Origin: a virus
Strand: one strand, 5' to 3'
DNA: 37,639 nucleotides
IMG/VR virus record: IMGVR_UViG_3300036857_000154
Location: 1-37,639 of that record
In this document: positions 1-37,639 of the stretch, piece after piece
How the letters are laid out: each line of letters starts with the position of its first letter
How positions within the stretch are numbered: the first letter of the stretch is position 1
Translations under genes and position numbers: made by a program
Notes under the pieces: model-generated
Databases searched by the model: none
What the model was told of the DNA's origin: nothing
What the model saw: only the letters and a program-made list of their open reading frames with translations

Positions 1-162
1 ACCCACTCGGGCAGCGTAAAGGCGATGTCTGACGAGCAGATAGAGCGAACCATTGAAGCGATTGAGGGGATGCTGGCTAGGCGCGATGCGGGGGAAAAGG
101 CCCGTGTTATCGAGGGGTTAGCCGCGCCAGCGGACGATGATACCGGCGCTGATGTTCCATAA
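1..162 (+). CDS. C-terminal end of an unidentified phage protein (5' truncated)
   Basis: The reading frame is open from the first base and ends with TAA at 160-162, so the 5' part lies outside the window. The visible tail is an acidic helix (MSDEQIERTIEAIEGML, then an Ala/Asp-rich end). An internal ATG at 25 would give a 45-aa protein, but the open upstream codons (THSGSVKA) make a truncated longer gene more likely. A tail of the type 'MSDEQIERTIEAIE' occurs at the C-terminus of some phage small-terminase or HTH-type proteins. That identity is only a guess. Confidence 0.55.
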   Translation, partial: THSGSVKAMSDEQIERTIEAIEGMLARRDAGEKARVIEGLAAPADDDTGADVP

Positions 163-281
163 TGGACCTTATGCGAATGAGGCTATGACCTGAGCCTGCC
201 CCACACCAGGGCACCGCCGAGGCCACCCCCACCCCCCGGCGCGAAATGAGAGGCAATCTCCTGGCCCCATCTCCGTATCTC

Positions 282-773
282 TCACTTTTTTTCGTTCCGG
301 CCCCTAAGCACTTGTTCTAGCTCGGCTTTCTTCCGAGCGCGGTATATGGCTTTACGTTCTGCGGGGGTTTGCTGGGTTTTGGAGGGGGGTCGACCTCTAG
401 GGTGGGTGGCCTTTATTGGGACAGGGGTGTCCCCAGAAATATTATTTGGGACACCGGGTGGATTATTTGGGACATTTGGGGCGCGATTATTTGGGACACT
501 TTCGGGGGACAGTTGGAGGAGGCGTTGGGTGAGGGCGATGGTTTTTTCTTCGTGGCGGAGGGCGGCGTGGGCGGCGGCGATCCGGTGCATGGTGGTTTCG
601 GGGATTACGGTAGCCACGGGGATATTCTGGCGGGTGCGGTAGTCTGGGTTGAAGGTTGGGATGGTTTGGTCGAGGAGGTCGCAGAGGGTGATGACGGTTG
701 GTTCGCGGGTAGTTCGGCGGGCGTCTTCGATCATTTTGAGGAGCGAGTAGCGTTGGCGTTGGTCGAGTTTCAT
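282..773 (-). CDS. Hypothetical protein with VPNN repeats and basic C-terminus
   Basis: I chose the ATG at 773 (MKLDQRQRYSLLKMIED...); an in-frame ATG at 800 is also possible, and neither has a clear Shine-Dalgarno sequence. The N-terminal ~90 residues look helical and folded. A middle segment repeats V-P-N-N three times (about residues 94-115), and the last ~35 residues are rich in Lys/Arg (RGRPPSKTQQTPAERKAIYR), which suggests nucleic-acid binding. The VPNN repeats are encoded by near-identical 13-bp direct repeats, an arrangement reminiscent of replication initiators that carry iterons inside their own gene. No catalytic motif is visible. The antisense frame (369-803, plus) is Gly/Trp-rich low-complexity translation and was rejected. 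Confidence 0.6.
   Translation of the reverse strand: MKLDQRQRYSLLKMIEDARRTTREPTVITLCDLLDQTIPTFNPDYRTRQNIPVATVIPETTMHRIAAAHAALRHEEKTIALTQRLLQLSPESVPNNRAPNVPNNPPGVPNNISGDTPVPIKATHPRGRPPSKTQQTPAERKAIYRARKKAELEQVLRGRNEKK
441..498. repeat. Short direct repeats (iteron-like) inside the minus-strand gene
   Basis: Three exact copies of ATTATTTGGGACA start at 441, 462 and 486. A degenerate fourth copy (TTTATTGGGACA) starts at 412. Spacings of 21 and 24 bp are multiples of three and encode V-P-N-N, so protein-level repetition alone could explain them. The repeats are AT-richer than their surroundings and nearly identical at the DNA level, so a DNA-binding role is also possible. Confidence 0.6.
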
Positions 774-786
774 GGGAGGTTTTCCG

Positions 787-1065
787 GTGGACGGGCGCAT
801 TGAGCATCAGGTGGTGGTTGAGCGCGAGCGGGTGCACGATCCGTTGATTGTGACTGAGGTCAAGGCTGGGGTTGCGCGGCGGGATGGTGACAGTCGGTTG
901 TTCATTGGGATGACCTTGGTTGGCTGGCGGCTTGGTTCCATCGACCGGGACGAGGGGTGTGCTGGTGATGTGGTGCTGACGGTTGGGCTGGCGGAGGCGA
1001 TGGTTGAGATTGTGACCGGGGCGATTGCGCGGGCCAAGGGTGGGTGGACGGGGGCGGTGTTGTGA
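787..1065 (+). CDS. Hypothetical protein
   Basis: GTG at 787 is preceded by GGGAGG at a spacing of 7 nt; an upstream in-frame ATG at 772 lacks such a site. The 92-aa product (VDGRIEHQVVVERERVHDPL...) is soluble-looking with alternating hydrophobic strands and no recognised motif. Its stop TGA (1063-1065) overlaps the next start in a TGATG arrangement, indicating translational coupling. It is the first of a row of small plus-strand genes of unknown role. Confidence 0.6.
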   Translation: MDGRIEHQVVVERERVHDPLIVTEVKAGVARRDGDSRLFIGMTLVGWRLGSIDRDEGCAGDVVLTVGLAEAMVEIVTGAIARAKGGWTGAVL

Positions 1066-1277
1066 TGGCCTCGACTGCGCAGGTGGCGGAGGGCATTCGC
1101 GGGCACTGCGAGGTGATGGCCAGGGAGATCGGCCGCCGGGTGTATGAGGGCGGCGGCAATGGCCACGAGGCTGCGCGCCACGCCGAGCAGGTGCTGCTGG
1201 ATTGGTTCCTGGGTGACTTCCTTCCTGGCGATGCTAAGCTCCCGGGTGATTCTAACAGTCCGGATAAGGGAGGCTAG
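1065..1277 (+). CDS. Hypothetical small protein
   Basis: ATG at 1065 overlaps the previous gene's stop codon. The 70-aa product (MASTAQVAEGIRGHCEVMARE...) starts with an amphipathic helix. The middle, RHAEQVLLDWFLGDFL, may be a second helix, and the end is Gly/Pro/Asp-rich. No family is recognised. Coupling to the preceding gene and a following gene with its own GGGAGG site support this as a real reading frame. Confidence 0.55.
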   Translation: MASTAQVAEGIRGHCEVMAREIGRRVYEGGGNGHEAARHAEQVLLDWFLGDFLPGDAKLPGDSNSPDKGG

Positions 1278-1279
1278 GC

Positions 1280-1591
1280 ATGGGCAGGAGTGCATTGAGG
1301 CCGATTGTGGGGTCGACGGTGTGGTTATTCTCGAATTCGCCGCCGACGGCGTATCCGGTTGCGGCGATTGTGGTTGGGGTATCGACGCCGCAGGGGAGTG
1401 GTGGGGTTGGTGGGGTGTTTGATTTGGTGGCGTTATTGCCGACGGGGAACACGGCGCCGTCGTTGGGGGTACCATTTTATTATGGGACGCGGCCTGCGCC
1501 TGGTGCGGTGAACTGGTGTACGCCTGTTCGGGTGAACATGCCGGCGAGCCCGACGTCTTGGCCGAGCGGGCAGGCGTTGGGGGAGGGCTGA
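1280..1591 (+). CDS. Hypothetical protein, Gly/Val/Pro-rich
   Basis: ATG at 1280 lies 6-7 nt after GGGAGG. The 103-aa product is poor in charged residues (VGSTVWLFSNSPPTAYPVAAIVVGVSTPQGSGG). Its C-terminal half (FDLVALLPTGNTAPSLGVPFYYG) resembles small beta-rich phage structural proteins. It has no signal peptide or transmembrane helix of convincing length. Function unknown. Confidence 0.5.
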   Translation: MGRSALRPIVGSTVWLFSNSPPTAYPVAAIVVGVSTPQGSGGVGGVFDLVALLPTGNTAPSLGVPFYYGTRPAPGAVNWCTPVRVNMPASPTSWPSGQALGEG

Positions 1592-1599
1592 GGTTGCGA

Positions 1600-1615
1600 T
1601 GTTTCACGTGAAACG
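1600..1615. promoter_or_regulatory. parS: parS-like centromere site (ParB-binding palindrome)
   Basis: TGTTTCACGTGAAACG matches the bacterial chromosomal parS consensus TGTTTCACGTGAAACA at 15 of 16 positions, with an intact 14-bp palindromic core. It lies in the short intergenic gap between the genes ending at 1591 and starting at 1640. Chromosomal ParB proteins, including those of Alphaproteobacteria, nucleate on this sequence and spread. No parA or parB gene is visible in the window, so any ParB would come from the host or from elsewhere in the phage. Confidence 0.75.
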
Positions 1616-1639
1616 TAGCTGATGGAGATGGAGGCGGCG

Positions 1640-1987
1640 ATGGCGGCGAAGAGTGGTGGTGGTGGGGTTGAGGGTGGTGGTGAGACGTTGCATGAGCAGC
1701 GCAATCTGACGCCGGAGGAGATTGAGGAGCGGACCAAGGCGAAGTTGAAGGCGGACGAGGAGAGCGCGAAGGAGGTTCGCGAGCAGAACGAGAAGGACGC
1801 GCAGGCGGCGCGGGATCAGGCCAAGAAGGAGGAGGAGGAGCTCGCGGCTGACAAGGAGAAGAAGGAGGCGGAGGCGAAGGCGGGGAAGGCGGAGCGTGCG
1901 GCTTCGGCGCAGCAGCCTGCTGCGGCGCAGGCTGCGGCTACCGGGCACGGTTCGCCGGGCGGTTCGCACGGCCCGCGCGCGCGCTGA
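1640..1987 (+). CDS. Hypothetical highly charged coiled-coil protein
   Basis: ATG at 1640 follows GGAGG at a 5-nt spacing; an in-frame ATG at 1622 is the alternative. After a Gly-rich N-terminus, residues ~20-95 are almost uninterrupted Glu/Lys/Ala (EEIEERTKAKLKADEESAKE), which predicts a long charged coiled coil. The C-terminus is Ala/Gln/Gly-rich. No enzymatic motif. The start lies 25 bp from the parS-like palindrome. Composition alone does not show a function. Confidence 0.55.
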   Translation: MAAKSGGGGVEGGGETLHEQRNLTPEEIEERTKAKLKADEESAKEVREQNEKDAQAARDQAKKEEEELAADKEKKEAEAKAGKAERAASAQQPAAAQAAATGHGSPGGSHGPRAR

Positions 1988-1989
1988 GA

Positions 1990-2109
1990 GCGCGGCGGCG
2001 GATCTATTCGTTCTACCACGAGCGCCGGCACGTTCCGCTGACGCGGGGTGAGCTGGTGCTTACCATGCGCGCGTGGGGGCGGTGGAGGGCGTATGGGCGA
2101 TCGTCCTGA
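1990..2109 (+). CDS. Possible small protein, start uncertain
   Basis: The frame ending in TGA at 2107-2109 has protein-like composition (RRRIYSFYHERRHVPLTRGE, then aromatic/basic MRAWGRWRAYGRSS) and codon bias like its neighbours. No good start codon with a ribosome-binding site is visible, and the frame stays open upstream through the previous gene. It may be translated by a -1 shift from the 1640-1987 gene, start at a rare codon, or be a remnant. The 5' boundary given is arbitrary. Confidence 0.3.
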   Translation, partial: ARRRIYSFYHERRHVPLTRGELVLTMRAWGRWRAYGRSS

Positions 2110-2314
2110 CTATGCGTTGACGTCCGACCCGGCTGGGGCGGGGCCGATGTTGCATCGGGTGGACTGTCCGGCGGTGCAGGCGGCGCGGCGGGCGGGGGAG
2201 ATTGTGGTTACGATGTTCATGTGCGAGCGCGAGCCGCCGGCGGATGTGCCGCGGCACCGGTGTCTCATAACCACACCTCCACGATCTTCGGATCATCCTC
2301 GTCCGAGCGGGTGA
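2093..2314 (+). CDS. Hypothetical small protein (HRVDCPAVQAAR...PRHRCL type)
   Basis: ATG at 2093 is preceded by GGTGGAGGG, a good ribosome-binding site. The conserved-looking core (LHRVDCPAVQAARRAGE, then CEREPPADVPRHRCL) carries three Cys and two His that could bind a metal, though I see no standard zinc-finger spacing. The last ~15 residues are read from DNA that also encodes the C-terminus of the convergent minus-strand gene (2265-2493), so the natural protein may originally have ended near RHRCL. Function unknown. Confidence 0.55.
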   Translation: MGDRPDYALTSDPAGAGPMLHRVDCPAVQAARRAGEIVVTMFMCEREPPADVPRHRCLITTPPRSSDHPRPSG

Positions 2315-2493
2315 GTGGGGTCAGGCCTTTGATCGCCAGCATCTCGCGCAGCGCCATCAAGTTGGGCGAGGCGATGATGTCATTGGTCGGTGTTGGTCCC
2401 GGCGGGGCGTGTGCTGAACTTGCGCGCCACGTAGCTGTTGGGAAAGTCGCGCGGGTGATCGTACACCGTCCAGATGAATAGCTCCTCGCTCAT
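2265..2493 (-). CDS. Conserved small phage protein, apparently frameshifted
   Basis: Starts at ATG 2493, coupled by ATGA to the upstream gene, and reads MSEELFIWTVYDHPRDFPNS. This frame stops early (...GTNTDQ, stop near 2380). A continuation typical of the same small-protein family is read one frame over without a stop from about 2410 to TGA at 2265-2267: NDIIASPNLMALREMLAIKG, then DEDDPKIVEVWL. A single-base change around 2405-2425 would restore one ~76-aa protein. This family is common in phages of Alphaproteobacteria; its function is unknown to me. The shift could be a mutation, a sequencing error or recoding. Confidence 0.55.
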
Positions 2494-2782
2494 GGCCATC
2501 GCTCCCCCCGCAGCTTCGCCGCCATCGCGCGGCAGTCGGCGGCGCGCTTTTCGTTCCCGCGCCCGCCGGTTCATAAACGTCTAGATCATCCAACCGGCCC
2601 GCCAGCCCATCGAGGAAGGCGGCGGCTTCGGTGATCTTGGTCTGCTGATCCGCAATGGTCTGCATCGGCAGCGAGTTGCGCAGCCGCTCGATCTCGGCGG
2701 CGGCCTCTGCGCAATTGCACTCCGGGTCAGCCGCATATGCTACGCCGGGGCAGGCTCGCAACCGCTCAACAATATCGCTCAT
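2490..2782 (-). CDS. Small helical protein (DIVERLR type), apparently frameshifted
   Basis: Starts at ATG 2782 (MSDIVERLRACPGVAYAADP), coupled by ATGA to the upstream gene. Helix EAAAEIERLRNSLPMQTIAD is typical of small phage proteins with a coiled-coil core. The initial frame runs on to 2357 with unlikely composition. A different frame encodes a family-like end (EKRAADCRAMAAKLRGERWP) and stops at 2490-2492, forming an exact ATGA overlap with the next gene. That junction argues that the natural end is 2490 and that one base has been lost or gained around 2555-2565. Function unknown. Confidence 0.55.
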
Positions 2783-3033
2783 CCCTTCTCCTCCAGGGCG
2801 CGGCGGATTTCCTCTGCCAGCGCAGGCGCAAAATCCCCACCAGCATCGTTCACGTAAGGATAGGCGAGGCGCAGATAGCCCGTCAGCCGCTCGATCTCGG
2901 CGCGCAGCCCGGCGGCATCATTCACGGCCTGCACGATCTCGGCTGCTCGAACCCCGGCGAGAATGCCGGCCGTTGGGTCATCGTTCCAGCGGATGATCCC
3001 TGGCCGGCTTGGGTCAATGAACATCTTCGTCAT
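2779..3033 (-). CDS. Small helical phage protein
   Basis: The 84-aa product starts at ATG 3033 and is linked by 4-nt ATGA overlaps to the genes on both sides. It contains a 'GVRAAEIVQAVNDAAGLRAEIERLTGYLRLAYPYVNDAG' type segment (given here only as a description of residues ~27-66), which should form an amphipathic helix, and ends EEIRRALEEKG. Such short proteins with an ALRAEIERL core are frequent in early operons of alphaproteobacterial phages, without known function. Confidence 0.65.
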   Translation of the reverse strand: MTKMFIDPSRPGIIRWNDDPTAGILAGVRAAEIVQAVNDAAGLRAEIERLTGYLRLAYPYVNDAGGDFAPALAEEIRRALEEKG

Positions 3034-3206
3034 GCCTTCTCACCGAGACTGACGACGCATAGCCTCTCAAGTATTTTTTGAACACTCGGGGTGCGCAAGA
3101 CTTCTTCGACTGCATCCTGCTTGCTCTTTGCGAGGAGCGACATCGTCGTTAGATTGGCGACGCGGACCAAGTAGAAGCGGAGCAAATCCCCCTTGCCTTC
3201 GCTCAT
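3030..3206 (-). CDS. Hypothetical small protein (58 aa)
   Basis: ATG at 3206 is preceded by GGAGGGG. The product (MSEGKGDLLRFYLVRVANLT..., ending VVSLGEKA) has a helical, leucine-rich middle. Its stop TGA at 3030-3032 overlaps the next start codon as ATGA, and its start overlaps the upstream stop in the same way. This tight coupling and the strong ribosome-binding site are the main evidence that it is real. No family recognised. Confidence 0.55.
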   Translation of the reverse strand: MSEGKGDLLRFYLVRVANLTTMSLLAKSKQDAVEEVLRTPSVQKILERLCVVSLGEKA

Positions 3207-3379
3207 TTCCCCTCCAGGGCGCGGCGGGCATGGGCCAGCGCCTGATCTACCTTCTCATCGTCATCCAGCAGGGGGTCCATACAGACGCTAATGATGTCCT
3301 CGGCGCGTACTCGCAGCCGCCCGATCTCAGCGTTCTTGCAGTCATGGGCATTATGGCAACAGCAGCAGCTTGCGCTCAT
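3203..3379 (-). CDS. Small Cys-rich helical protein (58 aa)
   Basis: Start ATG at 3379 lies shortly after GGAGAGG; the longer TTG start at 3394 is less likely. The N-terminus MSASCCCCHNAHDCKNAEIG has five Cys and two His within 15 residues, which suggests metal binding. The remainder is a helix (AEDIISVCMD...KVDQALAHARRALEGK). It is coupled by ATGA to the following gene. Function unknown. Confidence 0.55.
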   Translation of the reverse strand: MSASCCCCHNAHDCKNAEIGRLRVRAEDIISVCMDPLLDDDEKVDQALAHARRALEGK

Positions 3380-3440
3380 GTCTCGCCTCTCCAAGCACCT
3401 CGACCTCTAACTGTTGCGCTGCCGCCTTCCAGTCGCTCAT
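3351..3440 (-). CDS. Possible 29-aa peptide
   Basis: ATG at 3440 sits behind a strong GGAGGGG site whose 17-nt context (site plus ATGAGCGA) is identical to that of the gene starting at 3206. The frame (MSDWKAAAQQLEVEVLGEAR...) ends at 3351 and overlaps the start of the Cys-rich gene by 29 bp in another frame. It may be a tiny gene, or the front half of a gene whose frame has been lost. Short length keeps confidence low. Confidence 0.35.
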   Translation of the reverse strand: MSDWKAAAQQLEVEVLGEARHERKLLLLP

Positions 3441-3454
3441 TTCCCCTCCGACCT

Positions 3455-3700
3455 TCACTGCAGCCCCTCGGTGGCAAAGAACTCGGCAATCTCCGGCGGC
3501 GCCTCGCCGAAGGCGGCGCGCAGATCATCGTATAGCCGGCGGGTGAGGACGATGCCGCGCGGATCCTCCTCGATGTACATCACCAGGTTCGGCCGCCCGG
3601 CGATGATCTCGCGCTGGAAGAACCGGATGGTGCACATGAACGCGCCGGTCTTCTGGTCGCATAGCTCTTTCAACGCGGTGGGCGTGAGATACCGGGTCAT
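3455..3700 (-). CDS. Hypothetical small protein (81 aa)
   Basis: ATG at 3700 overlaps the upstream stop (ATGA). The product MTRYLTPTALKELCDQKTGA..., ending EAPPEIAEFFATEGLQ, is a soluble mixed alpha/beta protein with a basic middle (RFFQREIIAGRPNLVMYIEE). The longer open frame starting at 3766 adds Arg/Ala-rich residues with no ribosome-binding site and is not preferred. Function unknown. Confidence 0.55.
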   Translation of the reverse strand: MTRYLTPTALKELCDQKTGAFMCTIRFFQREIIAGRPNLVMYIEEDPRGIVLTRRLYDDLRAAFGEAPPEIAEFFATEGLQ

Positions 3701-3789
3701 CGCCGCCGCCACAGCTCTATAGCGACATAGCCGAGCGCGAATAGCGCGACCCAGAACACGATCCACTGGTAAATCGACCAGCTGCTCAT
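3697..3789 (-). CDS. 30-aa single-pass membrane peptide
   Basis: MSSWSIYQWIVFWVALFALG followed by YVAIELWRRR is one hydrophobic helix with a basic C-terminal anchor, so it should lie in the inner membrane with its C-terminus in the cytoplasm. ATGA overlaps join it to the upstream gene (stop 3786) and to the downstream one (start 3700). Small one-helix phage proteins can be lysis-related or host-interfering, but nothing here shows which. Confidence 0.55.
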   Translation of the reverse strand: MSSWSIYQWIVFWVALFALGYVAIELWRRR

Positions 3790-4052
3790 GACCGGCCCAG
3801 CAGCTCCCGCATGGCGCGATCGAACTCGGCCTTGTGCACGATCACGCCGGCCGAGGGGGTGATGTCGGCAGTCCGCATCTCGGTCAACAGGTGATCGAGC
3901 AGGACATGCGCGCTGACTAGCGCCGCCATCAGCCTGGCGCGCTGGGAGCCGAGCTCGGCCAGATTCTGGCAAGCCAGCCGCAGCGCGTTATCGTTGCGCC
4001 GGCACTGGTCGATCAGGTCGGCGACGTCCTCGCTAACTTCGGTATCGCTCAT
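3786..4052 (-). CDS. Hypothetical helical protein (88 aa)
   Basis: I chose ATG 4052 (MSDTEVSEDVADLIDQCRRND). The longer frame back to 4106 reads into the repeat array. The product is nearly all helix (CQNLAELGSQRARLMAALVSAHVLLDHLLTEMRT, residues ~29-62), resembling other small phage coiled-coil proteins. It is the first gene downstream of array 1 on the minus-strand transcript; its leader is the last array unit followed by GACAAA. Function unknown. Confidence 0.6.
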   Translation of the reverse strand: MSDTEVSEDVADLIDQCRRNDNALRLACQNLAELGSQRARLMAALVSAHVLLDHLLTEMRTADITPSAGVIVHKAEFDRAMRELLGRS

Positions 4053-4058
4053 TTTGTC

Positions 4059-4711
4059 TGGTGCCCTCTCCGCATCTGGCTCGCTCCCCGATAGTGGTGC
4101 CCTCAATTGGGTTGGCTCGCTCCGTTGGTTTGGCGCTCTCTCTGAGCCTGGCTCGCTTCCTCAAAATGGCGCGCTCTTCTGATGCTGGCTCGCTCGCGTC
4201 TGATGGCGCTCTCTGGCTCGCTCATGTCTAATGGCGCTCTCTGAATCCTTGGCTCGCTCGGCTTTAGTGGTGCTCTCGCATGGCATGGCTCGCTCTCTTC
4301 GCCTGGCGCTCTCTATTTGGGTGGCTCGCTCGCAGCGAATGGTGCTCTCTCGGACAGTGGCTCGCTCCCCTCGAAATGGCGCTCTCTTCAGTTATGGCTC
4401 GCTCCTTCGAGATGGCGCACTCCGGGTCAGTGGCTCGCTCCAGCCTTTCGGTACCCTCGCTACAGCTGGCTCGCTCGGGCAGTTTGGCGCTCTCCCAGCG
4501 GATGACTCGCTCGGCGCCCTTGGTGCTCTCCACCGGAGGTGGCTCGCTCGTCTTTCATGGCGCTCTCCTGAGTTGTGACTCGCTCTCGGTAAATGGCGCT
4601 CTCCTACTACGTGGCTCGCTCTTGTTACGCGGCACTCTCTCGGACCCTGGCTCGCTCGGTGGAGATGGTGCGCTCATTCTCGATGGCTCGCTCCGGTGCA
4701 GTGGTGCTCTC
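4059..4711. repeat. Dimorphic short-repeat array 1 (about 37 units)
   Basis: Two related 10-bp units alternate strictly: A = TGGCTCGCTC and B = TGGCGCTCTC (commonly TGGTGCTCTC; also TGGTGCCCTC, TGGCGCACTC). They are separated by spacers with no visible consensus, nearly all 8 bp, giving an 18-bp period and a 36-bp AB period. Two spacers are 9 bp and one is absent (around 4213). The array fills the whole gap between the stop of the transposase-like gene (4723) and the start of the next minus-strand gene (4052). On the transcribed minus strand the units read GAGCGAGCCA and GAGAGCGCCA. Spacer length changes break the reading frame, so the array is not coding. Confidence 0.9.
4594..4621. repeat. 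28-bp block shared with array 2
   Basis: The segment unit B, spacer CTACTACG, unit A at 4594-4621 recurs exactly at 5619-5646 in array 2. It is the only spacer I found repeated between the two arrays. It suggests that the arrays exchange or copy units. Confidence 0.85.
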
Positions 4712-4722
4712 TTTGGCGCTGG

Positions 4723-5529
4723 CTATTTCCAGTTTGGCGGCTTGATCTCGTGCGCGTGGCCACCCTCCTTCGTGAGGATGTACGGCTTGGGCGGCTTCTC
4801 GCCGGTGTCGATCTCCCACCACACGCTGTGCAGATGTGACAGGAACAGCTTGACCACCCAGCGCCGCGCCCGCCCGTCGATCTGTGCCGGCGGCAACTTG
4901 CCCGTAAGCAAGTGCTTGTACGCCTCGGTCGACTTGTTGAACTTGGGCAGCAGCTCGGCGGCGCGCGCGGCGTTCCCGCCGCTGTCGTTGCGGGCAACCT
5001 CGAACGCCTTGCGCTCGCGGTAGAGCCTCCCGTAATAGCAATCCTCGGCGTTGGAGAACTTCATGAAGCTCTGACCGATCTTCCAGGTCAGGGTCTTGAG
5101 CGAGGCATTCCACGGGCGCTTCTCGCCCTTGCCCCAGGTCACCGAGGGGTCGAGCCCGGCGAACCGCCAGATGTGGCCGACGGTCGGACACTTCTTGATA
5201 TCGATGTGCGCAATGAGCCCGGCCGAGATCACCGGCCCGATGCCGTAGATGCCCAGCATCCACTTGCCGACCTCCTTGCTCTGGGCGTAGCGCCCGAGCG
5301 CGGTCTTGAGCTGGCTCTCCAGCACCTCGTTCTGCTCGGCAAACCAAGTCAGCAACAGGTGCGGCTCCTCGCTCTTGTCGAGCGCGCGCACCTGATTGTT
5401 CGAGCGCTTGCGGTCCTCCTGGATGATGTAATAGGCGTCGACCAGGAAGCGCGCTTCCTCGTCCGACAGCGTGGCGGCGGCGATCCTCAGATCGGTCGAT
5501 AGTCTGGCTACGTGTACCTGTTCGTCCAT
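4723..5529 (-). CDS. IS110/IS116-type Transposase_20-domain protein lacking the DEDD domain
   Basis: ATG at 5529 is preceded by AGGAGCG. The 268-aa protein has a helical N-terminal region (1-90). A helix-hairpin-helix-like motif follows (GIYGIGPVISAGLIAHIDI, residues 93-111), then HIWRFAGLDPSVTWGKGEKR (119-138) and a helix LKTLTWKIGQSFMKF. This order matches the C-terminal Transposase_20 domain of IS110-family recombinases (G-I-G-P, then G-L-x-P and a Ser/Gly-Lys loop). A second conserved-looking block, RARRWVVKLFLSHLHSVWWE (210-229), follows. The RuvC-like DEDD domain that IS110 enzymes carry at the N-terminus is not recognisable, so cutting activity is doubtful. The gene is bounded on both sides by the dimorphic repeat arrays. 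No inverted-repeat ends of an insertion sequence are visible. A role in recognising or remodelling the arrays is inference. Confidence 0.7.
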   Translation of the reverse strand: MDEQVHVARLSTDLRIAAATLSDEEARFLVDAYYIIQEDRKRSNNQVRALDKSEEPHLLLTWFAEQNEVLESQLKTALGRYAQSKEVGKWMLGIYGIGPVISAGLIAHIDIKKCPTVGHIWRFAGLDPSVTWGKGEKRPWNASLKTLTWKIGQSFMKFSNAEDCYYGRLYRERKAFEVARNDSGGNAARAAELLPKFNKSTEAYKHLLTGKLPPAQIDGRARRWVVKLFLSHLHSVWWEIDTGEKPPKPYILTKEGGHAHEIKPPNWK

Positions 5530-5546
5530 GGGACGCTCCTATCTGG

Positions 5547-5865
5547 TGGTGCTCTCTAGTGTTGTGGCTCGCTCGTCTTATTTGGCGCACTCTTTCGTAC
5601 TGACTCGCTCCAACCATTTGGCGCTCTCCTACTACGTGGCTCGCTCAATGTTTCTGGTGCTCTCAGATGCGCTGGCTCGCTCTGCGCTAGTGGTGCACTC
5701 CGGTGTCTGTGGCTCGCTCCTATCCGTATGGTGCCCTCAGCAGGTCTGGCTCGCTCGTTCTACGTGGTGCTCTCACATAACCCGGCTCGCTCGAATGGGA
5801 ATGGCGCTCTCATCGGTGACGGCTCGCTCTCTCTATGTGGCGCTCTCAGTTTGCGTGGCTCACTT
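5547..5865. repeat. Dimorphic short-repeat array 2 (about 18 units)
   Basis: Same alternation as array 1: A (TGGCTCGCTC; variants TGACTCGCTC, CGGCTCGCTC) and B (TGGCGCTCTC, TGGTGCTCTC, TGGTGCACTC, TGGTGCCCTC) with spacers of 8 bp and three of 9 bp. It spans the complete interval between the stop codon of the 5860-6102 gene (the last, degenerate A unit includes that stop) and the ribosome-binding site of the transposase-like gene. Spacer sequences differ from those of array 1 except for one shared 28-bp block. Confidence 0.9.
5619..5646. repeat. 28-bp block shared with array 1
   Basis: Exact second copy of the B-CTACTACG-A block at 4594-4621. The flanking spacers (CAACCATT before, AATGTTTC after) differ from those of the first copy (TCGGTAAA, TTGTTACG), so identity is confined to the block. 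Confidence 0.85.
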
Positions 5866-6102
5866 CCGTAGCTCTGTCATCGCCTGGCTCCAGGCCTCCT
5901 TCGCGGTGGCGAGCCCGGGGCTCATCACCTGCCCCTCCGGTAACCACGCCAAGTACGCCTCGATCAGTTGACAGGACCGATCGAGCGCGTTGATCAGCTT
6001 GACGTTGCCGGCGCGGGATATCTCCAGCTCGCGCTTGAGCCTGGCGATCTCCTCGGCCGCTTGCGGGAGCCCGTGCCAATCGCACAACTCTTCCGTCGAC
6101 AT
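5860..6102 (-). CDS. Small helical phage protein (80 aa), first gene of minus-strand operon
   Basis: ATG at 6102 follows GGGGGGAGAG; the ATG at 6120 has no such site. The product MSTEELCDWHGLPQAAEEIA continues as a helix (RLKRELEISRAGNVKLINALDRS) and ends EAWSQAMTELRK. This fits the coiled-coil small-protein type of phage early regions. The stop lies inside the last degenerate unit of array 2. It is the promoter-proximal gene of the minus-strand operon that contains both arrays and the transposase-like gene. Confidence 0.6.
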   Translation of the reverse strand: MSTEELCDWHGLPQAAEEIARLKRELEISRAGNVKLINALDRSCQLIEAYLAWLPEGQVMSPGLATAKEAWSQAMTELRK

Positions 6103-6139
6103 GCTCTCCCCCCGCTTCATAAAGTTCCCGTATCACGTA

Positions 6140-6168
6140 TTGATCTGTATTGCAAACGTGTGTATGAT
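6140..6168 (+). promoter_or_regulatory. Sigma70-type promoter for the plus-strand gene cluster
   Basis: TTGATC (6140-6145) and TATGAT (6163-6168) are separated by exactly 17 bp, and the 6103-6174 intergenic region is AT-rich in a GC-rich genome. The expected start point (~6175) coincides with the ATG of the next gene, so that mRNA may be leaderless. The divergent minus-strand operon starts at 6102, so this region is the likely control point between the two transcripts. A clear minus-strand promoter was not found. Confidence 0.6.
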
Positions 6169-6174
6169 CGAAAC

Positions 6175-6366
6175 ATGGGCATAACTCAAAGGCCGGTGCG
6201 CGCCGGTCCGCCCCGGCGGGTCCGCCGCCCGGGCGCGTTCATGATTCGGGTGAGTGACGAGGAGCGCCGCGTCCTGCATCAGGCCGCGGCACTCTCCGGG
6301 CTCAGCACATCGAGCTGGGCGCGCATGAAGCTGCTGGAGATCGCACGCAAGGAGGAGCGCAAATGA
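6175..6366 (+). CDS. Small basic, possibly ribbon-helix-helix-like protein
   Basis: ATG at 6175 starts a 63-aa protein with an Arg/Pro-rich N-terminus. A core follows, FMIRVSDEERRVLHQAAALS, then GLSTSSWARMKLLEIARKEE. A short strand (MIRVSDEE) before two helices is the layout of ribbon-helix-helix DNA-binding proteins such as CopG/DUF1778 relatives. It sits directly on the divergent promoter region and could repress either transcript. It is coupled by ATGA to the next gene. A shorter start at 6241 (MIRVSDEE) is possible. Confidence 0.5.
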   Translation: MGITQRPVRAGPPRRVRRPGAFMIRVSDEERRVLHQAAALSGLSTSSWARMKLLEIARKEERK

Positions 6367-6668
6367 GCCTGCACGACACCACGTTCGGCTATCTCAATCC
6401 GACCGAAGATCAGAAGGACCGCATGGTGATCGTGCGCAGCGCTGCGGCCGATTACGCCAAGACGCTGGAGCGCGAGCTGCCCGATGGCCCCGACAAGACC
6501 TACATCCTGCGCACGCTGCGTACCGTCGCGATGTGGGCCAATGTCGCGATCACCCGCCACCCCGACGGCTCGCCGCGTGAGCATGAGCCCGACGAAGGCA
6601 TCATCGCCGCGCGGGAATACCCCCCTGATCATCCGGCGCCCGGTGACCTCGGCACCATCCCGACGTAA
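6363..6668 (+). CDS. acb2-like: Acb2/Tad1-type cyclic-nucleotide sponge (anti-CBASS), probable
   Basis: The 101-aa protein begins with NPTEDQKDRMVIVRSAAADY, then LERELPDGPDKTYILRTLRT and VAMWANVAITRHPDG. This is two helices around a P-D-G-x-D-K turn, with a terminal A-x-W-A-N-x-A-I helix (residues ~12-66). The pattern fits the helical-hairpin family of phage Acb2, which binds cyclic di- and trinucleotides and blocks CBASS and Thoeris immunity as a hexamer. The acidic, Pro-rich C-terminal tail is extra. Start ATG overlaps the previous stop as ATGA. Assignment rests on pattern memory, not on an alignment. Confidence 0.6.
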   Translation: MSLHDTTFGYLNPTEDQKDRMVIVRSAAADYAKTLERELPDGPDKTYILRTLRTVAMWANVAITRHPDGSPREHEPDEGIIAAREYPPDHPAPGDLGTIPT

Positions 6669-6677
6669 AAGAGGGGT

Positions 6678-8381
6678 GTGAAGAAACGAATCGAGCCACT
6701 CCCCCCTCTCGATCCCCCGGGTGCCGTCACCGAGGTCGACCCGGCGGCCGCCGAGGCAACCCTAAAGGCGCTGCGCACCGAGATCGGGCTGCGCAAGGAA
6801 CGAAAGGCCCAGGCATGTGCGGGGGGGTTGGTAGCGTTTGTCCGGTACTTCTGGTCGGTCCTGGAGCCGGAGACCAAGCTGGTCGAGGGCTGGCTCCTGG
6901 AGGCGATCTGCCTGCACCTGGAGGCGGTGACCTTCGGCAAGATCACCCGGCTGCTGATCAACGTCCCGCCGGGCTCGATGAAATCGCTGATGGTGAACGT
7001 GTTCTGGCCCGCCTGGGAATGGGGGGCGATGGGGATGCCTCACCTGAGATACGTCAGCTTCTCCTACTCCTCGGGCTTGACCGAGCGTGACAATACCAAG
7101 TTCCGCAAGCTGGTGATGTCGGACCGCTACCGGGAGCTCTGGGGTGACAAGTTCAATCTCGAAAAAGAAGGTGAGATCAAAATCACCAACGACAAGACGG
7201 GCAGCAAGTTCGCCTCGTCCGTCAAAGGTATCGGCACCGGAGAGCGTGGCGACCGAGTTGTTATCGATGATCCTCACGACGTTCACAAGTCTGAGTCGGA
7301 TGTCGTGCGAACCGATACTGTTCGATGGTTCCGTGAAACAATCACCGATCGTCTCAATAACCTGGACGATTCGGCGATTATCATCATCATGCAGAGGGTC
7401 CATCAAGCGGACATCTCTGGATTCATCCTCGAACAGGGCTGGCTCTACTGTCACCTCATGGTGCCGATGGAGTTTGAGTCTGGACGGGAACCTTATAATC
7501 CACTGGGCTGGGTGGACCCGCGCACAGAAGACGGCGATCTGGCGTGGCCTCAAAGGTTTAGCCCGGAAGCGGTCGCCAACATCGAGCGCGAGAAAGGATC
7601 CTTCGCCTACGCCGGGCAGTACCAGCAGCGCCCAAGCCCTCGTGGCGGAGGCATTATCAAACGAGAGCATTGGCGGCCTTACACCCCGCAAGAATGCGGC
7701 AAGTTCGGCGTTCCGTGGCCGAAGTTCCCGATTATGAGCTACACGGTGCTGAGCCTGGACACGGCTCAGACCGAGAAGAAGCAGAACGATCCCTCGGCCG
7801 CGGTGATCCTCGGCATCACCAAGGACATCTGGGAGAACCGCCGGGTGATCCTGATGTGGGCCTGGACCGAGCGCATGGAGCTCTACGAGCTCGTGCGCAA
7901 GATCGAGGAGACCTGCAAAAAGTTCAAAGTCGACCGGGTCCTGATCGAGGACAAGGCATCCGGCTATCCGGTGGCGCAGGAGCTGCGCCGCCGCGGCCGC
8001 ACTATCTCCGACAAGCTCGGGCACAACCCCAAGACCGAGGACCGCGCCGATTTCGGGGTGCAGCTGCTTACCCCGGAAGGCGACAAGGTGGCCCGGCTCT
8101 ATGCCGTGCAGAACCTGTTCGAGTGCGGGCTGATCTATGCGCCGGCCGAGGACAACGGCGCCGGCGACTTCCTGTTCAAGGAATGGGCCGACAAGGTGAT
8201 CGGCCAGTGCGCGGATGCCCCCAAAGGGCAGTATGATGACCTGGCCGACTGCATCTCTCAGGCGCTGATCTATCTGCGCAAGCTCGGACTGATCACGCTG
8301 CCGGACGAGGACGAGATCGATCACATCGATGACGATAAGTATCGCTCGGCGTCCCAGCCCTTGTATCCGGCGATGGCCTGA
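6678..8381 (+). CDS. terL: Terminase large subunit (packaging ATPase and nuclease)
   Basis: GTG at 6678 follows GAGGGGT. The 567-aa enzyme has an ATPase domain with a Walker A-like loop (NVPPGSMKSL, residues 95-104) and Walker B (RVVIDDPHD, 193-201). A coupling segment (IIIIMQRVHQADISG) follows. The C-terminal RNase H-like nuclease shows D361 (LSLDTAQ), E424/D425 (LIEDKASG) and YDDLADCISQAL near residue 530. It translocates DNA into the prohead through the portal and makes the packaging cuts. Length is typical. Codons in ~7160-7660 are noticeably less GC-rich than the rest, suggesting mosaic exchange. No small terminase gene is recognised nearby. Confidence 0.93.
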   Translation: MKKRIEPLPPLDPPGAVTEVDPAAAEATLKALRTEIGLRKERKAQACAGGLVAFVRYFWSVLEPETKLVEGWLLEAICLHLEAVTFGKITRLLINVPPGSMKSLMVNVFWPAWEWGAMGMPHLRYVSFSYSSGLTERDNTKFRKLVMSDRYRELWGDKFNLEKEGEIKITNDKTGSKFASSVKGIGTGERGDRVVIDDPHDVHKSESDVVRTDTVRWFRETITDRLNNLDDSAIIIIMQRVHQADISGFILEQGWLYCHLMVPMEFESGREPYNPLGWVDPRTEDGDLAWPQRFSPEAVANIEREKGSFAYAGQYQQRPSPRGGGIIKREHWRPYTPQECGKFGVPWPKFPIMSYTVLSLDTAQTEKKQNDPSAAVILGITKDIWENRRVILMWAWTERMELYELVRKIEETCKKFKVDRVLIEDKASGYPVAQELRRRGRTISDKLGHNPKTEDRADFGVQLLTPEGDKVARLYAVQNLFECGLIYAPAEDNGAGDFLFKEWADKVIGQCADAPKGQYDDLADCISQALIYLRKLGLITLPDEDEIDHIDDDKYRSASQPLYPAMA

Positions 8382-8448
8382 CGACTAGCTCTGGCGAATC
8401 GCGGCTATTGCGTTATGCTGCGGCCGCCCCGGCGCGCTGGGAGGGCCA

Positions 8449-9585
8449 ATGCTGATTCTTGCCTCGACCGATAAACTGCAGGTGGTCACCGGCAGCGCCG
8501 GCAATATCCAGGTCCACGCCAGCTGGATGGACAACGCCTCGGGCGCCATCGGGCCAGGCCGCACCAACACCCCCGCCATCACGGGCGCCGGCACCGTCGA
8601 TATCGTCGCCTCGCCTGCTGCCGGCGTGTTCCGCGCGATCAAGACCCTGCACATCCGTAATACCGCCGTCACCAGCAACGATGTGACCGTACGCCATACC
8701 GATGGCACCACCACGGTCGAGCTGTACAAGATCACCCTCGCGCCCGGGCAGACCCTGCAATACATCGATGAAGTGGGCTTCCTGTCTACGGCGGCCTCTC
8801 GTAGCCAGACCGGCTCCTTCATCCATGGCCTGAAAGGCGCCCCGCAGGCGAGCCGCACCAAGGTCGACTTCACCTACGACGAAGGCACGTTGCGCAATCC
8901 GGTCGACGGCTCGGTGCAGTTCATCACCACCCAGGCGTTCACCATCGATATCACGGTGCAAGGGCTCAACGGCCGCGACCAGGCCGCGGCGCTGCCCGAT
9001 GTCGGGATTCACTTCTATGCCATCTGGGGCGCCGGCCAGACCTCGGGCGGGTTGTGTTCAACCTCGCCGCCCCCAGGCGGCCCGGCCATGCCCACCGGCT
9101 ATACCCATTGGGCCTACCTTACCACCCTGCGCAAGGACAGCGGCCAGATCGTCATTGTTCACGTCGAGGGCTCCGGGGTCACCTTCGACCCGCAGGTGCC
9201 GATCATCAGCGGCGGCAACGCCAACTCGGCATCACCTCCCCCGACCGCGCCGATCGACATGACGGGGTTTGTCCCCAACATCGCGACCAACGTCCTGCTG
9301 GAGGTCCAGGGCACCGTGGCGATCAATGTCGGCGGCGGTGCGTGCACCGCGGTGGTCAACCTGGGGCCAATCAACGGTGGCTTCGTCTCGCGCGTGCTGC
9401 GGGTCGATGTCGGCGACAGCCTCGGGGTTGCCGGGCCGATCGTCAACACCAACTCGTTCTCGCCGACCATCCCCAATCTCGGGCAATACTTCTATATCTG
9501 GAACCCGGTCACCAACGGCGGAAACATCCAGTCCTATGCCGTCAACATCTGGGTGGCGGGCTACGAAGTGCCGAACGGGGATTGA
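8449..9585 (+). CDS. Virion fibre/decoration-like protein, two-domain
   Basis: ATG at 8449 follows GGGAGGGCC. Residues 1-115 (MLILASTDKLQVVTGSAGNI...) form a beta-rich domain that recurs as the complete next gene. From about residue 188 (HFYAIWGAGQTSGGLCSTSP, YTHWAYLTTLRKDSG, VNIWVAGYEVPN at the end) the protein matches the C-terminal domain of the collagen-like tail fibre at 21617-23647. It is probably a surface-exposed head or tail appendage whose C-terminal domain contacts the host or carbohydrate. The location between terminase and portal is unusual for a tail fibre and more typical of a head fibre. The role is inferred. Confidence 0.65.
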   Translation: MLILASTDKLQVVTGSAGNIQVHASWMDNASGAIGPGRTNTPAITGAGTVDIVASPAAGVFRAIKTLHIRNTAVTSNDVTVRHTDGTTTVELYKITLAPGQTLQYIDEVGFLSTAASRSQTGSFIHGLKGAPQASRTKVDFTYDEGTLRNPVDGSVQFITTQAFTIDITVQGLNGRDQAAALPDVGIHFYAIWGAGQTSGGLCSTSPPPGGPAMPTGYTHWAYLTTLRKDSGQIVIVHVEGSGVTFDPQVPIISGGNANSASPPPTAPIDMTGFVPNIATNVLLEVQGTVAINVGGGACTAVVNLGPINGGFVSRVLRVDVGDSLGVAGPIVNTNSFSPTIPNLGQYFYIWNPVTNGGNIQSYAVNIWVAGYEVPNGD

Positions 9586-9588
9586 GCG

Positions 9589-9939
9589 ATGATCATCCTG
9601 GGCTCCGCCACCGATCTCCTGCAGCTCATTACCGACGCCGCGGTGGCAGTCGACATCCACGCCAGCTGGGTCGACACCGTGACGGCCACCGGCGCGATCA
9701 GCCCGAGCCGCACCAATACCGCGGTCAGCACCGCGGCAACCACCACCATCGTGGCCTCGCCGGCGGCCGGTGCGCAGCGCAACGTCAAGACCCTGCATGT
9801 CCGCAACAAGGGCGTGTCCGCCTGCGGAGTGACGGTGCAGCACACTACCGGCGCCGTGATCTCCCAGCTGTACAAGGCCACCCTCAATGCCGGTGGCGCG
9901 CTGCAGATGACCGACCAGGGTGGCTTCGTGGTGCTATGA
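9589..9939 (+). CDS. Single-domain paralogue of the preceding virion protein
   Basis: The 116-aa product (MIILGSATDLLQLITDAAVA...IVASPAAGAQRNVKTLHVRN) aligns over its whole length with residues 1-115 of the upstream protein. Shared features are the HASW motif, the S-R-T-N-T segment, IVASPAAG, KTLH(V/I)RN and the final G-F-V. This is a tandem duplication of the N-terminal domain without the fibre-like C-terminus, so it may cap or decorate the same site. Only 3 nt separate the two genes. Confidence 0.65.
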   Translation: MIILGSATDLLQLITDAAVAVDIHASWVDTVTATGAISPSRTNTAVSTAATTTIVASPAAGAQRNVKTLHVRNKGVSACGVTVQHTTGAVISQLYKATLNAGGALQMTDQGGFVVL

Positions 9940-9949
9940 GGCGTAGCTG

Positions 9950-12229
9950 ATGGCCGATGGCATCAATGGCAGCGGGATCCCAGCGACCGAGCACTATCGT
10001 AACCTGAGCGATACCCCGCCCCGACCGCCGTCCGACGACGGCGAGCCGTTGACCGTTGTTATCCACGAGAACGCCGAGGACGAGGTCAAGAACATCGGTG
10101 TCGAGCGCGCCGACGGCGCACTCATTATACGTATGGACGGCAAGCCCTACGTCCGCGAGCCGGCCGAGAACGCCAAGAATCACGACGCCAACCTGGCCGC
10201 CTTCATCGGGGAGCCCGAACTCGGCCGTATCTGTGACGAGCTCCTCAACGGGATCGACGCCGATATCCAGTCCCGCCGAGACTGGCTCGATCGCCGCGCC
10301 GCCGGCATCAAGCACCTGGCGCTGAAGATCGAGAATCCGAAGTCCCCGGGCACCGACGCCGATACCGCGGTGGAAGGGCAGGCCACCGTCCGCTCGCCCA
10401 TCATGCTCGATGCCGTGATGCGGTTTCAGGCCAATGCTCGCGGCGAGCTCCTCCCGGCGCAGGGGCCGGTCAAGATCAGGAACGACAGCACCATCAAGAC
10501 CCCGTGGCGGACCGCGCTCGAACAGCAAACCCAGCGCCCGCGCGACGAGACCGGCGCCGACCGCGATATCCGGGCGGAGATGCTGGAGACCACCTTTAAC
10601 CGGTATCTGACCGTCGTAGATAAAGAGTATTACCCCGACACCAACCGCATGTTCTTCATGCAGGGCTTTGGTGGCTGCGGGTTCAAGAAAGTCTACCGCT
10701 GCCCGATCCGCAGGCGTCCGGTCTCGCGCGCGGTCGATGCCGCCGACATCATCGTCAGCGACGACGAGGTGTCCCTGTACGACTGCGGCCGGGTCACACA
10801 TCGTATCGAGATGCGGCAATCCGTGATGAAGCGGATGCAGCTCTCGGGCATGTATCTCGACGTCGAGGTGCACGCGCCCACGGCGCCGGAGCCGGACTCG
10901 TTCGTGCAGGCCGAGAAGGACGTCGCCGGGCTGGCGGTGTGGACGCAGCGCCCGGAGGACTACAAGCACACAGTATATGAGTGCTACTGCGAACTCGACA
11001 TCGCCGGCTTCGAGCACACCGAGAAGGGCAAGATCACCGGGCTGCCGCTGCCCTATCGGGTGAGCATCGACAAAGACTCCCAGACCATCCTGGAGATCAG
11101 GCGCAACTGGAAACAGGGCGACGATCGCTATCTCAAGCGCATGCCGATCGTGAAGTACCCGTTTGTCGACGGGATGGGCTTCTACGGCATCGGCCTGCTC
11201 AACATCATGGGCAACTCCACCGCCGCGGTGACGACGGCGTGGCGGCTGGCGCTGGACTCAGCCGGGTTCTCGTCCTGGCCCGGCTTCCTGTACTCCGACA
11301 CGGTCGGCCGGCAGGACACCATGACCTTCCGGGTCGGGCTGGGTGCCGGCGTCAAGGTCAACACTGGCGGGCAGGACATCCGCCAGCACATCATGGACCT
11401 CCCCTACAAAGATGTGACAGCGGGCTTGGTCCAGGTCACCACCCACATCGAGGAAGAGGCGCGTCGTGTAGGTGGCACCCCCGAGCTGATGGTAGGCGAG
11501 GGCCGCCAGGACGTGCCGGTGGGCACGACGCTGGCCATGCTCGATCAGGCGGTGAAGGTGCTCGATAGCGTCCATAAGGGGATGCATATAGCACAGGCCG
11601 AGGAGTTCGGGCTCCTGCGCGACCTGTTCATCGAGGACCCCCAGAGCCTGATCTGCTCCGATCCCAACCCGTCCGTCACCTGGGAGATGCAGGAGCTGAT
11701 CAAGGCGCTCAGCGAGTGCAATCTGGCGCCGCAGGCCGATCCCAACACCCCGTCACACACTATAAGAGTGATGAAGGCGGTTGCCCTGGTCCAGCTGGTG
11801 CAGATGGCGCCGCAGATGTTCGACCTGCACGCCGTCATCCGCCGGGTCTCCACCATGGTCGGGATGGGCAGCATCGACGAGCTGTTCGCCACGCCGCAGG
11901 CGCAGGGGCCGCAGATGGACCCGAAGATTCTCGACGCCATGGGCAAGCTGCAGTCCAAGGCGGCGGAGCTCAAGCAGAAGTCCATGGACAGCATGGTCAA
12001 GGCCGAGACCGAGAAGATGCTGGCGCAGCTGCAGTACGTCACCGAGTTGTTGCAGCTGCAGGCCACGCGCGAGACCAACCAGAGCCGCGAGCGCATCGAG
12101 AACGCCAAGCTGGCTCAGCAACGTATGGAGCTGGCGGAGGGCGCGTTGGTCCACCCCTTAGCCACACCCGTGGCCCAGCAGTTCGCACAGCTGTGGCCGC
12201 CGCAGATGCAGCTCAACCGAGTGCTATAG
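9950..12229 (+). CDS. Portal protein (podovirus/P22-like)
   Basis: The 759-aa protein lies directly downstream of the terminase block and has the expected size of a P22-like portal. Typical features are the segment RSPIMLDAVMRFQANARGEL (residues ~148-167) followed by LPAQGPVKI, an aromatic motif MFFMQGFGGCGFKKVYRCPI and MPIVKYPFVDGMGFYGIGLL. A long helical C-terminus rich in Gln/Lys (residues ~660-735) may form the barrel. It would form the dodecameric ring through which DNA enters the head. No protease or fusion domain is seen. Confidence 0.85.
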   Translation: MADGINGSGIPATEHYRNLSDTPPRPPSDDGEPLTVVIHENAEDEVKNIGVERADGALIIRMDGKPYVREPAENAKNHDANLAAFIGEPELGRICDELLNGIDADIQSRRDWLDRRAAGIKHLALKIENPKSPGTDADTAVEGQATVRSPIMLDAVMRFQANARGELLPAQGPVKIRNDSTIKTPWRTALEQQTQRPRDETGADRDIRAEMLETTFNRYLTVVDKEYYPDTNRMFFMQGFGGCGFKKVYRCPIRRRPVSRAVDAADIIVSDDEVSLYDCGRVTHRIEMRQSVMKRMQLSGMYLDVEVHAPTAPEPDSFVQAEKDVAGLAVWTQRPEDYKHTVYECYCELDIAGFEHTEKGKITGLPLPYRVSIDKDSQTILEIRRNWKQGDDRYLKRMPIVKYPFVDGMGFYGIGLLNIMGNSTAAVTTAWRLALDSAGFSSWPGFLYSDTVGRQDTMTFRVGLGAGVKVNTGGQDIRQHIMDLPYKDVTAGLVQVTTHIEEEARRVGGTPELMVGEGRQDVPVGTTLAMLDQAVKVLDSVHKGMHIAQAEEFGLLRDLFIEDPQSLICSDPNPSVTWEMQELIKALSECNLAPQADPNTPSHTIRVMKAVALVQLVQMAPQMFDLHAVIRRVSTMVGMGSIDELFATPQAQGPQMDPKILDAMGKLQSKAAELKQKSMDSMVKAETEKMLAQLQYVTELLQLQATRETNQSRERIENAKLAQQRMELAEGALVHPLATPVAQQFAQLWPPQMQLNRVL

Positions 12230-12238
12230 GAGAGAGAG

Positions 12239-13333
12239 ATGGCACACCCCTACGCATCGCAAGCTCAGGCGTCCCAGCGCCGCCGTCTCAGCGCCCTCGG
12301 CGCCAAGCCCGGCAAGCCACACGGCTCTTCCAACATGTACAAGAAGCACTCGTACCCCTCGAAGGGCGCGGGTAGCTCCACCCCGATGACGATCGCGGGC
12401 GGCAAGGGCAGATCGCGGCCCGACCGCATGGCGGCCGGCGGCGGGGTGCGCGCCAAGCCGAAGGGCAAGGGCAAGGCCACCACCAACATCATCATCGCCG
12501 GTGGCGGCGGGCAGCAACCAGCCGCCCGTCCTGTCCCGGTCCCGGTGAACCGGCCAGTTCCGGTCCCGGTCCGCCCCCCGATGGGTCCGGGCGGTCCGCC
12601 CCCCGGTGCGGTCGCGCGGGTTGTGCCGCCGATGCCGCCCCGTCCGCCGATGGGGCCGCCGCCCGGCGGGCCTCCGATGCCGGGCATGAAGGCCGGCGGC
12701 GTGGTGAAGAAGGCGCAAGGCGGGGGTGTTGGCGGGCGGGCCTACCGCGGTTTCCCGCATTCTCCCACCACCGAGGTCGACGATGCGGTGTCGGCGCAGA
12801 AGCGCGGCGGCGCTACATATAAAGAGGGTGGCGCGGTCAAACGCGCGCTCGGCGGCGGCCTGGGCAAGCCGAAGGACGACGACGACGACGATAACGGCGA
12901 CGACGACGAGGACGGTGGCGATTACGCAGCTGCTGCACTCGCCAACGCCAACCTTGGGGGTGGACCGCCGCAGGCCGGACCGCCGGCCGGGTTCGGGCAG
13001 ACCCCGCCGCCGCCCACGCCACCGTCCGAGGAGAAGCGCGGCGGTGCGGTGAAGAAACGCGCGACGGGTGGCGGCTTCCTGGCGCCAAAGCAGGGCGTGA
13101 TGGTGCCGACGCCGGCACAGCAGGGCGCTCGGACGATCTCCGGAGTGCGCGCGCGGCCGGGGACACCGCTGATGGTGCCGGTGCGCAGCGCGGCGGGCTT
13201 GCGTGCACAGCCAGCACCAGGCACTACGGTGGGCTTCAAGAAGGGCGGCAAGGTCCACGACGACGAGGCGCAGGACAAGAAGCTGATCAAGAAGATGCTG
13301 CGCGAGGAGGAGCGGAAGGAGAAGCGGCCATGA
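12239..13333 (+). CDS. Disordered Gly/Pro-rich virion protein with GGxV motifs
   Basis: ATG at 12239 follows AGGAGAGAGAG. The 364-aa protein is low-complexity: a basic N-terminus, a Pro-Val-Met-Gly-rich middle (PMGPGGPPPGAVARVVPPMP), an Asp run (DDDDDDDNGDDDED, ~residues 220-233) and a basic C-terminus. Short motifs of the type (K/R)-x-G-G-x-V-K-(K/R) recur five times (AGGVVKKA, EGGAVKRA, RGGAVKKR, KGGKVHDD). Similar motifs occur in the large tail proteins downstream. Its position between portal and scaffold suggests a minor head or internal protein that binds nucleic acid or other virion parts. Function is not shown. Confidence 0.7.
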   Translation: MAHPYASQAQASQRRRLSALGAKPGKPHGSSNMYKKHSYPSKGAGSSTPMTIAGGKGRSRPDRMAAGGGVRAKPKGKGKATTNIIIAGGGGQQPAARPVPVPVNRPVPVPVRPPMGPGGPPPGAVARVVPPMPPRPPMGPPPGGPPMPGMKAGGVVKKAQGGGVGGRAYRGFPHSPTTEVDDAVSAQKRGGATYKEGGAVKRALGGGLGKPKDDDDDDNGDDDEDGGDYAAAALANANLGGGPPQAGPPAGFGQTPPPPTPPSEEKRGGAVKKRATGGGFLAPKQGVMVPTPAQQGARTISGVRARPGTPLMVPVRSAAGLRAQPAPGTTVGFKKGGKVHDDEAQDKKLIKKMLREEERKEKRP

Positions 13334-13524
13334 AAGGCAAGGGTTTCCAGCCCAAGAATCAGACCAGCAAGGATCCGGCGCTCGCGGCTCCGATCCATCA
13401 CCAGCAAGGCAAGGGCTATGCGGCTGGCGGCATTGTGAACCGCACCGGCGGCGCCGGCGGTGGCCTGGGCCGATTGGCCAAGAGCAAGGCCGCGCGCAAG
13501 GTGCCGGACAAGACGGAGAGCTGA
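13330..13524 (+). CDS. Small basic Gly-rich protein
   Basis: ATG at 13330 overlaps the previous stop (ATGA). The 64-aa product (MKGKGFQPKNQTSKDPALAA...) contains GKGYAAGGIVNRTGGAGGGL, another GGxV motif like those of the preceding gene, and a basic end (KSKAARKVPDKTES). Probably a companion of the preceding disordered protein. Function unknown. Confidence 0.6.
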   Translation: MKGKGFQPKNQTSKDPALAAPIHHQQGKGYAAGGIVNRTGGAGGGLGRLAKSKAARKVPDKTES

Positions 13525-13770
13525 TTGCCCGATCTCAGCGACGTCACCGCCTTCACGCTGCTGGATCGTGCGATCCAGCACATATTGCGGGGTGACGACA
13601 AGACGCCAGGCCTCTACCACACCCTGCGCTCGTGCCCGACGTGGGACGCCTATCAGCGCGCCTGCGCCAAGATCGAGGCGTATGAGACGGTGCTGGACGA
13701 GATGCACCGCATCGCCCGGGTCATGAGCGGCGAGCCCGAGCGCGCTCAGAATGCTCCGAGGTACCAATGA
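13525..13770 (+). CDS. Hypothetical helical protein (81 aa)
   Basis: Starts at TTG 13525, immediately after the previous stop, with GGAGAG upstream. The product is mostly helical (DLSDVTAFTLLDRAIQHILRG, then WDAYQRACAKIEAYETVLDE) and ends Pro/Arg-rich. It lies in the head gene cluster and is coupled by ATGA to the next gene. No family recognised. Confidence 0.6.
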   Translation: MPDLSDVTAFTLLDRAIQHILRGDDKTPGLYHTLRSCPTWDAYQRACAKIEAYETVLDEMHRIARVMSGEPERAQNAPRYQ

Positions 13771-14252
13771 CAGCCCCAGCGCAGCTGCTCTCCAGCCTCA
13801 CCACCATGATGCAGGCGCCGCAGACGCCGTGGGGCAATGATGACGAGCTCGCCGAGGAGTACGCCCGCGATCCGGCGGCGTTCCTGATGGAGCGGTGCGA
13901 GCTCTGGATGGACCAGGTCAAGTGGATGAGCAACCTGGTGGTATGCGCCACCTATTTCCTGCCGGCGTTCCAGCTGATGCCCAACGGCAAGAAGTTCTAT
14001 CGCAGCGACAAGGGACATGACGAGGCGCTGTGGCAGGGCAAGGTCGGCCTGGTCATCGGCAAGGGGCCGCTGGCGTTCAAGGACGAACCAGCGCTGGGCG
14101 TTCACTTCCACGGCCAGGACATCAAGATCGGCGACTGGGTGCAATGGGACATCCACGACGCGCGGCAGTGCACCATCAACCGCATCCATTGCCGGTTTCT
14201 GAAGGACACGCAGATCATCGGAGTCTGGAACGATCCACGATTGGTCTACTGA
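13767..14252 (+). CDS. GroES-like (co-chaperonin-fold) phage protein, probable
   Basis: Of 161 aa, the first ~75 are helical (DELAEEYARDPAAFLMERCE...VKWMSNLVVCATYFLPAFQL). The C-terminal part, GKVGLVIGKGPLAFKDEPAL ... IKIGDWVQWDIHDARQC ... CRFLKDTQIIGVWNDPRLVY, follows the strand order of GroES/gp31-type beta barrels (G-x-V-x-x-I-G-x-G-P, then G-D-x-V-x-W/Y, then D-x-x-I-x-x-V). It sits just before the scaffold and capsid genes, where a co-chaperonin for capsid folding or a head-associated relative would fit. The helical N-terminal extension is unlike host GroES. Confidence 0.5.
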   Translation: MTAPAQLLSSLTTMMQAPQTPWGNDDELAEEYARDPAAFLMERCELWMDQVKWMSNLVVCATYFLPAFQLMPNGKKFYRSDKGHDEALWQGKVGLVIGKGPLAFKDEPALGVHFHGQDIKIGDWVQWDIHDARQCTINRIHCRFLKDTQIIGVWNDPRLVY

Positions 14253-14262
14253 GGAGGGACCG

Positions 14263-15213
14263 ATGGCAGGCGAAGAGGACGAAGATCTGGTGGTGAATCT
14301 GGGTGAGGAGCCCGAGCCGACTACCCAACCCGCGGCCGGTGCTAAGCCGCCACCCGTACCAGGGCCAAGCAGCACACCCGCCCGTGTTGCGCCGCAGCAG
14401 GGGCTGGCGGAGCTGGAGAAGCAGGTCGAGACCGAGCGCGCCGAGCGCGTGCGGATGACCGATACGGCGCGGCGCATCGCGAGCGAGCGAGACCGGGCGG
14501 TTGCCTTCGCGCAGGAGGCCGAGCGCCGGGGCATGAATGTCTACGAGCTCAACAACGAGAACCAGATCAAGGCCACCAACGATCAGATGGAGGCGCTGAC
14601 TGCGCAGCAGGAGGCCGCCTACAACGAGGGCGACTTCAAGACCGTAGCGGAGATCAACCGCAGCCTGGCCAGGCTGGGGGGCGAGATCGTCAAGCTGGAG
14701 ACGATCAAGGAGAACCTGGCCGCGCATCGTGAGCAAATCAATGCGCGTGCGCAGCAGCCGCAGCAACCACAGCAACCGCAGCAGCCGCAGGTGCCGACCG
14801 ATCCGATCGAGCGCGCCCTGGTGGGGCGAACCGAGCCGACCAAGGCGTTCCTGCGCCGGCATCCTGAGCTGATCCGCAGCGACGGCACGCTCAAGCGCGC
14901 CGCCGTCGATGCCCACGAGCGGGCGATGGACGAGGGGCACCAGGTCGATAGCCCCAGCTATTTCCAGTATCTGGAGGGAATCTTGGGCGGAAGCGAGGGC
15001 GGACCGGCGCCGGTCCGGATGCAGAACGCGCCGATGACGGCGGCGCCGGTGTCACGCGGCGGGAACAGCAATGGCGTGGTGCGCGCGGACGGCACCTTCG
15101 TGATGACGCCGAAGATGCGTCGGCTGGCGGCCGAGCAAGGCGTCGAGCCGGCGGAGTGGGCCAGGAACTATGTGCGCCTCCTCGGTGAGGGGCGGGTCAC
15201 CCCGATCACCTGA
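14263..15213 (+). CDS. Scaffolding-like protein
   Basis: ATG at 14263 follows GAGGAGGGACCG. The 316-aa protein has an acidic, Pro-rich start, then a long charged coiled coil (residues ~45-160; ELEKQVETERAERVRMTDTA) and a Gln-Pro linker (QQPQQPQQPQQPQ). A predicted folded basic end follows (TPKMRRLAAEQGVEPAEWAR). This layout, and its position just upstream of the capsid genes, is typical of internal scaffolds of P22-like phages, which direct prohead assembly and leave before DNA entry. No protease motif is seen. Confidence 0.7.
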   Translation: MAGEEDEDLVVNLGEEPEPTTQPAAGAKPPPVPGPSSTPARVAPQQGLAELEKQVETERAERVRMTDTARRIASERDRAVAFAQEAERRGMNVYELNNENQIKATNDQMEALTAQQEAAYNEGDFKTVAEINRSLARLGGEIVKLETIKENLAAHREQINARAQQPQQPQQPQQPQVPTDPIERALVGRTEPTKAFLRRHPELIRSDGTLKRAAVDAHERAMDEGHQVDSPSYFQYLEGILGGSEGGPAPVRMQNAPMTAAPVSRGGNSNGVVRADGTFVMTPKMRRLAAEQGVEPAEWARNYVRLLGEGRVTPIT

Positions 15214-15237
15214 TGCACATATAATAAGGAGTCAGCC

Positions 15238-15828
15238 ATGAATAATGGTCCGATCCCTTCGCCTGGCTTGACCGCGGGACTTGCCGGGTCGCCGGTGCGG
15301 GAGAGCCCGCGCATGGAGGACGTGCGCGAGACCCAGCGCCCGGAGGTGCGAGAGGCGCTGCGCCTGGTGGATGACGGCCGCGAGCGCCTGCGCCAGGGCA
15401 ACGCCAACGTCGATCCCTTCGACCTGGCCGATCTCAAGCGCATGTATGCGCCGACCGACGGCGACCCGCGCAAGGGCAACATCGCGCACGAGATCGACTT
15501 CAACTGGAAGCGCTACGAGACCTACGGCAAGCGCGACTATGCCGAGATGCGGATGTACCACGATCAGGGCTGGCGGCCGGTGATGCACGACACTTTCCCG
15601 GACCGCTTCGCGCCCGCTGGCACCGATGGCGCGATCGTCGTCAAGGACATGATATTGATGTGGCGGCCCATGCGCTTGACAGTGCAGGCCCGGCAAGAGG
15701 AATATCACCTCGCGACTCAGGCGATGGAAGTGAATCGGCAGAAGGTGGCAACGACGGTCGAGGGACAAGCTCCTCGTGTTGTCTTCGCCGATCGCAGCAC
15801 TCGCGAAGCGGTACAAATCCCCGATTAG
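15238..15828 (+). CDS. Conserved head-cluster protein (196 aa), function unknown
   Basis: ATG at 15238 follows AAGGAG. An N-terminal Pro-rich part leads to NIAHEIDFNWKRYETYGKRD and MHDTFPDRFAPAGTDGAIVV, then LMWRPMRLTVQARQEEYHLA, a helix likely to be exposed. Proteins of this type sit between scaffold and capsid genes in related phages, so a minor capsid or head-assembly role is likely. This rests on position. The codons of the last 60 residues are slightly less GC-rich than the rest. Confidence 0.6.
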   Translation: MNNGPIPSPGLTAGLAGSPVRESPRMEDVRETQRPEVREALRLVDDGRERLRQGNANVDPFDLADLKRMYAPTDGDPRKGNIAHEIDFNWKRYETYGKRDYAEMRMYHDQGWRPVMHDTFPDRFAPAGTDGAIVVKDMILMWRPMRLTVQARQEEYHLATQAMEVNRQKVATTVEGQAPRVVFADRSTREAVQIPD

Positions 15829-15854
15829 GTCGGGGTCGCGTCCGAAGCTCGGAC
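15819..15854 (+). terminator. Two tandem hairpins before the decoration/capsid genes
   Basis: CCCCGA-TTAGG-TCGGGG (15819-15835, a loop holding the TAG stop) is followed by GTCCGA-AGC-TCGGAC (15840-15854). Both have perfect 6-bp stems. There is no T-run after them, so they may attenuate, protect an mRNA end or mark a processing point rather than terminate. They lie in the 103-bp gap before the highly expressed capsid genes. Confidence 0.4.
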
Positions 15855-15931
15855 CGTCAAAGCAGTTTCACCGCACGGACTGAGGCGAAGCTCGCCAAAG
15901 GCCGGCAACCCTTGCACGGGGAGGCCAGCTC

Positions 15932-16519
15932 ATGGCGAACACCAATGCACCGTTCGGATTCCGTCCTGTCCGCCGCCTGGATGGCGCGGCATGGAGCGGC
16001 AATCTCACTCAAGTGAAGATGCAGAACAACGCCGGCGCCGCCAACCGGGGCGACGTCGTCAAACGGCTCGCCGATGGCACCGTTGCGGTGAGCGCAGCCG
16101 GTACCGCTGGCGGCAGCCTCGGCGTGGTCGAGGGCTTCCACTTCCTGTCCGCGGTCATGGGCTATCCGATCTGGACCAACTATTGGCCGGGCTCGGGCGC
16201 GGTCGGGCTGGTCGACGTCTTCATCATCGATGATCCACTCGTGGTGTTTGAGGTGATGGCCGCGACCGGGCCGATCACCCAGGCCAATGTCGGCGACAAC
16301 GCCGACTTTGTCGTCAACGCCTCCACCACCGGTTTCTCGAAGTGGGCGCTGGCCACTCCCGCCGTCGCTGCCGGCAGCGATGTGCTGCCGTTCAAGGTCG
16401 TTGCCCTCGGCAACGACGGCGTGAACATCCAGGACGGCTACGACGCTGCCAGCGCGAACAACATCGTCGAGGTGGCCTGGAACACCCAGGCGTACAAGAC
16501 CGTCGCGCTCAACGCCTAA
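15932..16519 (+). CDS. Head decoration/cement-like protein
   Basis: ATG at 15932 follows GGGGAGG. The 195-aa protein begins MANTNAPFGFRPVRRLDGAA, a start seen in structural proteins that precede the major capsid gene of many podo- and siphophages. It is beta-rich with few charged residues (GVVEGFHFLSAVMGYPIWTN). It likely binds the outside of the capsid lattice. That role rests on family pattern and gene order. Confidence 0.65.
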   Translation: MANTNAPFGFRPVRRLDGAAWSGNLTQVKMQNNAGAANRGDVVKRLADGTVAVSAAGTAGGSLGVVEGFHFLSAVMGYPIWTNYWPGSGAVGLVDVFIIDDPLVVFEVMAATGPITQANVGDNADFVVNASTTGFSKWALATPAVAAGSDVLPFKVVALGNDGVNIQDGYDAASANNIVEVAWNTQAYKTVALNA

Positions 16520-16545
16520 CGCGCTCAACGCCAAAGGGGTAAGTC

Positions 16546-17457
16546 ATGGCTATTGATCTTGCGAGCATCAAGAACGAGCTCTTCCCCGGCTTGGCCGCGG
16601 TCGAGGGTCGTTACAAGAAGATCGAGACCAAGTGGTCCCGGCTCTTCGAGAAGCGCAATTCCAAGATGGCGCTGGAGCGCCGCACCCAGATGGCCTATCT
16701 GCCGCTCGCGCGCGAGAAGGCAGAAGGCAAATCCACCTACTTCGATGACAGGGCGGGCGAGCGCTGGATGTACAGCGCAGAGATGAAGGAGCTCTCGCTC
16801 GGCTATATCATCACCCGCAAGGCGGTGGAGGACAATCAGTACAAGTCCGAGTTCAACCCGTCGAACCTGGGCCTGCAGGATGTGTTCGCGACGACGAAGG
16901 AGATCTATGCCGCCAACATCTTCAACACCGGTACGGTCTTCGATCAGACCGTCGGTGGCGACCAGAAGGCGCTCTTTGACGTCGCGCATCCGATCGATGT
17001 GGGCTCAGTGGGTAATAAGCCGGCGGTGGAGATCGATCTCAACGAGAGCTCGCTCCTCACGGCCATGACCACCATCCGCAACACCTGGGTGGACGAGCGC
17101 AACATCAAGGTCGCGGCTCGGGCGGAGGTGCTGCTGGTGCCCGCCGCACTGGAACCGGTGGCAGTCCGTCTGCTCCGTACCGAGCTGCGGCCGGGGACCA
17201 ACGACAATGATGTGAACGCAATCCAGCACGTTGGTGGCGGTCTGCGCGACTACATCGTCAACGAGTTCCTCACGTCGAACTTCGCCTGGTTTATCAAGAC
17301 CGACAAGCGCGGGCTGATCTACTACGATCGCGTGCCGTTCGAGATGGACATGTATGTCGACTTTGATACGGATAACCTCAAGGTTAAGGGCCGTGAACGC
17401 TACACGTTCTCGTACTTTGACTGGAGAGCCGTCTATGGCAGTTATCCAACTTCGTGA
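16546..17457 (+). CDS. Major capsid protein (HK97 fold, Mu gpT-like)
   Basis: ATG at 16546 follows AAAGGGG. The 303-aa protein has the pattern of Mu gpT-like major head proteins: an N-terminal helix (IKNELFPGLAAVEGRYKKIE), ALERRTQMAYLPLAREKAEG, and FDDRAGERWMYSAEMKELSL. A central domain carries ALFDVAHPIDVGSVGNK, and the C-terminal part VPFEMDMYVDFDTDNLKVKG leads to RERYTFSYFDWRAVYGSYP. Its place after the scaffold and decoration genes agrees. A homing endonuclease gene follows directly. Confidence 0.88.
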   Translation: MAIDLASIKNELFPGLAAVEGRYKKIETKWSRLFEKRNSKMALERRTQMAYLPLAREKAEGKSTYFDDRAGERWMYSAEMKELSLGYIITRKAVEDNQYKSEFNPSNLGLQDVFATTKEIYAANIFNTGTVFDQTVGGDQKALFDVAHPIDVGSVGNKPAVEIDLNESSLLTAMTTIRNTWVDERNIKVAARAEVLLVPAALEPVAVRLLRTELRPGTNDNDVNAIQHVGGGLRDYIVNEFLTSNFAWFIKTDKRGLIYYDRVPFEMDMYVDFDTDNLKVKGRERYTFSYFDWRAVYGSYPTS

Positions 17458-17492
17458 CATGACCATGGCTGGTACATGTACGTAGCATGTAG

Positions 17493-17520
17493 TTGACGGT
17501 TATACGTAACGCGATATGCT
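17493..17520 (+). promoter_or_regulatory. Internal promoter for the HNH endonuclease gene
   Basis: TTGACG (17493-17498) and TATGCT (17515-17520) are 16 bp apart in an AT-richer gap after the capsid gene. The start point would be near 17527, inside the left arm of the hairpin described next. mRNA from here would therefore lack most of that arm. Confidence 0.55.
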
Positions 17521-17547
17521 CGGCTCCTTCAGCATGGAGGAGCCGAG
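17519..17547 (+). promoter_or_regulatory. RBS-sequestering hairpin ahead of the HNH gene
   Basis: CTCGGCTCCT (17519-17528) and AGGAGCCGAG (17538-17547) form a perfect 10-bp stem with a 9-nt loop, ending one base before the ATG. The GGAGG/AGGAG ribosome-binding site is in the right arm. In readthrough mRNA from the capsid operon the site should be hidden. Confidence 0.75.
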
Positions 17548-18084
17548 ATGCCAAAGGAGAGGATGCCGGTCGAGAAGGTCAGGGAGCTGTTCTGGTACGA
17601 CAAGAAGACGGGAGAGCTGATCTGGCGGGTTGCCCCGAAGTGGGGAGTGAGAATCGGCGATCGAGCTGGGACGATCCACACGGATGCGAAGGGCTACAAG
17701 AGCAGGCAGGTTGGATATCAGCGAAAGATTTACGTCGCATCGCATCTGATCTGGGCCTGGATGACAGGTGAGTGGCCGAAGGAGACGGTCGATCACAAGA
17801 ACAACAATGCCACCGACGATAGATGGGAGAATCTGAGAGCGGCCACTCAAGCAGAGCAGATGCGGAACACCCGGACGTTTCGCACCAACTCAACCGGCTA
17901 CAAGGGTGTGACACGATACGTTGATCCCAGGACCCGCGATGGAAAGCACTATCGGTGGCAGATCATGGTGGACGGCAAGCGATATAAATCACCAGACCGC
18001 TTCATGACCGCCGAAGAGGCGTACGAGGATTACCTGCGGAACCAGTTTCGTTTCCATGGTGAGTTCGCAAACAAGGGGGCCTAG
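17548..18084 (+). CDS. AP2-HNH homing endonuclease (178 aa)
   Basis: Residues ~8-60 are the usual N-terminal part (RELFWYDKKTGELIWRVAPK...). The HNH core is SHLIWAWMTGEWPKETVDHK followed by NNNATDDRWENLR (~residues 70-102). An AP2-type DNA-binding segment follows (GYKGVTRYVDPRTRDGKHYR ... AEEAYEDYLRNQFRFHGEF). Such free-standing enzymes cut DNA of related phages at the insertion point and spread by repair. It lies between the capsid gene and the next structural gene, with its own promoter and a hairpin over its ribosome-binding site. Codons are less GC-rich than those of its neighbours, a sign of transfer. Confidence 0.88.
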   Translation: MPKERMPVEKVRELFWYDKKTGELIWRVAPKWGVRIGDRAGTIHTDAKGYKSRQVGYQRKIYVASHLIWAWMTGEWPKETVDHKNNNATDDRWENLRAATQAEQMRNTRTFRTNSTGYKGVTRYVDPRTRDGKHYRWQIMVDGKRYKSPDRFMTAEEAYEDYLRNQFRFHGEFANKGA

Positions 18085-18086
18085 CC

Positions 18087-18314
18087 ATGGCACGTCCACC
18101 TGCTGGTCCGATCGGCAACTCGCCGCGCGATCTGCGCGACGACTTTGTCGGCGAAGCTGCCGAGCCTGCGCGGGGTGGCAAGATCCCGCGCTGGCCGACC
18201 AATCCCAAGAAGATCACCGGCAATACCTTTCACGCCAAGGTATCTGGCGGGAATGCGTCCCGTCGCGCCGATCGCGAGCCGCACTTTAGAAAGGGGCACT
18301 TCGTCAAGCGATGA
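18087..18314 (+). CDS. Small basic protein with FHxKVxGGNAxRRxDR motif
   Basis: ATG at 18087 starts a 75-aa product: ARPPAGPIGNSPRDLRDDFV, then GKIPRWPTNPKKITGNTFHA and KVSGGNASRRADREPHFRKG. The FH-x-KV-x-GGNA-x-RR-x-DR motif is shared with the next gene, suggesting the two came from a common segment. The basic, Gly-rich composition resembles minor virion proteins. Coupled by ATGA to the next gene. Function unknown. Confidence 0.6.
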   Translation: MARPPAGPIGNSPRDLRDDFVGEAAEPARGGKIPRWPTNPKKITGNTFHAKVSGGNASRRADREPHFRKGHFVKR

Positions 18315-18661
18315 ACCCCTTTGCCAAGAAGAAGAAGGTATTGCTGCCGTTCCACGGTAAGGTGACTGGCGGCAATGCGCGCCGGCGGCCGGATCGCAAG
18401 CAAGCCGGCGGCGAGGTCGAGAAGCTGGGGTACAAGGACGGCGGCCGGCTCACAGCTGCCCAACGCCAGTCTCTTCCGAGTTCCGACTTCGCCCTGCCTG
18501 GAAAAGGGTCGGGGCCGAAGGGGGCTGGCTCTGGGTCCTATCCGATCCCCGATGAGAGTCACGCGCGCAATGCGCTCGCGCGCTCGTCAGGCAAACCAGT
18601 AGCGGCAGCGGTGCGCGCCAAGGTGAAAGCCAAGTTCCCGGGTATTGGGCAGAGCAAATGA
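18311..18661 (+). CDS. Conserved small phage protein (SDFALPGKG type)
   Basis: The 116-aa product starts MNPFAKKKKVLLPFHGKVTG and repeats the GGNA-x-RR-x-DR motif of the preceding protein. Its second half has LTAAQRQSLPSSDFALPGKG, YPIPDESHARNALARSSGKP and VRAKVKAKFPGIGQSK. Segments of this kind (ALP-x-S-D-F-A-L-P and YPIPD-x-x-HARNAL) are widespread in phages and prophages as a small domain of unknown function. The position in the head-tail junction region suggests a virion role. Confidence 0.65.
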   Translation: MNPFAKKKKVLLPFHGKVTGGNARRRPDRKQAGGEVEKLGYKDGGRLTAAQRQSLPSSDFALPGKGSGPKGAGSGSYPIPDESHARNALARSSGKPVAAAVRAKVKAKFPGIGQSK

Positions 18662-18664
18662 GGG

Positions 18665-18739
18665 TACCTGCGGCAGCAGGTATGGAGAGGCTGGGCTGCT
18701 TGTCCTCCTCCACTACACGCGGCGAGGTCCAGCCTCTCC
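18665..18739 (+). terminator. Structured intergenic region with two perfect hairpins
   Basis: TACCTGC-GGCA-GCAGGTA (18665-18682, 7-bp stem) directly follows the previous stop. GGAGAGGCTGG (18684-18694) then pairs with CCAGCCTCTCC (18729-18739), an 11-bp stem around a 34-nt loop rich in C/T. The 102-bp gap otherwise has no gene. No T-run follows, so a factor-independent terminator is unlikely. Processing, attenuation or an RNA element at the head/tail gene boundary are alternatives. Confidence 0.45.
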
Positions 18740-18763
18740 GCTGAATACGAGAAGGGAGAGACT

Positions 18764-19459
18764 GTGGCGACGAGTCAGACTTATCTCTGGTCTCCCCCGT
18801 TCAACGATCTGATCATCGCGGCCTATGGGCGCTGCCAGATCAGGCGCACGGCGCTTACGCCAGACCACCTGCGCGATGCGGCGATGGCGGCCAATCTGAT
18901 GCAGGCGGATTGGGCGAACGAGCAAGTCAACCTGTGGACCGTGGATCTGCAGACGATCCCGCTGGTGCCGGGAAAGGCGACCTACGACGTCGATCCGACC
19001 ACCATAATGATCATGGGGAGCTACATCTCGACCGGGAACGATCCGCAGAAGGATCGCATCGTCACCTCGATCGACCGGGACACCTACGCCAGCTATCCGA
19101 ACAAGGAGACGCCCGGCAGTCCCACGGTGTACTGGTACAACGCGCAGCGCCTGCCCACGATCACGCTGTGGCAGCCGCCCGATGATGCGGAGCCGCGCTG
19201 GCTGCGGTTCTATCGCGCGCGCCAGATGCAGGACGCCGTGCTGCCGGACGATATCCAGGCCGAGGTGCCATACCGTTTCCTGGAGGCCTATGTCGCCGGC
19301 CTGGCGTTCAAGCTGGCCGAGCTCTACGCGCCGGCGCGCATGGAGGAGCTCGCCGCGGCGGCCAAGGCCAAGTTCGATCGTGCCAAGCAGCGTGATGTGG
19401 AGAACGCGCCGCTCAAGATCGTGCCAGCGATGAGCATCTACACACAGGCGGTGTATTAG
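18764..19459 (+). CDS. Head-tail adaptor-like protein
   Basis: GTG at 18764 follows GGGAGAG. The 231-aa protein starts ATSQTYLWSPPFNDLIIAAY and contains ALTPDHLRDAAMAANLMQAD. A beta-rich middle follows, then a C-terminal helical part (PYRFLEAYVAGLAFKLAELY, then AAKAKFDRAKQRDVENAPLK). The last pattern is typical of podophage adaptor or tail-tubular proteins that bind below the portal. It opens the tail gene cluster; an HNH gene follows after 1 bp. Confidence 0.65.
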   Translation: MATSQTYLWSPPFNDLIIAAYGRCQIRRTALTPDHLRDAAMAANLMQADWANEQVNLWTVDLQTIPLVPGKATYDVDPTTIMIMGSYISTGNDPQKDRIVTSIDRDTYASYPNKETPGSPTVYWYNAQRLPTITLWQPPDDAEPRWLRFYRARQMQDAVLPDDIQAEVPYRFLEAYVAGLAFKLAELYAPARMEELAAAAKAKFDRAKQRDVENAPLKIVPAMSIYTQAVY

Positions 19460-19460
19460 A

Positions 19461-19922
19461 ATGACGCCAGAAGAAGCACGTAGGCTGTTTGACTATGACC
19501 CAGAATCCGGCGAGCTGCGCTGGCGCGTTGGCCAGCGAGCTGGAGGCGTTGTTGGCACCCCCAACAGTGGTGGGCGTCTTACGGTGTGGGCCAAGGGGAA
19601 ACAGCACTATGTGCACCGTCTAATCTGGTTGATGGTTTACGGTGAGTGGCCTGCGCAGATCGATCACATCAACCTAAATCGGACAGACAACCGTCTAGCC
19701 AATCTTCGGCTATGCACTCCATCGCAAAGCGCGGCGAATAGGCGTGGATGGGCGCAGTCCGGGTTCAAGGGCGTTCGGCGACATCATAATAGGTGGGCTG
19801 CTTACATCAGAGAGAACGGCGCGAAGCGCTACTTGGGCACGTTCGATACGCCCGAGCTTGCAAACGCGGCGTTCTATGAGGCCGCCAGGGCAATACACTC
19901 TGAATTTGCGCGGAGAACGTGA
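19461..19922 (+). CDS. AP2-HNH homing endonuclease (153 aa)
   Basis: MTPEEARRLFDYDPESGELR leads to the HNH core VHRLIWLMVYGEWPAQIDHI, then NLNRTDNRLANLRLCT (~residues 50-88). A C-terminal AP2-like segment follows (SGFKGVRRHHNRWAAYIREN ... YLGTFDTPELANAAFYEAAR). It is packed between the adaptor-like gene (1 bp away) and the next gene (TGATG overlap), so it was inserted without harming either. No own promoter or hairpin is visible, unlike the first HNH gene. Codon use is more A/T-rich than in its neighbours. Confidence 0.87.
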   Translation: MTPEEARRLFDYDPESGELRWRVGQRAGGVVGTPNSGGRLTVWAKGKQHYVHRLIWLMVYGEWPAQIDHINLNRTDNRLANLRLCTPSQSAANRRGWAQSGFKGVRRHHNRWAAYIRENGAKRYLGTFDTPELANAAFYEAARAIHSEFARRT

Positions 19923-20254
19923 TGAGTTCGTTTGCGCCACGAGGCCACGCCAAGCTCGATCCGCAGAAGCCAACTGCTTTTGCCATATGTGATAGGTGTG
20001 GATTCTTGTATTGCCACCGCGATCTGGCGTTCCAGATGGAGTGGCACGGCAACGTGATCCGTTCCACTGGTCACCTGGTGTGCCCGACCTGCCTGGACAC
20101 CCCCAACCCGACGCTGCGGCCGGTCAAGCTGCCGCCCGATCCGGTGCCGGTCTTCAATCCGCGTTCCGAGCCCGTGCACAAACATACCCGGCGCTGGCCG
20201 GGCGAGCCGTTCTCGCAACCCTATGAGGGGTTGCCGGACATTCCGGAGGAGTAG
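19922..20254 (+). CDS. Zinc-ribbon-like small protein
   Basis: ATG at 19922 overlaps the HNH stop codon. Of 110 aa, the first half has two paired cysteines, ICDRCGFLYCHRDL and LVCPTCLDTPNPTL (residues ~18-60), a CxxC...CxxC zinc-ribbon layout with extra Cys/His. The rest is Pro-rich (KLPPDPVPVFNPRSEPVHKH). Similar proteins lie between adaptor and stopper genes in related podophages. Its role is unknown. Confidence 0.65.
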   Translation: MSSFAPRGHAKLDPQKPTAFAICDRCGFLYCHRDLAFQMEWHGNVIRSTGHLVCPTCLDTPNPTLRPVKLPPDPVPVFNPRSEPVHKHTRRWPGEPFSQPYEGLPDIPEE

Positions 20255-20256
20255 AG

Positions 20257-20508
20257 GTGGTCGCCCCGACCAACGCAATTCCGATCCAGAACATGGGCGC
20301 CGTGGCGCACGCGCCCATCAATGCGATCCCGGTGATCCTGGTCACTGTCGGGACGGTGCCGATGGCGCCGTTGGCTGTGCAGCCGGTGGTGACGAAGCCA
20401 AACGACGGCAGCTATCCGATTGCGCCGGTGCAGCCGCAGTACATGTCCCTGGTGGCGGGCGGGCCGCTCGCTCCCGTCACTCCCATTCCCATCGTCGTTG
20501 TCGGGTGA
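20257..20508 (+). CDS. Hydrophobic Pro/Val-rich small protein
   Basis: GTG at 20257 follows GGAGGAG. The 83-aa product has almost no charges (VAPTNAIPIQNMGAVAHAPI, repeats of P-I-N-A-I-P-V) and seems a beta-rich structural peptide; the hydrophobic segments are broken by Pro and are not membrane helices. The motif NAIP(I/V) occurs twice. Function unknown. Confidence 0.55.
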   Translation: MVAPTNAIPIQNMGAVAHAPINAIPVILVTVGTVPMAPLAVQPVVTKPNDGSYPIAPVQPQYMSLVAGGPLAPVTPIPIVVVG

Positions 20509-20512
20509 CCCT

Positions 20513-20938
20513 ATGGCAAACGCACTCTATCCGCTCTGGAAACAGGCGCTGATGCAGGAGCTGCCGACCAACAAGTCGCTCGACCAGGGCGATCTCAATG
20601 CGGCGAACGGGTGCTATCTCTCCCTCGTCAACACCGATGTCTACACCTATTCAGACGCGCACCAGTTCTATACCAGCATCGCCGGCGTCATCGGCACGCC
20701 GCAGCTGATCACCGGCGGGACGGTGACCGGACGCATCTTCGCCGGCAATGCCGCCTCTTACACCAATGTCACCGGCGCCAAGGTTGGTGCGCTGGTCATG
20801 GCGCGGCAGAACAGCGGCGCTTCCGGCACCTGGCGCCTGGTGTTGTACGAGGATACCGGGATTGTCGGGCTGCCGATGATTCCCAGTGGGGGCAACATCC
20901 TGGTGACCTGGAATACGCAGGGCATCTTTGGGCTATGA
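20513..20938 (+). CDS. Virion-associated protein (141 aa), unknown
   Basis: I chose ATG 20513; the longer frame from 20420 overlaps the previous gene. The product (ANALYPLWKQALMQELPTNK ... DVYTYSDAHQFYTSIAGVIG ... WRLVLYEDTGIVGLPMIPSG) is beta-rich and ends WNTQGIFGL. Proteins starting 'ANALYPLWKQ' are common phage structural proteins near the tail fibre genes. The exact role is unknown. The stop overlaps the next start (ATGA). Confidence 0.62.
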   Translation: MANALYPLWKQALMQELPTNKSLDQGDLNAANGCYLSLVNTDVYTYSDAHQFYTSIAGVIGTPQLITGGTVTGRIFAGNAASYTNVTGAKVGALVMARQNSGASGTWRLVLYEDTGIVGLPMIPSGGNILVTWNTQGIFGL

Positions 20939-21252
20939 GCAAGGACCCGCTGGATACAACGGGTGCGGAGCGCGAGTTGTTCGACGCGATCACCAAGCTC
21001 GTGTTGGGCAAGCCCCTGTGGGTGGTGCAGTCGGTGGGCATGAACCTGATCGTCAATGCAATCCGGCAGTCGACCGGCACGCGCGTGCTGGCCGAGGCGC
21101 AGTTCAACGAGCTGTTCGGACGCGGGAAGACCGTGCTGCTCGATCAGCACTACGACTCCGTCACCGGGCATCGTCGCAGCGTGTTCCCGTTCACGCAGGT
21201 GATCAAGGCGCCCTTCCACGACGAAGGCAATGTGATCTTCCATGGGAAGTGA
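20935..21252 (+). CDS. Hypothetical protein (105 aa) in tail cluster
   Basis: ATG at 20935 overlaps the previous stop. The product MSKDPLDTTGAERELFDAIT... is helical at first (LWVVQSVGMNLIVNAIRQST), then mixed (FGRGKTVLLDQHYDSVTGHR, FTQVIKAPFHDEGNVIFHGK). No motif recognised; position between connector and fibre genes implies a tail role. Confidence 0.6.
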   Translation: MSKDPLDTTGAERELFDAITKLVLGKPLWVVQSVGMNLIVNAIRQSTGTRVLAEAQFNELFGRGKTVLLDQHYDSVTGHRRSVFPFTQVIKAPFHDEGNVIFHGK

Positions 21253-21255
21253 TGG

Positions 21256-21609
21256 ATGCAGCCGGCGAAACTGGATCTGGATCTTTATCGCGGCGACACC
21301 TGGAAGATGCGCGTCAAGCTGTACGCGCAGAACATGACGCCGATCGATCTGACCGACACGACGGCCAAGGCTCAGATTCGTGACCGACCATCCGGCGACA
21401 CCATCATCCCGCTCGATTGCACAATCACCCTGCCCAACGAGGTCGAGTTGGTGCTCACGGCCGAGAACAGCTTCAAGCTGTCGAACTCTTGCACCGTGTG
21501 GGACCTACAGATCAGCTTCCTCTCGGGCGAGGTGAAGACCCCCCTGGCTGGCCAAGTGTCGGTCACGCCTGACGTGACGGACTCGACCCCGTTCCCTCAA
21601 CCGGTGTGA
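21256..21609 (+). CDS. BppU-like tail/baseplate protein
   Basis: The 117-aa product starts [20 protein letters not shown], followed by [20 protein letters not shown] and a beta-rich end ([20 protein letters not shown]). The D-L-x-x-x-R-G-D-T-(F/W) start with PIDLTG-type strand and A-x-I-R-D is the signature of small beta-sandwich proteins related to the N-terminal domain of BppU. These attach receptor-binding fibres. It directly precedes the collagen-like fibre gene, consistent with an attachment role. Confidence 0.6.
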
Positions 21610-21616
21610 GGGGGCG

Positions 21617-23647
21617 ATGGCACTGGACGAGACCGTCGAGATCATCAGTCTGGAGGTCACCGCCTTCCTGGTGGAAGCGGAGCTGCTGTTTACGCCCGGT
21701 CCCGAGTTTGTCGAGGTCGAGGTCGACATCGGCCCGGTTGGCCCGCAAGGGCCGGTAGGGCCGACGGGGCCGCAGGGCGCGACTGGGGCAACCGGTCCGC
21801 AGGGTGACACCGGCCCGCAGGGTGCGCAGGGTGTGGTTGGTCCAGGAGGCCCGGCAGGTCCGCAGGGCGCGACCGGTGCGACCGGTCCAACTGGGCCGCA
21901 GGGTGATACCGGCCCACAAGGGCCGCAGGGTGTTCCTGGTACGCCCGGCGCAACCGGTGCAACCGGTGCAACCGGGCCGACTGGTCCGGGTGTCGCGACC
22001 GGCGGCGCGGCCGGGCAGATACTCACCAAGAACAGCGCGACCGACTTCGATACCTCGTGGCAGACGCCGGGCGGCGGCGGCAACGTCTCCAACAGCGGCA
22101 CGCCGGTTGCCGGTCAGGTCGCCGAGTGGGTCGACGCCACGCACATCGCGGGCGTCAGCACCTACGCGAAGCTCGCCTCGCCCGCGCTGACTGGCAATCC
22201 GACAGCACCGACGCCAACCGCAGGCGACAACGACACCTCGATCGCGACCACTGCCTTTGTCACGACTGCCGACAACGCGGTGAAGACGCAGCTCATCGGC
22301 ACTGCCAGCACTGGCATGGACACGATGGGGGAGATCGAGAACTTCATCCAAGCCAACATCATGCCCACGCTGGGCAACAAGGCCGACATCTTCTCGCCGA
22401 CCTTCACCGGAGACCCGAAGGCACCGACACCGGCCACTGCCGACAACGACACCAGCGTCGCGACCACGGCGTTCGTGAAGGCGCAGGGCTACGCCACGAC
22501 GGCATCGCTCGGCAGCTACGTGCTGAAAGCCGGCGACACCATGACGGGCGCGCTGACCGTTCAGCCAGCTGGCAGCAACGACAACATCCAGATAACGGCG
22601 ATTACGAGCCAAGCCAGGATCATGGCTCGCGGCACCAGTACGAATGTGCCGGTGGTCTACTCCACGCAAGGTGCGGGGGGACATAGCTTCTATACGAATG
22701 GCTTCACTGACTTGCAGGTTGCGATCATTCCCGGCGGTACTACTACTGCCAACTATATTCAGATTGCCGGTGGCACCGGCAACAACCTCGCAAGGTCGGA
22801 TGGCGGGGCGCTTACCGTTGTCAACGCCAACCTGACTGGTGCGCCGAATGCGGTAACGCCTGCCCTCGGGGACAACAGCACAAGGGTCGCTACGACCGCG
22901 TGGGTCACCGGCAATTCTGCCGGTACCTACGGCGTGCGCGGGCTGAGCGGTTTCACTACCTCGACCGTCGCCACACTTAGTTACAATAGCGCTTGCTTGG
23001 CCAATGCAGCCAGCCAAACCGCCGTCATCGGTACCGCGACGCTCACCATTAACACCACGGCTGCGGTCGGCGCCAACGGTCCAGACGCCACGCTACCGGC
23101 GTCCGGTGACATCCACTTCTATGCGATCTGGAATGGCAGCACGCTGTCCGGCTTGTGTTCGGTGACGGCGCCGCCCACTGGGCCTGCACTGCCAAGCGGC
23201 TATACCCACTGGTGCTACCTCACCACGGTCAAGCGCGCGAGCAGCGCACTCGCCATCGTTGCCGTGCGCGGTGATTGGGTCACCTATCAGCTGGCGCCCG
23301 CTGCACTGAGCGCTGGTAATCCCGGCGGGTCGTGGACTTCGCTCAATGTATCGGCAGCGGTTCCGGCGAACGCCACTAATATGATGGTCAGCTTGAGCGC
23401 CCAGGCCGTAGCAAGCGGCGCAGGTGCGTTGATCACTTTCCTTCTCGGTTGGACAAGTGGGAACGCCTATGCGCAGATACCGGTGTACACCCAAGCTGGG
23501 ACTATCAATGTCATGGGCACCTGGGGTGGCCTCATGCCGAATGTGAGCCAGACCATCTGGTACAACTACAACATCGGCGGTGGCACGTTCACAGGCAGTG
23601 CCATGAACATCTACATCCAGGGGTATCAGGTACCTAACACTTCGTAG
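21617..23647 (+). CDS. Tail fibre with collagen-like repeats and receptor-binding C-terminus
   Basis: The 676-aa protein has an N-terminal attachment part, then a Gly-x-y collagen-like segment (residues ~38-124, [20 protein letters not shown]...). Three repeats of the type TGxPxAPTPxxxDNDTSxATTAFV follow (around residues 195, 255 and 410), as in many trimeric phage fibres. The last ~180 residues ([49 protein letters not shown]) match the C-terminal domain of the 8449-9585 protein. It probably trimerises and binds the host surface. The collagen part is the most repetitive DNA of the plus-strand cluster. Confidence 0.85.
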
Positions 23648-23655
23648 GAGGAAAC

Positions 23656-23967
23656 ATGGCTCTAACCTATGAACAAAGCGCGGCGCTGATGAATGATCAG
23701 GCCTTCCGCAACCGGGTCAAGGTCGCGTGCCTGCACTACGCCGAGTACATCGCGGGCGAAGCGACGAGCACGCCTGCACACAACACGCGCTTCAAGTGGG
23801 CGCAGGAGGTCTTCAACAACCCGGATGGTACTGCCGCCCAGGTCACGCCCGCTACCGTGATGGATGCCGCCGTACAGGGCGCGGACCTGACCCCGGAAGG
23901 TGATTCGACGCTCGATGACGCTGGGCTGCAGAGCGCGGTGGAGACCACCATCAACAAGATGATGTGA
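23656..23967 (+). CDS. Small conserved tail-cluster protein (103 aa)
   Basis: ATG at 23656 follows GGAGGAAAC. The product MALTYEQSAALMNDQAFRNR, then HNTRFKWAQEVFNNPDGTAA and GLQSAVETTINKMM is helical at both ends. Such proteins, about 100 aa, recur beside fibre genes in podophages and may be connectors. No function is known to me. Confidence 0.65.
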   Translation: MALTYEQSAALMNDQAFRNRVKVACLHYAEYIAGEATSTPAHNTRFKWAQEVFNNPDGTAAQVTPATVMDAAVQGADLTPEGDSTLDDAGLQSAVETTINKMM

Positions 23968-23968
23968 C

Positions 23969-24277
23969 ATGGCCCTCGTCTACGCCTACGAGCCCGAATA
24001 CCGCAAGGCCGGCTGGTTCGACAACAGCGCGCGCACGGCGCCTCAGTGGTTCGATCGCGATCTGGTCGAGGATCCGCCGAAGAACCTGATGATATTCGCG
24101 CCAGACCTGTTCCTGGATGACGATATCTTCTTCGCGGACGCGCACGCGCCATTCATCCGGGTCGAGCTCCTTCCTGCACTGTTCGACGACGCCGATCTGT
24201 TCTTCATCCCGTCCAGCGTCAGGGCGCTTGATGTGCCGGACCAGATGCTACGTAATGAAGTATGGAGGGTGAGGTGA
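23969..24277 (+). CDS. Small protein sharing YEPxYxxxGW motif with the nozzle protein
   Basis: ATG at 23969; 102 aa. The start (YAYEPEYRKAGWFDNSARTA, then PQWFDRDLVED) matches a segment inside the 25910-28747 protein (LYEPQYKAPGWYEDSGLMPI, SWFDRDLAAE). The rest (LFLDDDIFFADAHAPFIRVE) is rich in Phe/Asp. Its stop overlaps the HNH gene's GTG start. It may be a separate copy of the inserted domain's leading strand; function unknown. Confidence 0.6.
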   Translation: MALVYAYEPEYRKAGWFDNSARTAPQWFDRDLVEDPPKNLMIFAPDLFLDDDIFFADAHAPFIRVELLPALFDDADLFFIPSSVRALDVPDQMLRNEVWRVR

Positions 24278-24783
24278 TCACACTCGAACGGCTGCGCGAG
24301 GTCCTGGAGTACAACCCGGAGAGTGGGGTCTGGGTGTGGCGTGCCTGCACAGGGTCTGGCGGCGTGGGGGGATGGAAGGCGAAGCCGGGGAAGATTGCGG
24401 GATCGCTCGATAACAACGGCTATGTCGTCATTTGTATCGATCGTGCGATCTACAAGGCTCACCGATTGGCGTGGCTCTACATGACCGGGTCGTGGCCGCG
24501 CAGCACGATCGATCACATCAATCTTGAACCCGCCGACAATCGCTGGGTCAATCTGCGGGAGGCCACCTACAGTCAGAACAATGCGAATCGGAAACTGGTG
24601 TCTCTCAATAAGAGCGGACTGAAGGGAGTGAGTTGGGACAAGCGGGCCGGGAGATGGAGGGCGCAAAGTTCGGCAGGAGGGCGGTCTGTGTATCTCGGTC
24701 TCTATGACACGAAAGAAGAAGCCAGTGCAGCTTATCGTGCCTGGGCCAAGGAAACCTTTGGTGAGTTTTATTACGAGCAATAG
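24274..24783 (+). CDS. AP2-HNH homing endonuclease (169 aa)
   Basis: I chose GTG 24274, placed 5 nt after GGAGGGTGAG and overlapping the previous stop (GTGA); ATG 24262 is the longer alternative. The N-terminal part VLEYNPESGVWVWRACTGSG is followed by the HNH core AHRLAWLYMTGSWPRSTIDH, then INLEPADNRWVNLREAT. An AP2 segment follows (SGLKGVSWDKRAGRWRAQSS ... YLGLYDTKEEASAAYRAWAK). Codons are less GC-rich than in neighbours. Its 3' end lies where the next gene's start codon should be. Confidence 0.87.
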   Translation: MITLERLREVLEYNPESGVWVWRACTGSGGVGGWKAKPGKIAGSLDNNGYVVICIDRAIYKAHRLAWLYMTGSWPRSTIDHINLEPADNRWVNLREATYSQNNANRKLVSLNKSGLKGVSWDKRAGRWRAQSSAGGRSVYLGLYDTKEEASAAYRAWAKETFGEFYYEQ

Positions 24784-24792
24784 GAGGCGGCC

Positions 24793-25122
24793 ATCTACCT
24801 GGGCAGGGACTACTCACCGCAGGAGTTTGGCGAGTCAGAGGTGTTCGGGCTCGACTTCGCCAACGACGTCGACCACAACGAGCAGCTGACAACTTCGGCC
24901 TGGACGATTGCGGTGGTGCAGGGCGCCGACCCTAATCCAGCGGTGCACCTGGAGGGGCCACCGAAGGTGGTGGTGCCATTTGGCAGCACCGCGAAGACTG
25001 CAACCATCCAGCGCATCGGCGGCCTGTGGCCGGACGTCACCTACAAGGTGGAGGCGATCGTCATCACCGACCGCGGCAACACCAAGAGCCTGTGGACACA
25101 CATCCGAGGGGTGAACTCGTGA
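24793..25122 (+). CDS. Small beta-rich tail protein with missing or AUC start
   Basis: The frame IYLGRDYSPQEFGESEVFGL continues as DFANDVDHNEQLTTSAWTIA and ends WTHIRGVNS. Relatives usually begin with Met just before the I-Y-L-G segment. Here AGGAGG (24782-24787) is followed after 5 nt by ATC (24793); the nearest standard start is GTG at 24841, which would lose ~16 conserved-looking residues and lacks a ribosome-binding site. The upstream HNH gene ends at 24783. Either an AUC start is used or the HNH insertion removed the Met codon. The fold looks like a small beta-sandwich (YKVEAIVITDRGNTKSLWTH). Confidence 0.6.
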   Translation: MYLGRDYSPQEFGESEVFGLDFANDVDHNEQLTTSAWTIAVVQGADPNPAVHLEGPPKVVVPFGSTAKTATIQRIGGLWPDVTYKVEAIVITDRGNTKSLWTHIRGVNS

Positions 25123-25910
25123 CGTATGACCAGATCATCGAGGCTCTGCAGGTGCTGGGTGCGATCCCGCTCAATAGCGAGGACACCAACTTCCAGCGCA
25201 TCGTGCCGGCGATGTTCCACTACGCCGATGGGCGCATCTATCGCGAGCTTGCGTTCCTGGCCACGGATGTCATCACGCCGGTGCCGCTGACTGCGATGGA
25301 GCGCGAGGTAGCGCTGCCGCTCAACATCCTGACCGTGCGCTCGATCGGGGTGTGCTCACCGTCTGGCGCGCCTAGCCGCAACTCCCGCAGGTTCTATCCC
25401 GAGCGCATCTCGCCGGAGGCGCTGGACCTATTTTGGCCGCAGCCCAACTTCAAGCCGGCGATGCCGAGGAAGTACGCTCTTATCGGAACCAGAGTGCCGC
25501 CTTCGACGCAACCCAATCCGTCGCCACCTGGCACGCAACCGTTGCCGCCGATCTATTTCCCGGAGACGTTCTCCTACGTTGTGCGCTTCATGCCGTCGCC
25601 TGACCGCGCCTACACTATGGAGGTGTTCGGCGGCGTCGAGCCGGAGATCCTGTCTCCGACCAATCCCGAGACGTTCCTGAGCCGCTACTACAACGAGTTG
25701 TTCATCGCCTGCTGCATGGTTTACATCACCGGCTATCAGCGTGATTACGGTGCGCAGGCGGATGACCCGCAGCGCGCGGTGAGCTGGGAGGGGCAGTATC
25801 AGACGCTCAAGGCCGGCGTTGCATCCGAGGCCGGCAGGCTGCGCGGCGAGGGGCCGGGCTTCACGCCATTGCCGCCGGCACAGCAGGCGCAGCAGCCGAG
25901 GTCACCCTGA
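25119..25910 (+). CDS. Tail tubular/adaptor-like protein (T7 gp11-type)
   Basis: GTG at 25119 overlaps the preceding stop (GTGA); the open frame back to 25026 is not used. The 263-aa protein starts TYDQIIEALQVLGAIPLNSE, with YADGRIYRELAFLATDVITP, a Pro-rich insertion (STQPNPSPPGTQPLPPIYFP) and a helical C-terminal part (FLSRYYNELFIACCMVYITG, then WEGQYQTLKAGVASEAGRLR). This fits podophage tail tubular A/adaptor proteins that bind the portal. It precedes the nozzle gene, as in T7- and P22-like tails. Confidence 0.65.
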   Translation: MTYDQIIEALQVLGAIPLNSEDTNFQRIVPAMFHYADGRIYRELAFLATDVITPVPLTAMEREVALPLNILTVRSIGVCSPSGAPSRNSRRFYPERISPEALDLFWPQPNFKPAMPRKYALIGTRVPPSTQPNPSPPGTQPLPPIYFPETFSYVVRFMPSPDRAYTMEVFGGVEPEILSPTNPETFLSRYYNELFIACCMVYITGYQRDYGAQADDPQRAVSWEGQYQTLKAGVASEAGRLRGEGPGFTPLPPAQQAQQPRSP

Positions 25911-28747
25911 TGGCCCTGGTTAAGCCCCAGGCACAGCCAGGATTCCTCGCACAGGCGACCCAGGTACAGGCCGCCGGCGGCTGGTACGCCGGCAACCTGG
26001 TGCGCTGGCGCACAACCCTTCTGGAGAAGATGGGCGGCTGGCGCCGGCTGATCGACGACGCGCTGCCCAGCATCATCCGCCGCTTCCACGCCTGGCTCGA
26101 CCTCGACAATCGCAAGAACCTGTTGGTGGCGACCGATACCGGCGTGAACCTGGTTGTGCAGGACACGCTCTACGGGCTCGGCCGGGCCTCCGACCTGCAG
26201 GGCGGCTTTAATCCGGCGCTGGGGCCGACCGGGGCGACTACGTTTACCGTTGCCAACGGGTCGACCGAGGTGACGGTGAACACGCCCGTCATCGCCAATC
26301 CTGGCACGAGCTTCTTCGTACGGATCCCGATCTCGATCGGCGGCCGCATCCTCGCTGCCGGCACGCTGTTCCAGGTGAAAGCAGCCGTGCCCGGCGGCTT
26401 CACCTTCGATATGCCGATGCCGGCGCTGGCGGCGGAGGCCGGCACCTACGGCATCCCGCTGCTAACCAACGATATCGTCAACGGCTTCACCGTCACCTGG
26501 AAGGCGCATGGTCTGAGCGCCGGTGCGCCGCTTCGCCTGACGCAAGAGACGGTGCTGCGCGTGGGGGTGCCCGGTACCTGGGAGGAGGTCAACTTCGCGG
26601 CGCCGGCCGGCACCCTCGGTGTCGTTGCCACGGTGGTGGACGTCGATCACTTCACCTTCCTGATGGGGCCGTACGGCACCGGCGATGGTCTCGGTGGCGT
26701 CACCCACCAGGTCTATGCCGGGAGCTCGCTCGGCTCCGCGGTCACGGACCGGATTGGTGCGGTCATCGGGCTGGGTATCCAGCGTCCGCTGGGCAATCCG
26801 CAGCGCAGCACCTGGTTCCTGGGTAACATGGGCCAGGACGGGCTGGTGCTGGCCTCGGGCGGACCGCTGGAGGTGTACAAGCCGCCGATCACCAACGGGC
26901 CGTTCCTCACGGTTGTCGGCGGCGGTTCGCCGGCGACCGCGCCGCAGAAGAGCAACGGCTTTATCATCGGCATGCCGCAGGCGCAGGTGATCCTGTTCGG
27001 CAGCGAGCCGATCATGGGTACGGGGGTGCAGGACCCGTTGCTGATCCGCTGGTCGGACATCGGCACCTATGACAGCTACACGGCGGCGGTGGATAACCAG
27101 GCCGGCAGTTACCGGCTCTCGCGCGGCGCGCGCATCGTCGGGGCAATCCAGGGGCCGCAGGCGGCGCTGATCCTGACCGATACCGATCTCTGGCTCATGA
27201 GCTACATCGGGCCGCCGCTGATCTACGGCTTCACCATCATGGGCGAGGGCTGCGGGCTGGTCGCACCACACGCCATCGGCGTGCTCGGGCGCATCGCGGT
27301 CTGGCAGGGGCTGAAGAACTTCTGGCGGTTCGGCGACAGCTCGGCGCAGCCGGTGCCGTGTACGGTGTGGGATTACATCTTCGAGGACATCGATACCGTC
27401 AACATCAACAAGTGCCACGCCGCGCCCAACTCGACCACCAACGAGCTCGCGTTCTACTTCCCCTCCAAGCAGACGGTGTTCAATGTCGGCGACCAGGACG
27501 AGGGCAACCTGCTGCTGTTCTCGGGGGACATGTCCGACTTCGGCGGATGGTCGACCACCAATGCGGTGGTGCAGAGTTTCAGCCAGCTGATCGAGACGCT
27601 CTATCTGTACGAACCGCAGTACAAGGCGCCGGGCTGGTACGAGGACTCCGGCCTCATGCCGATCAGCTGGTTTGACCGCGATCTGGCGGCGGAGATCGGC
27701 GACATCATCTACGCGCCGGACGGAACGGCGTCAGCCTTCCTGGTCTCGGAGACCGCGGTTGACGGCGCACACTCGCTCTCGCAATCGATCATCAAGGTCG
27801 GCGAGCGCGCCACCTACACCTTGTCGGTCTACGCGCACGACACCTCGTCGCGGAACCTGACGCTGCGCGGTGTATCTGGCCAGGATGGCGCCTATGCCAC
27901 ATTCAACACCGCTACCGGCGCTCTTCTCGGGTACGGCGTGACATCGGCCCGCTTCACCGTGATCAGCGCGGCGATGCTGCCAGACGACTTTGGTGAGGGT
28001 ACCGCAACCTGGCGGCGCTATACGCTGACGTTCACCAGCGACGATGACCAGGAGCTGGAGGCGTTCTTCAACCTCGGCGGCCCGGTCCTCAACTACATGG
28101 GCGACGTCTCGAAGGGGATTGTGCTCTGGGGGCCGCAGCTGGTGCATGGCCCTGATCCGCTACCCTACCAAGAGACTACCGGCCTGCCGCAGCAGAACGA
28201 GACCCGGCGTTACGTCAAGGTCAACATGGCGGAGAACGGCGCCTGGGATAGCGGGAAGCTCGGGCGCTCGGCCTGGCTCGACGTCAGCATCTGGGGTACC
28301 CCGCTGGGCGGAGATATCACGCCGATCGGGCCGCCGGTCGAGGAGCTGCTGCGCCCGATAACGCCGCAGCCGCCGCGCAACCTGATCCAGCAGCACGAGA
28401 TCGGCCACGACGACGACGGACTGCCGATGATCGGGGTGTTTGCCGAGACCGGCTACACCGAGCTCAGCAGCGGCAACATCGTCATGCTGGTCGACCAGGT
28501 GCATCCGGACATGAAGTGGTTCGGCCGGGGCGGCGCGGTCAACGTGTCGTTGCGGGCGGCGAATTATCCACAAGGGCCGAAGCACCTGTACGGGCCGTAT
28601 TCGATGACATCGAGCACGCAATGGTTCGACCCGCGAGTGCGCGCGCGTTATGTGGCGGTGCGCTATGACTGGGCGCCGGTGCTCGGATTCTCGGCGCGCG
28701 TCGGCGCGACCACCTTCAACGTCAAGCCGGCCGGGCGGTTGCCGTGA
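25910..28747 (+). CDS. Tail nozzle/hub protein (P22 gp10 / T7 gp12-like) with inserted domain
   Basis: The 945-aa protein begins with VKPQAQPGFLAQATQVQAAG and GGWYAGNLVRWRTTLLEKMG, a start typical of podophage tail hub/nozzle proteins. A beta-propeller-like middle follows (KSNGFIIGMPQAQVILFGSE, LLIRWSDIGTYDSYTAAVDN). Residues ~561-761 (from YLYEPQYKAPGWYEDSG through AHSLSQSIIKVGERATYTLS to GIVLWGPQLVHGPD) look like an inserted jelly-roll, carbohydrate-binding-type domain. The C-terminal part returns to the hub fold and ends with basic strands. It would form the tail tube tip. Start and stop overlap both neighbours. Confidence 0.72.
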   Translation: MALVKPQAQPGFLAQATQVQAAGGWYAGNLVRWRTTLLEKMGGWRRLIDDALPSIIRRFHAWLDLDNRKNLLVATDTGVNLVVQDTLYGLGRASDLQGGFNPALGPTGATTFTVANGSTEVTVNTPVIANPGTSFFVRIPISIGGRILAAGTLFQVKAAVPGGFTFDMPMPALAAEAGTYGIPLLTNDIVNGFTVTWKAHGLSAGAPLRLTQETVLRVGVPGTWEEVNFAAPAGTLGVVATVVDVDHFTFLMGPYGTGDGLGGVTHQVYAGSSLGSAVTDRIGAVIGLGIQRPLGNPQRSTWFLGNMGQDGLVLASGGPLEVYKPPITNGPFLTVVGGGSPATAPQKSNGFIIGMPQAQVILFGSEPIMGTGVQDPLLIRWSDIGTYDSYTAAVDNQAGSYRLSRGARIVGAIQGPQAALILTDTDLWLMSYIGPPLIYGFTIMGEGCGLVAPHAIGVLGRIAVWQGLKNFWRFGDSSAQPVPCTVWDYIFEDIDTVNINKCHAAPNSTTNELAFYFPSKQTVFNVGDQDEGNLLLFSGDMSDFGGWSTTNAVVQSFSQLIETLYLYEPQYKAPGWYEDSGLMPISWFDRDLAAEIGDIIYAPDGTASAFLVSETAVDGAHSLSQSIIKVGERATYTLSVYAHDTSSRNLTLRGVSGQDGAYATFNTATGALLGYGVTSARFTVISAAMLPDDFGEGTATWRRYTLTFTSDDDQELEAFFNLGGPVLNYMGDVSKGIVLWGPQLVHGPDPLPYQETTGLPQQNETRRYVKVNMAENGAWDSGKLGRSAWLDVSIWGTPLGGDITPIGPPVEELLRPITPQPPRNLIQQHEIGHDDDGLPMIGVFAETGYTELSSGNIVMLVDQVHPDMKWFGRGGAVNVSLRAANYPQGPKHLYGPYSMTSSTQWFDPRVRARYVAVRYDWAPVLGFSARVGATTFNVKPAGRLP

Positions 28748-29004
28748 GCAAGGCGGACATCATCGTCCAATCACAGCTGGCGATGGCGCAGGCGATCTTC
28801 GCCATGGCTGAGCATCTGCAGAACTCGACCGGGATGCAGCTCACGCCAGTGGTGTTCGACGAGGTGCCGGATGCAGCGCTCGGGCAGCTTGCCACCATCA
28901 GCGACAGCACAACGAATACGCCGGGCGCGGTGGTGGCGGGCGGCGGCGCCTTCAGTGTGCTGGCGTGGTACAACGGCACAGCCTGGAAGGTGGTGGCGGC
29001 ATGA
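28744..29004 (+). CDS. Small virion-associated protein (86 aa)
   Basis: GTG at 28744 overlaps the previous stop (GTGA). N-terminal helix SKADIIVQSQLAMAQAIFAM, C-terminal beta part (VLAWYNGTAWKVVAA) with a short Y-N-G-T-x-W-K motif often seen at the ends of small phage proteins around fibre genes. Coupled by ATGA to the next gene. Function unknown. Confidence 0.6.
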   Translation: MSKADIIVQSQLAMAQAIFAMAEHLQNSTGMQLTPVVFDEVPDAALGQLATISDSTTNTPGAVVAGGGAFSVLAWYNGTAWKVVAA

Positions 29005-29189
29005 CGTTTCAGGATCCGGCAACGCAGCTGACGCCCGATCAGATTGCAGAGGTGATTGATCGGCACGGCATGGGCTGGGTTGACCAGTTCAACCAGCATC
29101 TGCAGCTGACGGTGCGTGCGCTGCACACCCTCCATTCTGCGTTCGACAGCAAGTTTCCGCGTCATGGGCATGTGAGCGGAGGGCTGTGA
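29001..29189 (+). CDS. Hypothetical small protein (62 aa)
   Basis: ATG 29001 overlaps the previous stop. TFQDPATQLTPDQIAEVIDR, then HLQLTVRALHTLHSAFDSKF form two helices, ending HGHVSGGL. Short partner of the preceding protein. The stop overlaps the next start (TGATG). No family recognised. Confidence 0.55.
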   Translation: MTFQDPATQLTPDQIAEVIDRHGMGWVDQFNQHLQLTVRALHTLHSAFDSKFPRHGHVSGGL

Positions 29190-29452
29190 TGAATGAGATG
29201 TTGGATGAGTATCTGACCAGGGTGTACCAGCGTGATATCCTCGGCGAATCAGTGAGGGTGGAGATGCCGGCGCCCGATCCACAGCTCCTCTCAGACGTCA
29301 AGGCTAGGATCGCGAAGATCGATGCCTTGCGTCTCGGCTCCAACCTCGCCAATCGCGACTTCGTAAGCTACCAGAATCGGCGCGCGCTGACGGCGTTGCT
29401 GGTGCGGCTGGAGGCGCAGCAAGCACAAGCGGGGGCGGAGGATGCCCCTTAG
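29189..29452 (+). CDS. Hypothetical helical protein (87 aa)
   Basis: ATG 29189 overlaps the preceding stop and follows GCGGAGGGC. NEMLDEYLTRVYQRDILGES leads into APDPQLLSDVKARIAKIDAL and a C-terminal helix (NRRALTALLVRLEAQQAQAG). Probably a small scaffold or chaperone for the giant protein that follows. This is inference from position only. Confidence 0.55.
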   Translation: MNEMLDEYLTRVYQRDILGESVRVEMPAPDPQLLSDVKARIAKIDALRLGSNLANRDFVSYQNRRALTALLVRLEAQQAQAGAEDAP

Positions 29453-29528
29453 AGATATAGCGGACACGCTCGCCTCTCTGCCTGTGTCGATGGAGCAGAT
29501 TCTGGCGGAGGTCGGCCATGCCGCTTAA
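29442..29528 (+). CDS. Possible 28-aa peptide
   Basis: ATG at 29442 follows GGCGGAG and overlaps the end of the preceding gene. MPLRDIADTLASLPVSMEQI, then LAEVGHAA is a plausible amphipathic helix. It overlaps the start of the giant gene (29518) by 11 bp. Coupled reading frames on both sides favour a real gene, but length is small. Confidence 0.4.
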   Translation: MPLRDIADTLASLPVSMEQILAEVGHAA

Positions 29529-32500
29529 GCCGGGCTCCAGCCGAGCGGTGGTAAGCCAGAACATCCGCGAGATGATGCATTCTGGCTATCCGCAAAAGCA
29601 GGCGATTGCAGCGTCACTTTCAAACGCTCGGCGGCATCCCGGCCGGGCCGAGGGCGGTCTGGTCAACCACGATCATGATCCCGAGCTCCCGCCGCTGCAG
29701 GACGATGCGCGGCTGGACAATGTCATGCCGGGGCTGCAACAGACGCCGCCGGCCTACCTCGACACGATCGAGCGTCTACTCCAGGGGCAGCGCCGGCTGC
29801 AGGGCCTCGATGATCCCAGGTTCTTCTACAGGCCCGATCGCGAGAACGGCGGCATTCCTCAGCTGCGCGGAGGGCGCCGGCATCGGCGCGGCAGTCCACC
29901 GCCGCCGGATGGGACCATCGAGGAGCTCTGGGACACCTCGCGCCCACGCCCGCCAGGTCTCCAGGACGGGGGCAGCTGCGGAAGTTGCGAGGGCTCGTGC
30001 GGCGGTTCGTGGGGTGATGCGGGCGCGGCCGATTTCAGCGGGTTCGATGCCACTGGCGGGGTAGGCACCGCGGCGTTCACCGCGGGCCAGATCGCCGACT
30101 TCAACATGAGCAACCCTGGTGTCTCGACCGGCCCCGGCGAGTGGGGCGGCTGGGGCAGCTGGGCCACCTCGACCGGTGATATTGCCAACATCATGGGCAA
30201 CCTGGCGAACTTCAACGTCCAGGATCCCAACAACATCAACGTCAATCTCGGGCGGAGCTTCGATCAGCCGTTCTCCACCATGACCACCAGCAACTGGGCG
30301 CAGGCCGGGCTGGTGAACACCGAACCGACCGGTTCCGTCTTTGGCGGCGGCTGGAGCACTCCCTCCAGCGGCGGCTTCTCCCGCGGCACCTCCGACATCG
30401 ATCCCACCGATCCCACTGGCGATCGCGGCTACATCACCAGCCCGGGCTTCGATCCCAATGCGCAGAATCCCAGCCGGGATGTGACGCCACCTGATCCCGA
30501 TGCCAACATACCGAGCACCTGGGACCAGGAGCCGGGTGACCGCGGTAGCAGAGGTGAGCCAGAGACCAAGAGCGAGCCGGAGTCGAAGGGCAGTCCGGAC
30601 CTGGCCTCGATCCTCGATGACGAGCGCAGCCAGGACACCCCCTCGGCTCCGGAGGCGTCACCGGAAGCGCCCGAGGCACCAGAGGCTCCCCAGGCGGCTC
30701 CCGAGGCGAAGACCTCGGAGCCGGCCGCCGTCTCGACGCCGAGCTCGCGCGGGGTTGGCGAGCCAGAGGTGTCGCCTGGCGGTGGCGGCCGCGGTGTAGG
30801 CGACGTTACGCCGAGCGAGACGCCGGACTACGCCGGCGCGCCTTACGCTGATCCGTCGAGCTTGGTTGATACGCCGAGCTATGTGGGAGCGCCTTACGTC
30901 GATCCCACGACGCTGATCGATACACCGAACTACGTGGGGGCGCCTTACGTTGATCCCGGTAGTTTGATCAGCACGCCGGATTTTGCTCCACCGTCTGCGC
31001 CTGGATGGCTCTCTACGGTGGGAGACTGGACGAATAACTGGGCGAGCAACTGGGGAGCCGATGTCCCCGCCGCCCCGGGACGTGCAGATCCCAATGCAAA
31101 CCCGTTGGATGTGCTGACTCAATCTGGCACTTGGTACAACACGGAGCGCGGGGAAAAGGCGTTCGCACAGGCGCCCTCGATCTTCGCTCCCAGCACCTGG
31201 TCGAGGGATCCGTTCGCGCAAACGGTGCTTTCCTATCCGTTGTCGGCAGGAAAGGCCGCATACGATTATCTCTCCAACTTGTCGGTGCCGTCGCTGCCCA
31301 GCTGGCCAGGCACACAGGGCTATCAAGAGCCATCGGAGACGTTTGAACCCGGGGACTCGGGACCAGCCGCAGCCCAGAGCCTTGCCACGCAGCTGGGGAT
31401 CGATCAGATCGGTGCCAACATAACGCCGGCAGAGTTTGCCCCCGGCCAGCCCGGGATGACGGACTTCCAGGGCGCGGACCTGGCCGCCTTTGCTCCCGGC
31501 GAGCCCGGTATGACGGATTTCACGGGCTCGCCCTACGGTGGCTTCTCGCTCAGCGAACCAGGGCACACGACCTTCGAGGGCGCGCCGACCGTAAGCGAGT
31601 TCTCTCCCGGCCAGCCTGGGATGACGACATTCGAGGGCTCGCCCTACGGCGGTTTCTCGCTCAGCGAGCCGGGGCAGACCCAAGGCGGGCAGTATGCCGA
31701 TGTGCTGGACACCGGCAGCATCGCGTACCAGACGGCGCCCGATACCGCCTATTCGCCTGGCGCTCAGCCGCAGGATGAGCCCGGATATTACGCCTCTCCG
31801 ACTGAGACCGCTGCCAATGCGGCCGCTGTGAACACTGGCGCCTCACAAGAGGCCGCGAATGCCGCCTCCGCTGCCGCGGCGGAGTCTGCCGCAAATGGCG
31901 GTACCCCCAGCGAACAGGGCGATGCCGCTGCGGTCGCTGCCGCGCAAGCCGGCGCTACGGCGGAGCAAGCGAACGCGATTGGTGATGAGGTTGCCGCTGC
32001 TGCTGCCGCCCGCGGCGAGCCCGACGAAGGTGCTCGCGGCGAGCCTGGTGCGAAGGGTGAGAGGACTGAGACGAGCAAGGGCGAGACGAGGGGGCCTGGA
32101 TACATCCTCGCTCCGATTGACCCGATCACCGCGTACATGTGGGGGCAAACCCCGCAGATATCGCTGCCGCCGGCGGTCATAGACATCTCTCCGGGGCAGA
32201 GAGGTGCCGCTCCCGCTGAGCCGACGGCGCCTTCTGGTGAGCCAGATGTGCAGGAGGTGACCCCGGGGGCCGTTAATCTGCCTGCGACGACACCGCCGCC
32301 GGCTGAGCCGCAGGCGCAGCCTGGCCAGCGCGGCGAGGAGTTCTACGGCCCTGATGTGATGCAAGGCGGGCGAGATCTGCAGCGCGGCACAGTCGACCTT
32401 CCGGCGCGGCCGGGCATCGTCGAATCGATCATTGGGGTGCCGCGAGAGCCGTCGCAGGAGCTCCCACCGCCGACATGGACCGCGCCCGTCCAAGAGCGGA

Positions 32501-35500
32501 CGGGGTTCCGCGGCCTGACCTCGCCCGGTGTCACGCCAGCGACGGTGCCGCCAGGCACATTCCCGCCGGCTGTAGAGCCGGCCCTGCCGGGAGGAACGCA
32601 AACAGCGCAAACCCAGCCGCTGCCGAAGACTGCCGAGCCGGGTCTGGTCAATCTGCCGCCGACGGCTCCGCCGGTCGAACCGACGCCGCCCGCGCAGCCG
32701 GGTGTGCCGCCGACGATCCCGCCGACGATCCCGGCCATTCCGCCGGCGTTGCCGCGTTCACGGCCCAGGGAGGAACAGAAGCAAGAGGCCAAGGGCGACC
32801 AGAGGGACTCGGTCCAGAACCAGGGCAAGTACACCTCGGATCCTAACCGCGGGCCGATTGGCCCGGACCAGCCCAACGTGGTGCAGAATCAGGGCAGTGC
32901 GCAGTTCCGCACTCAGACGATCAATTCGAGCCTAAATGGAATCCTTGACAAAGCAGCCGAGGCGGCCGGCGTTCAAGTCAGCGTCTTCTCTGGCGGGCAA
33001 ATGGGCAAGGGCGAGAAGGGCTCTGCCGGTCATCGCACGGGCTCGATACGTCACGATCACGGCAACGCAGCAGACGTACAGCTGTTTGATCGCGCGACCG
33101 GGCGCTTGCTCGACTTTACCAAGCCAGGCGACAAGGCGCAGATGCAGGCGTTCGTGCGTGAGGCGGCGCGGCTCGGTGCGACGGGGCAGGGCGCGGCTGC
33201 CAACTACATGGGCACGACGTCCATACACGTTGGTTTCGGTGGCACCAACTTCTGGGGCGCTAAGGGCGGAGGTGCACCTAACGCTGACTTGCGCAGCGCC
33301 TGGGCGGAGGGTGTGCAGAGCCGCGGTGAGCGGGGCGAGCCTGGTGCGCGGACACGCGGGCAGCGGGCGGAAGCGCGCCAGGCGCAGCAGGCGGGGCGAA
33401 CGACAGCGGCGCGTGGCCGGAGCGGGCGGCAAGGGCGGGCGACACAGAGCTTCTCGTCCCGGGCACAGCAGTCACAATCGCGGTCGGCGGCGGAGGCAAA
33501 TGCGCGAGCCACGTATGGCCCTGCGGATGGACTAACCAACTACGGCCCGCAGGATCGTGGCAATCGCGATATCCCGGCATCGCTGCGCTACAACAATCCC
33601 GGCGCGGCGATGGCGAACAGGTTCTCGGCCCAGTTCGGGATGACTGATTACAACTCGAACATGGATCGGACCGGCCGAAACTCTATTGCCGGGTATCCCA
33701 CGCAAGTCCATGGGCTGGCGAACAACATCGCACTCGCGATGAATAGCTATGTCGGAAAGTCGATTAGTAATGCGATGCGGACGTGGTCGGGGGCAAATCG
33801 GTCTGTGGTTGGTCCTGGATATCCGGTCTCGACCAAGGGGGTCCTGACGCAGGACATGGTGCTCGATCCGGCGTTCTGGAATGCGATGGTCGGCTCGGAG
33901 TCCGGCAGAGGGGGAGGGCTGACAACCGATCAGATCAACGAGGCCATTGCAATGTACCAGGCAGGCAGCGCTGAGGCGTGGGAGATGGCTAACCCCAACT
34001 CACAAACGACGATCGCTGCCAACGCCTTCCGTGATGCGGCTAGAGCAAGTGGCACGCTCGGTCGGGACTGGGCGAGCACGCAGCTGGGTGGGCGCGGTGA
34101 GCGCGGTGGTCGGCAGGGCGGCGGGTTCAACTACGGCGTATCGCAGTCCCAGCTGGCGCGGACACTGGACGCGGAGCGGCAAGCGCAGACTGCGCCGGCA
34201 ACGCAAGAGACGGAGCCCGCGACGGTGGCGGTGCCGCATGCGCGCGGCGGCCTGGTGCAGACCTACGCCGACGGCGGTGACGTCGAGCCCGAGACGCTGG
34301 CGGATGGCACGCCGTTGCCGCGGCCGCGGCCGCGCCCGATGCAGGTGCAGCCCGACCGCGACTATCGTTCGTTGCTGACGGCCCGGCCGCAGTCCGAAGC
34401 CCAGACCTGGTCGCAACGCGAGGTGCCCAGTGGACGCTGGCAGGACTATCAGTCTGAGAACCTGACGCCGGAGGAGTATCCCCGGACCGGCCTGCCGCCG
34501 CCCGAGTTCTCGAACTACGAGAAGCTCTTCCGCGAGCGCTATCCGCGCACACAGGGGGCGCCGCGGCAGCCGGCGCCGCCGAAGGAGGTTGTCTACGCGC
34601 GCGGCGGCCTGGTCGAGATGCCGGGCGTGCCGGCGGCGCTGGGCAATGCGTTCGACAATGTCGGCTACAGCCGCCCGGGCGAGGTCAACCCGCCGATGCC
34701 GGATACGGGTGATCAGCAGCCTCCGCCCGCGGCCTCGCCGCCGCAGTCTCCGTTCCCGACCTTTGGTGCGATGGCGCAGGGCGGCCTGGTCGACATGCCC
34801 GGGTACTACGAGGGCGGCGGCGACATCCTCGGCGCCGACGACATGGGGCAATACGGCAACCAGGCGCGGGCGCAGGGCCAGGCGATGACGCGCGCCTATG
34901 ATCCGGAGGATCTGGCCAAGCCGTTCGGCTACGCCAAGGGCGGCGGCCTCGACAGCTCCTCAATGCGAGCGCTCGGGCTGCAGTCGCACTTCACCGGCGT
35001 CAACGTGAGGCCCGAGCTCGCGCTCAGCAAGCCCGACTCGCCGGGCGTGCACTTGATCAACTCTAGTGTCCCGGGAAGGACGGACCGTCTCCCGATGCGC
35101 GCGCGCACCGGGTCCTTCATCCTGCCGGCGGATGTCGTGTCCGGGCTAGGGCAGGGCAACACCTCAGCTGGCGCAAAGATGTGGGGGCAGACGCTGGCGC
35201 ATGCGATCGGCCCGATGGGGATCAGCACCGCGATCAAGACGCGGGCGATGCGGGCGCCGTCGCTGCGCATGCCGTCGCCGACGGTGCGGCAGGCGAAGAT
35301 GCCGGGCTTCAAGTTCCAGGAGGGCGGTGAGGTCGAGGACGAGTTCACGCCGATCATCACCGCGGGCGGCGAGGCGGTGGTCGACCCGGAGATCGTGGAG
35401 GCGTTGGGCGGCGGCGATGCCGAGCTCGGCAAGCGCATGCTCACCGACTCGGTTAAGAGTGTACGCAAGCAGGTGATCGCCCACCTGCGCAGCCTACCGG

Positions 35501-35514
35501 GACCGGTGCAGTAA
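29518..35514 (+). CDS. Giant multidomain virion protein (1998 aa) with two hydrolase-like domains
   Basis: The N-terminus (residues 1-44: KPGSSRAVVSQNIREMMHSG, YPQKQAIAASLSNARRH) is a small helical domain common at the start of phage proteins. It is followed by ~1100 mostly disordered Gly/Pro/Ala/Glu residues. Repeats include APYxDP (436-490), F-x-PGxPGMTxF (638-722) and an Ala-rich part (762-835). Residues ~1135-1250 resemble M15-type peptidases: SIRHDHGNAADVQLFD gives a H-x-x-G-x-A-x-D pattern and TSIHVGFGG a later His. Residues ~1348-1480 (IPASLRYNNPGAAMANRFSA) resemble lytic-transglycosylase-like domains of virion proteins. Three GGLV motifs follow. The conserved C-terminal part is GRTDRLPMRARTGSFILPAD (~1845). 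It likely enters the cell envelope during infection. Confidence 0.72.
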   Translation: MPLKPGSSRAVVSQNIREMMHSGYPQKQAIAASLSNARRHPGRAEGGLVNHDHDPELPPLQDDARLDNVMPGLQQTPPAYLDTIERLLQGQRRLQGLDDPRFFYRPDRENGGIPQLRGGRRHRRGSPPPPDGTIEELWDTSRPRPPGLQDGGSCGSCEGSCGGSWGDAGAADFSGFDATGGVGTAAFTAGQIADFNMSNPGVSTGPGEWGGWGSWATSTGDIANIMGNLANFNVQDPNNINVNLGRSFDQPFSTMTTSNWAQAGLVNTEPTGSVFGGGWSTPSSGGFSRGTSDIDPTDPTGDRGYITSPGFDPNAQNPSRDVTPPDPDANIPSTWDQEPGDRGSRGEPETKSEPESKGSPDLASILDDERSQDTPSAPEASPEAPEAPEAPQAAPEAKTSEPAAVSTPSSRGVGEPEVSPGGGGRGVGDVTPSETPDYAGAPYADPSSLVDTPSYVGAPYVDPTTLIDTPNYVGAPYVDPGSLISTPDFAPPSAPGWLSTVGDWTNNWASNWGADVPAAPGRADPNANPLDVLTQSGTWYNTERGEKAFAQAPSIFAPSTWSRDPFAQTVLSYPLSAGKAAYDYLSNLSVPSLPSWPGTQGYQEPSETFEPGDSGPAAAQSLATQLGIDQIGANITPAEFAPGQPGMTDFQGADLAAFAPGEPGMTDFTGSPYGGFSLSEPGHTTFEGAPTVSEFSPGQPGMTTFEGSPYGGFSLSEPGQTQGGQYADVLDTGSIAYQTAPDTAYSPGAQPQDEPGYYASPTETAANAAAVNTGASQEAANAASAAAAESAANGGTPSEQGDAAAVAAAQAGATAEQANAIGDEVAAAAAARGEPDEGARGEPGAKGERTETSKGETRGPGYILAPIDPITAYMWGQTPQISLPPAVIDISPGQRGAAPAEPTAPSGEPDVQEVTPGAVNLPATTPPPAEPQAQPGQRGEEFYGPDVMQGGRDLQRGTVDLPARPGIVESIIGVPREPSQELPPPTWTAPVQERTGFRGLTSPGVTPATVPPGTFPPAVEPALPGGTQTAQTQPLPKTAEPGLVNLPPTAPPVEPTPPAQPGVPPTIPPTIPAIPPALPRSRPREEQKQEAKGDQRDSVQNQGKYTSDPNRGPIGPDQPNVVQNQGSAQFRTQTINSSLNGILDKAAEAAGVQVSVFSGGQMGKGEKGSAGHRTGSIRHDHGNAADVQLFDRATGRLLDFTKPGDKAQMQAFVREAARLGATGQGAAANYMGTTSIHVGFGGTNFWGAKGGGAPNADLRSAWAEGVQSRGERGEPGARTRGQRAEARQAQQAGRTTAARGRSGRQGRATQSFSSRAQQSQSRSAAEANARATYGPADGLTNYGPQDRGNRDIPASLRYNNPGAAMANRFSAQFGMTDYNSNMDRTGRNSIAGYPTQVHGLANNIALAMNSYVGKSISNAMRTWSGANRSVVGPGYPVSTKGVLTQDMVLDPAFWNAMVGSESGRGGGLTTDQINEAIAMYQAGSAEAWEMANPNSQTTIAANAFRDAARASGTLGRDWASTQLGGRGERGGRQGGGFNYGVSQSQLARTLDAERQAQTAPATQETEPATVAVPHARGGLVQTYADGGDVEPETLADGTPLPRPRPRPMQVQPDRDYRSLLTARPQSEAQTWSQREVPSGRWQDYQSENLTPEEYPRTGLPPPEFSNYEKLFRERYPRTQGAPRQPAPPKEVVYARGGLVEMPGVPAALGNAFDNVGYSRPGEVNPPMPDTGDQQPPPAASPPQSPFPTFGAMAQGGLVDMPGYYEGGGDILGADDMGQYGNQARAQGQAMTRAYDPEDLAKPFGYAKGGGLDSSSMRALGLQSHFTGVNVRPELALSKPDSPGVHLINSSVPGRTDRLPMRARTGSFILPADVVSGLGQGNTSAGAKMWGQTLAHAIGPMGISTAIKTRAMRAPSLRMPSPTVRQAKMPGFKFQEGGEVEDEFTPIITAGGEAVVDPEIVEALGGGDAELGKRMLTDSVKSVRKQVIAHLRSLPGPVQ

Positions 35515-36149
35515 TGGGCAAGCCACTGTGGAGCATGGAGACTGGCGTACCGGGTGTGCGCCTGGCCGAGAAGAAGGACGAGGGCGAGATCTTTGCGCTG
35601 CTGTGTCTGCTGCACGCGGAGAACGGTTTCTTCAGCATGAACCGCGACAAGGTCATTGCCGGCATTCAATGGGCGACTGAGCGCAAGGGCGGCATCATCT
35701 ACGTGATCGATGAGGGGCCGAGGGTCGTTGCGACTCTGGGGATGATGATCACCAGCGAGTGGTACAGCGATGAAGAGTATCTGCACGAGCGCTGGAACTA
35801 CGTGCATCCGGACTACCGGCGCAGCGACTATGCCCAGAAGCTATTGAACCAGGCGATGTGGGCGCATGAATGGTTCAAGCTGCGCGGCAAGTCGATGCCG
35901 TTCTTCTGTGGGATCAACAGTCTCCGGCGCACCGAGGCGAAGATCAGGATGTACGCGCGCGTCATGCCGTGCATCGGCGCTTACTTTGCGTATGGGGAGG
36001 GGTCGCGTCAGCGGGAGCTGGTGCAGCGGGAAGTGCTGGCGATCAAGGATCAGAATGGAAAGTCCCGACGCGAACGATCGCTGGAGGTCCGGCCGGTTGT
36101 AGAGACGGTGATTCGCGTCAGCCGGCGGCAGGAGGATAGCTATGTGTAA
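35514..36149 (+). CDS. GNAT-like acetyltransferase
   Basis: ATG at 35514 overlaps the giant gene's last codon region (TAATG). The 211-aa protein has IRLAEKKDEGEIFALLCLLH-type start (VRLAEKKDEGEIFALLCLLH), IYVIDEGPRVVATLGMMITS and YVHPDYRRSDYAQKLLNQAM. The last block matches GNAT motif A (V-x-P-x-Y-R-x-x-x-x-x-x-x-L), the acetyl-CoA loop. An unusual C-terminal ~50 residues are basic. GNAT-like proteins next to tail genes occur in many podophages and may modify a virion or host protein; the substrate is unknown. Confidence 0.7.
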   Translation: MGKPLWSMETGVPGVRLAEKKDEGEIFALLCLLHAENGFFSMNRDKVIAGIQWATERKGGIIYVIDEGPRVVATLGMMITSEWYSDEEYLHERWNYVHPDYRRSDYAQKLLNQAMWAHEWFKLRGKSMPFFCGINSLRRTEAKIRMYARVMPCIGAYFAYGEGSRQRELVQREVLAIKDQNGKSRRERSLEVRPVVETVIRVSRRQEDSYV

Positions 36150-37639
36150 GAGCGGCGGCGGCTCACCTCCGGTTCCTGGCTCACAATCGACCGCCTTCCA
36201 ATCGGCTACCGCGCCCAGCGCGGAAGTGAAGCCGATGTATCTGGACTATCTCAACAGCGCGAAGTCGTTGTCGACCACCCCGTTCGACCCGGCGATGATG
36301 GGTTCGGTGGCGCCGATGGATCCGCTGCAGCTGCAGGCCGGGCAGCAGCTGTTCGATCTCGGTTCGCACCTCGGCGAGTTTGATCCGGCTGCCGTCAAGT
36401 CGATGGAGTCGCCGTACACCGAGGACGTCGTCAACGCGACCCAGAACTGGTTCAACAACCAGAACGCCATCCAGGCGAACGATCTGATGTCCGGTGCCAT
36501 CAAGTCTGGCAATGCCTTCGGCGGCGATCGTGCCGGCGTGGCGGCGGCGCAGATGGCCGGGCAGCAGCAGCTGGCGGAGGCACCGGTGATCGCCGGCCTG
36601 CGCCAGGCCGGCTACACCCAGGCACTCAACGAGTACAACACGCTCAAGCAGCTGGGCATGTCGGGGGCTGGCGCCGCGCTGGGTTGGGGCGGGCAGCTGC
36701 AGCAGCAGTCGCAGCGCGAGCTCGATATCGCGCAGCAGAACGCGATGATGAAGGGGGCTTATCCGTTCCAGCTGCAGAACTGGTACGGCTCGGCGCTCGG
36801 TAGTTTCGGCCCGCTGATGGGCTCGTTCTCACAGGGCTACACCACCCCGCCGCAGCCGAGCGATCTGCAGCAGGGCGTGAGCATCGCGTCCTCTCTGATC
36901 GGCCTGGGCGGGAAGCTGTTCGGCGGCAAGCGCGGTGGCGTAGTGCCTCGGGCACGCGGTGGGCTGGTGCCCGTTGGGCGGCGGGCGAATGGCGGCCCGA
37001 TCATCCTGAACTTCCGCAGGGCGCGCGGTGGGCTGGTGCCACACTATGCGTACGGTGGCGGTGGCTTGGGCGATGACGATCAGCAGGACGAGTCCCAGCC
37101 GAGCTTTGACATTGGTGGGCTCCAGCTGCCGTCGCAGCATCCCTACGCCACCGAAGAACAGCGCATGCAGAAGATGATGGACGCGGAGCGCCAGCGCCAG
37201 ATGATGGCGCAGCAGAAGGGGCAGCAGCAGGACAACAGTACGGCGGGGACGATAGCGAGTGTGGCGGGCCTGGCGATGAAGGCGGCGCCGTTCCTGATGA
37301 TGCTCTCGGATCCCAAGACCAAGACCGATGTGCAGCGTGTCGGCAAGACCGACGACGGCGAGCCGCTCTATGGCTTTAGGTACAAAGGCGATCCCAAGTC
37401 CTACCCCAAGGTGGTCGGGAAGATGGCGGTGCCCGGGCTGCAGGACGGCGGCGACGTCGACCTCGGTGACGACGACGAAGAGGATGGTGACGGTGGTGAC
37501 GAGACCGCCGTGTACACCGCGGGTGCCGCGGAACCTGCTGCACCGACGGCGGGGCTGACGGCTCTGCCTGTGCCCGGGGTCGATCCCAATGAACAGCTTG
37601 CCGGCAGGAGGACCGCGCCGCTGGGTGGTGCGCCGGTGA
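36142..37639 (+). CDS. Large tail-associated protein with S74-like segment (3' truncated)
   Basis: ATG at 36142 overlaps the GNAT stop; the frame runs off the window after 499 codons. A first half (residues ~20-240: SAEVKPMYLDYLNSAKSLST, LQLAGQQ-like Gln/Ala helices) is followed by GGKRGGVVPRARGGLVPVGR and RARGGLVPHYAYGGGGLGDD, three GGxV motifs. Then MMLSDPKTKTDVQRVGKTDD and GEPLYGFRYKGDPKSYPKVV match the S-D-x-x-x-K-x-x-I-x-x-I-G pattern and Y-x-F-x-Y-K-G-D-P of S74 intramolecular chaperones. The helical part expected after it is replaced by an acidic disordered stretch. It may be a degenerate S74 domain. The ending is unknown. Confidence 0.65.
   Translation, partial: MCKSGGGSPPVPGSQSTAFQSATAPSAEVKPMYLDYLNSAKSLSTTPFDPAMMGSVAPMDPLQLQAGQQLFDLGSHLGEFDPAAVKSMESPYTEDVVNATQNWFNNQNAIQANDLMSGAIKSGNAFGGDRAGVAAAQMAGQQQLAEAPVIAGLRQAGYTQALNEYNTLKQLGMSGAGAALGWGGQLQQQSQRELDIAQQNAMMKGAYPFQLQNWYGSALGSFGPLMGSFSQGYTTPPQPSDLQQGVSIASSLIGLGGKLFGGKRGGVVPRARGGLVPVGRRANGGPIILNFRRARGGLVPHYAYGGGGLGDDDQQDESQPSFDIGGLQLPSQHPYATEEQRMQKMMDAERQRQMMAQQKGQQQDNSTAGTIASVAGLAMKAAPFLMMLSDPKTKTDVQRVGKTDDGEPLYGFRYKGDPKSYPKVVGKMAVPGLQDGGDVDLGDDDEEDGDGGDETAVYTAGAAEPAAPTAGLTALPVPGVDPNEQLAGRRTAPLGGAPV

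What the first reader, a model, noticed from the sequence alone, without database searches (positions are those of the whole stretch)
4059..5865. Two dimorphic short-repeat arrays flanking an IS110-type Transposase_20 protein: candidate undescribed system
Seen: 10-bp units A (TGGCTCGCTC) and B (TGGCGCTCTC, variants) alternate strictly, ~37 times (4059-4711) and ~18 times (5547-5865). Spacers of 8-9 bp show no visible consensus. The arrays fill both gaps beside one gene exactly, from stop codon to ribosome-binding site. The gene encodes a Transposase_20-only protein with no visible DEDD domain. Known: IS110 recombinases use a structured non-coding bridge RNA, encoded next to the gene, with short guide loops of similar length. 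Inference: the arrays could be transcribed guide or binding arrays read by this protein, a phage locus where short variable segments are stored or exchanged, or a multivalent protein-binding DNA element. Nothing in the sequence distinguishes these.
Basis: partly seen in the sequence, partly recalled or inferred. Interest (0 to 1): 0.9.

Follow-up and report, generated by a model that had tools for sequence, protein, structure and literature searches.

The report
Phage RNA-guided TIGR-TasA system
This phage locus is a TIGR-Tas system, a recently described CRISPR-like way of aiming a DNA-binding protein with arrays of short paired guides; it is a new member of a known kind, but its fast-changing guide cassettes and close relatives bear on what such systems do for phages.

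Summary
Two arrays of strictly alternating 10-bp repeats (edge GAGCGAGCCA, loop GAGAGCGCCA and variants, read on the minus strand) with 8-9-nt spacers flank a 268-aa protein. It is not an undescribed system. It is a TIGR-Tas locus (Faure et al. 2025) with a nuclease-less TasA. The protein scores 202 bits against NCBI's TIGR-Tas model (cut-off 100). Its predicted structure matches TasH and TasR without their nuclease domains. The arrays show the defining anatomy: 36-nt units, truncated edge repeats at both ends, CCA boxes in both repeats. There are 28 predicted guides.

Beyond classification: arrays accompany the gene in 28 of 30 viral relatives. Spacers are not conserved; whole units are duplicated, lost, replaced and reordered faster than flanking DNA changes. 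The cassette sits exactly in a stop/start overlap that is intact in a related phage. Sister phages carry a second, very different TasA with up to 55 units. An Acb2/Tad1-like anti-defence gene lies beside it. No target was found for this array. One TasA prophage elsewhere has an exact 16-bp match to a satellite-like element in its own host, a lead only. Most likely function: RNA-guided binding that silences competing DNA.

The parts
4723..5529 (-). tasA: 268-aa solo Nop-domain protein (TasA), no nuclease domain
   Evidence: NCBIfam NF052498.1 TIGR_Tas_endo E=1.3e-59, 201.8 bits, cut-off 100; PDB TasR 9mty E=4.3e-12, TasH 21kl E=1.6e-9; AF2 model pLDDT 88.1, Z 19.9 to TasH 9vzx and 18.7 to TasR 9mty
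4045..4729 (-). TIGR array 1, downstream of tasA: 39 repeats, 19 predicted tigRNA units (one lacks spacer A)
   Evidence: begins with 5'-degenerate edge GAAATAGCCA (contains the tasA stop), ends with 3'-truncated edge GAGCGA inside the next gene's start
5534..5865 (-). TIGR array 2, upstream of tasA: 19 repeats, 9 predicted tigRNA units
   Evidence: begins with AAGTGAGCCA (contains the stop of the upstream gene), ends with truncated GAGCG just before the tasA ATG
5860..6120 (-). upstream gene, 86-aa small protein; boundary of the TIGR cassette
   Evidence: homologues in related phages, directly followed by the 88-aa gene in L151
3786..4052 (-). downstream gene, 88-aa small protein; other boundary of the cassette
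   Evidence: homologues in L125, L129, L131, L151
6363..6668 (+). Acb2/Tad1 hairpin-domain protein (anti-defence type), neighbour on the other strand
   Evidence: Pfam PF24729 E=2.3e-8, 34.5 bits, cut-off 27; homologues in L001, L128, L132, L151
6678..8381 (+). large terminase subunit; in sister phages a second TIGR array ends just before its start
   Evidence: PHROG 38 E=1.3e-76

Best explanation
A phage-borne dual-repeat TIGR-TasA locus. The minus strand is transcribed through array 2, tasA and array 1 as part of an operon (inferred). TasA and a host RNase cut the transcript into about 28 guide RNAs of 36 nt, each: half edge, spacer A, loop, spacer B, half edge (inferred from published TIGR systems). 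A TasA dimer on one guide pairs spacer A with one DNA strand and spacer B with the other, next to it, so it recognises about 16 bp written spacer A + reverse complement of spacer B, and opens and bends the DNA without cutting (inferred; shown experimentally only for relatives). With no nuclease, its most likely effect is to block transcription or replication of competing DNA such as other phages or satellites (inferred; the least certain step, about 50%). Guide repertoires change by duplication, loss, replacement and reordering of whole units (shown by comparison). The stated confidence is for the identification as TIGR-TasA.
For: Family: NCBIfam TIGR_Tas_endo at twice its cut-off; all 26 viral relatives tested also exceed it. 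Fold: near full-length match to TasH residues 65-308 and TasR 110-322, the parts after their nuclease domains. Arrays: every published anatomical feature of a dual-repeat TIGR array that was testable, bar the typical terminator (paper PMC12045711). Repeats nearly identical to those of the experimentally studied SpTIGR of Salicola phage CGphi29 (edge AAGCGAGCCA, loop AAGACAACCA). Co-occurrence: arrays beside tas in 28 of 30 viral loci, chain scores 22-267 against 3-14 in reversed sequence. Spacer turnover: L012/L014 differ over 12.7 kb by one duplicated 36-bp unit and nothing else; L024/L033 have 98% identical upstream flanks but many replaced units. Near-identical spacers within arrays: 33 observed, 4.9 expected.
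Against: No target was found for any of the window's units in its own contig or in about 1.8 Mb of related phage DNA; counts equal those of scrambled controls (relatives' units). No promoter or terminator was detected on the minus strand. Transcription, processing and DNA binding are not testable here. Blocking as the mode of action is inference; the paper itself leaves TasA's function open.
Confidence: 0.93

Rival explanations
1. The TIGR-TasA acts on the phage's own or host DNA as a regulator or integrase aid (RNA-guided DNA bending), rather than against competitors.
For: TasA lacks a nuclease and the TasR structure bends target DNA by about 180 degrees (PMC12045711). Spacer GC in this GC-rich phage (0.52 against 0.64) would fit AT-richer intergenic sites.
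Against: No self-match at 0 or 1 mismatch for 385 units against their own loci. Spacers turn over too fast for a fixed regulatory site.
Confidence: 0.2
2. An IS110-type transposon remnant whose flanking repeats are a relic or expansion of a bridge-RNA region.
For: Pfam Transposase_20 fragment (E=0.00084, below cut-off); PHROG 4285 is annotated 'transposase'; weaker fold match to IS621, Z 13.3.
Against: NCBIfam IS110 model scores 20 bits against a cut-off of 140; no DEDD domain; dual-repeat arrays are a mark of TIGR loci and present in the relatives.
Confidence: 0.02
3. Ordinary satellite DNA or a multivalent protein-binding DNA element beside an unrelated gene.
For: Within-array duplicates exist.
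Against: Alternation, repeat length, spacer length and box motifs persist in distant relatives while spacers do not; arrays track the gene.
Confidence: 0.02
4. A decayed TIGR locus that no longer works.
For: One unit lacks spacer A (4223/4213); several loop repeats carry substitutions.
Against: tasA is intact and keeps the invariant residues of the family; 27 of 28 units are complete; L001, 90% identical in TasA, has an equally regular array.
Confidence: 0.05

Closest known systems
TIGR-TasA, dual-repeat type (e.g. Flavonifractor plautii FpTIGR; Faure et al. 2025, PMC12045711)
   Same: Solo Nop-domain protein with dual-repeat TIGR arrays; 36-nt unit; truncated edge repeats at array ends.
   Different: 8-nt rather than 9-nt spacers; one long array (19 units; most often 5-15); no terminator found; no adjacent parB-like gene.
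SpTIGR-TasH of Salicola phage CGphi29
   Same: Nearly identical repeats (edge AAGCGAGCCA) and 8-nt spacers; structures 9vzx, 9w04, 21kl match the TasA model.
   Different: TasH carries an N-terminal HNH nuclease; the window's protein does not. About 25% identical.
TasR (9mty)
   Same: Nop domain, coiled coil and C-terminal domain fold.
   Different: The N-terminal RuvC part of TasR is absent here; alignment starts at TasR residue 110.
IS110 / IS621 bridge-RNA recombinases
   Same: Related RNA-binding (Nop-like) domain, Z 13.3.
   Different: DEDD catalytic domain absent; far below the IS110 model cut-off.

Membership tests
TIGR-Tas (dual-repeat) | Tas protein with Nop domain of the TIGR family | tested here: met
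   NF052498.1 201.8 bits, cut-off 100; Z 19.9 to TasH over 224 residues
TIGR-Tas (dual-repeat) | Array of two distinct alternating 8-12-nt repeats with about 9-nt spacers next to the gene | tested here: met
   10-nt edge and loop repeats, spacers 8 nt (49) or 9 nt (6), both sides of tasA; 8-nt spacers also occur in SpTIGR
[quoted passage not shown]
   GAAATAGCCA...GAGCGA and AAGTGAGCCA...GAGCG
TIGR-Tas (dual-repeat) | Shared box C / box D ends in edge and loop repeats | tested here: met
   Both repeats are GAG....CCA; a relative has changed both together (L007, CCC in both)
TIGR-Tas (dual-repeat) | Terminator after the array (typical, not defining) | tested here: inconclusive
   None found by a simple scan; array 1 runs directly into the next gene
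TIGR-Tas (dual-repeat) | Processing into 36-nt tigRNAs bound by Tas | not testable with these tools
   Unit length is 36 nt, consistent only
TIGR-Tas (dual-repeat) | Tandem-spacer targeting of both DNA strands | not testable with these tools
   No target found for this array in 1.8 Mb of related phage DNA
TasA subtype | No HNH or RuvC domain | tested here: met
   Pfam shows only a Transposase_20 fragment; model aligns to TasH 65-308 and TasR 110-322 only
TasA-TasParB operon | ParB-like gene in operon with tasA | tested here: not met
   Neighbouring proteins have no ParB match in Pfam
IS110 transposon | DEDD domain and score above the IS110 model cut-off | tested here: not met
   NF033542 20 bits against 140; match limited to residues 63-130
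CRISPR-Cas | 25-36-nt repeats with cas genes | tested here: not met
   Repeats are 10 nt and of two kinds; the window proteins searched match no Cas family

The most novel reading that the evidence does not exclude
Phage-borne TIGR-TasA is an RNA-guided silencer aimed at rival mobile elements, including phage satellites, and its guide repertoire evolves by whole-unit duplication, exchange and in-place divergence without acquisition proteins. The lead is a TasA locus in Acidobacteriaceae bacterium KBS 96, one of whose guides (TAAAAGCA / TTCGATTC) has its only gap-free exact 16-bp match in the chromosome at codons 9-14 of an HTH_17 regulator in a roughly 10-kb satellite-like element.
Probability: 0.25. 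Interest if true: 0.85.

Novelty: new member of a known kind. Interest (0 to 1): 0.5.

Why it matters
TIGR-Tas is a young family. Its discoverers list as open what TasA does, what the guides target and how arrays grow (PMC12045711). This locus and its relatives give concrete material for all three: a phage group with two very different TasA systems in one genomic island, array pairs that differ by single units, shared guide cassettes in changed order, an empty site, and one testable candidate target in a named bacterial genome.

Tried and rejected
Targets of the window's spacers: searched as spacer A + 0-2 nt + reverse complement of spacer B in the window, in the Tas loci and in 115 related phage loci, with order- and orientation-scrambled controls; no excess (relatives' second-type arrays). 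Two scans of IMG/VR with units conserved across phages gave 19 and at least 120 hits scattered over unrelated contigs, as chance would. Cognate-host search for nine TasA-bearing bacterial genomes, ungapped: one full match (KBS 96), one 15/16 match in a Halomonas ccmF-like gene, none in the others; one exact hit in a non-cognate genome fell in a pdxA-like gene. About 0.13 cognate exact matches were expected over all tests, so the KBS 96 hit is a lead, not a result; a second KBS 96 guide searched with 0-2 nt gaps had no match. Idea that TIGR loci generally lie beside the terminase: neighbours of 24 loci are varied, with at most a few more terminases near than far; dropped. Plasmid collection: no relative. 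Relatives of the window could not be drawn because it is a virus record. No tRNA in the window.

Full report
What is there. On the minus strand of the window, in the order of transcription, lie an 86-aa gene (6120-5860), a repeat array (5865-5534), a 268-aa gene (5529-4723), a second repeat array (4729-4045) and an 88-aa gene (4052-3786). The repeats are 10 nt and alternate strictly: edge GAGCGAGCCA and loop GAGAGCGCCA with variants such as GAGAGCACCA and GAGGGCACCA. There are 39 repeats in the downstream array and 19 in the upstream one. Of 56 spacers 49 are 8 nt, 6 are 9 nt and one is absent (the far part of array 1 read by hand). A chain score with the locus's own consensus is 143 in the sequence and 7 in its reverse.

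What it is. The 268-aa protein scores 201.8 bits against NCBIfam NF052498.1 'TIGR-Tas system RNA-guided endonuclease' (cut-off 100), and 20 bits against the IS110 model (cut-off 140). In the PDB its best sequence matches are TasR 9mty (4.3e-12) and TasH 21kl (1.6e-9); IS621 is at 0.41. An AlphaFold2 model from an alignment of window and locus proteins has mean pLDDT 88.1 and aligns over nearly its whole length with TasH residues 65-308 (Z 19.9, 224 residues, 3.0 A) and TasR residues 110-322 (Z 18.7), followed by IS621 (Z 13.3). The N-terminal HNH and RuvC parts of TasH and TasR have no counterpart, so this is a TasA. The array anatomy meets the published description (PMC12045711): two alternating 8-12-nt repeats, about 9-nt spacers, arrays up- and downstream, a 5'-truncated edge repeat first and a 3'-truncated one last, common box ends in both repeats, and a 36-nt unit (10+8+10+8). 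The repeats are nearly those of SpTIGR of Salicola phage CGphi29 (AAGCGAGCCA / AAGACAACCA), which was tested experimentally in that paper.

Co-occurrence. A scan of IMG/VR gave 37 loci with 43-90% identical proteins. In 30 loci with usable flanks (a few are near-duplicates of one another), 28 have an alternating array, in nearly all within about 2 kb of the gene (controls). Spacer sharing between loci is confined to close pairs apart from scattered single 8-mers of the kind chance gives.

How arrays change. L012 and L014 are identical over 12.7 kb except for one exact duplicate of a 36-bp unit; L025 and L026 differ by two units (assembly collapse cannot be excluded for a pure duplicate). L024 and L033 are 98% identical over 6.7 kb upstream, yet the tas-proximal units are all different and other units are replaced among conserved ones. 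Within arrays, spacers that differ by 0 or 1 base are seen 33 times where 4.9 are expected from column shuffles (the pool includes a few close relatives). So duplication followed by divergence is one source of new guides; replacement by unrelated spacers needs another, unknown source. In the window, the half unit CGTAGTAG occurs in both arrays, and one unit (TCGAGAAT/TCTCCACC) of the downstream array reappears with one change in the upstream array of L001.

A second TasA in sister phages. Phages with terminases about 73-86% identical to the window's include some that carry a TasA only about 23-24% identical (L132, L134, L127, L128), with an array of 36 to 55 units (edge nAGCGTGCCn, loop nAGYAAYCCn) that fills the space between tasA and the terminase start. 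L134 and L127 share 11 units, of which only 7 keep their order, while their flanks are about 87% identical. Single units are shared between more distant pairs (L127/L128, L132/L127, L134/L128).

The insertion site. In L151, a relative in whose fetched stretch no tas gene was found, the homologues of the 86-aa and 88-aa genes overlap stop-on-start (ATGA). In the window the whole array-tasA-array cassette lies exactly at that junction; its outer truncated repeats contain the stop of one gene and the start of the next. In L001 the cassette lies about 2 kb further along, and in L132 a different cassette lies on the other strand. This explains why the arrays 'fill the gaps exactly' and suggests that the locus is a movable cassette. 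Beside it, on the plus strand, is an Acb2/Tad1 hairpin protein (PF24729, 2.3e-8, above cut-off), a type known from anti-CBASS and anti-Thoeris sponges (own knowledge); in L132 tasA follows its homologue directly on the same strand.

Targets. By the published rule the target reads spacer A + (0-2) + reverse complement of spacer B; the order follows from the stated 8-nt 3' overhangs with the C-5 rule (own derivation). No excess over controls was found for the window's units or those of relatives in about 1.8 Mb. A genome scan found TasA in bacterial genomes, probably in prophages. For nine of these I searched the cognate genome for ungapped targets. One exact match was found: a guide of Acidobacteriaceae KBS 96 at 6,329,962-6,329,977 of its own chromosome, far from its tas locus (about 136 kb). 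It falls at codons 9-14 of an 86-aa HTH_17 gene in an element with a phage integrase, an HTH_3 repressor, a small terminase, an HK97-type capsid protein and a prohead protease, and no tail gene seen, which resembles a capsid-encoding phage satellite. Expected exact matches: 0.012 for this genome's six units, about 0.13 over all cognate tests (own arithmetic, 16-mers at equal base frequencies); a non-cognate control match fell in a pdxA-like gene. It is a lead that needs an experiment.

Mechanism and likelihood. Shown: family, predicted fold, array anatomy, co-occurrence, unit turnover, insertion site. Inferred from experiments on relatives: 36-nt guides, dimer binding, two-strand targeting. 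Inferred without direct support: blocking of competing DNA. Spacer GC (0.52) lies well below phage GC (0.64), which argues against random sampling of host or phage coding DNA of that GC; it would fit intergenic targets or guides partly shaped by mutation.

Verdict. The comparative material gives it more interest than a routine annotation.

Noticed in passing
window 6363-6668 (+): Acb2/Tad1 hairpin-domain protein (PF24729), an anti-defence type gene, directly beside the TIGR locus; in L132 its homologue is directly upstream of tasA on the same strand.
   Followed up: partly
L132:7679-9960, L134:7302-9990, L127:3379-5980, L128:1432-4560: Second, very divergent TasA with arrays of 36-55 units between tasA and the terminase gene in sister phages; L134 and L127 share 11 unit cassettes in changed order.
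   Followed up: partly
L312:7746-8003 (-), site 7963-7978: Exact 16-bp predicted target of a KBS 96 guide in an HTH_17 gene of a satellite-like element of the same chromosome.
   Followed up: partly
L293:4720-4985: Ca. Propionivibrio aalborgensis array holds two units that differ by one transition (GAAATAAC and GAAGTAAC, both with CACTGGTA), as if guiding to two variants of one site.
   Followed up: no
L299:4615-6016: Arrays on both sides of tasA share one identical unit (TCTCCAGC/GCGAGAAT), suggesting copying between arrays.
   Followed up: no
PHROG 4285 and Pfam PF02371: This TasA matches PHROG 4285, labelled 'transposase, integration and excision', so annotation by PHROGs will mislabel such TIGR systems.
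   Followed up: no
window 17548-18084 and 24262-24783 (+): Two HNH endonuclease genes (HNH_3), one with an AP2 domain, among the structural genes.
   Followed up: no
window 29518-35514 (+): A 1998-aa open frame with no match in NCBIfam.
   Followed up: no
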